Virus record (IMG/VR): IMGVR_UViG_3300043496_000032
Coordinates: 1 to 47,244 of that record
Length of the DNA stretch: 47,244 bases
Source of the DNA: a virus
Reading direction: 5' to 3' (one strand)
Each line of letters begins with the position of its first letter. Positions within the stretch are counted from its first letter, which is position 1. Shown here piece by piece: positions 1 through 47,244 of the stretch. The position numbers and the translations under genes are program-made. Below the pieces are notes generated by a model. That model did not search any database, was not told the origin of the DNA, and saw only the letters and a program-made list of their open reading frames with translations.

Positions 1-1124
1 TGTCTGCCGTGGTGAGTAATGATGATCCAACAAAGGTCCGACTTACTTGGTCTGAAGCAATGGCGGCTACTGTTGCTGCGGCAAGTGCTTTTCCTATTCC
101 GGGTCGTATTGTCTCTGCCCATACTTATTTTGACACTGATCACACTGATCTTACTGTCAGCCCTGCTTTTGTTGCTGGAGATCCTTCCTCGACGGTGAGC
201 TATGTAGTTCCCGGTGGTATCAAGCAACGAGACTTGGCAAACAACAATGTCTCTGCATTTTCCAACAAGCCAATTACGAACAACGTAGTGGAGTCCATCG
301 TACCAACGTTGATGAGTGCACAAGTATTTAACTCAACTCCATCGCAAGTTGATTATACTTGGTCGGAAGCAATGAACAGTACTGTGTCGGATGCTTCTGC
401 TTTTGGTGTCTCTGGTCATACTGTTCTCGCACACGTTCGAGATAACGCAACTCATTCTCACGTAACTGTAGCAGAACCATTCATCTACGGAGAGTCACCA
501 CGTACTACCAGCTACACGCAGCCTGGTACCAACAAGATGCAGGACTTGGCTGGTAACTTGGTTGCCAACTTCTCTGGTCGCTCAATCACTAACAGTGTTG
601 CTGGTGCAGCAGCAATCGATGACTTCAACCGTGCTAACGGACCCATTGGTACCAGCTCTGGTGGACTTGTATGGCAAGAGTTCCAAGGTCCTGCGAGGAT
701 TGTTGGAAACAAGTGCTTTGCAGTTCCTGGTGATGCTGCATTTGATGTGCTCAACGCAGGTGTTAGCGTTGGCACTATCAACGCTACTGTTGAACCCTGG
801 GATAACACACCTTCCATTCGCTTCCGAGTAGTAGACCAGAACAACTACATGAATCTGGCAATCTTCTCAGACTTCGGGTTCTGCAGACTCAGTAAGATGG
901 TTGGTGGTACCAGTGTAGACCTCAATAGTGGTGGATCTTTCACTCCCAACGCAGGAACACCACTTGCCGTGGAAGTTGGTATCGCTGCTGGTGGTGTGAT
1001 GACCATCAAGTTGAATGGTGTTACCATCATCACGCATACAGATAACACCCACAGCACAGGAACTAAGCACGGATTCTTCCTTGTTCCGACGCTTAGCAAC
1101 ATCGACTCTTTCTCGGTGATCTAA
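1..1124 (+). CDS. Tail fibre-like protein with two SwmB-like domains and a lectin-like C-terminus (3' part of gene crossing the contig join)
   Basis: This is the continuation of the gene that starts at 46679; the reading frame is preserved across the 127-base overlap and gives a protein of about 520 residues. Two tandem repeats of about 95 residues each begin with an APTL/VPTL-like strand, carry TWSEAM, and end in QDLAGN / RDLANN followed by SFS-like and ITN motifs. This is the pattern of SwmB-like (Ig-type) adhesive domains. The last 170 residues start with DDFNRANGPIG and have the strand pattern of a concanavalin A/LamG-like lectin fold. The role inferred is an exposed tail fibre or receptor-binding subunit. 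It lies 2 bases before the G8/beta-helix gene, within the fibre cluster. The fold assignments are by eye; the exact role is unknown. Confidence 0.7.
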   Translation, partial: SAVVSNDDPTKVRLTWSEAMAATVAAASAFPIPGRIVSAHTYFDTDHTDLTVSPAFVAGDPSSTVSYVVPGGIKQRDLANNNVSAFSNKPITNNVVESIVPTLMSAQVFNSTPSQVDYTWSEAMNSTVSDASAFGVSGHTVLAHVRDNATHSHVTVAEPFIYGESPRTTSYTQPGTNKMQDLAGNLVANFSGRSITNSVAGAAAIDDFNRANGPIGTSSGGLVWQEFQGPARIVGNKCFAVPGDAAFDVLNAGVSVGTINATVEPWDNTPSIRFRVVDQNNYMNLAIFSDFGFCRLSKMVGGTSVDLNSGGSFTPNAGTPLAVEVGIAAGGVMTIKLNGVTIITHTDNTHSTGTKHGFFLVPTLSNIDSFSVI

Positions 1125-1126
1125 CT

Positions 1127-4069
1127 ATGGCAATGCCCGACATTGTTGCTATCCTTCGTCGTGGTGGTGCTGTTCCTCCGGCACCTCCGCCTTTCCGTTA
1201 CTGGTCAGATGTGTTCGCAGGAGTTGGTCCTGGCGAGAATATCTCCATCCCTGCAGATGACTACATAGTCTACGATCTTCCAGAATCTCCGAACTACGGC
1301 TACGTCCATGTTTTCGGAGTTCTTGGAGTTTGGAGAACTGCGAATAGTAAGATAACCTGTGCAGGGATGATGGTTCACGGAGAGTATCGGATTGGTACTG
1401 AGGAAGATCCATTTCCACTGAATCGGGTACACGACATAGAGTGTACTGGTACCAGGGACCATGATCCCAGTATCGACTCACCATCCACTGGTGGTGGTTC
1501 CGATAACCGTGGTGTTATGTTCATGACTGGTTCTATCAAGAACTGGGTAGCAGAAGGACCAGCAGTTCAGATCTTCAAGCTTGGAGCTACTGCAGAAGTT
1601 GGAGCAACATCGCTGATCGCGGAAGTTCCAGTAACCTTCAAGTCTGGTGATCAACTTGAGTTGACAACAAGCAAATACTGGCAAGAAGGTCTCACCAACC
1701 TTGCTGCTATCTATCCAGTGCATTTGGCGGAAACCACTCGTAAACCGGGCTGGGGACAAGAAATTGTCACAGTAGCATCTGATGTTACTAACTCCACTAC
1801 CATTCCTCTGGTATCTCCACTGGTACATCGACACCATGGACAGCTACAGTACTTGGTACCTCCAGGTTATGAAGATGTACCAGGAACCAATCTCTCCTAC
1901 ACGCAGAGGACACTTGTATCTGGTGACTCCTACGGAACCGTCAACGGATATCCTATCACCGGTACGAGAGTTCTAGGTGCTCGTGGTCGGCATTACATCG
2001 ACAATAGAGCTGCTGTTGGACTGTTAACTCATCCCATCCGTTGCTCAGCTCCGGATGATAGCGACTGGACAACTCATGGATATGGCTTCACGTTGATGGT
2101 TATGGGACTCAACTCGCAGTCCCGTATGAAGAACGTGGAGATTAACAGGTGCGGGAAAGCAGCGTTCCTTGGGAACTATCCGATCCACCATCATATGCGT
2201 TCCATTGGCAGCTATGGTCAATCTAACAGTGGGACTATTCTTGGGTCTGTGGTTACTGCAGATAACTTTGTGGTCAATTGTTCTATCCGGAACAGCAGTA
2301 ACAGGGCCATTACGATTCACGGAACTCATGGAGTGAAGGCCGCCCAGAACGTAATGTGCTACATCGATACTCATGCTCTCTTCCTAGAAGATGGTAGTGA
2401 GATGAACAATATTCTCGATGGTAATTTGGTGAGTGGTGTTCGTACTATCGGCTATGGTAAGACAGCACTGAAGGTACACGATACTCACGTCTTAGCACAG
2501 TTCGGACCTTCTGGTATCTGGTATACCAATCCGCACAACTATCTCCGGAACAACATGGTGTACGGAGCCTTCGTTGGTATCTGGAATGCCTTCAGCAACA
2601 ACTGTTTCGGACTCAGCCGAGAAGCAGATATCCATCCACGGCAGATGATGAACTTAGAGTGGAAGGATAACGAGGCAGCATGTTGCGTAACTAGCTGCAT
2701 GAGAACTCAACCTCCAGTTGGTGCTGAAGATGGTAGCGTAGTCTACGGCCACGAGATGGCTGGAGATAGACCTACAGAAGATACTCTTGGACTGGATCTG
2801 TTCGAGGGAGCCAGGTTGTGGAAATCGGAAAGCTGGTATATCAACGAAGCAGATCATCCACACTACGATAACTGGATGTGTGGTGCAGGTAAGGAAGCTA
2901 ACCCACTCATCGGTAACGTTAACATCCTCATCTCCGGAAACACTAACGGCAGCTCCAACGGCGGTAACCAAGGTAGATTCACGGATGGGATCTTTGCAGG
3001 TAAGACACTAGACGATTACTACTCTGCTGATGCACCAGACTTGACAGTCAGCTATGGTAATGGTGTTAGTCGGATGGGTAACATCTGGATTCCTGTAGCT
3101 TGCACAGACGTGCATGTAGAGTCTCCACTTCGACTACCTCACGTTGTTAATCGTGGTGGTCAGATGCGACTGTGGGACTTCTACCTCTACCCAGTTAATA
3201 TGGCATTCTTCTTGGAGGACAGCAACGTTATTCTCGGTGCTGATCCTGGTTATCCTGGTATTCGTTTCCCACCCTTGTTCCTAACTGCGACCAACTTTCC
3301 TGCAACCTCCTTCGGTGTAGGCTACCGAGCAGTTACAGGGGTTATCGAAAATCCGTGGTCTCAAGGTAACTCTGGCGCAGTTAAGTTACCTGCTGATGGT
3401 TCCTTGTTCGGACAGAGTGGCTGGTGGGTTCATAACCATCCATTCTTGTTGCATGGAACAACTGGTGCCATTACAGCTCAGGCGCCGGCTGGAGCTACTG
3501 GACTCAACGGAGTTCTGTTACCGGATGTGCCGCAAAACAGATTCTACGGAGTGCAAGTTGACACGAACAATGGAGCTAATGTACTCTCCTTGCCAATCAA
3601 CTATACTCGCCTACAGAGCAATGGAGTAACAGTAGTTGATACATGGAACACAGGCTTACCTGACGTTAACAATAACTACTTCAACATGCGTCATGCTGCT
3701 ACCCCACAAGGTGGTATCCTGTCCATTGATATTCCAGCTTATCCAACTCCGAACTCTATACGACTCAACGTATTTGCAATGTTGGATTCAGATTCAGTAA
3801 TGATACTGGCACACAACTACAATGGTTCGACACCAGTTACCATCGCTAACCTGACCAACTTCGGTGGAATGCCTGGCAGTTCCAGTACCCTTGCACCCGT
3901 TGCTAGCAAAGTAGCTCTACTCGCAGCTACCTCCCACAGCTACTGGGTAGACGTCAGTGGTAACAAGATCTGGATGAAGTTGTTCGGTGGACTTGCTTGG
4001 CCTAGTGGTGGTCCTACAGATAACATCCAATACCTCCATCGTTTCACTGGTGTCTTTATCAACATCTGA
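1127..4069 (+). CDS. G8 domain / CEMIP-like beta-helix tail protein, putative polysaccharide depolymerase
   Basis: The protein has 980 residues. Residues about 24-115 match a G8 domain: WSDVFAGVGPGENISIPADD, a V-GVL-W strand pair and the signature YRIGTEEDPF. Residues about 340-440 form a right-handed beta-helix with hallmarks of the animal CEMIP/TMEM2 family: YPIHHHM near 350, NCSIRNSSNRAITIHGTHG near 390-405, and LFLEDGSEMNNILDGN near 418-433. The C-terminal 300 residues are beta-rich and not recognised. CEMIP and TMEM2 are tied to hyaluronan degradation, and phage beta-helix fibres often cleave capsule or O-antigen, so a virion-borne glycan depolymerase is inferred. It sits among fibre genes and is followed by the tail hub gene. 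Catalytic residues are not established. It could also be only a binding protein. Confidence 0.72.
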   Translation: MAMPDIVAILRRGGAVPPAPPPFRYWSDVFAGVGPGENISIPADDYIVYDLPESPNYGYVHVFGVLGVWRTANSKITCAGMMVHGEYRIGTEEDPFPLNRVHDIECTGTRDHDPSIDSPSTGGGSDNRGVMFMTGSIKNWVAEGPAVQIFKLGATAEVGATSLIAEVPVTFKSGDQLELTTSKYWQEGLTNLAAIYPVHLAETTRKPGWGQEIVTVASDVTNSTTIPLVSPLVHRHHGQLQYLVPPGYEDVPGTNLSYTQRTLVSGDSYGTVNGYPITGTRVLGARGRHYIDNRAAVGLLTHPIRCSAPDDSDWTTHGYGFTLMVMGLNSQSRMKNVEINRCGKAAFLGNYPIHHHMRSIGSYGQSNSGTILGSVVTADNFVVNCSIRNSSNRAITIHGTHGVKAAQNVMCYIDTHALFLEDGSEMNNILDGNLVSGVRTIGYGKTALKVHDTHVLAQFGPSGIWYTNPHNYLRNNMVYGAFVGIWNAFSNNCFGLSREADIHPRQMMNLEWKDNEAACCVTSCMRTQPPVGAEDGSVVYGHEMAGDRPTEDTLGLDLFEGARLWKSESWYINEADHPHYDNWMCGAGKEANPLIGNVNILISGNTNGSSNGGNQGRFTDGIFAGKTLDDYYSADAPDLTVSYGNGVSRMGNIWIPVACTDVHVESPLRLPHVVNRGGQMRLWDFYLYPVNMAFFLEDSNVILGADPGYPGIRFPPLFLTATNFPATSFGVGYRAVTGVIENPWSQGNSGAVKLPADGSLFGQSGWWVHNHPFLLHGTTGAITAQAPAGATGLNGVLLPDVPQNRFYGVQVDTNNGANVLSLPINYTRLQSNGVTVVDTWNTGLPDVNNNYFNMRHAATPQGGILSIDIPAYPTPNSIRLNVFAMLDSDSVMILAHNYNGSTPVTIANLTNFGGMPGSSSTLAPVASKVALLAATSHSYWVDVSGNKIWMKLFGGLAWPSGGPTDNIQYLHRFTGVFINI

Positions 4070-4074
4070 CCACT

Positions 4075-5697
4075 ATGAGCACTCAAGACCTACGTATCAC
4101 CCTTAACGCGGTAGATATGCCATTCCTTTATCGGGATGCTCCACGCGCAACTCTGCTACCAGGTCTTGATCAGGTATCTACCAGGATCCGTAACCAACTC
4201 AATCCGGATTGGAACTCACCCGCTCTGCTCTATTGTGAGAATGTAGTACCAATTGCTCGAGGAGTTATCTCCACCCAACTGGCAGATCGGATACCACCCG
4301 ACCCAACGGAAACAGACTTCGACCAAGCAATAACCTTGCGAGACCGTCACGAAACTAACACTCTCTTTGTCCCCGCTAAAGGAAAGAACTATGTCCTTGA
4401 TATAACTACTGGAACCTGGAACAGTTCGCTGCCATTCACGGCAACGTTCTCCCTGGTAACTCGTGGTTATACACAAGGTCGTACGTTCATCTTCTATGAG
4501 AAGGAGAAACTATTCGAATATGATGGAGCTGGTGGGCTTATTGATCGTACGAGCGCTATCGTATTTCCTTCGGGTTTTGCTATCACAGATATTCGTGGTA
4601 TTGGTGCTGCTAGCAACTATCTCCTACTGTTCACAGATATCGACGTGCTCTGGTCATCTCCCACCGATCCCTTGAATTTCGATCGGGCCACAAGTAATGG
4701 ATCAGGGTACCAGACACCACAGGATGCTAGGGGTCAAATCAGTTGCATACTGCCTGTCAGCGGTGGTGCAATTATTTATACTGTGCGAAATGCTGTGGGA
4801 ATTACCTTTACCAATAACGCTGCAACACCATTTGTATTTCGCGGCATCCCCAACTCTGGAGGTGTGGCCGGATACGAGCAAGTCGCCTACGATGCAGATG
4901 AGAAGTTCCAATACGTGTGGGGTTCTGGTGGCTTGCAACAAATAGCACTGAATGGAGCTGATGGGGTGTTCCCAGAAGTTAGCGATTTTCTGACCGCTGG
5001 TCGATACGAAACCTATAACTACACAACTCACCGTATCGAAGAAACAAAATCCCAGACGTACTTCACAGTGAAGCTTACCTATGTAGGTCAACGTTTCTTG
5101 GTGGTGTCATATGGTCCCGTTGTCGGAGGATACACCTATGCACTCATCTATGATACTCAACTACAACGTTGGGGTAAGGTTAAAGTTACGCACGTGGATG
5201 CCTTTAACTATCCGTATCCGAATATTTCTGGTGATCTGGAGTACGATGAGCTATTTGTTGACTACACGGGTTTGGGTCTTTCGTCGTACGAAGATCTGGG
5301 AATTGGAGTACTATCCACTAACCCACCGAAGAAAAGTATTGCATTCCTCAACTCTACAGGCGCCGTCCAGATTCTTGTCATGGACTACGCAGCAAGATCG
5401 CAAACTGGAGTAGCTGTGTTCGGACAGATCCAACACAACAGGAACAACGATACAACTCTGCAGGGTGTAGAACTCGAGGGAGTTGATGCTGGAAGTCTAC
5501 CTCGACTGTTCGCCTTGATATCCCTCAATGGCAAGACTACTGATCGTGCAGTAGAGTACCCTTGTTATGAGGTAGCAGACGAATATCGAAACCACCTGGG
5601 TAGAGAAGTTGGTAGGAATATCAACCTCGCAGTTGAAGGTGCTTTCCAACTTACTGGCCTATTGGTCAAGGTAGCAAAACATGGCCGGACTGGTTAA
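4075..5697 (+). CDS. Tail hub/stabilisation protein, P22 gp10-like (tentative)
   Basis: A 540-residue, beta-rich protein with no signal peptide. Its N-terminus (LNPDWNSPALLYCENVVPIA) resembles the opening of phage proteins that list a 'final' structural surface, and the C-terminus ends with a GREVGRNINLAVEGAFQLTG segment. That G-R-x-x-x-x-x-V-x-G-x-F-x-L-T-G pattern is typical of the last strands of P22 gp10-type tail proteins, which plug the portal and stabilise packaged DNA. Repeated short strands ending in aromatic residues suggest a beta-propeller body. It is the first gene after the fibre cluster and overlaps the next small gene by 17 bases. The family call is by pattern only; a generic tail tubular protein is the alternative. 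Confidence 0.5.
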   Translation: MSTQDLRITLNAVDMPFLYRDAPRATLLPGLDQVSTRIRNQLNPDWNSPALLYCENVVPIARGVISTQLADRIPPDPTETDFDQAITLRDRHETNTLFVPAKGKNYVLDITTGTWNSSLPFTATFSLVTRGYTQGRTFIFYEKEKLFEYDGAGGLIDRTSAIVFPSGFAITDIRGIGAASNYLLLFTDIDVLWSSPTDPLNFDRATSNGSGYQTPQDARGQISCILPVSGGAIIYTVRNAVGITFTNNAATPFVFRGIPNSGGVAGYEQVAYDADEKFQYVWGSGGLQQIALNGADGVFPEVSDFLTAGRYETYNYTTHRIEETKSQTYFTVKLTYVGQRFLVVSYGPVVGGYTYALIYDTQLQRWGKVKVTHVDAFNYPYPNISGDLEYDELFVDYTGLGLSSYEDLGIGVLSTNPPKKSIAFLNSTGAVQILVMDYAARSQTGVAVFGQIQHNRNNDTTLQGVELEGVDAGSLPRLFALISLNGKTTDRAVEYPCYEVADEYRNHLGREVGRNINLAVEGAFQLTGLLVKVAKHGRTG

Positions 5698-5905
5698 CGT
5701 TGCACTGTCTCCTACTGCTCCAGCCTTTCGCACGTTGGATGAAGCTTACACAGTAGTGAACGATCTCTACGTGCAGCTGTATTCCTTGGTGGAACAACTT
5801 AACCGGTACAGCGGAGTTGTTCGCAGTCCGAACGGACACTACTGGCGCATCGAGGTAAGTAACTCTGGTACGCTGTCAACCACAGATCTTGGACTAATTC
5901 TCTAG
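5681..5905 (+). CDS. Small structural protein of unknown function
   Basis: A 74-residue protein whose ATG lies inside the end of the previous gene (17-base overlap, different frame), with an AAGGTAGC stretch upstream as a weak ribosome site. It has an N-terminal helix-like stretch (RTLDEAYTVVNDLYVQLYSLVEQLNRYSG) broken into a hydrophobic-heptad pattern and a short beta C-terminus containing HYWRIEVSNSGTL. The latter resembles the closing strand of small tail proteins in other podoviruses. It is 9 bases ahead of the frameshift gene. Probably a minor virion or assembly factor; function unknown. Confidence 0.6.
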   Translation: MAGLVNVALSPTAPAFRTLDEAYTVVNDLYVQLYSLVEQLNRYSGVVRSPNGHYWRIEVSNSGTLSTTDLGLIL

Positions 5906-5914
5906 GAGAGAACT

Positions 5915-6787
5915 ATGGCTACACAGTCTCCCTTCGATATGCTGCTCGAGAAGTTGATTGGTTCCCAAAGTACCATCAACACAGACGAACAGCTTGGTGT
6001 CAAGAACACTATTAACCAGACCACTACTGGTCAGACAAACGTAACTGGTCAGGATGTTGGCACCAGCGTTATGACTGCTGACATTGGTCGGCTTGCAGAC
6101 GTTTACAACAGGCAGGCTGCTGGTGTAACTCCAGAGATGTTGCAGGCTATCTTCCGTGAAGGAAGTAAGGCAGCACCGCAGTTGGTATCCAGTACAGCTA
6201 ATGCAGTTGGTGCAAGATCAGGAGGTAACAGTCCACTAGCAACTGCCCTCGGTGAACTCCAGAGTAACTTGGTTGGACAAGCTGCAAAGCTTAACACGGA
6301 TATGCTAGGTCAAGCAGGACAAACTGCTGCTCAGATTGGTGCTCTTACCAGGCAAGTTACAGATACGAAGAATACCAACCAAGCAACCACAAGTGGGCAG
6401 AATGTGCTCACCAACCAGGATCAGTTGAGCACGAAGGGTAGTGATACAACTCGTCGAGATACTATCAACACCAAGTCTACTGCTCTGACTGGTGGTGCTT
6501 TGGCTCTTGCTTCTCTGCTGAAGAACAGTGGAATTGATGCTGGAACCATCGCAGGACTACTCAAGAAGATTGGCATCGGTGATTCTGGGTTAAGCCTCGG
6601 TGATGCTGCCAACACAGGCTTCGGAGATGGTACTGGTCTTGGTGGTGACTGGTATACTCCTACCTTCGGTGAAGATACTGCTGGCTTAGGTGAAGGCTTT
6701 GGTGGTATCTTTGGCTGGAAGGATGGTGGTATCGTTCCTACTCCACAGTTAGGGTTTGACACAAAAAAAGTACTGGGCCAGCGGTAG
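5915..6787 (+). CDS. Virion protein, short (zero-frame) product upstream of a -1 frameshift
   Basis: A 290-residue protein with a good ribosome site (AGGAGAG, 7 bases before ATG). It is rich in Thr, Asn, Gln, Ala and Gly, with predicted helices in the middle (LGELQSNLVGQAAKLNTDML) and a Gly-rich tail. Near the end it carries WKDGGIVPTPQ, a motif seen in many phage structural proteins just before a 'GG...VP' linker. The frame ends with ...TKKVLGQR and TAG, and that stop lies within a stem-loop. The stop is bypassed if ribosomes slip at the A7 run at 6763-6769. Position between the hub and the transglycosylase protein suggests an internal or tail-associated virion protein. Confidence 0.75.
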   Translation: MATQSPFDMLLEKLIGSQSTINTDEQLGVKNTINQTTTGQTNVTGQDVGTSVMTADIGRLADVYNRQAAGVTPEMLQAIFREGSKAAPQLVSSTANAVGARSGGNSPLATALGELQSNLVGQAAKLNTDMLGQAGQTAAQIGALTRQVTDTKNTNQATTSGQNVLTNQDQLSTKGSDTTRRDTINTKSTALTGGALALASLLKNSGIDAGTIAGLLKKIGIGDSGLSLGDAANTGFGDGTGLGGDWYTPTFGEDTAGLGEGFGGIFGWKDGGIVPTPQLGFDTKKVLGQR

Positions 6788-7824
6788 GAAGACTGCTGGC
6801 CCTTGCAGGTGGAGACGGTTCAGGTAGCTCTGATAGCAGCGGGGGCTCTACTACTGATGGTGGGAGTTCTGCTGAATCTACTGGAAATTCCGGTCCGGGT
6901 GTCGGCCCTAGTTCTGGTCTTGGTACTACTCCTAGTGTTACAAGTGCTCTGGGTGTTGTAGGCTCTCTGGCTAGTGCCTTTGCGCCGGCAACTCCTATTG
7001 GTTACGTGATTGGACTGGTTAATGCGATTCAGAATGTAGCCAACATGCCAGTTCCAAACATGCTTCCTCCGATTACATTCGATCCAGCAAGTCTGGGGAT
7101 CGGAGCTGGCGATGATGGAACTGGTGGTATTGGTGGTATTGGGGGTGCTGGTGCTGTTGGAAGTGTTGCTGCTGGACCGGCTACGGCCGCTGACTCAGCT
7201 ACCGGTGAAGCCGTGGGAGTTTCTGGTGCTGCTGGTATTGGCACTGGCGGTCCTAGTGCTGATTCAGTAGGTGGAGTTGGTGATGATGGAACTGGTGGAG
7301 AAGGTCCTGGTTCCAGTGGTGATGATGGTGGTTGGGCTGAAGGAGGTACCGTGCCTAAACAAGCTGATGATCCTAAGGGAATCAAGGACACTACTACTAT
7401 CCCTGTTAGTGGTGGTGAGTATGTTCTACCTGCTGATGTAGTAGCAGCTATTGGTGTTCCTGCTTTGGAGATGTTGAAGAACATGTTCCATACACCAGCA
7501 AAGGAACAGGGGGTTAGAAAACCTGATCCGATGCCATACAGTCCCGATGGTGGAATTACTACGGATCAGAGTAAGACAATGGAGGGACGACTTGCAGGAC
7601 AGATGAAAATACGTCCTGATCTTATTCCTATCCTCCTGCACAACGGACTTGACTTCGAGAATGCAGGCAAGACAGTGAAGGCTATCAAGACTCTCCGGCA
7701 GAATGATAACCATCAACTTGCCAATGCAATGGAGAACATGTTCAATACCATCAACCAAGGTAGGTCTGGACCTCTCTCTGTCTTCGATCTGCCTAACTAT
7801 CTCAACAGTCCTGGGTATAGATAA
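5915..7824 (+). CDS. Virion protein, long -1 frameshift fusion product (about 636 residues)
   Basis: The -1 frame is open without a stop from 6763 to 7821, so a slip at the A AAA AAA heptamer adds 351 residues to the first 285. The added part starts STGPAVGRLLALAGG, continues as a long Gly/Ser/Ala linker, and ends in a folded module with AEGGTVPK and VSGGEYVLPADVVAAIG. This is the 'GG-x-V ... GE-F/Y-V-x-PADV' signature of many phage structural proteins. No ribosome site precedes the first in-frame start of the second half (GTG at 7006), and the frame is open well upstream of it, so independent translation is unlikely. A homopolymer sequencing error is the alternative. The end overlaps the next start as TAATG. 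Confidence 0.65.
6751..6802 (+). promoter_or_regulatory. Programmed -1 ribosomal frameshift signal (dnaX-type)
   Basis: Seen directly: A7 at 6763-6769, in zero frame A-AAA-AAA; a 5-base spacer; a perfect 8-bp stem GGGCCAGC (6775-6782) with GCTGGCCC (6795-6802) and a 12-base loop; the zero-frame TAG (6785-6787) lies in that loop. AGGG at 6751-6754, 8 bases upstream of the run, could act as the Shine-Dalgarno-like stimulator known from E. coli dnaX. All three elements have the spacing of efficient bacterial -1 frameshift sites. Confidence 0.75.
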
Positions 7825-10034
7825 TGGCCGTCCTTGATAGGGCTACTATCGAGCAGGAGTTAGAACGAGAGGCACGGGAACAGGGAGTTAATCCCAAGGT
7901 TGCCCGTGCAATCTTACGTGCAGAGAACGGTGGTGCAAGATCCATCGACACGGAAACTACCAGTCCAGCTGGCGCAGTTGGTATCCTGCAAGTAATGCCA
8001 GATACTCTTGCTGGCTTACGTCGCCTTGGTTTCATTCCACAGGACTTGGACTATTCAACTCCACAAGGACAGATTAAGGCTGGAGTTGCTGCCATCAAAG
8101 AACGAATGTCCGCAGGTATTACCAGTCCTGTAGACTTGGCAGTATCCTTCAATGGTAGTCCTGCAGTCTACAAAGCATTCAAAGCTGGACAACCTGTTCC
8201 TGCTGAAACGACTAAGTACATAGCGAACTTTACCAAGGCATTTGGAGGTGATGGTATGGCTGATGATGCGTATGACGACTCCACTCCAGGTGTTACTCCT
8301 GTAACTCGAGTAGCCAACAAAGGAACAGCTACTGGTCAAAGTTTTCGAACCTCCAGTACCTTCTCAGTTCTTCCTGCTGATATAGAGGAAGGAATAATGA
8401 CTTCGATGAATCGAGCATCTGGACTCATCGATCAACTCCTAGTTAAGATACCAGCTTACAATCAGCAGATCGAGGATATCACTAAGCAGCAAACTGAAGC
8501 TCAGCGGCGCATGGGAGTTGCTGCATCTCAGGTAGCAGTTACCAAAGGTGATATCGAAATTGCAGATGTTAAGAATCGTGAGAATATTCTTAGCACCTAC
8601 GGCATCAACATCAACTCGAAAGATGAAGCTGGCAACTTAGCACAGCAACAGGCACTTGCTACCATCAAGCAGATGGAAGCTATTCGTGGACCGTTGGCAG
8701 ATCAGATAGCAGTTCTCAAAGGAACCAATCCACTGGATGATCCTGCTGGTTGGTTGGTTAATAACTTCAAAGCTCTGGGTCTGGAACAAACCTACAATGC
8801 TGTTGATAATAGGCAGAAGATAGCAATTGACCATCTGAATCAGATACAGGCACTTGCTACCAAACAAGCTGCTATCCAACCTGCAGACGTCACAGAATCT
8901 ATCCAACTCCGCAGCTACGCAGAGGCACAGTATGCTCGAGCTAAAGCAACGGCGGATATTGCACAAACAGAGAGTGCAGCAAAACAGCACATTGCTCGGA
9001 GCATGACGGAACAACTTAACTTAGTCAACGCCGACTTGAGCCACAGGTTTGCAGCTGCTCGTCTCTACCAAGAGAAGTTCTCCCTATCTCAAGCAGATGT
9101 TGCTCGTACTAAAGCAGAGAAGGAAGAACAAGATTACTTCAATGTGCTGAACATGTTTGGTGATACCTTCGGAATGAAGCCACTAAACAAGATCAGTATC
9201 AAGCTGTTCGACAAGGAAACGATGGATAGCTTTGCTCGTGCTGCACACACGGGTAGTTTCCAGAACATGGGTGAAGCTGTTTCTACGATGCACAAGCTCA
9301 TCGGAGATAATGGATTTGCTGATCTGCAGAAGAAGTCTCCAGTCCTTGGTGACTTCCTCGTAGATGCTGTCAAGGGTGGACAAGCAGAACTTGATAAGCT
9401 CTACGAGAAGGATAGAACCAACGGTACATCCAATCCACTGTTCAAGGTGTATAAGACAGACAAGGAACGTCTGGAACTTGGAATTGATCTCTGGCAGAAA
9501 GCTAAGGAAGAAGAGCTACTGTATAAGGACTACAGTAAACTCAGTGTAGATAATCCACGGAAGATTGACTACGCTCGAGCTAACACACTTCCTGAACTTG
9601 CAAGCAACTCTGTCACTACCTTGACAAAGAACTTCAAGGGTGTTGTTTCTGATGAACTCATCATCAACAATGCCGTTGGTAGTGCACTCAATGATCCAAG
9701 TACCATCCCTAAGCTTGCTCAGGACATAGCTACCTACTACCGTACAGCTACGGAAAGTCGTGCTGGTTCTCAAGGTTTGTCCCAATACGGATGGAAGAAA
9801 GAGAAGAGTATTCAGTACCCAGTTTTCTACAACAAGTCCAAAATAGATATGTTCAATCCAGCTCAGATTGAGCAACAGCTTACAATCCAGTACGCTACCA
9901 ATGCAGCTTATGCAGCTGGTATTGATCCTATGGGACTTGGTGCTCCTGTGGCAGAACCAGCAGCTCACGAAGCAGATCCAAGGATGAGCAGAGAAACTTG
10001 GAACCGTGTGAATAAGCCTGGAGCAGTACAGTAA
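7824..10034 (+). CDS. Internal virion protein with N-terminal lytic transglycosylase (SLT) domain
   Basis: The protein has 736 residues. Residues 1-140 are an SLT-type lytic transglycosylase: the likely catalytic Glu is E34 in AILRAENGG, followed by SPAGAVGILQVMP (47-59), an FNGSPAVY segment and TKYIANF. This domain cleaves peptidoglycan glycan strands between MurNAc and GlcNAc. The rest is largely helical, with long Gln/Ala/Lys-rich coiled-coil stretches (about 190-440), as in podovirus ejection proteins that form a periplasmic conduit. It starts on the TAATG overlap with the upstream frameshift gene and overlaps the giant protein downstream in the same way, so translation is probably coupled. 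Inferred role: local cell-wall opening during DNA injection. Confidence 0.8.
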   Translation: MAVLDRATIEQELEREAREQGVNPKVARAILRAENGGARSIDTETTSPAGAVGILQVMPDTLAGLRRLGFIPQDLDYSTPQGQIKAGVAAIKERMSAGITSPVDLAVSFNGSPAVYKAFKAGQPVPAETTKYIANFTKAFGGDGMADDAYDDSTPGVTPVTRVANKGTATGQSFRTSSTFSVLPADIEEGIMTSMNRASGLIDQLLVKIPAYNQQIEDITKQQTEAQRRMGVAASQVAVTKGDIEIADVKNRENILSTYGININSKDEAGNLAQQQALATIKQMEAIRGPLADQIAVLKGTNPLDDPAGWLVNNFKALGLEQTYNAVDNRQKIAIDHLNQIQALATKQAAIQPADVTESIQLRSYAEAQYARAKATADIAQTESAAKQHIARSMTEQLNLVNADLSHRFAAARLYQEKFSLSQADVARTKAEKEEQDYFNVLNMFGDTFGMKPLNKISIKLFDKETMDSFARAAHTGSFQNMGEAVSTMHKLIGDNGFADLQKKSPVLGDFLVDAVKGGQAELDKLYEKDRTNGTSNPLFKVYKTDKERLELGIDLWQKAKEEELLYKDYSKLSVDNPRKIDYARANTLPELASNSVTTLTKNFKGVVSDELIINNAVGSALNDPSTIPKLAQDIATYYRTATESRAGSQGLSQYGWKKEKSIQYPVFYNKSKIDMFNPAQIEQQLTIQYATNAAYAAGIDPMGLGAPVAEPAAHEADPRMSRETWNRVNKPGAVQ

Positions 10035-13000
10035 TGGGACCACAAGACTATGTCTATGCAGCAGATACTACCAACGTACAGGCTGGTGGTAGTTCTATCT
10101 TTGATGCTGCAGCCGATGCAGTAAAGATCGGTGGTGGTTCAGCAGTAATTTCCGGATGGCATTCCATCTATAACACAGGCGTCGATGTTGCAAACTTCTT
10201 CGGCGCCGATGCAGAACGAGTTGACACTCAGAAATACATAAATGACATAGACCAGAACTGGGGCTCCTACTACAAGGCCAACAAAAATGTTATTGACACT
10301 GTTGGATTTATCGGAACTTCCTTCGTCCCTGGTGGCCTCGCAGTTAAAGGACTCAACGCATTACGTCGTGGAGAAAGTGCTGGGGCATTCGCACGTTCAC
10401 TTAATTTCGCTTCGGCAAAACAAACAAGGGCGTTGGATGCCGCACTACAAGATCTGGCCTCTGTTGAAGGAACCATTGGTAGCAGACTCAACAAGAACAC
10501 TATAGCTGCCCTAGGCTGGGGAGTTGCAGATAATGTTCTGCAAACAGCTGCATTCGAGTTAGCTACTGTTGCAACGATGAAGGCAAGTCCCTTGCTGGAT
10601 GGAGAGGATTGGAAACACGTTACCTACGATATCGTAAAGACAAGTCTTTTTGGCGGCGTCTTTGCTGGTGGTATCGAAGGCTTGCTGATGAACCGGATCA
10701 CAAAGGATGCTAGTAAGGCAATCAGCGCACAGGGAAACAAGTATCAGAACATGCTGACTGCTTTCGATCGTACTGCTTTGGAAGACTCGGACAAGGCATA
10801 TGCGATTGCAGACAACGTTCTTGCTCTGCCCAAGGAAGTATTCGAGAACGATAAGATTCTGGACTTCACCTACAAGCTCAACGGGCAGGAACGGAAAGTT
10901 GCACTCGATACAGCAGGACTTCGAGACAAGCAACTCCAAACAACTATCCACAAGTCTCTAACTAAGTTAGAAGAAACCATCACTACCCATCTTGCCGATG
11001 ATCCCTCAGTAGGTAAGGGACTAGCTGATGCTGTACTCAAGCTAGTTAAGGATGGTAGAGGTGCAGGTAAGACAGACGAGCAAATCCGTGCACGAGTTGG
11101 AGACTACCTCCATCTGCTCGAGAGTGTAGAAGGTGCAAGCCTTGGTTCTTTGCGGCGAGAGGATATCTTCTACTTCGACAAGACAGCTAAGATTGCAGAC
11201 GATGTTAGTCCATTCAGTTCCGAACGTAAGAACGTGTCCGACAAGGTATTTCGTATCGTTGGTGGCGATCTTAAGTCGGTGAAGCAAGTAACCCTTGGAC
11301 TTGATACGGAAACGGTTACCGTGAAAGATGCTTGGGAACAAGGTTACGACTTAGCATTCAAGCCGAACGGAACCTATACTGTCAATCCTGCCAGCCAGCG
11401 ACTCAGGGAGATTGTAGAACCATCCACTCTCCAGAGTTTCCTTCGCGTAGACAGTGGAGCTACCAGCGAAACTGCTGTCCTGTCTGCTGCAGATATCGCT
11501 ACGAAGCAAACACCGTTGCAGGTCTTCGGAGACTTGGTACGTGCAGGAGATAGGCAGTTTAAGTTCAGCACGGAGAAGTTGCCAGAAGCTGCAGACAGTA
11601 TCGAACACAGCGCACGTCACTTGTGGGCTAGCAAGTTGGAACGTATCAAGGGAACCGTAGATGAGAGTGATATCTCTGTTCTCGATCGTATGTCTTCCGC
11701 TAAACATCTAGTAGATGATGATGTTACCATCAAGCTGAACGGAGTTGAGCAGCCAGTACCTTGGAGGGATCTTGGTAACTTCGATGAGTGGGTGTTTAAC
11801 AATAAGATTGACAAACTCCGCATCCTTGCAGACAAGGGAGAGTTCAATGTTACCGAAGCAGCATACGCACTGAACACTACACCTCACTGGATTCAGAACG
11901 TAATTGCAAGCAAGTTCGAAACTCAGTTGCAGAAACAAGCTACTGGTGCACCGGATGTTACGAGTGGTTGGCAACGTGAACTGGCAAGCTATGCGAATAG
12001 AGACACCATCGTCCTGAACTACAAGAACCTGAACCAGCAACAGATCAACGAACTCGGTCAGGTATACCAGATCGTTCCTCGTGGAGATATGATTACTGGT
12101 CCACAGCAAGAGAAGTTCCTGCTGGACAGTACCGGTAACAATACGTTCATCACCGGACAGCAAGCCTACGCTTATAGAGTTAAGCTGGCCAAGGAACAAC
12201 TCAACAATGCTTTCAGTTCTGTGTTCGGAGAGGATGGTAAGAAGTTTGTTGACTTTTCATTCGAGCAGCTCTCAGGACTTGCAGACCAGCTTGGCGCCGG
12301 AGCAGGACTTGTATCCTTCGCCAACGCAGACTACGGAGATATGCTTCGCTTGCTAGTACAGCATACAGGCAAGGAAGTTCACTTGCTCACGCAGAAGTAC
12401 TCCAATGCAAACTTAACTCGCCTGCAACCATTCCTAGCACAGCTCAAGAACAGTCCACAGGATAGTGGAGAACTGGTAGCTATCGTAACCAAGCTTCGTC
12501 GCAGTCCAGAGAACTTTACCATCTTCCAGCATCAACAAGGTATCGACGATGCAGGTAACCTAATCTCTGGAACCTACCTGATCGACAAGAACATCATCCG
12601 GGATAAGGTATCTCTGCAGAGTGCAATCGAACAAGCAGCTACTGGTACACAAGGAGATACTGCTGCCTTCCGTATTCGTTCTCAGCTTGTCTCCGATTTC
12701 CTCCGGGAACACATGGATATCAACCGTGAGATAGTGCAGAAGAGAAAGGTACTGCTAAATGCACAAGGCATCACCAGTAACATTCCAGAAGATACTCTTC
12801 ATGCGCCGCCCATTGATACCCGCAAGATTCCGTACTTCGCTTTTGTCCGTCCGATTGAGGGTAAGATCTTTGGCGACTCGAACGTATCAATGATAACGGC
12901 TAAGAATGCAGAAGAACTACAGAGGCTTGCAGCTCAAGTTGATACCAAGCAGTTCCAAGTTATCTTCAAGAAAGAGTCCGAAGCTTTCCATAAAGCGAAA

Positions 13001-15118
13001 GGTGATTATGAATACTCCAGAGGATTCAACGAATCCACAGTTAACAGTGGACTTCACAAAGCAGGCAAACTTGGAGATTTTCTCCCTAGCTTCGAACCTA
13101 CAGACGTCCTTGAAGACTTTGTACAGTATCACCAACGGGCGGCCTCTCAGCTTGTCAGAGATGGTGTCTCTACGAAATACAGTCAAACTTTTACAGAACT
13201 CCGTAGACTCTCTGAACAATTTACTCTCGCAGCAACAAGTAAGGCCGAACCGATAAGCAAGCTGTTTCAGAGAAATGTGCAAGATCCCTTCGATGATTAC
13301 ATCAAGACAGCACTGGATATCAGCAAGCGGAGTGAGTTCACCTTACTGCATCAGACCAATGAGTTCATCGATGCTGTTGGAACTCGAGCCTATGCTGCTG
13401 TAGATGCTGCCAGAGATCGTGCGTTTAAGGGAAAGATAACTTGGCAAGAGGCTAACTCGGAGCTAGAACGGTTTGGACTTAGTGCTCCCTTCGAGGATGC
13501 ACATAGCTTTGCAGTTGCACAGACAGTGGCTGATCGTAACCTAATCAAGACTGCACTACAGAAAGCTAACATGGCGTTGGCTACTGTAACTCTGCGGTTC
13601 GATGCAGCTAACTCGCTGATGAACGTTATCTCCACGCCAATCATGCTTGGCACCGAGCTGGCCAGCATTCGACGATCTGTTGCTAACGATCCTGCACTAG
13701 CAGGTAAGCTTGCAGAGTTGACCTCGGAGTTGATTCCCGGTGGTGCAGGCAGGATTCCCAGTACTACCCGTCTAGTGTACGATGCTATCAAGAACTACTG
13801 GGGTCCAGATTCCAAAGCTCTGATAGAACGGTATATCAAGAACGGAGATATCAAGGACGTTATCAGCCAGTACCATGAGATGGTAGATGATCTGTCTCTG
13901 CTTCCCAAGCTCGTACCTTCTGAGTTCAGCAAGAAAGCTGACAAGTGGACTGAGCGGGTAGCTACTGGTTTCGGAAACAACTTTGCTGAGCAGTTCACTA
14001 GGTTCGTATCTGCAGATGTAATGCGGCAGATTACTGAACCGCTGGTGAAGGCTGGAAAGATGGGAGTTGCAGAACAAAATGCTTATATGTCTGTCTTCGT
14101 TAACAGGGTACAGGGAAATTACATTGCCAGTCAACGCCCCATACTATTCCAAGGGACGCTTGGCTCGGCACTTGGACTATTCCAAACCTACCAATTCAAC
14201 CTGCTACAACAGTTGTTCCGTCATATCGAAAACAGGGATCTTAAGACCGTTGCAGTCATGGGAGGATTACAAACTAGTCTGTTCGGGCTTAACGGGTTAC
14301 CGCTCTTTGACGCTATCAATACGAATATCATCGGTAATGCCAGCATCAATGCCGGTCACAGAGATATCTACTCGACAGTAGCTCAGGCAAACAAGGAGGC
14401 AGGGGATTGGTTAATGTACGGAACTGCAAGTGCCTTGCCAATCTTCAATGGTAAGGGACCAGCACTGTACACACGTGGAGATATTAACCCTCGACACGCA
14501 AGTATCATTCCTATCACGCCATTGGATGTACCAGCAGTTGATGGAACTATCCGATTCGCTACCAACTTAGTCAACATTGGTAAGAAGCTAGCTGCTGGTG
14601 GGAATGTTGGTGCTTCGCTGATGGAAGGCTTGGAACATAACAGTGTGTCACGTCCACTTGCTGGTCTTGCTCAGGCATTCCAGGGATACTCGACGACTAG
14701 CAAGGGTTCGTTGATTGCAGCAAGCAATGATTTCTGGAGTGTTGCTAACGCCAGTCGTGTACTTGGTGCTAAACCCTTGGATGAATCCGTGTTGCTGAAT
14801 ACCAAGTTCCGTTCAGAAGCCTACAAGGCTGCGGACAGGGAAGCTATCAGTATCCTTGGTAGTGCAATCAAGACAAAGCTTCGGGGTAATCAAGCTCCTA
14901 CCGATGAAGAGATGCAGGACTTTGTTGGTAAGTATGCAGCTCATGGAGGTAGAGTTGAGAACTTCAGTAGCGCATTACAGAGTTGGTCACGAGATGCAAA
15001 CCAATCTATATTGAATACGCTTGCTAACCAAGTTCGTTCACCTTACGGGCAACGGATGGTTGAAGTTATGGGAGGTGAGAGAATGGATGACTATCGTAAT
15101 CTCCCACCCTCAGAGTAG
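10034..15118 (+). CDS. Giant internal virion (DNA ejection) protein
   Basis: At 1694 residues this is the largest protein in the genome. It has no signal peptide or enzymatic motif that I recognise. It is mostly helical, with an early hydrophobic Gly/Ala segment (FIGTSFVPGGLAVKGLNAL, about 95-113) and another near VADNVLQTAAFELATVATM, both able to associate with membrane. Size, position as last gene of the late operon and coupling (TAATG) to a transglycosylase-bearing virion protein match the large ejection proteins of podoviruses, comparable in role to T7 gp16 although here the transglycosylase is on the neighbour. A strong terminator follows 50 bases downstream. Role inferred from context. 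Confidence 0.65.
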   Translation: MGPQDYVYAADTTNVQAGGSSIFDAAADAVKIGGGSAVISGWHSIYNTGVDVANFFGADAERVDTQKYINDIDQNWGSYYKANKNVIDTVGFIGTSFVPGGLAVKGLNALRRGESAGAFARSLNFASAKQTRALDAALQDLASVEGTIGSRLNKNTIAALGWGVADNVLQTAAFELATVATMKASPLLDGEDWKHVTYDIVKTSLFGGVFAGGIEGLLMNRITKDASKAISAQGNKYQNMLTAFDRTALEDSDKAYAIADNVLALPKEVFENDKILDFTYKLNGQERKVALDTAGLRDKQLQTTIHKSLTKLEETITTHLADDPSVGKGLADAVLKLVKDGRGAGKTDEQIRARVGDYLHLLESVEGASLGSLRREDIFYFDKTAKIADDVSPFSSERKNVSDKVFRIVGGDLKSVKQVTLGLDTETVTVKDAWEQGYDLAFKPNGTYTVNPASQRLREIVEPSTLQSFLRVDSGATSETAVLSAADIATKQTPLQVFGDLVRAGDRQFKFSTEKLPEAADSIEHSARHLWASKLERIKGTVDESDISVLDRMSSAKHLVDDDVTIKLNGVEQPVPWRDLGNFDEWVFNNKIDKLRILADKGEFNVTEAAYALNTTPHWIQNVIASKFETQLQKQATGAPDVTSGWQRELASYANRDTIVLNYKNLNQQQINELGQVYQIVPRGDMITGPQQEKFLLDSTGNNTFITGQQAYAYRVKLAKEQLNNAFSSVFGEDGKKFVDFSFEQLSGLADQLGAGAGLVSFANADYGDMLRLLVQHTGKEVHLLTQKYSNANLTRLQPFLAQLKNSPQDSGELVAIVTKLRRSPENFTIFQHQQGIDDAGNLISGTYLIDKNIIRDKVSLQSAIEQAATGTQGDTAAFRIRSQLVSDFLREHMDINREIVQKRKVLLNAQGITSNIPEDTLHAPPIDTRKIPYFAFVRPIEGKIFGDSNVSMITAKNAEELQRLAAQVDTKQFQVIFKKESEAFHKAKGDYEYSRGFNESTVNSGLHKAGKLGDFLPSFEPTDVLEDFVQYHQRAASQLVRDGVSTKYSQTFTELRRLSEQFTLAATSKAEPISKLFQRNVQDPFDDYIKTALDISKRSEFTLLHQTNEFIDAVGTRAYAAVDAARDRAFKGKITWQEANSELERFGLSAPFEDAHSFAVAQTVADRNLIKTALQKANMALATVTLRFDAANSLMNVISTPIMLGTELASIRRSVANDPALAGKLAELTSELIPGGAGRIPSTTRLVYDAIKNYWGPDSKALIERYIKNGDIKDVISQYHEMVDDLSLLPKLVPSEFSKKADKWTERVATGFGNNFAEQFTRFVSADVMRQITEPLVKAGKMGVAEQNAYMSVFVNRVQGNYIASQRPILFQGTLGSALGLFQTYQFNLLQQLFRHIENRDLKTVAVMGGLQTSLFGLNGLPLFDAINTNIIGNASINAGHRDIYSTVAQANKEAGDWLMYGTASALPIFNGKGPALYTRGDINPRHASIIPITPLDVPAVDGTIRFATNLVNIGKKLAAGGNVGASLMEGLEHNSVSRPLAGLAQAFQGYSTTSKGSLIAASNDFWSVANASRVLGAKPLDESVLLNTKFRSEAYKAADREAISILGSAIKTKLRGNQAPTDEEMQDFVGKYAAHGGRVENFSSALQSWSRDANQSILNTLANQVRSPYGQRMVEVMGGERMDDYRNLPPSE

Positions 15119-15167
15119 TTTTTCTCTGCAGTTGCCAAGCTGGACTTCCTCCCCAGCTCTTGCAGAA

Positions 15168-15193
15168 CCCCCGCTTCGGCGGGGATTTTTTTT
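15168..15193 (+). terminator. Rho-independent terminator of the late operon
   Basis: CCCCGC-TTCG-GCGGGG stem with a UUCG tetraloop (15169-15184) followed by eight T (15186-15193). It separates the rightward late operon from the end of the leftward arm. The reverse strand has no T-run after the stem, so it appears one-directional. Confidence 0.93.
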
Positions 15194-15198
15194 GTCTG

Positions 15199-15393
15199 TT
15201 AGTCTTCGTATCCTTCATCCTCTGGTATTTCTGCATCTAGGATAGGTTCGTCTGTTGGCTTACCTTGCCAATCTAGCAACTTACCTTCCTTCGTGTCGAT
15301 GACAACATCAGTTTGGGCGAAGTGTTTCATTACGTCCAAGCTATCTGTTTGTGACACATCACTGTCTTCGTTGATGATAATCCAACGCTTCAT
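15199..15393 (-). CDS. Small acidic protein, unknown function
   Basis: A 64-residue, strongly acidic protein (Asp/Glu-rich C-terminus ending IPEDEGYED). Its ATG overlaps the stop of the upstream ATPase gene (ATGA), with AAAGGAGC 7 bases before it. It is the last gene of the leftward operon. No family recognised. Acidic terminal proteins of this size are sometimes DNA mimics, but nothing here proves it. Confidence 0.7.
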   Translation of the reverse strand: MKRWIIINEDSDVSQTDSLDVMKHFAQTDVVIDTKEGKLLDWQGKPTDEPILDAEIPEDEGYED

Positions 15394-16640
15394 AACTCTG
15401 CTCCTTTGAGTAGACTAAGATCGATGTACAAGTTCTTTCTTCCGATGCTTCTTTGTCTTGGTAGGAACCCCCTTTGTTTGCTGCCACTAATCTGGACTAC
15501 CTGTATCCTCTCCGCCGCTTGTAGATCGTTCAGCAAGCTGCCGAGTTGAGCCAGATTGTCCACGTCCTTAGATACCTTCTTCCAAATATCTATTACCTCC
15601 ATAGGTTCTACTGCTTCATAGAGAACATTCATGATGATGGTAGAAGCATCAGAACCTTTCTTCCTTCCCAACTCTCCCATTCCCTTGCTCATGTGCAACT
15701 CAGCGTATGTAAGCACAGTATTAGCAAGCATTACATCATGAACCTGTATCTCCATACTCCGTCGAGATGCTGCCATTACGATGCAGTTCTTTATCAAGTG
15801 AGTTAGTCTGCGAGTAGAGTAGTGCTTGAACCTTGTATCCTCGAGTTCCGGCCAAGTCTTGTAGATAGTATCCAACGCAGAGAATGCTTCCTTGCTCAAC
15901 GTGAGAGGTCCGTGCATCTTCTGTTTAATCTCTGCAAACTCCTTGGTTATGTTCTCTAGAATAATGGCAGGGGGCACAGTAGGAATCGTGATCTTTCTAC
16001 CGGAGGGCTCGGAATAGATAAGAACAAGCCGGGACATAAACCCTTGTCCAAGCACATCGACAGGAAACGCTTGAGCGAATCCCGCGTGGGTGTTTCCTGA
16101 GAGTATGTTAATTGTAGGTTGGTAAATGTCAGCGGACTTGCTGCTCTTGAGGCGCTGTTTATAGCTAACTTCTGGTTCATCCCAATCCCAGAGAGCCCCG
16201 AGCATAGATAGAAACTCGACATTTCCACTTCCAACGAACTCATTAAATTCGTCCGCACAAATAAACATTTCCCTTGGAGGTATATCCAGTCCATCTCCCC
16301 CAAAAAGAGTAGTAACTGTTTCTCCACTTTGGGCACTTTGTTCTCCTTGCAGATCTAGTAGGAACTTCTCCTTACTAGTCTTCTCTGCGCTGAAAGTTGT
16401 ATAACCACTGTGCGCCAGAAGTCTCTTTGCTGTCTTGATTGCTGTACTCTTTCTAGCACCTGGTGTTCCTATCAACATGATGTACTGATTAGGGAATATC
16501 CGTTGTGGTCCAAATGGAAGCCAACATTGACGGCCGAGTTGTGCACCTAGTACTGAGATGAGACTCCAACGATGGTAGATCAGTGGTGGTTCTGTGTCTC
16601 GTACATAGTGAAAGTATGTACGGAAGAGATCCAACGTCAC
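15390..16640 (-). CDS. DUF3987-like P-loop ATPase, probable replication helicase
   Basis: The protein has 416 residues. It starts at GTG overlapping the previous stop (GTGA), with AAGGTGA upstream. Residues about 40-65 read LPFGPQRIFPNQYIMLIG then TPGARKST, a Walker A. A Walker B-like strand MFICADEFNEF is at about 124-134, and NILSGNT near 175 looks like sensor 1. This is the layout of the DUF3987-type ATPases that sit beside phage polymerases and are taken for replicative helicases or helicase loaders. The C-terminal 90 residues look like a winged-helix domain. No primase zinc finger or TOPRIM motif is seen. The adjacent polymerase supports a replication-fork role. Confidence 0.65.
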   Translation of the reverse strand: MTLDLFRTYFHYVRDTEPPLIYHRWSLISVLGAQLGRQCWLPFGPQRIFPNQYIMLIGTPGARKSTAIKTAKRLLAHSGYTTFSAEKTSKEKFLLDLQGEQSAQSGETVTTLFGGDGLDIPPREMFICADEFNEFVGSGNVEFLSMLGALWDWDEPEVSYKQRLKSSKSADIYQPTINILSGNTHAGFAQAFPVDVLGQGFMSRLVLIYSEPSGRKITIPTVPPAIILENITKEFAEIKQKMHGPLTLSKEAFSALDTIYKTWPELEDTRFKHYSTRRLTHLIKNCIVMAASRRSMEIQVHDVMLANTVLTYAELHMSKGMGELGRKKGSDASTIIMNVLYEAVEPMEVIDIWKKVSKDVDNLAQLGSLLNDLQAAERIQVVQISGSKQRGFLPRQRSIGRKNLYIDLSLLKGAEL

Positions 16641-16804
16641 TCTTCTTTCACCTTAAACTTTTCGTCCCATTCCAACAGAGGACGAACCCAAATAACATCT
16701 GTGCCAATATTTTGATACACAACAACTACAGACCCATCGTGTTCCATATTGGCATAGTAAAGAAGGAGATATTCTTTACCACTCTTTTTGTGTATGTAAA
16801 TCAT
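16637..16804 (-). CDS. DUF1653-like small protein
   Basis: 55 residues from the ATG at 16804, which overlaps the polymerase stop as ATGA and has GGAG 9 bases upstream; a TTG further up is possible but unneeded. The pattern Y-x-H-x-x-GKEY-LL near the start and VVVYQN...DVIWVRPL near the end fits DUF1653, a short SH3-like domain of unknown function found in bacteria and phages. It sits between the polymerase and the DUF3987-like ATPase. Confidence 0.65.
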   Translation of the reverse strand: MIYIHKKSGKEYLLLYYANMEHDGSVVVVYQNIGTDVIWVRPLLEWDEKFKVKEE

Positions 16805-19062
16805 TTGAGGTCGCTCCAACGCTGCTTACCGTAGCCAATGTCACAGGGAATGAACATAGTTCTCTCCACGCCATCAGCTCCCTTTATCTGTACTCGTGTA
16901 TTCATGTACTCATCCATAATCCTGTGAGGATCGAAATCAGGCCTGTAGCTGAACAGTATCGAATCATGTATCTGTGCCTTCAACCTGATTGGAAGATCCT
17001 CGTAGACTTGCGCTTTCCAGACTTTGTAGAACTCCCTGTTGATAAGGTGGACTGATAGGTTTTGTGGTTCGTGGGCGACGGCAGCATTAAGATCACGTTT
17101 GTTTTTGTCGGGAGATCCGAAGAAGTAACGTGTCCAACCAAGGGGACTAACCAGTTTCTTACCCAAAAGGATCCGCTTAACGATACTCTCGTACCAGAGT
17201 CCCTTAACTCTTGGGTAAGTCCGTGAGTAAGCGGCCAGTAGAAATTCCGTAACTCGCCTAAGTGTAAAGTGGGCAGGGAGTTTAAGAAGGGCTTTGGCAC
17301 GTATAACATTTTTCGGTCCCATGGTATCCAACATAACGTCGGGACCCATGTTATAGTTTGCTCCATGATTTGTCCTCTTGCTAAGATCACGTAGTTCAGT
17401 ATCAAGTATCTTCTTAGGTGGACCGTGATCTATGATTTTGTTGTACGGAACTCCGAAGAAAGCATTAGCATTGTGGCTGTGAAACTCTACCTTCGGATTC
17501 TCCAGTACCTCGATCAGCTTAGTTTCTCCACTGAGATAACCAACGCATCTTGCTTCTGACTGAGCCTTGTCAATTTCAGCGAGCAACCATCCTGGATCTG
17601 CAAGTACACACTGCTTGACGGAATCTCCACGAGGTATGTTCTGAATCTGTAATCCGCACCAAAACCAAGACTCTTTACTTGCGAGTCTGAGAGTATCTGT
17701 GCCTGCAGGGTTGAGGGAGTAGTAGAGTCTTCCATGCCAAAATTTCTCCGGTACGAAATAGGTAGAGACTAACTTAGCTGTCTCTCTGTGTGTAGTTACC
17801 TGCGACAGAATCAAGTCGTTGAATACCGAGGTGGCTTTAGCCTTCTGCATCTCGATAGCACCAGTTCCTTTGAGTCCCTTGATACCCAGAACATGGAACA
17901 ACTTGGTAACTTGCTGCCAAGAACCCGGATTAAACTGGGGCGTGTCGGTTATGTATTGTAAGCGTTGAAGGTTCTTCTCTACCTTATCCTGTTCTTCCTT
18001 CCGTACTACTTGAAGTCGCTCCATATCCATAACAAGACCATCCAGACCACAGTGGAGGCAAGGAAAGACCAACGGAAATTCCTCGAGATAGTTGCGTACT
18101 GCCCAATCTGGCATCTCATGGATCAGTGCTAGGCAACTGTTGAGAGTAGCCCAGTGATCTAGGGCATTGTATCTGTAATAATCGTGCAGATTGCCCGACT
18201 TTCCATCATCTTTCCAGTATCTAATTCTTCTAACACTGAACGCGGTAATGAAATCGAGACGTTTAGGAAGCTCGGAATACCAAGAATGAAAGAGGTGCTG
18301 AGTGTCCCAATACCAGTGTGATGGGAGACAATTCCATCTCGCTTTATAAGCGTTATCGTACATTCCATTTTGAAATACTTTCCTTACAGGAAGCTCGCCA
18401 AGTTGTCTGGTGAGTGCCCAAGCTTCAGGGCTGTTAAATGGGATGACGATAGAGAGAGTGCTATGAGTTCGTCTAAAGTAAGCCGTGAAACCACATACTG
18501 TAATTCGTCTTTGTTCATCACCGATAGCAGTCTCAATGTCGTCCGCAATGAAGTCAGCAGATCGGAACAATCCGATAAGTTCACTGCATCGTTCGGTATT
18601 TGTGACATCTACTACCTCCCACTTGAATGCTGTTTGTGGAAACCACTTGTCTGGAGCAGTTACCTTGCTGATGTAGCGCTCAAATAGAAAAGGCCCATAA
18701 GGCACAGTGACGAGATGAGCAAGAGGATTGAGAACCAGTAACTCCCTAGCCGGAATACTCTTGCCAACTGGATGCAACTCCAATAGAGAGCCAGCGTAAT
18801 CGTCAAGTGTGACACCGCGACGAGTATTGGGGGGTTGGTAATCATATTGATCTTCTAATACCAGCTTGAGGGCTTCTGGGGAAGTACACAGAACTGCTGT
18901 TGCCTCAACTCTCTGTGCTATTAACTGAACGTCGGATGCTGTGTTGATTGTACTGCGTGTGATTGCTTTGAGTTGCCAACCACGACACACTTGCAACTGG
19001 CTGAGCTTGGTGAAGTACGGTTTATCCTCATCACTGCAAACTAGCAGGAGTACCTTGCTCAC
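16801..19062 (-). CDS. Family A DNA polymerase with 3'-5' exonuclease domain
   Basis: The protein has 753 residues; GTG start overlapping the previous stop (GTGA), AAGGTGA 5 bases upstream. Exonuclease motifs: DIET near 175 (Exo I), NGMYDNAY (Exo II) and YRYNALDHWATL (Exo III). Polymerase motifs: A as EIDKAQSEAR (about 492-502), B as RDLSKRTNHGANYNM (about 554-568), C as AQIHDSILF (about 695-703). Motif C has Ser where Pol I has Glu (HDE); the catalytic Asp is kept. The first 150 residues are not recognised. It is the replicative polymerase of the phage, at the distal end of the leftward arm after the recombination genes. No 5'-3' exonuclease domain is present. Confidence 0.93.
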   Translation of the reverse strand: MSKVLLLVCSDEDKPYFTKLSQLQVCRGWQLKAITRSTINTASDVQLIAQRVEATAVLCTSPEALKLVLEDQYDYQPPNTRRGVTLDDYAGSLLELHPVGKSIPARELLVLNPLAHLVTVPYGPFLFERYISKVTAPDKWFPQTAFKWEVVDVTNTERCSELIGLFRSADFIADDIETAIGDEQRRITVCGFTAYFRRTHSTLSIVIPFNSPEAWALTRQLGELPVRKVFQNGMYDNAYKARWNCLPSHWYWDTQHLFHSWYSELPKRLDFITAFSVRRIRYWKDDGKSGNLHDYYRYNALDHWATLNSCLALIHEMPDWAVRNYLEEFPLVFPCLHCGLDGLVMDMERLQVVRKEEQDKVEKNLQRLQYITDTPQFNPGSWQQVTKLFHVLGIKGLKGTGAIEMQKAKATSVFNDLILSQVTTHRETAKLVSTYFVPEKFWHGRLYYSLNPAGTDTLRLASKESWFWCGLQIQNIPRGDSVKQCVLADPGWLLAEIDKAQSEARCVGYLSGETKLIEVLENPKVEFHSHNANAFFGVPYNKIIDHGPPKKILDTELRDLSKRTNHGANYNMGPDVMLDTMGPKNVIRAKALLKLPAHFTLRRVTEFLLAAYSRTYPRVKGLWYESIVKRILLGKKLVSPLGWTRYFFGSPDKNKRDLNAAVAHEPQNLSVHLINREFYKVWKAQVYEDLPIRLKAQIHDSILFSYRPDFDPHRIMDEYMNTRVQIKGADGVERTMFIPCDIGYGKQRWSDLK

Positions 19063-19250
19063 CGAGTCACCTTATCCCAGATCTTGTTTAGTACTTCTAA
19101 CTGCTTAGGACTGAGACTACCTTTCTCCTTGAACTGTTTGCTAACAGAGTCGATGAAGTTCCGTTCCCAATCAGTTAATCGTTCCTCTCTGTTCTCGCAA
19201 TCCGTAATGATCTGTTCTACTTCATCATTCGGTTGGTTCGAATCTGCCAT
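19059..19250 (-). CDS. Small protein upstream of the polymerase, unknown function
   Basis: 63 residues, with GGAG 7 bases before the ATG. The C-terminal half, LTDWERNFIDSVSKQF then GSLSPKQLEVLNKIW, is a helix-turn-helix-like module that recurs in phage and bacterial proteins of DNA metabolism, often as a C-terminal extension. The N-terminus is acidic. Its stop is fused to the polymerase start, so the two are translationally coupled; a polymerase accessory role is possible but not shown. Confidence 0.7.
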   Translation of the reverse strand: MADSNQPNDEVEQIITDCENREERLTDWERNFIDSVSKQFKEKGSLSPKQLEVLNKIWDKVTR

Positions 19251-19261
19251 TTCCTATCTCC

Positions 19262-19286
19262 AAAGAAATGGGGGTGGTTAGCCCCC
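19262..19286 (-). terminator. Possible attenuator-type hairpin
   Basis: On the minus strand GGGGG-CTAACCA-CCCCC (19286 to 19270) followed by ATTTCTTT. It lies in the 43-base gap between the SSB-like gene and the next one, just before its ribosome site. The T-tract is interrupted, so it would be a weak or partial terminator. Confidence 0.45.
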
Positions 19287-19293
19287 GTGGAAG

Positions 19294-19776
19294 TTACTGA
19301 ATGACGACGTTCAGAACTTGTGCGAAGGGATTCTCCTTCTTCGGATCATCCTTCTTGTTGAACCGGTGCTTAACAGTAGCCGTAACAACCACGTTCTGCA
19401 CTAGGTCGCGGACGAGTGAGCGCATGTTGGTAACACCAAAGTGTGTAGCGTAAGGAGAGAAGGACTTCTTCATGTTCCCTTCTCCGAACTCATTACCAAG
19501 CATGAACATCTCACCGAACTTGCTGCCAATGACAGGCGGCTTCTCAGTGGGATCTGCCAGCTGCACAATGTCAGTGATTTCGTAGTTGAGAACCACGACA
19601 CTGCGTTCTTCCGTGTTCTTCTCATCCTTGGGCAGCTTCTTCAGCTCTGCGTTTACCAACAAGTTGTAAGTTCCGAGCGGAGGAACATCGAAACTGGGAA
19701 TGTCTTCGATATCTTCCAAGCTGCGATCCAGTGCATCAAAGGCTGCATCATCAGGAGTGGAGGTATTCGTGTTCAT
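19294..19776 (-). CDS. Candidate single-stranded DNA-binding protein
   Basis: 160 residues with a very acidic start (LDRSLEDIEDIPSFD), then a beta-rich core (GTYNLLVNAELKKL, RSVVVLNYEITDIVQL, VIGSKFGEMFMLGN) and a basic stretch near the end (VKHRFNKKDDPKKE). The core strand pattern could be an OB fold. It lies between the Sak4-like ATPase and the polymerase, where phages commonly carry SSB. The acidic tail is at the N-terminus rather than the usual C-terminus. The call rests mainly on context and could be wrong. Confidence 0.4.
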   Translation of the reverse strand: MNTNTSTPDDAAFDALDRSLEDIEDIPSFDVPPLGTYNLLVNAELKKLPKDEKNTEERSVVVLNYEITDIVQLADPTEKPPVIGSKFGEMFMLGNEFGEGNMKKSFSPYATHFGVTNMRSLVRDLVQNVVVTATVKHRFNKKDDPKKENPFAQVLNVVIQ

Positions 19777-19821
19777 AGCGTTCTTTCGTTAAGTTGGATT
19801 CGTGTATGTGAGGTAGATCGT

Positions 19822-20100
19822 TTAGAGTTGATCGTTTGGTGCGTTCTCCTTGAGTAGTGTAAGAAATCTGATTGCTCCTTCGATATCTTCCTTGGTTGCT
19901 ATCCTCTTTGCAGAAATGTAGCAAGGTTCGGAGGAAAAGGTACGAACGTACAGAGCGATACCGAAAGCTCCATCCATCAACGGAGCATTACTGGAAGAGT
20001 TCGATGAGGCCTTTGCCTTCTGTAAGTTTCTTGCCAGTTCTGGATCCAATGATTGCTGAACTATTCTGACTAGCATCTGAGTAGGCTCGGTATCTTCCAT
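19822..20100 (-). CDS. Small protein overlapping the end of the Sak4-like gene
   Basis: The frame is open for 92 residues from an ATG at 20100 that has GGAG 7 bases upstream, but this would overlap the preceding gene by 113 bases. A later ATG at 19977 (MDGAFGIALYVRTF, 51 residues) would remove the overlap but has no ribosome site. The conserved-looking part is the last 50 residues (strand, Cys-containing turn, then helix EDIEGAIRFLTLLKEN). Existence likely, start uncertain, function unknown. Confidence 0.5.
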   Translation of the reverse strand: MEDTEPTQMLVRIVQQSLDPELARNLQKAKASSNSSSNAPLMDGAFGIALYVRTFSSEPCYISAKRIATKEDIEGAIRFLTLLKENAPNDQL

Positions 20101-20782
20101 TTACGAACTCCGTGTAGATTACGTCGTCGAAGTACTTGGCGAAGGTTTTGCTGAAGTTACTGGTGCCACCGATAGGCACCAACCTTTTCTTCTTATCTTC
20201 CATCTCTACCATCTGCTCGTGGGAGATACAGATGACGTTGAAGTTGCACTGTTGGACGATAGAGAATATCCTATCCATCAGGAAACCTTGCTTTCGGTAA
20301 TCATCCCAGTCTGGTTTGTAATCATCGTTACCCTTGGCAATATGTTCTCTGCAGATATGATTCATTGCTGAGGCAGCCAACTGAGATACCGAGTCCGTAA
20401 CAAGAATGTCTCTGTCCGTAAAAGTTTCGGTGTTGATACTAGTGAAGCCGTTGGGAAAGTTTTTTGTACAGCTTGCACAATTGACTCGTCCGTCACGGTG
20501 ACATATCTTGAGCTGACCACCCTTGGTAACTTTGAGAAGAGTTTCAATTCCAATAGGAAAAGTCTGGGTGTCTGGGATGTTAAAGAGTTCGATATTCTCC
20601 AAATGTCCCTTCGCGGCAGAATCGGGTCGGAGTAGAGTTTTAACTCCAGCGTCAAGATCGAACCACCATAAGTGGTAACCGTGTGCTGCAAGGCTTCCAA
20701 CAAGTTCTGTTTTACCGCTTTTCGGAGGTCCATATACCAGTACCTTTCTGCGAACAGATGGAACGTAATCAGTTAATTTCAC
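19988..20782 (-). CDS. Sak4-like RecA-type ATPase (AAA_24), recombination
   Basis: The GTG at 20782 is chosen because GGAGG stands 6 bases before it and it leaves only a 14-base overlap; an upstream ATG at 20821 lacks this. That gives 264 residues. Walker A is YGPPKSGKTEL (about 16-26), and the Walker B strand is DILVTDSVSQL near 122. A Cys/His cluster CHRDGRVNCASC (near 95) may bind zinc, and the RecA-like core ends with SKTFAKYFDDVIYTEF. This is the layout of Sak4, the phage single-strand-annealing or RecA-like recombinase that works with SSB. The Cas4-like nuclease gene is just upstream and the SSB candidate downstream, forming a recombination block. Confidence 0.75.
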   Translation of the reverse strand: MKLTDYVPSVRRKVLVYGPPKSGKTELVGSLAAHGYHLWWFDLDAGVKTLLRPDSAAKGHLENIELFNIPDTQTFPIGIETLLKVTKGGQLKICHRDGRVNCASCTKNFPNGFTSINTETFTDRDILVTDSVSQLAASAMNHICREHIAKGNDDYKPDWDDYRKQGFLMDRIFSIVQQCNFNVICISHEQMVEMEDKKKRLVPIGGTSNFSKTFAKYFDDVIYTEFVNGRYRAYSDASQNSSAIIGSRTGKKLTEGKGLIELFQ

Positions 20783-20960
20783 GAGGAACCTCCACACCAA
20801 GTTCTTGGAGTTCCGCAGCAATCATGTTGATTGTTTGCTGATGTTCCACACACATCTTCTTGTGATGTGCTATCTGACCTTCGTTGTAAGCAAGAAGTTT
20901 AAGGTTCTCTTCAAACTCCTCCCTTAACTTCATTGCCTGTGCAAGTTGTTCAAAGTTCAT
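20769..20960 (-). CDS. Small coiled-coil protein
   Basis: 63 residues, nearly all helix with heptad spacing (FEQLAQAMKLREEFEENLKL then QQTINMIAAELQEL). ATG overlaps the nuclease stop (ATGA), and its end overlaps the Sak4-like start and carries its ribosome site. It may be an oligomerising partner of either neighbour; no family recognised. Confidence 0.65.
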   Translation of the reverse strand: MNFEQLAQAMKLREEFEENLKLLAYNEGQIAHHKKMCVEHQQTINMIAAELQELGVEVPREIN

Positions 20961-21952
20961 AGTGCAGCCCTCTGTTGTGCTACCAAGTCGGAAAGCTTGA
21001 ATGCAAAGTTCACGTTCTCTGCCGTGCGTTCCGCCGGTATATCCTCATAGCTGCTTGCATGAGTTGTAAGATCACAGATTCCAAAGTACTTACATCTGCG
21101 TCCGAATTGATTGGCACACGATTCTCCTCGCTTGGGAAAAAAGTTAAGCTGCCGATACTGACGGATCGAAGCGTGATCAAGTAGTAAGTCTTGAAGCCAT
21201 CCAGACTTCTCTGTGAAGCTCTTGAGGAATGGGAGGATTTGCCATTCTCTTGAGGTGCTAGAGTACACAATATAGATAACCTCGTAATCGGTGTTCCCGG
21301 GGGAGATAGAGTCAAGAACGACCGAGTAGGAGAGTGCTTGGCTGGAGTTGTAGTAGAGTGCTTCGTCAACAGATGAGTAGCCAGTTGTTTTGCACTCAAG
21401 GACAGCCAACTTTTTTGTACCTCTGTGTTGAAGGATAAGATCGATGTGTCCATAGTGTTGATACCCGTTTTCAGCATCTACCATGAATGCGATTTCTACT
21501 GCGGGTTCTCCGCTAGGTAACCTGTAGACATCGTACTCTTGTAGCAATCCTTGATGATGGAACTGTTCTATTGCGATTTGCGCGTGCGCGAGCGACTTGC
21601 CCTTACCGTTATCTCCAAAGTAATCCGCTTTCCAGCTAACGAAGCTGGCAAAGAGTCCGGCAGTAATCGAACCTGTTGCAAGAAGGGTTGAAATTCCTGC
21701 TCCAACAGAATGTCCGAAGGCAAAGTCAAGGTTAGGTTGGGCAATGTAATCTGTACTGGCGGGTTGTTTCGCACTAGCTTTCTCCTGTTGGAACAAACGA
21801 GGACAACGATGGAGGTCGAGAAGTTGCGAGTAGGAAGTACAGTTGTCGAATGCAACTATCTTCCTGTACTCCTTATCTGTGACGTCTCCAGCCAGTTTCT
21901 TCCATCCCGGCTGGAGTTCCATAGTATCTAAGACCGCAAACGGATCAGTCAT
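20957..21952 (-). CDS. Cas4/RecB-like PD-(D/E)XK nuclease with probable Fe-S cluster
   Basis: The protein has 331 residues; GGAGG lies 9 bases before the ATG, which overlaps the previous stop (TAATG). The nuclease core is GHIDLIL (about 167-173) followed by LAVLECKTTG (about 181-190), giving D...E-x-K. One Cys lies near 49 in HRCPRLFQQ, and three more near 277-293 in SCANQFGRRCKYFGIC. A single N-terminal Cys plus a C-terminal trio is the 4Fe-4S arrangement of Cas4 and AddB nucleases. Phage Cas4-like enzymes resect DNA ends to make ssDNA for annealing proteins, which fits the adjacent Sak4-like gene. There is no CRISPR locus, so an adaptation role is not implied. Confidence 0.8.
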   Translation of the reverse strand: MTDPFAVLDTMELQPGWKKLAGDVTDKEYRKIVAFDNCTSYSQLLDLHRCPRLFQQEKASAKQPASTDYIAQPNLDFAFGHSVGAGISTLLATGSITAGLFASFVSWKADYFGDNGKGKSLAHAQIAIEQFHHQGLLQEYDVYRLPSGEPAVEIAFMVDAENGYQHYGHIDLILQHRGTKKLAVLECKTTGYSSVDEALYYNSSQALSYSVVLDSISPGNTDYEVIYIVYSSTSREWQILPFLKSFTEKSGWLQDLLLDHASIRQYRQLNFFPKRGESCANQFGRRCKYFGICDLTTHASSYEDIPAERTAENVNFAFKLSDLVAQQRAAL

Positions 21953-22266
21953 TACTCAGAACCTCCGTTGAAAGTTAACTCGGATGAGCCAGTTGGCGTT
22001 GGGGAAGCGGAAGGTAAGCCAGTCTTTGCGAGCAAAGCTACTTCTGCTATTGAACGTTGCACAGCAAGCAGGTCGTTCACAAACTGCTCGAAAATAAGGT
22101 TCTGGTTCTCCGCAATGGTAACAGAAGCCAAAGAGCTTGTTTGGACTGACAGTTGCCTCACATTCATAAGCATACGGATTGATGCCGCTAAGCGCAGTAA
22201 AGACTGTCGAAGGTCGTGCATCTCCTCTAAACTGAAGCGCTCGAAGAATGATTGTAGCGTACTCAT
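21952..22266 (-). CDS. Small helical protein, unknown function
   Basis: 104 residues, strongly helical for the first 85 (FERFSLEEMHDLRQSLLRLA, NLIFEQFVNDLLAVQRSIAE), then a Pro/Ser/Thr-rich tail. Its end overlaps the nuclease start by one base and its start overlaps the previous gene (ATGA), so this frame is the coding one. No family recognised. Confidence 0.65.
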   Translation of the reverse strand: MSTLQSFFERFSLEEMHDLRQSLLRLAASIRMLMNVRQLSVQTSSLASVTIAENQNLIFEQFVNDLLAVQRSIAEVALLAKTGLPSASPTPTGSSELTFNGGSE

Positions 22267-22472
22267 ACATTGTTGCCCTCATTAGGAACACGTTGATTTA
22301 ATTCCCGCATCAATTTCACTGTTTCCTCCAGCTTACTATACAAGTCGTCTGCTGTCTTTCTCTGTTGTTGATCTAGAGCTAAGCACGCATTCTTGAGATG
22401 CAGTTCTGCTTGCTCCAACAGAAGCACACGCTTGCTAAGTTGATGAACACGGAGACGAAGATCATCGCTCAT
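22263..22472 (-). CDS. Small coiled-coil protein
   Basis: 69 residues with continuous heptads (LRVHQLSKRVLLLEQAELHL, DDLYSKLEETVKLMREL). Linked by 4-base ATGA overlaps to both neighbours. It belongs to a run of short helical genes between 22.0 and 23.8 kb whose functions are unknown. Confidence 0.65.
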   Translation of the reverse strand: MSDDLRLRVHQLSKRVLLLEQAELHLKNACLALDQQQRKTADDLYSKLEETVKLMRELNQRVPNEGNNV

Positions 22473-22768
22473 AGATCCGCCGCTGTGATACCTTTGGCCA
22501 TCTTAGTGTTCGCAGCCTTGGTACTCTTCATTACGGTTTGCATTATCACTGTTCCGGTGACTTGTGCTTGCCCTCTGATTAGTTGCCTGATCTGATCATC
22601 ACTCAGCAAGTGGTTCAGTTCCTCGTAACGAGTGAGGTTACGATGGATTGCTGCTAGATGACCGGGCAGTGTAGGATCTGATTTGAGTAACAGAGATTCG
22701 ATATCGTGAATCTTCTGAAACGTTTCATCCAGCACTGGCTTTAGTGACTCTGGAATTACTGTTTCCAT
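22469..22768 (-). CDS. Small helical protein, unknown function
   Basis: 99 residues; GAGG lies 7 bases before the ATG, and the stop overlaps the next ATG. Two amphipathic helices are followed by a Thr/Met-rich stretch (QVTGTVIMQTVMKSTKAANT). No family recognised. Confidence 0.62.
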   Translation of the reverse strand: METVIPESLKPVLDETFQKIHDIESLLLKSDPTLPGHLAAIHRNLTRYEELNHLLSDDQIRQLIRGQAQVTGTVIMQTVMKSTKAANTKMAKGITAADL

Positions 22769-23148
22769 GGTGGCACCTCATGCATTGCTCTTGCTAACCG
22801 AACTGCTAACTCCATCTGATCGTTGTTGTTGTACTCAGCTGGAGAGTGTAGACGTGATAGACCGCGCTTTACTCGTAGTTCGTCCAGAAATTTTTTGCAA
22901 ATTCCGTCAACGTTTTCCGTATCGAACTGAGTTACTGTGTCGAGTATCAGGTCCATTGCTTGCACGAACATGGGACCATTGTTCCACATCATGTATTGCA
23001 CTGGACTGTTCCACAAGTTCGGCCAATGATCTACTAGCTCTCGGCGTAGAGCATTGTAGGACTCAGGAAACATGTAGACCTTGGTGCTAATGTGTTCCTT
23101 AGTCCTATCAACAGACATATCGTGTTTGGTTGGATCACCCTTGCTCAT
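22756..23148 (-). CDS. Hypothetical protein, unknown function
   Basis: 130 residues from the ATG at 23148, chosen because it comes just after the previous stop; an earlier start would run into the upstream gene. It is Trp- and Met-rich in the middle (DHWPNLWNSPVQYMMWNNG) and has a C-terminal helix ending HEVPPWKQ. Charged and soluble, no membrane segment. No clear ribosome site is visible. Function unknown. Confidence 0.6.
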   Translation of the reverse strand: MSKGDPTKHDMSVDRTKEHISTKVYMFPESYNALRRELVDHWPNLWNSPVQYMMWNNGPMFVQAMDLILDTVTQFDTENVDGICKKFLDELRVKRGLSRLHSPAEYNNNDQMELAVRLARAMHEVPPWKQ

Positions 23149-23150
23149 GA

Positions 23151-23363
23151 TTAGCGATCGAAGTAGATAAGAGTTGCGATGATGAAGGCAGCAAGTTGTC
23201 TGCTCTTGCAAGGACGCATCGTTATGATGTTCTCCAAGTACTGTGCTTGTGCCTCAGTTGGTTCCTTGTCCTGTGCCTTTGTCAGCGCATCATACAAGTT
23301 AATAGTTCCGTCATTCTCTCGGAACGTATCGAAATCAGGGAAGTTAATAACAGGATGACTCAT
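23151..23363 (-). CDS. Small hypothetical protein
   Basis: 70 residues beginning MSHPVINFPDFDTF and ending in a hydrophobic helix (SRQLAAFIIATLIYFD) that could be membrane-associated or a buried core helix. The start overlaps the previous stop (ATGA). No family recognised. Confidence 0.6.
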   Translation of the reverse strand: MSHPVINFPDFDTFRENDGTINLYDALTKAQDKEPTEAQAQYLENIITMRPCKSRQLAAFIIATLIYFDR

Positions 23364-23611
23364 AGATTTTCTCCAGAGTAGGTTAAGGAAAATTCGAGAC
23401 GAATGTGTGTAGGTTTGTCAGGTATCTGTATCTCCTTGATAGTCATGGTTCCAAAGCTCGGCAGTCCTGTCATGTTCCTTGCTCGCTTGATTAACCACTT
23501 CTCTTTCTGTAGTGCTTTCTTCAATGTACGAGCGTGACTCTTGTGACAGATTACTGTTACTATCTCCCGTCTTGCTATCTTGCTCCATAGTTCTGCATAC
23601 TGGCGTGTCAT
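23360..23611 (-). CDS. Small basic protein, unknown function
   Basis: 83 residues, basic (ARTLKKALQKEKWLIKRARN). GAGG stands 6 bases before the ATG, and the in-frame bases just before it are TAA TAG, so this start is well supported. It overlaps the longer frame to its right by 194 bases, more than any other pair here. A strand-helix opening (REIVTVICHKSHARTLKKAL) resembles the start of that neighbour. DNA binding is possible from charge only. Confidence 0.6.
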   Translation of the reverse strand: MTRQYAELWSKIARREIVTVICHKSHARTLKKALQKEKWLIKRARNMTGLPSFGTMTIKEIQIPDKPTHIRLEFSLTYSGENL

Positions 23612-23816
23612 CTATTACCTCATAGTTGTAGGCAGGACGAGCGGGATTGAACCAGAAATAGGCAATCCCTGCTACTGAATCCCATCGGGCACGGAGCGTA
23701 TCCGTCTTGCCAATGAGTCCAGTTAGCAGGGACTGTTTTCTGTGTAGCGTAGTTCTTAGTACGTTGAATTGCTGTTGGCTTGAACACCGAACAGTTATCT
23801 CTCGTACCTCGAACAA
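23418..23816 (-). CDS. Hypothetical protein, probably only its N-terminal half conserved
   Basis: 132-residue frame from a TTG at 23816; no ATG or GTG is available and the ribosome site is weak. The first 70 residues look like a real domain (REITVRCSSQQQFNVLRTTL, AYFWFNPARPAYNYEV). The last 60 residues, which overlap the next gene, are Ser/Glu/Arg-rich and look like an out-of-frame read. A lost stop or an indel near 23610 would explain this. Existence of the N-terminal part is likely; the 3' end is doubtful. Confidence 0.4.
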   Translation of the reverse strand: MFEVREITVRCSSQQQFNVLRTTLHRKQSLLTGLIGKTDTLRARWDSVAGIAYFWFNPARPAYNYEVIDDTPVCRTMEQDSKTGDSNSNLSQESRSYIEESTTEREVVNQASKEHDRTAELWNHDYQGDTDT

Positions 23817-23859
23817 CCTATTGTATATCTGATTTGAGTCGATTGACGGACTCCACGTA

Positions 23860-23984
23860 GTTTTCTACTCTACTCACAGGGAACAGAGTAGAAAACCAAC
23901 TCCTAGAACCACCCACTACGACGGAGACAGAAGTTGGGAAAGACCACTAGGAGATCCGGCTTTGGTTATCCGGTAGTGATCTTT
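23860..23984 (-). repeat. Two strong hairpins in a 184-base intergenic gap
   Basis: First: a perfect 12-bp inverted repeat GTTTTCTACTCT (23860-23871) / AGAGTAGAAAAC (23885-23896), loop 13. Second: AAAGACCACTA (23939-23949) pairs with TAGTGATCTTT (23974-23984), 11 pairs with one G-U, and encloses an inner CCGG/CCGG (23956-23959, 23970-23973). Both lie between the 246-residue gene and the run of small genes; they may end one transcript and regulate the next. No convincing T-run follows either. Confidence 0.6.
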
Positions 23985-24000
23985 ATTAGGTTGGTTGCTG

Positions 24001-24741
24001 CTAGAGAGCGTTAACCAGGTTCTTCTCTTCAGCCTTCAGGTACTTGTCAACCTTGTTGCTGAGAACCTCGTAGGCTTCCTTGTTATCCTCCATGTTCTCT
24101 GTCTTAGCAGCCCAGAGATTGAGCATATCACGGAGTACGGAGAGAGCAGGCTTGTCGAACTTGCAAGTCCTGAACTGCGCCTTGAACAGAACAATGTGCT
24201 TCTGAACACGGACGGGTTCCTTACCAGTATCAACGATGACTTTCTTGTAGTCTTCGTAGAAGCTGTTCCAGACTTCTTCGGGAATCTCAGGAGCTGCACG
24301 ATCCTTCGGCGGAGTGTTGGCAATAGCAGTGAATGTCAACTTCGGCAGATCGAGAATGCCAGCAGTAGGAGTGGTATCCTTGTTATCCAGTCTCCACTCA
24401 TTGATCTGGTCCCGTGCTGCCGTAGCAATGGCTTCGTAAACAACCTCACGCAAGAACTGTGCTTCCTTGCCATTAGCAGCAATGTACTCGATCAAATCCT
24501 GATCCGTGGGAACTGGCAGATCAGCAAAGATCGTAGGATGCTTCTTGCCTTCCCCGATAACCTCGTTGACTTCATTACGGATCTTCTCAGTACGGAAGTG
24601 GAACGGAAAACGCTTGTGACCAGCAGGAACAGGCGGTTCCTTGTTAGCTGCTTCTGCACCGTTACCAGCGTTAGTCTGTTCCGGGTTGGCTTGCATCGTC
24701 ATTGCCAAGTAAGTAGCAAGCAGGTTCGATTTGTAGTTCAA
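24001..24741 (-). CDS. Hypothetical protein, first gene after a promoter
   Basis: 246 residues from a TTG at 24741 with GGAG 8 bases upstream. A disordered Asn/Ala/Glu-rich N-terminus (to about 40) is followed by alternating helices (LREVVYEAIATAARDQINEW; EEVWNSFYEDYKKVIVD; KPALSVLRDMLNLWAAKTEN). No enzymatic motif and no membrane segment. It has its own promoter and 5' leader, so it is probably needed in quantity, possibly as a DNA-associated or host-takeover protein. Family unknown. Confidence 0.75.
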   Translation of the reverse strand: MNYKSNLLATYLAMTMQANPEQTNAGNGAEAANKEPPVPAGHKRFPFHFRTEKIRNEVNEVIGEGKKHPTIFADLPVPTDQDLIEYIAANGKEAQFLREVVYEAIATAARDQINEWRLDNKDTTPTAGILDLPKLTFTAIANTPPKDRAAPEIPEEVWNSFYEDYKKVIVDTGKEPVRVQKHIVLFKAQFRTCKFDKPALSVLRDMLNLWAAKTENMEDNKEAYEVLSNKVDKYLKAEEKNLVNAL

Positions 24742-24797
24742 GATAACATCTCCAAGTGAGTTAATGTGCGAAATGCACGGGCGAACGGGGAATTTTG

Positions 24798-24826
24798 ACT
24801 GTAGGTGAAAACGGGCCGTGTGTCAA
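24798..24826 (-). promoter_or_regulatory. Leftward promoter for the 246-residue protein gene
   Basis: On the minus strand TTGACA (24826-24821), 17-base spacer, TACAGT (24803-24798). The -35 box lies in the loop of a GC hairpin (24813-24833). Upstream it has AACACTACAGA, shared with the promoter at 29590. Confidence 0.6.
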
Positions 24827-24833
24827 GCGGCCC
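24807..24833 (-). terminator. Terminator-like hairpin overlapping the promoter
   Basis: Minus strand GGGCCG-CTTGACACA-CGGCCC followed by GTTTTC. It lies 34 bases downstream of the helicase stop, so it can end the helicase transcript. Its loop contains the -35 of the next promoter. Confidence 0.6.
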
Positions 24834-24866
24834 TTCTGTAGTGTTATTTGTAGTGCTGCGCTCCTT

Positions 24867-26516
24867 TCAATGGTCTTCGTAATCTTCAAGGTCGGACTCT
24901 GCGTGCTTCACTGCGAAGTATTTGATTTTCTCCGCTAATGTGACGCCTTTAATCCGTGCTCTACCAGCTGCTTTAACTAGCATAGTTGGTGGCATGATGA
25001 TGTAGAGTTCCTCACTCGCTCTGGTGATAGCAGTGTAGAGCAATTCACGTTGCAACATCTTGATATGAACATCATGTGTAATGATGAACACTCTACGCCA
25101 CTCACTACCTTGTGACTTGTGCACTGACATAGCATAACCTAGATCGCAGACATTGAATTCTCCGCTCTTGGTCATTATGTACTCTATATCATCATCTAGG
25201 AACTTAATTGTCATTGCATGACTTGATTCCTGACTCCTATCTTCTGATTCTGCATCAGCAAAGCTATCCAGCAAGGCATCTATATCATCCAAGTTCTCCA
25301 TCAGTGAAGCACTGGCGTCGGACCCCCATCCCCAGTAATCCATCTTGGGACTAGCAGGTTGTGGTTGTTTACCGATATACCTCATGTTCCTTGCTATCTT
25401 AACTACCTCAGCATCTCGCTTGTCGAACATAACTCGATCGCCGATAGCAAAGTAGTGCTTGTTGAACCCTGCGATAATCTCGTAAACGTCGGAGTTGTTA
25501 AGTCTGGCAACTTGTGTACCAATCGACTTGTTCATGTTGATGGTACCGAACGATTTACCCCAAGGACAGAGTATTACGTCTTCCTTGTAGTTAAACGTTC
25601 CATCCCGGACCCACTGTTGCAGCCGGAGGTGGATAGCATGTTCTGCATCTTCTAATTTGAGTAGCTTTTTCCAAGGAACAATTGTAACCTTGCCTCTCGG
25701 TGTAATCTTTTCGTAGTCCTTAACACAAACTTTGAGTTCCTGCGGTATCTTGTTGTCTTTAACCTGTAAGGCAAGCTCGATGATCGGGCTTTCAAGAGCT
25801 TGTCTATAGATTTGAGTAAGTTCAACTGTACGGAGCTGGTTAAGTTTAATCCCGAGTATCCCGTCACCATAAACTGGAGGTAATTGGTTAATGTCACCAA
25901 TGAAAATGAACTGTACATTTTCGAATGACGGAAGTGCGCGCGAAAGAATCTTGTAGAAGTCAATGGATAACATGCTGGCTTCATCAACAATCACCAATCG
26001 TAGGTTACGGGGTAACGGATTAGTAGGCTTGCGTTGTGGCAAGAATGGCTTAGATACCCTGACTCGACCATCAGGCATTTCTGTCTCAACAGTCTCAGGT
26101 TCGTATTCTACCAACTTGTGATAGGTAATGCAATGAGGTTTGAAGTCATCTGGCATCTGTTTAGCAATGTTCCTCACTGCTCGCCGAGTGTATGCAATTA
26201 GGACTACGCCAGGTCTTCCAGCTTGGAGATACTTAGTGTTACGTTCGATCGTTGGCAGTTTATTACTCTGCATCATCGCCCGAATGAGAGCCTTAGTAGT
26301 GGTAGTCTTACCAGAACCAGCTGGACCAATGAAGCAGAAAGATTCACCCGATACAGCAAGGTCTACTGCCATCTGTTGTTCTGCGTTCAGGACCAGTTCA
26401 TCCGTCTTGGGCGCCCTTGCTTCTGCAAGTACCGTTTCCCCATAACTTGGAACAGGTGTTCTAGCTGCTACTGCCGCTCTTGCTCGCTCAATAGCTTGTT
26501 GAAGTTCAATGCTCAC
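24867..26516 (-). CDS. SF1 DNA helicase, RecD/Dda-like
   Basis: The protein has 549 residues. Walker A is GPAGSGKTTTTKAL (about 63-76); motif II is VIVDEASML near 172-180; FIGDINQLPPV is motif III. The C-terminal half contains GYAMSVHKSQGSEW and LLYTAITRAS (motifs V and VI). These are the hallmarks of 5'-3' SF1B helicases such as RecD2 and T4 Dda, which clear proteins from DNA and assist origin start and recombination. An acidic insert (about 400-430, DDIDALLDSFADAESED) is unusual and may be a flexible loop. Its start overlaps the upstream gene (ATGA), and a terminator-promoter element follows. Confidence 0.9.
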   Translation of the reverse strand: MSIELQQAIERARAAVAARTPVPSYGETVLAEARAPKTDELVLNAEQQMAVDLAVSGESFCFIGPAGSGKTTTTKALIRAMMQSNKLPTIERNTKYLQAGRPGVVLIAYTRRAVRNIAKQMPDDFKPHCITYHKLVEYEPETVETEMPDGRVRVSKPFLPQRKPTNPLPRNLRLVIVDEASMLSIDFYKILSRALPSFENVQFIFIGDINQLPPVYGDGILGIKLNQLRTVELTQIYRQALESPIIELALQVKDNKIPQELKVCVKDYEKITPRGKVTIVPWKKLLKLEDAEHAIHLRLQQWVRDGTFNYKEDVILCPWGKSFGTINMNKSIGTQVARLNNSDVYEIIAGFNKHYFAIGDRVMFDKRDAEVVKIARNMRYIGKQPQPASPKMDYWGWGSDASASLMENLDDIDALLDSFADAESEDRSQESSHAMTIKFLDDDIEYIMTKSGEFNVCDLGYAMSVHKSQGSEWRRVFIITHDVHIKMLQRELLYTAITRASEELYIIMPPTMLVKAAGRARIKGVTLAEKIKYFAVKHAESDLEDYEDH

Positions 26517-27553
26517 AGTTGGTCTCCCAGTTTAGTGCGTGCGTTTTCAATCTGTTGATCTATCTTTTTCGTGTAGCTGCTAGGATGGGCTAGTTGCCAT
26601 TTTGCTTTTGCACGAAAGAAATCAGCTTTGCTCGGATAATCGGATTGCTTCGGTTCAGGCGTGTTAGCAAGTTCCTCTGTAAGCGAAGCAATGTACTCTT
26701 TGCCATCTTCCTCGATTGTGAAGGTTTCGTAGTGCTCTTTCCACGCAGCCTTGACTTCGTTAATCCGTTCCCTAACTGCATGGTTGATGGTACTGTACTC
26801 GAGCGGGAGAGAAGACTGGATAATCTCTTCAAAGAGTTCAAGTTCATCGAATTCCCAATTAGCTATGTCTGCGTTGTTGCCGACGAAGATAGCACCTAAC
26901 CAAGCATCGTTCTTCCACTTGGTTGGTAAGATGCCGTGTATCCACTTCCAGAGATGCTTCTTGCTGTTCGGTTTGTAGAACGAATTACGGATAGCAACGA
27001 TTGCACGTTCTGCCTCGTTCAACCGTTCCCGTTCTTCAACATCATTCTTACCAGCTTCGTAATCCTTCTTCTTCTGCCAGCACGCATCGAGATAGTCATG
27101 AACAGTTTGCAGTGCTGCGTTATCGTTTAGCTTGGAGATGTGAAGACGGGGAAAAGTAAACCTCTTGGAATTGAGGTAGTTGAACCACGCTGACAGAGAG
27201 AGCAGTGATTCCAGATTACTCTGAACTGTGGTAATGTCCGGTAATCCGATAGTATCCCTGTCTTGGTCGATAGACCCAAGGTTGTGTAGAAGTGCCACGA
27301 ACCCAACACGTAAGTTCGTTTCTTCACGCTCGCTGGCTTGCTCATTAACTACATCCTTTCCGAGTCTTTTCCATTCCCAATCCATGTACTCCACTAGGTT
27401 GTATGGAGTCAGAGAGAATAGCGGATGGTAGCAAACCATCTCATGCCAGTGAGATAGGTAGGGAACATGACCTGCCGTGATTGTTAAGTCCAGAGTACCT
27501 AGCAGGACTCCGGTACGCATGCAGCGAAGATGATGGATGAGTTGTTTTGTCAT
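26513..27553 (-). CDS. Hypothetical protein upstream of the helicase
   Basis: A 346-residue soluble protein. The N-terminal third is rich in His, Trp and aromatic residues (LSHWHEMVCYHPLFSL, YMDWEWKRLG). The middle is helical (QTVHDYLDACWQKKKDYEAG). The end is a charged helical tail (SKADFFRAKAKWQLAHPSSY) with a pattern like a helicase-loader or coiled-coil arm. No Walker or nuclease motif is seen. It is coupled to the helicase by a 4-base overlap, so a helicase partner is a reasonable guess, not more. Confidence 0.65.
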   Translation of the reverse strand: MTKQLIHHLRCMRTGVLLGTLDLTITAGHVPYLSHWHEMVCYHPLFSLTPYNLVEYMDWEWKRLGKDVVNEQASEREETNLRVGFVALLHNLGSIDQDRDTIGLPDITTVQSNLESLLSLSAWFNYLNSKRFTFPRLHISKLNDNAALQTVHDYLDACWQKKKDYEAGKNDVEERERLNEAERAIVAIRNSFYKPNSKKHLWKWIHGILPTKWKNDAWLGAIFVGNNADIANWEFDELELFEEIIQSSLPLEYSTINHAVRERINEVKAAWKEHYETFTIEEDGKEYIASLTEELANTPEPKQSDYPSKADFFRAKAKWQLAHPSSYTKKIDQQIENARTKLGDQL

Positions 27554-28125
27554 AGTCCGCTCCCTTTACCGAATGGATTAGGACGGAAGTCTTGGAGTAT
27601 TGACGTAGTTGGAAGGAACCAAGGAGGTACTTCTCGCTTAGTCCACTTCATCTGTTGCTTACCAGCATCGAACCAGTCTCTGTTCTTCTCTCTGTAGTAT
27701 CGTTGGTAAGCCTCTGTGATAGTTCCTCCGCACTGATAGATGTGAGCAGGAACTACACGTGCAAACTGTGTTCTACCTATCGAGTCTCCGTACCAATGAT
27801 CGTCGATGATATTCATTGCCTCCGCTGCTACTTGCGAACTAGCATGAAGTGCTCGAAGAGGCCAACGATAACCACGTTCCATTTCCATCTCATGAACGTG
27901 TTTCCACAACCATTCGCAGTTGTACTGATCCTCGAGCAACCAGCGAATACAGGGATGATTTGGTTGCGTTGGTTTGTATAGATCTTTGTTCCACTTACCG
28001 GGAATCTTCAAGTGGACCACTGTGGATAGCATCTGTGCAGATTCCAGTATCATCTTGTTCAGGTGTTGATCGCAGAGATACCTTGCAGCTTGCCGTGGAT
28101 CAGTGTCGAGAATGAAGATGTTCAT
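27550..28125 (-). CDS. Conserved phage protein of unknown function (CD-x-H-x-x-KM family)
   Basis: 191 residues. The N-terminus follows a pattern I know from many phages: MNIFILDTDPRQAARYLCDQ, HLNKMILESAQMLST, then NHPCIRWLLEDQYNCEWLW and an RYGxxH-like basic helix (here ERGYRWPLRALHASSQ). Conserved Asp, His, Lys, Glu and Gln residues suggest an enzyme, but I cannot name the reaction with confidence. Overlaps both neighbours as ATGA. Confidence 0.7.
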   Translation of the reverse strand: MNIFILDTDPRQAARYLCDQHLNKMILESAQMLSTVVHLKIPGKWNKDLYKPTQPNHPCIRWLLEDQYNCEWLWKHVHEMEMERGYRWPLRALHASSQVAAEAMNIIDDHWYGDSIGRTQFARVVPAHIYQCGGTITEAYQRYYREKNRDWFDAGKQQMKWTKREVPPWFLPTTSILQDFRPNPFGKGSGL

Positions 28126-28280
28126 TGTGGCAACTCCTTAACGAACTCATAATCGTAGGCGTCTTGGTTCCAGACCCAGAGACTCTTGCTACCATCACGG
28201 TCTACGATTATCTGGAACTGCCCCATTGCACTGTAGGTAAACACCAGTGCGTTGTAGATTGACTGTTCAACGAGGTTCAT
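28122..28280 (-). CDS. Small 52-residue hypothetical protein
   Basis: ATG at 28280 overlaps the previous stop and the TGA at 28122 overlaps the next ATG, exactly as in the neighbouring genes. The protein begins MNLVEQSIYNALVFTYSAMG and ends YDYEFVKELPQ, a beta-rich short domain. No family recognised; the coupling makes it a credible gene. Confidence 0.65.
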   Translation of the reverse strand: MNLVEQSIYNALVFTYSAMGQFQIIVDRDGSKSLWVWNQDAYDYEFVKELPQ

Positions 28281-28483
28281 TTTGCCTCCCAGATAACTAC
28301 TGGATCACGCACGTATTCGGTTTCGTAATAGCGTGTTGGAAGCTGGTAGTCAAGTCCCCAGCACTCACGTACACCATTGTAGTTAGTGTATTCGGTAATC
28401 CGCAGAACTCGAGGATCATCGAAGTAGTGTCCATTGTTGGCGATGATCTGATCGATCAGTGGCTTACTGGTAATGGTGCTCAT
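28277..28483 (-). CDS. Small 68-residue hypothetical protein
   Basis: Opens MSTITSKPLIDQIIANNGHY and continues as beta strands (RVLRITEYTNYNG, CWGLDYQL). Tyr-rich. Coupled by ATGA overlaps to both neighbours. No family recognised. Confidence 0.62.
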   Translation of the reverse strand: MSTITSKPLIDQIIANNGHYFDDPRVLRITEYTNYNGVRECWGLDYQLPTRYYETEYVRDPVVIWEAK

Positions 28484-28692
28484 TCCGCACGCTCCCAGTA
28501 AAAATCTTTCCGTTGAACAATGCGAAACTGTTTGCAGAACTCCGTGAACATCTTGACTTCATCATCTGCAAGACTGTCAATGATGTCATCTGGTACTGTG
28601 CAAGCCATGTTGCTTTCTCGTACTTCCGCTGCAAACTTGCGGGCTTTACTCCGCACCTTTGCTCGTTTAATATCTTCCGCTGTGAATGGCAT
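28480..28692 (-). CDS. Small 70-residue hypothetical protein
   Basis: The ATG at 28692 has GGAG 8 bases upstream and is preferred to a TTG at 28722. It is charged and helical (MPFTAEDIKRAKVRSKARKF, DEVKMFTEFCKQFRIVQRKD). It follows a structured leader (28717-28754). Function unknown. Confidence 0.62.
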   Translation of the reverse strand: MPFTAEDIKRAKVRSKARKFAAEVRESNMACTVPDDIIDSLADDEVKMFTEFCKQFRIVQRKDFYWERAE

Positions 28693-28716
28693 CTCACTAA
28701 CTCCTATGGTTGAGAT

Positions 28717-28754
28717 GGGCAAATCGCCCCGCTAGCTCCCTGTCACGAAGCTAG
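28717..28754 (-). ncRNA. Structured leader element A (two hairpins)
   Basis: Minus strand: CTAGCTTC-GTGACAG-GGAGCTAG (28754-28732; 8 pairs, one U-G), then GGGC-GATTT-GCCC (28729-28717). It occupies the gap between the 147- and 70-residue genes and matches element B at 29240-29278, with an identical 7-base loop and different but still paired stem bases. Confidence 0.6.
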
Positions 28755-28770
28755 CAGAGTTGATTACCTG

Positions 28771-29214
28771 TTACTGGTCCAGCATCAGAGCAACCATCCA
28801 GTCACAGAAATCCTTGGCATCTTTCAGCCCAATGGACTTCTGATAATGATACTCTCGCAGTTCATTGTTAGCATTTGAATCATTTGAGTGATAGCAAGTG
28901 TTATCGATGATGGAGTCACGAAGAAAACTAGTTCCCCACTGAGCTGGCAACTTAACTGTGAGTTTAACGACACCTTGCACTCGAGCACGCAGTGCCTTAA
29001 TCATTGCCACTTTGTTGCAGATACTGGTATCAATTACTGTGCGCTCATACTGTCCATTGAGGAAAGCAGCCCAGACAGCACTGATAAGAGCATCGTGATC
29101 CTTGCTAGCATAATCTTGTGCCATTTCCTCGCTGTTATAGATCTTACCAATGTAAGTTGCCAAGACGGATTGGAGCAGTGCGAACTTGATTGCTTGGTTG
29201 GTAACTGTAGCCAT
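28771..29214 (-). CDS. Hypothetical protein between two structured leaders
   Basis: 147 residues, opening MATVTNQAIKFALLQSVLAT. A helical N-terminal half is followed by a mixed region with the basic strand RARVQGVVKLTVKLPAQWG and an Asn/His/Ser-rich insert (CYHSNDSNANNELREYHY). Two Cys. It is preceded by GAGG and leader B, and followed by leader A. No family recognised. Confidence 0.68.
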   Translation of the reverse strand: MATVTNQAIKFALLQSVLATYIGKIYNSEEMAQDYASKDHDALISAVWAAFLNGQYERTVIDTSICNKVAMIKALRARVQGVVKLTVKLPAQWGTSFLRDSIIDNTCYHSNDSNANNELREYHYQKSIGLKDAKDFCDWMVALMLDQ

Positions 29215-29239
29215 GATTCTCTACCTCTGTGGGTGAACT

Positions 29240-29278
29240 GGGCAATATTGCCCCACTAGCACTCTGTCACAGTGCTAG
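29240..29278 (-). ncRNA. Structured leader element B (hairpin plus palindrome)
   Basis: Minus strand: CTAGCACT-GTGACAG-AGTGCTAG (29278-29256), a perfect 8-bp stem, followed by the 14-base palindrome GGGCAATATTGCCC (29253-29240). It ends about 25 bases before the ATG at 29214. Homologous to element A. Confidence 0.62.
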
Positions 29279-29290
29279 TAGAGTTAACTG

Positions 29291-29509
29291 CTAACGGTAG
29301 GTAGTAATGAACGGTTTGAAACCTCTGCGTTTTGCATCTTCTTGTGCTGCTGTCTTTGCCTCCTGTAAACCATCAAAGCGAGTACTGTAGGTGTTGGCAG
29401 GATTGCGCAGGAAATAAGTATCCATCAATCCTGCCAATGCCTCCACCAAGTATTGTCCGCCACTGTTCTTGCGAATATGATATTCTCTGACTTGCGTTAC
29501 TGTTGCCAA
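29291..29509 (-). CDS. Small early protein, unknown function
   Basis: 72 residues from a TTG at 29509 that has GGAG 7 bases upstream; the frame is open further up to 29599, but that region carries the promoter and a leader hairpin. The product reads MATVTQVREYHIRKNSGGQY ... and ends with a basic stretch KRRGFKPFITTYR. It is the first gene of the leftward operon, where host-takeover genes often lie. No family recognised. Confidence 0.6.
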   Translation of the reverse strand: MATVTQVREYHIRKNSGGQYLVEALAGLMDTYFLRNPANTYSTRFDGLQEAKTAAQEDAKRRGFKPFITTYR

Positions 29510-29534
29510 TTGTTCACTCCGATAGTTAGGGAAC

Positions 29535-29583
29535 ACGCCGTGCGTTTTACCCGGATAAAATAGTGATCGGCCACGCACGGCGT
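29535..29583 (-). promoter_or_regulatory. 5'-leader hairpin at the predicted transcription start
   Basis: Perfect 11-bp inverted repeat ACGCCGTGCGT (29535-29545) / ACGCACGGCGT (29573-29583) with a 27-base loop. The leftward promoter at 29590 would start transcription at about 29583, so the stem would begin at the first bases of the RNA. It could protect the 5' end or serve as an operator. Confidence 0.55.
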
Positions 29584-29589
29584 ACCTTG

Positions 29590-29619
29590 ATTGTCGCAAA
29601 AATCCGGGGATGCTGTCAA
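29590..29619 (-). promoter_or_regulatory. Leftward early promoter
   Basis: Minus strand TTGACA (29619-29614), 18-base spacer, GACAAT (29595-29590). AACACTACAGA lies just upstream, as in the promoter at 24798. The -35 is in the loop of a GC hairpin. Confidence 0.6.
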
Positions 29620-29625
29620 CACCCC
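29598..29625 (-). terminator. Terminator-like hairpin overlapping the early promoter
   Basis: Minus strand GGGG-TG-TTGACAG-CA-T-CCCC (29625-29606), with one bulge, followed by GG and ATTTTT (T-run 29602-29598). Same design as the element at 24807. Confidence 0.5.
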
Positions 29626-29656
29626 ATCTGTAGTGTTACTCTTGCTTCTGTACTAT

Positions 29657-30202
29657 TTGTGTAGATAGTAGATAAGCAGATTGTGTGAAGTGGATCATCG
29701 GCTCACTGCGTTCGCCATACTTGTTGATTTGTATGGATGGGTAAGTTCCAGTCCTACAGCCTGTTTCCCCCTATAACACAGAAACACAGAAACATGGACG
29801 TGCGGAGGCCATCAGAGGGTCTGTTCAGTAGTTATAGCTTGGTGTCCTGCCTGTTAGTTCCGCTCTCCCGCACCGGAGGTGCAACTATCTCACTGGTGTC
29901 ATGGTCTGTTATTAGTTAGAGTGTTCTTGATTCGGTATAGGATATTATAAAATCAAACAAAACAATATTATAACTAACAGATAAAAAATTGAGGGGTGCA
30001 ATATTGCTCCATGTTACCCAGGAGTTAGTTATACGGGGGTCGTTGGAGGGGTCGCGACCCGAATGTTTCTGTGTTTCTGTGTTTCCGGGGGAAATCGAGG
30101 GTCGCTCAGTAGTTCTGGACATTGTGTAGATAGGAAGAGTTACAGTCTGCTAGAGATTGTATAGAAGTGAATTTCTGTGTTCGGTAACTCTGTCCACTTC
30201 AC
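29657..30202 (+). other. Candidate replication origin: nested inverted and direct repeats around an AT-rich core
   Basis: There is no credible gene from 29.6 to 30.25 kb. Inverted arms of 32 bases contain tandem octamers ACACAGAA (29764-29795) and TTCTGTGT (30063-30094). Outer inverted decamers are GTGAAGTGGA (29685-29694) and its complement (30193-30202). Both pairs are centred near 29930-29945, on an AT-rich stretch (29936-29988) with two copies of ATATTATAA (29942, 29965). Direct repeats: TTGTGTAGATAG (29657, 30122) and GAGGGTC...TCAGTAGTT (29815, 30097). Iterons flanking a meltable core at the divergence point of the two early arms suggest an origin. Confidence 0.5.
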
Positions 30203-30218
30203 TGCCACCGAGAGCTGG

Positions 30219-30245
30219 AAACAGAAAGACCCCATCTCTGGGGTC
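30219..30245 (-). terminator. Rho-independent terminator after the 48-residue gene
   Basis: Minus strand GACCCCA-GAGA-TGGGGTC (30245-30228) followed by TTTCTGTTT. It begins 8 bases beyond the gene's stop. Confidence 0.75.
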
Positions 30246-30252
30246 CATTTCC

Positions 30253-30399
30253 TTATCCTCCGTTGAGTTGTTTAACTACCTGCTCTGCTTTCTGCCTGTT
30301 TCCCACTATGAGACAGTATCTAACTCCATCCAGTAGTATCTCCCACCACTCTCCGCACAACACATGCAACGGAACTGCCTGCTTACCTACTGTGTACAT
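30253..30399 (-). CDS. Tiny single-gene early transcript, 48-residue protein
   Basis: ATG at 30399 with AAGGAGG 5 bases upstream, the best ribosome site in the genome. Product MYTVGKQAVPLHVLCGEWWE ... ending QVVKQLNGG: a small beta-alpha domain with Trp-Trp and a Cys. It has its own strong promoter with an operator-like dyad and its own terminator, so it is a self-contained transcription unit beside the origin. Such genes are often early host-takeover factors; no family recognised. Confidence 0.7.
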   Translation of the reverse strand: MYTVGKQAVPLHVLCGEWWEILLDGVRYCLIVGNRQKAEQVVKQLNGG

Positions 30400-30435
30400 C
30401 TGATCCTCCTTACCAACACCTTGTTGGCAGGATCT

Positions 30436-30463
30436 ATTGTACACTGTGTAGCAGTGTTGTCAA
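30436..30463 (-). promoter_or_regulatory. Strong leftward promoter with operator-like dyad in the spacer
   Basis: Minus strand TTGACA (30463-30458), 16-base spacer, TACAAT (30441-30436). The spacer holds the dyad ACACTG-TGTAG-CAGTGT (30441-30457). The start site would be near 30429, 30 bases before the gene. Confidence 0.75.
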
Positions 30464-30781
30464 CAAGTATTACAAACTGTTACATTCTTACTGGAGCGTG
30501 TAGACTTAGTACCAAGCCCAGGATAACACCGCTGCTCGGTCGGTAAAACTTGCAGCAAATCCTGCAATTCCGGTAATTCTTACTGGTTAGCACTGGAACT
30601 GGTGTCCTACAGATCATCGCTAAGTGCTTGATTTCATTGAAGAATCTTTATTGTAACATTACACAATCTGGCACCTAACTTGCATGCTTACTACGTGTTA
30701 TGCGCGCAATTGATCCTCCCAGTAAGTCCACTGAGAAACAGTGCGCGCACAACTGTTTCACTTACGGAGTAACGAAACATC
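30464..30781 (+). promoter_or_regulatory. Divergent control region upstream of the rightward early gene
   Basis: 318 bases without a gene. It contains direct repeats ATTCTTACTGG (30484, 30576), a small hairpin TTGCAG/CTGCAA near 30550-30567, and a dyad GAAACAGT (30735-30742) / ACTGTTTC (30752-30759) enclosing the palindrome GTGCGCGCAC. TGCGCGCA occurs again near 30700. GGAG at 30766 is 12 bases before the ATG at 30782. The region is expected to hold a rightward promoter, but no hexamer pair convinces me. Confidence 0.4.
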
Positions 30782-31390
30782 ATGGCTAAGATTCTTGTTA
30801 ATACTACTAACGGTGCAGAGATTCCCGCAGATCATGTTCAGATCTCCTCGAATCTGCGTGAAACGGAAAAGATGGTGAAAGAGGGTAAGTCGGTTCCCGC
30901 TGATCAACGCTACAGAAACGCGATTATCAAAGCACTGGAAGTGCCCAGCATCGAAGAACGTTTCCGCCCACTGGTACTGGATACGCTCTACACCGTAGCT
31001 AAGTCCAGATTCGAAAAATGGATGGAGGAAACGAACCGCAGTGCTAAGGAAATCGAGAGCGAGGATTACACCGTAGATAGCTTGCTAGCTTGGTATGCAA
31101 CCGACGCAGTATCAGGCCGCATGACGAAAGAACAAGTAGTCGCATGGTTCAAAGCCGGCGATACCTACAAGCTAGTGAACGAGAAGAAAGGGGAGAAACA
31201 GGCCGCTAGCTGGCTGGAACTGTTCGGGAAGATGGCTAGTCCGAATCATGGAGTAAATCCGAATACCTGCCGGGTTCTGTTGGCTGGAATGCAACCCCTC
31301 GACGCTGCTAGCGAGATTGGAAAGGCAATAGCAGTGAAGCTAGGTAATACGATAGCGAAGTCGGAAACCAGTCAGGTAGAAGGTCTGTAA
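30782..31390 (+). CDS. Rightward early gene, unknown function
   Basis: 202 residues, soluble. The N-terminal third is mixed (AKILVNTTNGAEIPADHVQI), then long helices (LRETEKMVKEGKSVPADQRY; FRPLVLDTLYTVAKSRFEKW; EQVVAWFKAGDTYKLVNEK) and a closing stretch with NPNTCRVLLAGMQPL. It stands alone between the origin region and the late operon, on the opposite strand from the replication arm. No enzymatic motif seen. It could be a regulator or virion-associated protein. Confidence 0.75.
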   Translation: MAKILVNTTNGAEIPADHVQISSNLRETEKMVKEGKSVPADQRYRNAIIKALEVPSIEERFRPLVLDTLYTVAKSRFEKWMEETNRSAKEIESEDYTVDSLLAWYATDAVSGRMTKEQVVAWFKAGDTYKLVNEKKGEKQAASWLELFGKMASPNHGVNPNTCRVLLAGMQPLDAASEIGKAIAVKLGNTIAKSETSQVEGL

Positions 31391-31462
31391 TTAACTAGTA
31401 TCTAGCGGCACGGCAAGTCCGGTAAGTCCGCTAGTATCTCCAAACCTCGGGAGCCATATTTG

Positions 31463-31543
31463 ATGCAACTAACTATATTCCTCGTCACCATCCTGATACT
31501 CGTCATCATACTAGCTATCCACTGGTATCGTAACGGTATCTAG
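31463..31543 (+). CDS. 26-residue single-membrane-segment peptide
   Basis: ATG at 31463 with GGGAG 9 bases upstream. The whole peptide MQLTIFLVTILILVIILAIH plus WYRNGI is one hydrophobic helix with a short basic tail, N-out/C-in or the reverse. No endolysin or holin is recognised elsewhere, so a lysis or membrane role is possible. It is short, so chance occurrence cannot be excluded, but the ribosome site and uninterrupted hydrophobicity favour a real gene. Confidence 0.55.
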   Translation: MQLTIFLVTILILVIILAIHWYRNGI

Positions 31544-31900
31544 TTAGATATCAGATGGAGTATCTAGCTAATATGCGAGATACTCTGTTACAAATTCGCC
31601 GCCTACTTCGTAGTCGGAATAACAGTTGCCTTCGGCAATGGGTAACGAGTCGCACATGCGACAGTTTTCGGGGGGTGGAGGACCTTTTTACTCCGCGCCA
31701 GGGACGTTTCCTACTTGCACCTCTCCAATTTTACTAAAAAATTTCAACCATTTCCCTCCCTTTACCTTACTAACGTCTCCGGTATCCTGGTCAGATGCAC
31801 TATTTGCGTCAAACGGTGGCCCGAATTCCCGATTTTGGTAGTTTTCCACTATCTTTGTAGAAATATTAGTGCGGAAACGGCGAAATCGGTTCCGTAACTC
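31544..31900 (+). other. Intergenic stretch with repeats and small hairpins
   Basis: No supported gene. GTATCTAG-type repeats cluster here and just upstream (31395, 31431, 31536, 31560). Small hairpins include TTGCC/GGCAA near 31630 and GTCGC-ACAT-GCGAC near 31650 followed by AGTTTTC. One copy of TTTCCACTAT lies near 31846 and another near 31907, inside the late promoter. Base composition is AT-rich after 31720. Confidence 0.4.
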
Positions 31901-31929
31901 TTGACTTTCCACTATTTCCATGCTAACAT
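31901..31929 (+). promoter_or_regulatory. Candidate late promoter for the structural operon
   Basis: TTGACT (31901-31906), 17-base spacer, TAACAT (31924-31929), predicted start near 31936, 73 bases before the first late gene. The spacer contains TTCCACTAT, repeated at about 31846. Confidence 0.55.
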
Positions 31930-32008
31930 TTTGCACATCAACGCAAAATTTCAGAATCGGCTAACAGTCTCCGGCCGTTTACTAGGAGACTACCTTGAGG
32001 AAACTAAC

Positions 32009-32545
32009 ATGGGTCCTTTTCTTGCTCTGATTACTCCACTTGGTGGAGGTGATGGTGGTGGAGGCGGTGGAACTGGTATCTGGGGACCAACAGATCCACG
32101 ACCAACGCTTCCCATTGCTGGTTGGAACCCTGGCAGTGGCCAGTTTCCGCCATTCGTACCTCCTGGTGGTGGTGAACAACCTCCGTATCCCAGTCATCCG
32201 ATTGCTGGTGGTCCGTGGCCTACTCATCCTATCTTCTATCCTCCGGGAACTCGTCCACCGGGACAAGGTGGGCCGATGCCTCCGATCATCGTAGTTCCAC
32301 CGGAGCAACCTCCTGGTATTTGGGGACCGAATGATCCTCGTCCAACTCTGCCGATTTCTGGTTGGAATCCTGGTACTGGCCAATTCCCAGAAGTACCGGG
32401 TGGCGGCGGAGAAGGAGAACACAAGCCGAAGTTCGAGCGGAAGATTGGTTGGTCAGAGCAGACCGGCTGGGTAGTTGTGTTTGTTCCAGCAGAAGGAACT
32501 CTGGTACCTACGCCATCCAGCGAGACGGAACAACCCAAGGAGTAA
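32009..32545 (+). CDS. Proline/glycine-rich repeat protein at the head of the late operon
   Basis: 178 residues from the ATG at 32009 (GAGGA 7 bases upstream). Opens MGPFLALITPLGGGDGGGGG, then two copies of IWGPxDPRPTLPIxGWNPGx about 80 residues apart, separated by a Pro/His-rich linker. The end is a compact strand-rich part (GWSEQTGWVVVFVPAEG). Proteins of this kind stand just before the terminase in several podoviruses; their function is not known to me. Extended and probably non-globular. Confidence 0.7.
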   Translation: MGPFLALITPLGGGDGGGGGGTGIWGPTDPRPTLPIAGWNPGSGQFPPFVPPGGGEQPPYPSHPIAGGPWPTHPIFYPPGTRPPGQGGPMPPIIVVPPEQPPGIWGPNDPRPTLPISGWNPGTGQFPEVPGGGGEGEHKPKFERKIGWSEQTGWVVVFVPAEGTLVPTPSSETEQPKE

Positions 32546-32550
32546 GAGTC

Positions 32551-33135
32551 GTGGTTGATCGTGACAAAGTCATCGAGATGTTAAGTAGGGGATACTCCCA
32601 TTCGGTAGTAGCAGCCGCTGTTGGCTGCACAGACGGGTATATCTCCCAGCTTGTTTCCGAGGATGAAGTCCGATCAACCATCTCCTCCAAGCGCCTTGCC
32701 CTGCTAGAACGGCACGTAGATACTGATGACAGTGTGGATGACCTCGAAGTCACAGCACTGAAGAAACTCCATCAGTTAATGCCAACAATTACTGATCCGA
32801 TGAAAGCTCTTCGGATCTTCCAAGTTGCAAATGGTGCAAAACGTAAAACTGTGGAACCAACTGCGGTAGGAGACTCTAAGGGTGTGACGGTCGTCGTCAA
32901 CCTACCGGCAGTAGCCATGACACAGTTTAAGCTCAGCACCGACAAGCAAGTAGTGGAAGTGGATGGTCGTTCTATGACTACCCTCCCCTCTAACATCCTA
33001 ACCCGCAGATTGGCGGAACGAAAGGAAGCTGTACCGCAAATTACTGATGCAACCAGCGCAGAAGCACTTCTTTCCCAGGTGGCAAGTGGTACTCCCATCT
33101 TGCAAGTTCGTAACGTACTAGGACAACCAGCATGA
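32551..33135 (+). CDS. Putative small terminase subunit (HTH)
   Basis: 194 residues from a GTG at 32551, with AAGGAG 8 bases upstream; the open frame extends further up but overlaps the previous gene. Residues 5-40 (VIEMLSRGYSHSVVAAAVGC, TDGYISQLVSED) form a helix-turn-helix of the resolvase/terminase type. A helical middle follows (EVTALKKLHQLM) and a beta-rich end. With the large terminase two genes downstream, DNA recognition for packaging is the likely role; a regulator is the alternative. Confidence 0.6.
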   Translation: MVDRDKVIEMLSRGYSHSVVAAAVGCTDGYISQLVSEDEVRSTISSKRLALLERHVDTDDSVDDLEVTALKKLHQLMPTITDPMKALRIFQVANGAKRKTVEPTAVGDSKGVTVVVNLPAVAMTQFKLSTDKQVVEVDGRSMTTLPSNILTRRLAERKEAVPQITDATSAEALLSQVASGTPILQVRNVLGQPA

Positions 33136-33641
33136 CTGCTAAAATCACCATCCAGAACATGAGCAATGTTGCTCTCAAGGTATCTACTGTGGAAACAGAG
33201 CAGGAAGGGAAACCAACTTCCGAACGTCTCATCATGAACAGGGAACCTCAGGAGTTCGTTATTACCAAGGATCGTATGTTGGTAATTGCAGAGGCAGATA
33301 CCGCAGATGAAGGGGATAACAAGAAGGCAGCAGCATTGGATGCAGCAGCCAAGGAACCTCAGCGACTCGGAGAACAACGCAACCCGCAAGTTACGTTGGG
33401 TTCGCAGCCGCATGATCCGAACAAGGAAGAAGTTGATCGTCCGACTCCGATGGCTAATACCAACGTTGAGCAGATTCCAGCTCAGCGAGGAGCACCGGAA
33501 ACAGCAGGGAAAGCAGTACCAGGAGAAACACCGCCTGCTGGAACTCCTAAGAAAGCTCCGGAAGCAGATCAGAAGAGTCCTGCTACCAAGGAACCTCCGA
33601 AGAGTACAGCTCCGATGACCAACAAGGATAAGGCTCCTTGA
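33132..33641 (+). CDS. Hypothetical protein between terminase genes
   Basis: 169 residues. The first 55 form a small beta domain (AKITIQNMSNVALKVSTVET, EFVITKDRMLVIAE). The remaining 110 are Pro/Ala/Lys/Glu-rich and presumably disordered. ATGA overlap at the start and TTGA overlap at the end couple it to both neighbours. Role unknown. Confidence 0.65.
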   Translation: MTAKITIQNMSNVALKVSTVETEQEGKPTSERLIMNREPQEFVITKDRMLVIAEADTADEGDNKKAAALDAAAKEPQRLGEQRNPQVTLGSQPHDPNKEEVDRPTPMANTNVEQIPAQRGAPETAGKAVPGETPPAGTPKKAPEADQKSPATKEPPKSTAPMTNKDKAP

Positions 33642-35125
33642 GCGAGGAGTTACTAACTGCAGGAGTTGATCGTGACTCTGCAGTGGATGCAGCAAAGAGG
33701 GACCTTAACTTCTTTGCTGCACTCTCAATCCCCAGCATCTTCCTCTTCCCCTATCCTGTTATCTTTCTCGCTATCTGGCAGATACTTCAGACAGCTATCG
33801 AGAAAGCTAAGGGAAAGGACTATCTCGCCATCGGTATTCCCCGAGGCTTTGGTAAGACCATCCTCCTGAAGCTGTATGCTGTTTACATCGTACTTTTCAC
33901 AGATCGCCGCTTCATCCTGATAGTTTGCAACACACAGACTCTCGCAGAGAACTTCCTCGCAGACGTCGCAGATATCTTGGACTCCGACAACATTCAAGCT
34001 ATCTTCGGTAACTGGCGACTTACGCTGGATAAGGATCGACTCGATCAGAAGAAGTTCTCTTTCCGTGGTAGACCTGTAGTGATTGCAGCACTGGGAGCAG
34101 GGAGTTCCTTACGTGGACTTAACATCAAGTTTGTTCGTCCAGATTGTATCATCATGGATGATATGCAATCACGCGAGCAAGCTGAGAGTCCCGTGGAATC
34201 AACTAAGACAACAACGTGGATGATCGGCACTCTGCTCAAAGCAGCAAGCCCCCACCGTTGTTTGTATATCTTCGTGGGCAACATGTATCCCTTCGAAGGC
34301 AGCATACTCAAGAAGTTAAAATACAACCCAACTTGGATTTCTTTCATCTGTGGTGCTATCTTGGAAGATGGCAACAGTATATGGCCAGACCTGAAGAGCG
34401 TGGATGAACTACTCACAGAGTTGGAGAACGATACTTCCTTGGGTCATCCGGAGATATTCTACTCGGAGGTAATGAACGACGAGGAAGCTGGAACTCGCAG
34501 CGGCATCGACGTTAGCAAGATCAAGGGATATCGAGATAACGATCTACCAGATTGGCACAGTGCTGGTTGCATCATCGTTGATCCATCAGGACGTGCTAAG
34601 CACAATGACGACACAGCCATCGGAGTTATGTTACTCTACGATGAGAAGCCACTCCTACGCGAGTTGAAGGTTGGTAAGTTGGATCCGAAGGAACAGATTC
34701 GCACAGCTATCACACTCGCCCTGAAGTACCAGTTACCTGCAATCATTGTTGAAGCTGTTGCCTACCAAGCTACTCTGATCTACTGGGCAGAACACTATCT
34801 CACCCAACTCGGAATTAAGGGAATCCAGGTACTTCCAATTTATCCTGGTATGTCCTCCAAGGTTCTACGAATTACCCAATCTCTACGTCAGATAATCGCT
34901 GACGATATCCGTTTGCATGAGTCTGTACGTTCTCAGGTAACTTACCAGATTGTCCACTGGAATCCACTCAAGCCTAAGGGAGCTAAGGATGACATTCTGG
35001 ATATCATCGCTTACTTCTACCCAATCATCAAGGACTACAAGTTTCAGATAATGAGACTGTACGCCATCGACAACGAAGAAGCTTCTGGTGCTGTGCATAC
35101 AGAGGATATGGAACTTCTCTTCTAG
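33638..35125 (+). CDS. terL: Terminase large subunit
   Basis: The protein has 495 residues from a TTG overlapping the previous stop (TTGA). It packages DNA into proheads using an N-terminal ATPase and a C-terminal RNase H-fold nuclease. Walker A GIPRGFGKT is at about 65-73, Walker B CIIMDD at about 170-175. Nuclease acidic residues appear in IIVDPSGRAKHNDD (about 312-325), IIVEAVAY and DDILDIIAY (about 450). The combination is diagnostic. Usual length for the family. Confidence 0.93.
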   Translation: MSEELLTAGVDRDSAVDAAKRDLNFFAALSIPSIFLFPYPVIFLAIWQILQTAIEKAKGKDYLAIGIPRGFGKTILLKLYAVYIVLFTDRRFILIVCNTQTLAENFLADVADILDSDNIQAIFGNWRLTLDKDRLDQKKFSFRGRPVVIAALGAGSSLRGLNIKFVRPDCIIMDDMQSREQAESPVESTKTTTWMIGTLLKAASPHRCLYIFVGNMYPFEGSILKKLKYNPTWISFICGAILEDGNSIWPDLKSVDELLTELENDTSLGHPEIFYSEVMNDEEAGTRSGIDVSKIKGYRDNDLPDWHSAGCIIVDPSGRAKHNDDTAIGVMLLYDEKPLLRELKVGKLDPKEQIRTAITLALKYQLPAIIVEAVAYQATLIYWAEHYLTQLGIKGIQVLPIYPGMSSKVLRITQSLRQIIADDIRLHESVRSQVTYQIVHWNPLKPKGAKDDILDIIAYFYPIIKDYKFQIMRLYAIDNEEASGAVHTEDMELLF

Positions 35126-35139
35126 GAACTGGAAACTAA

Positions 35140-37065
35140 ATGGCCACGCAAAATCGTACGCTTCGACCATCGCCTGACTCGCAGGAAATCATGATCCGCT
35201 ACGTACGGAACTGTGCTGAGTTCCTCAACAACAACTTCAACATTCGAGATAAATTGTTGCAGATTGACAGACAGTACGCTCGAGAGATGGACTTGTCGAA
35301 TAAACAAACTCGTGCGAAACTCGCGAATAGTGCTGGTGATCCTTCCTACCTGCAGAACGTTACCATTCCAGTAGTTATGCCGCAAACGGAGTCTGCACTT
35401 GCCTTCCTCAGCAACACATTCCTTACTGGCTATCCACTATTTCCGACGGTCAGTAAGCCAATCAAAGCTGCGGAAGCTCTTCAACTTGAGACAGTTATCG
35501 GCGAGCACGCGGTTAAATTCGGTTACGTACCGGAGTTACTGCTCTTCTTGCGAGATGGTCTTAAGTATAACATTGCAGCAGTTGAAGTAGAGTGGACAAA
35601 CAAGAAAATCTACTCCATTACCAACGATCCCACCAAGACACTGGATCAGGGAAATGCTGTTGAGACTTACACAGCAGGGAACTACATCAAGCGGCTATCC
35701 ATGTATAACACTATCATGGATACTCGAGTTATGAATCCAGCACGGATGCACATCGAGGCAGAGTTTGCTGGATACACAGAGCTTCTCGGCAAGGTAGCAC
35801 TGAAACAGCTAATCGCCGACCTTGGTGCTGAAAGCACTATGAATGCTACCAAGGCATTCGAGAGCGGAGGTGCTAGCTACGTCAATGTTCCAGGTTCTGC
35901 AGCCTACTACATTCCAGATATCAATCCGCAAGCACTACTTGATCCGCAACAAGCAGACTTTAACTGGCTCAACTGGGGTGGAGTTGATGTTGCTAATCGT
36001 ATCAAGTACAGTTCTGTGTATGAAGTTACCAGGCTGTATGCGCGCATAATCCCTTCGGACTTTGGTTTAGCTGTACCTAACAGCAATACACCACAGATAT
36101 GGAAGTTCATCGTCGTTAACCGCAACGTTCTGATATTCGCTGAACGGCAAACGAATGCGCACAACTATCTTGGCATCCTGTTTGGTCAACCAATGGAAGA
36201 TGGTCTTGGTTGGCAAACTAAGAGCTTCTCAGAGAATGCCGTACCAATGCAACAAGCAGCTACGGCACTCCATAACAGTGCGATGGAAAGCCAGCGAAAG
36301 AAAGTTTATGATCGGCTACTCTATGATCCATCCAGAATTAACAAGGCTGATATCGACAAGGCAAGCAGTGTTGCTCGTATCCCCGTCAAGCAGCAAGCCT
36401 ACGGTACCAACCTCAGTGATGCAGTCTACGCTGTTCCGTACAGAGACGAAGGTGTAGCTTCCATTCTGCAATTCTCTCAACAGATAGTGGAAATGAGCAA
36501 CGTTGTTACTGGTCAGAACAGAGTACAGCAAGGACAGTTCCAGAAAGGTAACAAGACCAGACACGAGTTCGAGGACGTTATGTCCCACAGCAACGCTCGT
36601 ATGCAGATGATGGCTCTCCTGCTCGAGTATCGCTTCTTCCAACCACTTAAGGAGATTATCAAACTCAACATCATGCAATACCAACTTGCTACTACCCTCT
36701 ACAACAGGGACATTAAGCAGCAGGTTGCCGTAAATCCGGTGGATATCCGACAGGCAAGTATCGAATTCCAGTTGGCCGATGGAGTGATTCCCGTCGACAA
36801 GATAGCGAATCAGGAAGGTTTCACTGTGCTAATGCAGATGGCTGGTACCAATCCGCAACTAGCAGCAGAGTACGACCTTATCGGTGCGTTCGCATACTTC
36901 CTGCAACTCAATGGTGCTACCTGGATTAATGACTTCCACCGTGATCCAGCAGCGCAGAAGGCTTACCTTGCGCAAACTCAAAACCTCAATTCAGGACTTC
37001 CTGCTACTGTAGGAAGCACAGATCTAAATGGACAACCCACCTCCACTGCTCAGTCTCTCCAGTGA
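35140..37065 (+). CDS. Portal protein
   Basis: The protein has 641 residues. It directly follows the large terminase and precedes scaffold and capsid. The sequence has the helical-wing and stem pattern of podovirus portals: RLSMYNTIMDTRVMNPARMH, VVNRNVLIFAERQTNAHNYL, MEDGLGWQTKSFSENAVPMQ and VTGQNRVQQGQFQKGNKTRH (the stem and tunnel-loop region). The C-terminus is Ser/Thr/Gln-rich. The dodecameric portal forms the DNA channel and docks the terminase. Called from context and pattern. Confidence 0.85.
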   Translation: MATQNRTLRPSPDSQEIMIRYVRNCAEFLNNNFNIRDKLLQIDRQYAREMDLSNKQTRAKLANSAGDPSYLQNVTIPVVMPQTESALAFLSNTFLTGYPLFPTVSKPIKAAEALQLETVIGEHAVKFGYVPELLLFLRDGLKYNIAAVEVEWTNKKIYSITNDPTKTLDQGNAVETYTAGNYIKRLSMYNTIMDTRVMNPARMHIEAEFAGYTELLGKVALKQLIADLGAESTMNATKAFESGGASYVNVPGSAAYYIPDINPQALLDPQQADFNWLNWGGVDVANRIKYSSVYEVTRLYARIIPSDFGLAVPNSNTPQIWKFIVVNRNVLIFAERQTNAHNYLGILFGQPMEDGLGWQTKSFSENAVPMQQAATALHNSAMESQRKKVYDRLLYDPSRINKADIDKASSVARIPVKQQAYGTNLSDAVYAVPYRDEGVASILQFSQQIVEMSNVVTGQNRVQQGQFQKGNKTRHEFEDVMSHSNARMQMMALLLEYRFFQPLKEIIKLNIMQYQLATTLYNRDIKQQVAVNPVDIRQASIEFQLADGVIPVDKIANQEGFTVLMQMAGTNPQLAAEYDLIGAFAYFLQLNGATWINDFHRDPAAQKAYLAQTQNLNSGLPATVGSTDLNGQPTSTAQSLQ

Positions 37066-37258
37066 GCAAGTACAAGTAATCAATGCACATGCAGCTTCGG
37101 CAGCAAGCATGATCATTGATACTAAGTTCGGACCTGATAGCGATTCGAAAGATGCTGCTGTCAATAACATCATCTTCCAACAAGGCATGTTGCACGCTTA
37201 TCATGCCTTGTTGGTCTATGATGCAGAAACACTAAAGCGTGCACAGGAGGTAACATAA
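37028..37258 (+). CDS. Small protein between portal and scaffold
   Basis: 76 residues. Its ATG lies 38 bases inside the portal gene in another frame; AGGA is upstream at about 12 bases. Helical (SSEQVQVINAHAASAASMII, MLHAYHALLVYDAETLKR). A later ATG would halve the gene and is less likely. Possibly a head-assembly accessory. Confidence 0.6.
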   Translation: MDNPPPLLSLSSEQVQVINAHAASAASMIIDTKFGPDSDSKDAAVNNIIFQQGMLHAYHALLVYDAETLKRAQEVT

Positions 37259-37259
37259 C

Positions 37260-37970
37260 ATGCCATCACTAATGCAAAGACTCGGATTCGGAACATCGCT
37301 GAAGCCGCCAGATTCCATGCAACTTCATCAACCTGCTGCTAACCCAGAGGTGATAGTACAGCAACCGCCAGGCACGTCTGCTAATGGTCCTGCAGAGCCT
37401 GTTCTCCCTCTAGATCAATTTAAGGACATCTGGTCTAATCCTCCTGCTGACCCAAAAGCGCCCGTCGATAAGTATGGGCAACCTCTTCTTAACATAGATC
37501 CTGCAGCTATTGCAGCTCAAGTTGGGAAGATGAACTTTCTGGATGGTATCTCTAGCGAACTGCTCACAAAAGCAACTAGTGGTGATGCCGCCGCCTTCTC
37601 CCAGGTAGTCAATACCAGCATCCAAAAAGCACTGGCAGCACAAGTTCAACTATCTGGTCAGATGGTTGAAGGTGCAGTAAGTGAAAACAACAAACGTTTT
37701 GAGACTAGACTTCCTAAACAAATCAAGGAAGCTCAAGTTAATGACGTTCGTAGTTCAAACACCGTACTATCGCACCCGGCTGCTGCTCCGATGCTAGATA
37801 TGGCCAAACGGTCATTGATGGCTAAGAACCCAAACCTCTCTCCGCAAGAAATCCACTCGCAAGCAGAAGAGATGCTATCTACTTTTGCTCAGTCGTTAGT
37901 GGAGGATAAGCAGAAGAGGACACAACCAGCACCGGTGAAAGATCCATCCGACTTTTCATCCTGGAGCTAA
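37260..37970 (+). CDS. Scaffolding protein
   Basis: 236 residues, just before the capsid gene, with GGAGG 9 bases upstream. A Pro/Gln-rich, probably disordered N-terminus is followed by a helix-rich C-terminal half (SPQEIHSQAEEMLSTFAQSL) ending in a basic patch and DPSDFSSWS. This is the typical composition of phage scaffolds. It contains PADPKAPVDKYGQPL, a motif often seen in the podovirus scaffold N-terminus. No protease motif. Confidence 0.75.
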   Translation: MPSLMQRLGFGTSLKPPDSMQLHQPAANPEVIVQQPPGTSANGPAEPVLPLDQFKDIWSNPPADPKAPVDKYGQPLLNIDPAAIAAQVGKMNFLDGISSELLTKATSGDAAAFSQVVNTSIQKALAAQVQLSGQMVEGAVSENNKRFETRLPKQIKEAQVNDVRSSNTVLSHPAAAPMLDMAKRSLMAKNPNLSPQEIHSQAEEMLSTFAQSLVEDKQKRTQPAPVKDPSDFSSWS

Positions 37971-37971
37971 C

Positions 37972-39180
37972 ATGCCTGCTGGTATCTTCAATTCCCAAAC
38001 TCCCCCGGCCGACTTGATTCGCAAGGACTTTGCATCCTTGATCACCCGAATCATGCCTAACGGACAAGCACCGCTTTTCGCAATCACCTCGATGCTGAAA
38101 GATGAAACCGTGTACCAAATGGAATACGGTTACTTCTCGAAGACGATGGTGTTTCCGAAGCTGGTGATTAACGGAGCCCTCGCTGCTGGTGCAACTACGT
38201 TCGTTGTCGTAGACACTACGAACATCATCCCCGGAATGGTGTTTCAGGTTGACACCACTAAGGAAAACGTGTTGATTAACACGGTTCCAGATGCTACCTC
38301 GGTTACGGTTACCAGAAACTTCGGTAATACTGTCTCCCTGGGTATCGCAACCAGCGTGTCTCTATGGATGGTTGGTAATGCGTTCGAAGAAGCATCTCTC
38401 CGTCCGCAGTCCCTCATCATCAATCCGACTCGAGTTACCAACTACACCCAGATCTTCCGTAACACTTGGACCATCAGCGGAACTCTCGCTGCAACTCAGG
38501 TGATTGCAGGAGATGGGAATGTTCCGGAAGCACGCAGAGACTGTGCGCTCTTCCATGCTGTGGACATTGAGAAAGCACTGATCTTCGGTCAGAAGTTCTT
38601 GGGAACCAAGAATGGTCAACCTATCCACACAATGGATGGTGTGATCAACATTGTTACCGTGAACGCTGCTGGTAACGTTACTACCCTCGGCTCCACTACC
38701 AACTACACCCAGTTGGAAGCTGCACTGGATCCAGTGTTCAACCAGGTAACTGATCCTGCTGGTAAGCCGGAACGCGTGTTCTTTGTCTCTGGCACGATGC
38801 GGCGAGTTCTGCACCAGATTTTCCGCGCAAACGGAACGTACTTCATCCAAGGTAAGGAAACTAACTTTGGACTCCAGTACGACAGCTTCAAGATCCCTCG
38901 TGGTGACTTCTCCATCGTAGAACATCCACTCCTGAATGCTTATGGTGCCACAAGTACCTGGGGCAAGATGGGAATTGCACTGGATCTCACCTCCTTCTCG
39001 ATGGGCTACATGCAAGGTCGAAAGACTGTTAGCAAGGACTTTAACCACGCTGGGCAACCTGCAGTGGACAATGGCATTGATGCTGTTGGTGGTTCCCTGT
39101 TGACAGAATGCACCTGCTTGGTTAAGAATCCGGCAGCAGATGCAATCCTCTACAATGCAACAGCCGGTGTTGCTGGTTAG
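37972..39180 (+). CDS. Major capsid protein (SU10-like, DUF5309-type)
   Basis: 402 residues, spaced 1 base after the scaffold gene. The N-terminal arm is hydrophobic-polar. The pattern SLIINPTRVTNYTQIFRNTW TISGT, then DIEKALIFGQKF and RVFFVSGTMRRVLHQIF is characteristic of DUF5309/SU10-like HK97-fold capsids. A strand-rich insertion (GALAAGATTFVVVDTTNIIP) probably forms a surface domain. It is expected to be the most abundant virion protein. Confidence 0.85.
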   Translation: MPAGIFNSQTPPADLIRKDFASLITRIMPNGQAPLFAITSMLKDETVYQMEYGYFSKTMVFPKLVINGALAAGATTFVVVDTTNIIPGMVFQVDTTKENVLINTVPDATSVTVTRNFGNTVSLGIATSVSLWMVGNAFEEASLRPQSLIINPTRVTNYTQIFRNTWTISGTLAATQVIAGDGNVPEARRDCALFHAVDIEKALIFGQKFLGTKNGQPIHTMDGVINIVTVNAAGNVTTLGSTTNYTQLEAALDPVFNQVTDPAGKPERVFFVSGTMRRVLHQIFRANGTYFIQGKETNFGLQYDSFKIPRGDFSIVEHPLLNAYGATSTWGKMGIALDLTSFSMGYMQGRKTVSKDFNHAGQPAVDNGIDAVGGSLLTECTCLVKNPAADAILYNATAGVAG

Positions 39181-39189
39181 GAGATTTGA

Positions 39190-39579
39190 ATGGCAACAGA
39201 GCAGCAAGAGCAGGAACGGCCACCGTACAACCACGATGCTCTACAGATCCCGATGGCAAGACTTCCAGAAGATAAGGAGGTGGCGGAGAAAACCTACCAC
39301 AGCCTGATCCCTGGAAGTAACTACATCGACGCAGTTGGTGCAGTTCACACGTTCGACCGGAACGGAGAGATTCGTACTACCTCGAAGAACCTCCAGAAAG
39401 CACTGGATGGAATTGCTGACAAGCCTGGTAGTCCTGTGTTCGCTAAGGGTTCTGGACCTGTGAAAGCACCAGGAGATGATGCTCCTGTGAACGAACTGCA
39501 AACTCGAGCTGCTCAAGTTATCGAGCAGATCAAGAAGGCAGAAGCTCAGCAATCGTCTGGTGGTGGACAAGTAACATGA
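39190..39579 (+). CDS. Small head-associated protein
   Basis: 129 residues; AGGAG precedes the ATG. Charged N-terminus, then YHSLIPGSNYIDAVGAVHTF DRNGEIRTT, a small beta motif found near capsid genes in phages, and a Gln/Ala helix at the end. Probably a head-completion or decoration factor; not certain. Confidence 0.6.
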   Translation: MATEQQEQERPPYNHDALQIPMARLPEDKEVAEKTYHSLIPGSNYIDAVGAVHTFDRNGEIRTTSKNLQKALDGIADKPGSPVFAKGSGPVKAPGDDAPVNELQTRAAQVIEQIKKAEAQQSSGGGQVT

Positions 39580-40136
39580 CGTTCAACGAACTGGTAGCAG
39601 AGGTTCAGATTTGGGTTAATCGTCCAGATATGGACGCTGCTATCCGTTCGGCTGTTCGTGCAGTTACTCTCAAGTATCATCGCAAGGAGAAATTCTGGCG
39701 TGATCTTGAATCAGTGTCGCTAGTGGGACTTCCACTGGACACTGTGCAATTGGTGGATATTAACACTTGGTTACCAGGATTCCGTCAATTGCTCAGTGTT
39801 GAAGGTGCAACTATCGTCGAGGCCCACGATCTCTACGATGAGAACGGTCTTGCTCGTACCAACATAGCATTCGTTGCAGGCACCTCACTCAACCTCAAGT
39901 ACTACGGAGCACGTAGTTCTTCCGTTATCTCGTACTACAAGGATCCGGTAGTATCTCCAGAGGCTAGTTACGCAAGCTGGATTGCTGATACTCAACCGGA
40001 CCTCATAATTGCTGGTGCTGCTGCTCGTGCCCTCGCGTGGAAGAACGAGAGTGAGATATTTGCAGCGGCAACTCTAGAAGAAAGAACTCAATGGGCAGAA
40101 CTTCTGCAGAACAATATTGAATCTGTGGGACGTTAA
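39576..40136 (+). CDS. Head-tail adaptor protein
   Basis: 186 residues, coupled by ATGA to the previous gene. The last third (DLIIAGAAARALAWKNESEI, LEERTQWAELLQNNI) carries the adaptor signature: an 'I-A-x-A-A-x-x-A' helix followed by an E-rich helix, as in podovirus gp4/adaptors that sit below the portal. Good positional support between head and tail genes. Confidence 0.7.
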   Translation: MTFNELVAEVQIWVNRPDMDAAIRSAVRAVTLKYHRKEKFWRDLESVSLVGLPLDTVQLVDINTWLPGFRQLLSVEGATIVEAHDLYDENGLARTNIAFVAGTSLNLKYYGARSSSVISYYKDPVVSPEASYASWIADTQPDLIIAGAAARALAWKNESEIFAAATLEERTQWAELLQNNIESVGR

Positions 40137-40138
40137 CT

Positions 40139-41071
40139 ATGTCATATGTACCTGATGCAACCCTGAAGACAGAGCCGCAAGACAGCCAGAAGGCCAGTAC
40201 TGCGGCTCTTGAATTTCGTACACTCAAAGCTTACATCGCTGATGTACTGATACCTTTCATTAACACGAAGTTTGGTCCCAGTGGTGGGATCATGACAGGG
40301 CAGATTGTTTCCAGCAATGCTGTCCCACTTCGTGTTCACAATGACGGTGCAAGCATACAGTTCTACCGAACGGATGGTACTACACTGTTAGGTACTGTCA
40401 GTTTCAACTATGGTGCTTGGAGTGGATTAAGTGCTGCACCGGGCACTCTTGGACTTCTTCTCTCTGCTGCTGGTAACTCAGTTAACTACGATGGTGGTGC
40501 TTTATTTCCATCCACAGCGCAAAATCTTGGTGGGACACTGAACCGTTGGGGGGTTCTTTTTGCTTCGGGCGCCAACCTGTCCGGTAACCTCGATATCGGT
40601 GGGATCTACAGTGGTAATGGTAGTGGATTAACTAATCTTCCTGCTGTTCCTCTCACTGGTTCTGCCATCATCTCTGCTCTGGGTTACACTCCGTACCCTA
40701 GCAGTAATCCAGCAAACTATCAAGCTGCTGATGGTCACGTTCTCGAAGCCAACTACGCACTTACCGCTGGTAGTGCTGCCAAAGCAACCACAGTAGCCAA
40801 AGATGGTACTGGTGCTGGAATGTATTTCTTCTGGGGAGCTGGTCTTAGTTCTCAACCAAATTGGGTTTGGGGTGGGAATGATGGTATCTCCATGAATGTT
40901 TGGAATCCAGCTAACTTCTCCGTAGCATATGCAGCAACATCAGGTTCTGCACTCAGGGCAGCTACCGCTGATGCTATCTCTGCTCGAGGTAGTAATGGAT
41001 TTGGTACTAGAACAGTCAGTACCAGCGATCCATCAGGAGGTGAAGATGGTGATGTTTGGTTTAAGTACTGA
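40139..41071 (+). CDS. Tail fibre-type protein
   Basis: 310 residues. A short N-terminal domain precedes repeating Gly/Ser/Asn-rich beta strands. IYSGNGSGLTNLPAVPLTGS and ALGYTPYPSSNPANY are fibre-shaft motifs seen in many phage tail fibres. The C-terminus ends VSTSDPSGGEDGDVWFKY, a frequent fibre terminus ('PSGGxDGDVWxKY'). First gene of the fibre cluster, so perhaps the attachment subunit. Confidence 0.72.
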   Translation: MSYVPDATLKTEPQDSQKASTAALEFRTLKAYIADVLIPFINTKFGPSGGIMTGQIVSSNAVPLRVHNDGASIQFYRTDGTTLLGTVSFNYGAWSGLSAAPGTLGLLLSAAGNSVNYDGGALFPSTAQNLGGTLNRWGVLFASGANLSGNLDIGGIYSGNGSGLTNLPAVPLTGSAIISALGYTPYPSSNPANYQAADGHVLEANYALTAGSAAKATTVAKDGTGAGMYFFWGAGLSSQPNWVWGGNDGISMNVWNPANFSVAYAATSGSALRAATADAISARGSNGFGTRTVSTSDPSGGEDGDVWFKY

Positions 41072-41079
41072 GGATTGCT

Positions 41080-43977
41080 ATGTCTGATCTTTCTGAACAC
41101 TACGGAATTTCTCCCATCGGTTATGGGTTAGATTCTCCGCGTCCGTATCCAATCATCGACATTGTTAAGAGGATGATTGATAATGGAGCATTTGGCGGAG
41201 TTGGTGGTCCTGGTGGTGGAGTTACTGACCACGGATTACTTACTGGCCTGCTAGATGACGATCATCCGCAGTATCACAATGATGCACGAGGTGATGCACG
41301 TTATGCGCTGATTGCTCACACCCACAACATTAGTAGCATCACAGGTCTGCAGATAGCACTAGATGCAAAGGTAGATGACAGTCAGATTAGTACATTCTCT
41401 CTGACTCTGTTGGATGATGCTGATGCAGCAGCTTGGAGATCAAGCTTAGGTCTTGGAACCTCTGCCACCCACGATAGTAGTGAGTATGCTCTGGCAGTTC
41501 ACACCCACACCATCCTCGAGGTTTCTGGGTTACAAGCTGCATTAGATGGGAAAGCTCCACTGTCCCACACGCACACAGCTTCACAGATTACCGACTTCAC
41601 CAGTGCAGTTCTGGCTCTGATTCCTGCTGGTTCAGACTACAATGCAGACGAAACTTCACTAACCGAAGCTGCTAACACCTTCTCTATCAAAGCACTAGGA
41701 GTTGCTACTGGACACCTCCAGGCAGCAGCTGTAACCTACGCTAAGATCCAGAACGTAAACAATGATCAGGTTCTTGGTCGCTATGCAGGCAGTGCTGGTA
41801 CTGTTCAGGAAATTAGCTTCACTGCTGGTGCTCGAGCATTCTCCCAGTTGCCGGACCTCACAGCACAGAAGAACTACCTCGGTATAGCCACCAATGATGC
41901 ACAGGACTACAAGGACTCTGTACTCGTAGCAACCACAGGTAACATTACCCTCAGCGGTGAGCAAACTATTGACGGCATACTCACGTCTGCAAGTCGTGTC
42001 CTCGTGTGGCAGCAAACTGCCGGCGCGCAAAACGGAATCTACCTCTCCGCTGCTGGTGCTTGGACGCGAACCACTGACGCAGATATCAGCTCAGAGGTTA
42101 CCAGTGGTCTGCTTGTTCCAGTTGAGAATGGTACTGCCAACGCAGATCAGATCTTCCAACTTACCACACCAGATCCTATTACTCTGGGAACTACAGCTCT
42201 TGCATTCCAATCTATCGCTGCACCTATCGGGTTGATGCTTGGTAAGACAGTCTCCACCACAACCTACACCAACATCCTTGCAGACTCTGGTAAGCGACTG
42301 ATCTTCACCAACGCTGCAGCTAAGACTTTCACCCTCGCACCACAGAACAGCGTTAACGCAGCAGTCAACACAGAGCTTCAACTCTACAACGATGGTCCAG
42401 GACTGCTAACTGTTGCGTTCCCTGGTGTCACTGTCAATACCAACCAGACAACAGTTCCAGCTAAGAGTTGGGCACAGCTGAAGAAGAGAGCCAATCCCAA
42501 CACTTGGGACATGGTGACTTTCCCTTCCCTGAACAATCCAACACAGTGGACTGCTAACCAGAGTGTTGCACCAGTAACTCTGACACCTGTAGCTGGAGTA
42601 GTTTCCACTGATGCTACTCTGTCCAACGTTTTCCGTACCGTTCTGGTAGCAAACTCCACGCTAGCTAATCCCACCAACCTCGTGAATGGGATGATGCTGA
42701 CTTGGCTGGTGGATAATGGAACGACTCCATTCACCCTCGCATACGGTAGCAAGTTCAAGTGGGGCAAAGGTGGGACTGGTGCAGCTCCAGTTTTGTCCAC
42801 CACGGCTAGCAAAGTTCACGCAATCAGTGGTATCTACGACGCGACGAGTGATACTATCCAAGCTGCAATGTTGGATACGATATCAGCTGGTGCTGGTGGC
42901 TTGACCAACTGGACGGAAGCTGTCAACATAGCATCTCCAAATGCCACTGTTCCTGTTGTCTCCTTCCTTCCAAATAATGCAGCGGCTGGTGTTGATGCTG
43001 TTATTGGTCCCAAGGGATCTACTGGCTCGCTTCTTGCACAAGTTCCAGATGGTACTACCACTGGTGGTAATAAGCGAGGTGGACGTGCAGTAGATTGGCA
43101 GCAATCTCGCACTGCAGCAACACAAGTTGCTAGTGGTTTTGGTGCAATGATCCTTGGAGGTATTAATTGTGTTGCTGCTGGAAACTACTCCATAGCAGGT
43201 GGTGCCGGTGCTACTGTTAGTGGTGGCAGCAGCGAAGGGGCAATTGCACTTGGTGGTGTTAACGGTACTGGCAATCCTACTGCATCTGCTCAAGGGGCAA
43301 TAGCACTGGGAGTAAGTGCACAGGCAACAGGACAGTTTTCTCTTGCTATCCATGCAGGTAATGCTTCTGGTTACGGTGCTATTGCAATTGGTGCTGGAGG
43401 TGCCTATGTTGCTGCTGGACAAGGAGCTATAAATATTGGATCACAGAATGCATCACTGACAGGTAGTGGTAGCTTCTCCATCGGTGGAATCAATGCGAAT
43501 TCTCGAGGTATAGCTGGCGTACAAGTTCAAGGTGTTACTGGTGGTGCTGATCAGTGGATGAGCTTACTGTTAAGTCGTGGTACAGCCAATGCTACTCCAA
43601 CAGAACTAACTACTGACCGAGGTGCTGCTACTGCCACCAACCAAATAGTGCTTGCGAATGGTTGTTCCTACACTGTCTTCGGTAAGGTAATGGCTTATGA
43701 TGTTACCTACTCTGGTGGCCCGCAAGGTGGACCTTTCAAGGTTTGGGAGTTTATGGTTGTTGTTCAACGTCGTGGGATAGCAAGTACGATAGCCATTATT
43801 GGAACTCCCTACAAAGCTGTCCTTCAAGAAAGCTCTGCAGCAGCAGCCTGGGATTTGACGTTTGCAGTAGATACCACCAACTCACTGCTCAAAGTTCTAG
43901 GTACAGGTGCAGCATCTAAGACTATTAACTGGATTGGCAAGCTTGAGTCTATCCAGAGTCAAGACTTTAATACGTAG
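41080..43977 (+). CDS. Large multi-domain tail fibre with YadA-like head repeats
   Basis: 965 residues. N-terminal hinge with TDHGLLTGLLDDDHPQYHND ARGDARY, a common fibre motif; two AHTHN/SHTHTA-type collar repeats (about 80-190); the SGEQTIDGILTSASRVLVWQ domain (about 290-380) found in many fibres; a paralogue of the next small gene (about 505-600); then YadA-type head repeats GAIALG, AIAIGAG and AINIG (about 700-810), each with A-x-A-x-G spacing, and a C-terminal beta domain. Trimeric fibre is inferred. Likely the long receptor-binding fibre. Confidence 0.78.
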   Translation: MSDLSEHYGISPIGYGLDSPRPYPIIDIVKRMIDNGAFGGVGGPGGGVTDHGLLTGLLDDDHPQYHNDARGDARYALIAHTHNISSITGLQIALDAKVDDSQISTFSLTLLDDADAAAWRSSLGLGTSATHDSSEYALAVHTHTILEVSGLQAALDGKAPLSHTHTASQITDFTSAVLALIPAGSDYNADETSLTEAANTFSIKALGVATGHLQAAAVTYAKIQNVNNDQVLGRYAGSAGTVQEISFTAGARAFSQLPDLTAQKNYLGIATNDAQDYKDSVLVATTGNITLSGEQTIDGILTSASRVLVWQQTAGAQNGIYLSAAGAWTRTTDADISSEVTSGLLVPVENGTANADQIFQLTTPDPITLGTTALAFQSIAAPIGLMLGKTVSTTTYTNILADSGKRLIFTNAAAKTFTLAPQNSVNAAVNTELQLYNDGPGLLTVAFPGVTVNTNQTTVPAKSWAQLKKRANPNTWDMVTFPSLNNPTQWTANQSVAPVTLTPVAGVVSTDATLSNVFRTVLVANSTLANPTNLVNGMMLTWLVDNGTTPFTLAYGSKFKWGKGGTGAAPVLSTTASKVHAISGIYDATSDTIQAAMLDTISAGAGGLTNWTEAVNIASPNATVPVVSFLPNNAAAGVDAVIGPKGSTGSLLAQVPDGTTTGGNKRGGRAVDWQQSRTAATQVASGFGAMILGGINCVAAGNYSIAGGAGATVSGGSSEGAIALGGVNGTGNPTASAQGAIALGVSAQATGQFSLAIHAGNASGYGAIAIGAGGAYVAAGQGAINIGSQNASLTGSGSFSIGGINANSRGIAGVQVQGVTGGADQWMSLLLSRGTANATPTELTTDRGAATATNQIVLANGCSYTVFGKVMAYDVTYSGGPQGGPFKVWEFMVVVQRRGIASTIAIIGTPYKAVLQESSAAAAWDLTFAVDTTNSLLKVLGTGAASKTINWIGKLESIQSQDFNT

Positions 43978-43985
43978 GACTGACT

Positions 43986-44330
43986 ATGCAAATCATTCGT
44001 GGACAGGTAGCAAGTAAGCCCTACGCATTGACAGATGCAGCTACAATTGCAACTGATGCGAGTCAATCTAACATCTTCTCTGTAACCCTTGGAGGCAATC
44101 GTACTCTCGGCAACCCAACCAACTTAGTTGATGGGATGTTCCTAAACTGGCTAGTGAACAACGGAACAACTCCATTTACTCTTGCCTACGACACAATGTT
44201 CAAGTGGGGTAAGGGAGGAACAGGTTCTGCACCTATCCTCTCTACCACAGCCAGTAAAGTCCACCTCATCTCTGGTGTCTATGATGCTACCAGTGGATTT
44301 ATTTACGCAGCACTGTTAGATACAGCATGA
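43986..44330 (+). CDS. Small duplicated fibre module
   Basis: 114 residues, nearly the whole protein homologous to an internal domain (about 505-600) of the preceding large fibre. Shared blocks include NPTNLVDGMFLNWLVNNGTT PFTLAY, FKWGKGGTGSAP and LSTTASKVH. DNA of the two copies has diverged. It may form a separate capping or adaptor subunit. Ends overlapping the next ATG. Confidence 0.65.
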   Translation: MQIIRGQVASKPYALTDAATIATDASQSNIFSVTLGGNRTLGNPTNLVDGMFLNWLVNNGTTPFTLAYDTMFKWGKGGTGSAPILSTTASKVHLISGVYDATSGFIYAALLDTA

Positions 44331-45169
44331 AGCGATCAAAGCAACGAGGAATGTTTGCTGCATCTCCAGCCTTATTGCGTCCAATAAAGCTTATTCCTGA
44401 AGCTCAAGCTATCTATTCTGTACTAGTAGCCTGGTGGGATTTTGAGCAGAATAACGCAGGAGCACAGTTTAATGATTCGCATGGTACGAATCACATGCTC
44501 ATTCTTCCAACCTTACCAACAAGCTCGCTAGGTGGAGCAGGGAAAATTGGCCGTGCTTTCAAACCAGGGTCGAATACTGGTTATACTTCCTTCGTTCCCT
44601 ACTCGAACACTAACCTTCAATTCCCTAACAGCAACTTTTCCTTCGGTGGTTGGTGTGCTGGAATTAACACAACAGGTGTAGCTGGTTATATTGGTGGTAG
44701 ACTGGGTTCTGCTGTAGGTGCAATTCAAATGTATCTGGCTGTCAATGCCGCCACTCAAATAGTACTCGCTGCTAGTACGGATGGATCAGCTCAGACACTA
44801 GTCACTACCAGTGAGCTTTCAGATTCTACAAATCCTGCGTTTATAGTTGCTACACTTGATCGAACGAACAATCTACTCAGACTCAGAATAAAACGTTCAA
44901 ATTCACCTTCTGCTGATACTAATGTTAATAACACTAATGCATTTTCATCAGCATTAAGCACTTATATGTCAGATGTAAACTTTGCCTTGAATGGTGGACA
45001 ATCTAGTGATAACACACTTTATCCTGGATCGTCAAGTCTGGCAGGAACACCTCAGTTTGATTCTTGGTTCTACTGCCTGAAGGCTCTCACAGATGCGGAG
45101 GTTAGTTACCTCTATAACTTGGGTGCAGGTAAGAACTATGCTGCGTTGGCTATGGACTCAGGACATTGA
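44327..45169 (+). CDS. LamG/concanavalin-like tail protein
   Basis: 280 residues. Basic N-terminal tail (MKRSKQRGMFAASPALL), then a jelly-roll pattern: VAWWDFEQNNAGAQFNDSHG, LGGAGKIGRAFKPGSNTGYT, FSFGGWCAGINTTGVAGYIG, and a closing DSWFYCLKALTDAEVSYLYN. The last motif, '(Y)xxALTDAEVxxLYN', is the usual end of phage LamG/ConA-type domains. Probable glycan-binding fibre. Somewhat more AT-rich than neighbours. Confidence 0.72.
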   Translation: MKRSKQRGMFAASPALLRPIKLIPEAQAIYSVLVAWWDFEQNNAGAQFNDSHGTNHMLILPTLPTSSLGGAGKIGRAFKPGSNTGYTSFVPYSNTNLQFPNSNFSFGGWCAGINTTGVAGYIGGRLGSAVGAIQMYLAVNAATQIVLAASTDGSAQTLVTTSELSDSTNPAFIVATLDRTNNLLRLRIKRSNSPSADTNVNNTNAFSSALSTYMSDVNFALNGGQSSDNTLYPGSSSLAGTPQFDSWFYCLKALTDAEVSYLYNLGAGKNYAALAMDSGH

Positions 45170-45170
45170 T

Positions 45171-46184
45171 ATGTTTGGTTCCTTTGCTGCATCACCGATG
45201 CTGACTCCGACAGGTATAACTACACAATATCTTGCACTCGGGCATGATACTTCTCCTTTCCTCTCTATCTACATACGAAATGGGGATGTTCTTACAAAAT
45301 TAGCAGACCCTGCAGCTCTTCCTGGAAGTTCAGGCAACGGATGCGCTTTCTCTCCTAACGGTGATTTCCTTGCAGTAGCTTGCAGTTCAACACCATATAT
45401 TGCTATATATCAGAGAGCTGGGTCTGTATTTACAAAGTTATCGAATCCAGCCACAATACCTACAGGCAATGGTACAGGTGTTGCTTGGTCTCCTAATGGT
45501 TTGTTGTTAGCAGTCTCACATTTTACATCTCCTTATATTACGATTTATAGTGTTAGCGGCACCACATTTACCAAGATTGCTAATCCTGCTGCACTACCAC
45601 CAAATGACGGCGGAAGAGGTTGTGCATTCTCTAAGGATGGTACACTCTTTGCTGTTACGCATGATGGACCAACAGTGACTGTTTCTATTTATACCGTTAG
45701 TGGTACAACCTTCACTAAACAACCAAATCCAGCTACATTACCGGGAGCCTTACAGCCAAGTTTTGGTTGTGCTTTTTCTCCGGATGGAGCTTATCTTGCC
45801 GTTGCCTCTGGTTCTCAATCTCAGAGTCATACAATCTATGCCATTACCGCTGGCCCTACCTTCACGAAGATTGCTAATCCATCCATGCCTAGTGTTGCTT
45901 TTGAAGCAGCATGGACAGCAGATAGTAGTGTTCTTCTCTGTGGGCATGTTTATAATAGAAGTGGCTCGACATTTACAAATTTAACTCGGCCTGCTGGTAC
46001 AGGTATAACGAGTAATATTGCTGGCGACATTACAGCAGATGGAGACTATCTTGCTTATGCAGGATTTCCCTCACAATTTATGTCTTTCTATAAGAAGGCA
46101 GGAAGTACTCTAACACTACTACCCAATCCAGCTACTCTTCCTACAGGTACTGGAAGAGGCATTGCTTGGAGTCCACAAATATGA
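45171..46184 (+). CDS. Beta-propeller (WD40-like) tail protein
   Basis: 337 residues from the ATG at 45171. It has about seven repeats with the consensus FTKLxNPATLP, GxGxxxAWSPNG, xLAVAHxxSPYITIYxxxG. The C-terminus stops after the first strands of a repeat (RGIAWSPQI), and the N-terminus supplies the rest (QYLALGHDTSPFLSIY), the usual 'velcro' closure of a propeller. It begins MFGSFAASPMLTP, similar to the start of its neighbour. The gene is AT-richer than its surroundings, which suggests recent acquisition. Probable receptor or glycan binding. Confidence 0.78.
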   Translation: MFGSFAASPMLTPTGITTQYLALGHDTSPFLSIYIRNGDVLTKLADPAALPGSSGNGCAFSPNGDFLAVACSSTPYIAIYQRAGSVFTKLSNPATIPTGNGTGVAWSPNGLLLAVSHFTSPYITIYSVSGTTFTKIANPAALPPNDGGRGCAFSKDGTLFAVTHDGPTVTVSIYTVSGTTFTKQPNPATLPGALQPSFGCAFSPDGAYLAVASGSQSQSHTIYAITAGPTFTKIANPSMPSVAFEAAWTADSSVLLCGHVYNRSGSTFTNLTRPAGTGITSNIAGDITADGDYLAYAGFPSQFMSFYKKAGSTLTLLPNPATLPTGTGRGIAWSPQI

Positions 46185-46672
46185 GCCTATCTGTCCGCTC
46201 TGCAGGTTCTTGGCACCCAATCTCTAACTTGTTCGTCAAGGACAAAGGTTCTTGGCGAGAGTGTTCTGCTGCTTGGGTTCATCGATCTGGAACTTGGGTA
46301 CAGGTATTCTCAGGAATTATTCCCTATCTCACTGGTGCTAACTTTACCGCAGCATGGAAAGGTTCCTCTGGCAGCACCAGCATCTCCTTCCATCCAGATG
46401 GTAACGTAGATGTTACTGGTGGCACTGGTGGTAGGTGGGCAAATCCACCTGGTACCGAACCTTACTACATCCGGCTCATGGAAGATTCAGGTCCAGCACC
46501 AGTTCTGGGAGCTGTAGGTGCTTGGCTACCACTATCCACCGGGCAGACTTGGAAGATGGAAGCTGCAGGAATGGGACAGATTCGGCAGCAAACTCTTACC
46601 TACTCTATTAGCTCCGATCAGCAGATCATCCTTGCTTCTGGTCTACTAACCTTTCTCAACGATAACAGCTAG
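46181..46672 (+). CDS. Tail tip/fibre accessory protein
   Basis: 163 residues from the ATG overlapping the previous stop (ATGA). The N-terminus repeats short W-containing motifs (SAGSWHPISNLFVKDKGSWR, RSGTWVQVFSG) typical of tail-fibre attachment segments ('W-x-x-V-x-x-x-x-V-K-D-x-G-x-W'). The rest is a beta-sandwich-like domain (SISFHPDGNVDVTGGTGGRW). It leads into the SwmB-type gene 6 bases downstream. Confidence 0.65.
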   Translation: MSLSVRSAGSWHPISNLFVKDKGSWRECSAAWVHRSGTWVQVFSGIIPYLTGANFTAAWKGSSGSTSISFHPDGNVDVTGGTGGRWANPPGTEPYYIRLMEDSGPAPVLGAVGAWLPLSTGQTWKMEAAGMGQIRQQTLTYSISSDQQIILASGLLTFLNDNS

Positions 46673-46678
46673 TCCACC

Positions 46679-47244
46679 ATGCCAACTACTTTCAACTACA
46701 ACGGATTCGAACTCAACGAAGCCCAGGTGCAGGCTATCGAGAAATTCGTTGCGTTAATTGCACCGTCATCTGGAGGACCTTCTACCATGTCTGGCTCTGT
46801 TGTTACTGCGTTCAATCCAGCTATTCCCTTGGATATCTACGTTGGTCGGGATATGGGAGTAGTTGATCTTGCCGACAAGGGAGACATTACGTTCTCCGTT
46901 GCTGGTGGTGCAGTACATGAAGGACTCTGTTCTGTTGAGTTGATAGCAGATGGTGTGCATACCGTAGACATAGATACCCACTGGGTGAATCCACTTGGTT
47001 TTCAGTTCAACACTACCAGTGGACAGCACAACCTGCTCTTCTTCGAGTACCGCAATGATGCAGCTTATGTCTACGGAGTGCTAGGTCAGGTTCTGGATGT
47101 ACTGGCTCCTACTCTGCTGTCTGCCGTGGTGAGTAATGATGATCCAACAAAGGTCCGACTTACTTGGTCTGAAGCAATGGCGGCTACTGTTGCTGCGGCA
47201 AGTGCTTTTCCTATTCCGGGTCGTATTGTCTCTGCCCATACTTA
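46679..47244 (+). CDS. 5' part of the SwmB-like tail fibre gene crossing the contig end
   Basis: ATG at 46679, 6 bases after the previous stop. Codes for the first 146 residues before the repeated terminal 127 bases and continues in frame at position 1 of the window to end at 1124. The N-terminal part is a helix (NYNGFELNEAQVQAIEKFV) followed by a beta domain (PAIPLDIYVGRDMGVVDLAD, HWVNPLGFQFNTTSGQHNLL) that likely trimerises or docks the fibre. Window end truncates nothing biologically. Confidence 0.7.
   Translation, partial: MPTTFNYNGFELNEAQVQAIEKFVALIAPSSGGPSTMSGSVVTAFNPAIPLDIYVGRDMGVVDLADKGDITFSVAGGAVHEGLCSVELIADGVHTVDIDTHWVNPLGFQFNTTSGQHNLLFFEYRNDAAYVYGVLGQVLDVLAPTLLSAVVSNDDPTKVRLTWSEAMAATVAAASAFPIPGRIVSAHT
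47118..47244 (+). repeat. Exact 127-base copy of positions 1-127
   Basis: The last 127 bases of the window are identical to the first 127, and the open frame continues through the join. The overlap lies inside a gene, which is the usual result of an assembler closing a circular or circularly permuted genome with k = 127. True terminal repeats are less likely. Confidence 0.9.

Follow-up and report, generated by a model that had tools for sequence, protein, structure and literature searches.

Two reading frames of an ejection-cluster gene in a podovirus-like phage, probably joined by -1 programmed ribosomal frameshifting

Genome and gene neighbourhood

The stretch of DNA analysed here (referred to hereafter as the window) is the IMG/VR virus record IMGVR_UViG_3300043496_000032 at its full length of 47,244 nt, and the frameshift site that it contains is known from this one assembly. 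The two ends of the window share an exact 127-bp terminal repeat (positions 1-127 identical to 47118-47244), 127 being a common assembler k-mer length; the repeat therefore suggests both a short-read assembly at k = 127 and a genome that is circularly complete, most likely a circularised molecule of 47,117 bp. The window encodes a major capsid protein (SU10-type, by Pfam), a portal, a terminase, a protein with an SLT domain and, directly behind it, one of 1694 aa. This gene set places the virus among podovirus-like phages that are distant relatives of Aeromonas phage P5 and of Pseudomonas phages 119X and PaMx41. Elsewhere in the genome, the ORF at 31901-32545 is Pro/Gly-rich, with repeats such as GIWGPNDPRPTLPISGWNPGTGQFP.

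The gene at issue (Table 1) belongs to a run of structural genes in the order hub/nozzle, frameshift gene, SLT ejection protein and giant ejection protein. All genes near the frameshift site lie on the + strand and, the frameshift gene apart, no gene of the structural block looks broken. From gene order and synteny alone, we infer that the product is a protein of the virion or of the ejection apparatus. The marks of a tail-chaperone gene (a place before the tape measure gene, and chaperone homology) are absent, the gene lying between the hub/nozzle and ejection proteins and giving no match to chaperone families. Comparison of its product with the PaMx41 structural protein gp22 at profile level was not significant; Aeromonas phage P5 and PaMx41 share the gene position and had been considered as carriers of core homologues, but were dropped as evidence because the profile comparison was not significant. 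A small ORF of 75 aa (5681-5905) follows the hub-like gene and precedes the frameshift gene, and phage P5 has a small gene at the equivalent place.

Table 1. Features of the frameshift gene and its neighbours (window coordinates).
Feature	Position	Strand	Score
Virion structural protein of 540 aa encoded upstream, nozzle/hub-like from its position	4075-5697	+	
ORF of the short form (core protein, 290 aa), read in zero frame, with good ribosome site CTAGGAGAG upstream	5915-6787	+	anti-SD duplex -7.3
Conserved helical core domain, common to about 20 related phage contigs	5957-6403	+	
AGGG, 8 nt ahead of the slip site, suggested as an SD-like stimulator; no better than chance	6751-6754	+	
Slippery heptamer A_AAA_AAA, in zero frame	6763-6769	+	
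Extension in the -1 frame, 351 aa (STGPAVGR..., then a Gly-rich linker and the C-terminal module)	6769-7824	+	
Spacer GTACT, 5 nt	6770-6774	+	
GC-rich stem-loop, 11 bp, 6-nt loop	6775-6802	+	
TAG that ends the short form in the zero frame, at the stem top and loop	6785-6787	+	
Earliest ATG/GTG in the -1 frame (a GTG), lacking a ribosome site	7006-7008	+	anti-SD -2.1
GG-x-V ... GEYVLPADVV module, in frame with the core in relatives	7333-7506	+	phrog_11341, E = 1.6e-8
Downstream neighbour, 736 aa, lytic transglycosylase (SLT) domain, ejection-protein-like	7824-10034	+	PF01464, E = 6.3e-7
Giant ejection-type protein, 1694 aa, bait for relatives	10034-15118	+	

The zero and -1 frames overlap at 6760-6787, and the heptamer sits in the zero frame within this overlap. 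An earlier note on this DNA had described the -1 frame as open from the heptamer to its stop, with a first start that lacks a ribosome site, and we find the same: the frame is open from 6760 to 7824 (stop codon 7822-7824) and reaches its first ATG/GTG only at 7006. Codon usage speaks for the zero frame as far as position 6762 and for the -1 frame from 6769 onward, including the interval 6769-7005, such that 79 codons of the -1 frame are coding ahead of that first start. Core residues 1-285 joined to the 351-aa extension amount to a long form of 636 aa. The AF2 model of the core is helical but of low confidence (pLDDT 55; helices at residues 58-68, 73-100 and 106-150), not good enough to support a fold search; the core profile, compared with the PDB, gave no usable match.

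The slip site and its downstream hairpin

Read in the zero frame, the junction runs ACA AAA AAA GTA, placing the A_AAA_AAA heptamer in frame with a G next to it and bearing out both the slip site and the 5-base spacer of the earlier note. The hairpin, previously given as an 8-bp stem with a 12-base loop, does have a GC-rich stem that starts at 6775, but its eight Watson-Crick pairs are continued by G-U, G-C and U-A, hence the longer stem and shorter loop in Table 1; likewise, the zero-frame TAG that had been assigned to the loop is present but straddles the stem top and the loop.

The 46 nt 3' of the heptamer have a folding energy of -24.7 kcal/mol (z = -3.7; no shuffled version among 200 does as well), and sliding folds return the 6775-6802 hairpin as the lowest 30-nt MFE on the + strand of the genome (-22.9, the next independent one at -17.4). 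The downstream structure expected of a -1 cassette is thus in place, combining a 5-nt spacer, 11 bp, a z-score well below zero and the strongest fold of the genome. A stem this strong located 4-9 nt downstream is available to 9 of the 47,075 positions on the + strand, all of which belong to this one hairpin. We also surveyed the window together with loci of its relatives, 110 sequences and 1.79 Mb in all. On both strands, and in ORFs of 100 aa or more, these contain 70 in-frame A_AAA_AAR sites with a median downstream fold of -3.9; the window site stands at -22.9 and the next at -14.6, no other site in these 1.79 Mb having a hairpin below -15. Coincidental placement of a strong hairpin at the canonical spacing is of the order of one in several thousand. 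The heptamer is the sole A7 in the genome, and the sole longer run is a T8 at 15186; the latter follows a hairpin (15155-15195) in the gap between two convergent genes, whose ends are at 15118 (+) and 15390 (-), an arrangement that is probably a terminator.

The upstream AGGG is present where the earlier note had proposed a Shine-Dalgarno-like stimulator, but this role is unsupported, since its anti-SD duplex of -3.6 kcal/mol is equalled or beaten by 24% of in-gene segments (dnaX, -7.7). The same note had called the whole a complete dnaX-like signal, which overstates the resemblance. The E. coli dnaX element, confirmed against E. coli genomes, does share with the window an A-run slip site, a 5-nt spacer, a stem-loop of about 11 bp and products with a common N-terminus (46-nt folds of -24.7 in the window and -19.7 in E. 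coli dnaX). The window differs in having A_AAA_AAA where E. coli dnaX has A_AAA_AAG, in its polarity (the shift leads to the long form here and to the short form in E. coli dnaX), in the gene concerned and in lacking a significant SD element, and an Rfam search for DnaX or another element family gave no match up to E = 10. In E. coli, A_AAA_AAA is reported to be much less shift-prone than A_AAA_AAG (PMC5009743).

Homologous genes and the decoding of the locus

Relatives were gathered via the C-terminal part of the 1694-aa protein, and every ORF of their loci was screened with two profiles, one for the N-terminal core and one for the C-terminal GG/PADV module. Some of the sequences behind these profiles came from L005, L007, L010, L011 and L012, the remaining loci being independent finds. 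In the screen, 11 distinct related contigs (L005, L007/L009, L011, L051/L052, L053/L054, L056, L057, L060, L062, L063 and L067) encode core and module without a break in a single ORF of 573-863 aa, and core and module are fused in L111 too, as identified by eye. In the fused relatives the continuous frame crosses the linker at the place of the window's junction, downstream of an F.W.DGG.V motif, and the residues at the junction are alike (TQSTGAL in L005, TKKSTGPA in the shifted frame of the window). Given that core and module share one ORF in 11 relatives, the two frames of the window belong together. Of the fusion of two virion reading frames that the earlier note had claimed, the -1 shift that joins them is retained; the frames themselves are better described as two parts of one gene than as separate entities.

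Eight further contigs carry the core as a stand-alone product (L010, L012, L068, L071, L074, L082, L112 and L113). Where the following gene was examined (L010, L012, L112 and L113) the module is absent from it, the downstream genes being unrelated; L068, L071, L074, L082, L112 and L113 were considered as further split genes and rejected, none having the module in another frame. The core of L074 ends in "...LFGW*", just ahead of the F.W.DGG site of the fused homologues and the window. In a tree of the giant protein, the window falls with modest support amid relatives of both kinds, fused and core-only. In L112 (2402-2445) the core gene, which has its strongest hairpin at 2410, shares stop-codon bases with the start of the gene behind it (ATGA), a possible case of translational coupling.

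Conservation of the A-run and stem could be followed in distant homologues only, as protein searches with the hub, portal and core (IMG/VR and phage records) returned no close relatives, IMG/VR holds no exact DNA copy of the heptamer plus stem, and the nearest relatives are 64% identical in a neighbouring protein. The single-ORF homologues share with the window the core domain, Gly-rich linker, GG/PADV module and gene place, but differ in their uninterrupted frame and, save for one candidate in L067 (see below), in having no comparable slip site and stem. Single-gene homologues without a stem were what the earlier note had named as speaking against its reading; most relatives are of this kind, and frameshifting in the window is not thereby refuted.

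We consider it highly probable that the gene at 5915-7824 gives rise, through -1 programmed ribosomal frameshifting, to a short protein of 290 aa and a longer one of 636 aa. As in the earlier note, a -1 shift joining the frames is the best explanation, given the fused ORF of the relatives and a coding signal that switches at the heptamer before any start. The majority of ribosomes would read the core and stop at TAG 6785-6787, releasing the 290-aa form, and such a product is plausible in that relatives have the core on its own (L074 ending just before the DGG motif). Some ribosomes would be stalled by the 11-bp stem with the two AAA codons of A_AAA_AAA in their P and A sites; this fraction would slip back by one base and continue as ...DTKK-STGPAVGR... 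to 7824, producing the 636-aa form with its Gly-rich linker and GG/PADV module. We infer the slipping itself, as we do its rate. The points against frameshifting are the less shifty A_AAA_AAA, the SD-like AGGG that is not significant and the mostly single-frame state of the homologues.

With most homologues single-frame, the main rival becomes an indel, in which a normally continuous gene would have lost one A of an A8, whether by assembly or consensus error or by real mutation. The single, uninterrupted ORF of the relatives agrees with this, as does a break that falls in the only A7 of the genome, its most indel-prone spot. The strongest hairpin of the genome would, however, then lie 5 nt downstream by chance (about 9 in 47,075 positions); in addition, the rest of the structural block shows no broken gene, selection should act against a broken gene in a late structural block, and the 127-bp repeat points to short reads, in which A7 miscounts would be rare. 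The A run by itself is compatible with either account; a hairpin at the canonical spacing and unmatched in the genome suits frameshifting alone, and we therefore keep frameshifting at high probability and regard the indel as distinctly unlikely.

Two separate proteins, the second begun at GTG 7006 or by termination-reinitiation past the TAG at 6785-6787, would recall the relatives in which a stand-alone core precedes a different gene (L112 with its overlapping ATGA start). The genes downstream of such cores are nevertheless unrelated to the module, which in other relatives is joined to the core; GTG 7006 has no ribosome site and 79 coding codons in front of it, and near the stop the only candidate start codons in the -1 frame are CTG, inside the stem, all of which makes this arrangement very improbable. 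We give as little credence to transcriptional slippage on the A7, whereby part of the mRNA would gain an additional A and both proteins would be encoded: the seven-A homopolymer is present, but A7 is short for efficient transcriptional slippage, and the stem, lying 3' of the tract, cannot form while the polymerase is on the tract and would be left unexplained. Such slippage does serve the same purpose in Thermus dnaX (PMC5009743). Finally, an antisense transcription terminator that has nothing to do with decoding, as might be read from the minus strand (hairpin, AGTAC, then T7), can practically be dismissed, for the 5-nt gap between stem and T-run misfits an intrinsic terminator, the element is absent from a terminator scan, the nearby genes are all on the + strand and the frame change at the same spot would go unexplained.

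Known frameshifts and a candidate of opposite polarity

Frameshifting in structural proteins is documented for T3/T7 gene 10, for the capsid and tail of Listeria phage and for Kuravirus-like capsids (PMC5009743, PMC9965538, PMC7881722); the kind of mechanism proposed here is therefore a known one, and the earlier note, which had linked the -1 sites of phage tail genes to tail-assembly chaperones, drew the context too narrowly. T7/T3 10A/10B and the Kuravirus/Privateer capsid resemble the window in that a -1 shift near the end of the gene places a C-terminal extension on a fraction of the product. They differ in concerning the major capsid gene and in using other slip sites (GGGAAAG in Kuraviruses), whereas the gene in the window lies in an ejection-protein cluster and has relatives that encode the long form as one ORF. 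Lambda-type gpG/gpGT also produces short and long forms at a set ratio by a -1 frameshift, but the window differs from the lambda chaperones in gene and position, with no long tail genes nearby; neither lambda product is found in the virion (PMC5009743).

Within the literature searched, where we found no frameshifting in internal virion or ejection genes, frameshifting in this gene family appears to be new. If true, the range of -1 frameshifting in phage structural genes, which takes in those for capsid, tail proteins and tail chaperones, would widen to include the ejection-protein cluster of podovirus-like phages, and the natural stand-alone, fused and frameshifted versions would make it possible to study the effect of the short:long ratio on the particle. 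Gene calling that relies on start codons would break such a gene in two and assign its second half wrongly.

One of the continuous homologues (L067:3196-3233) reads TCA AAA AAG CCT GAG, that is, an in-frame A_AAA_AAG with a 5-nt spacer, ahead of a 10-bp stem with a 6-nt loop that is the second-strongest among the 70 surveyed sites. The -1 frame there stops three codons on (KKA*), for a product of about 343 of the 681 residues. Such a stem occurs at 0.6% of positions in the locus and at 1.3% of those in the gene, and the fold is no stronger than those of shuffled sequences (z = +0.45); the site is suggestive only of a dnaX-polarity cassette in the homologous gene, one that would make the short form. 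That this ejection-cluster family sets its short:long ratio by recoding, with the cassette evolved in both polarities (toward the long form in the window, toward the short form in L067), is a tentative idea that we hold to be possible, if rather doubtful. A shift that leads to the long form has been reported for a few bacterial dnaX genes (PMC5009743), and two polarities within the phage family would, if true, parallel those reported for bacterial dnaX.
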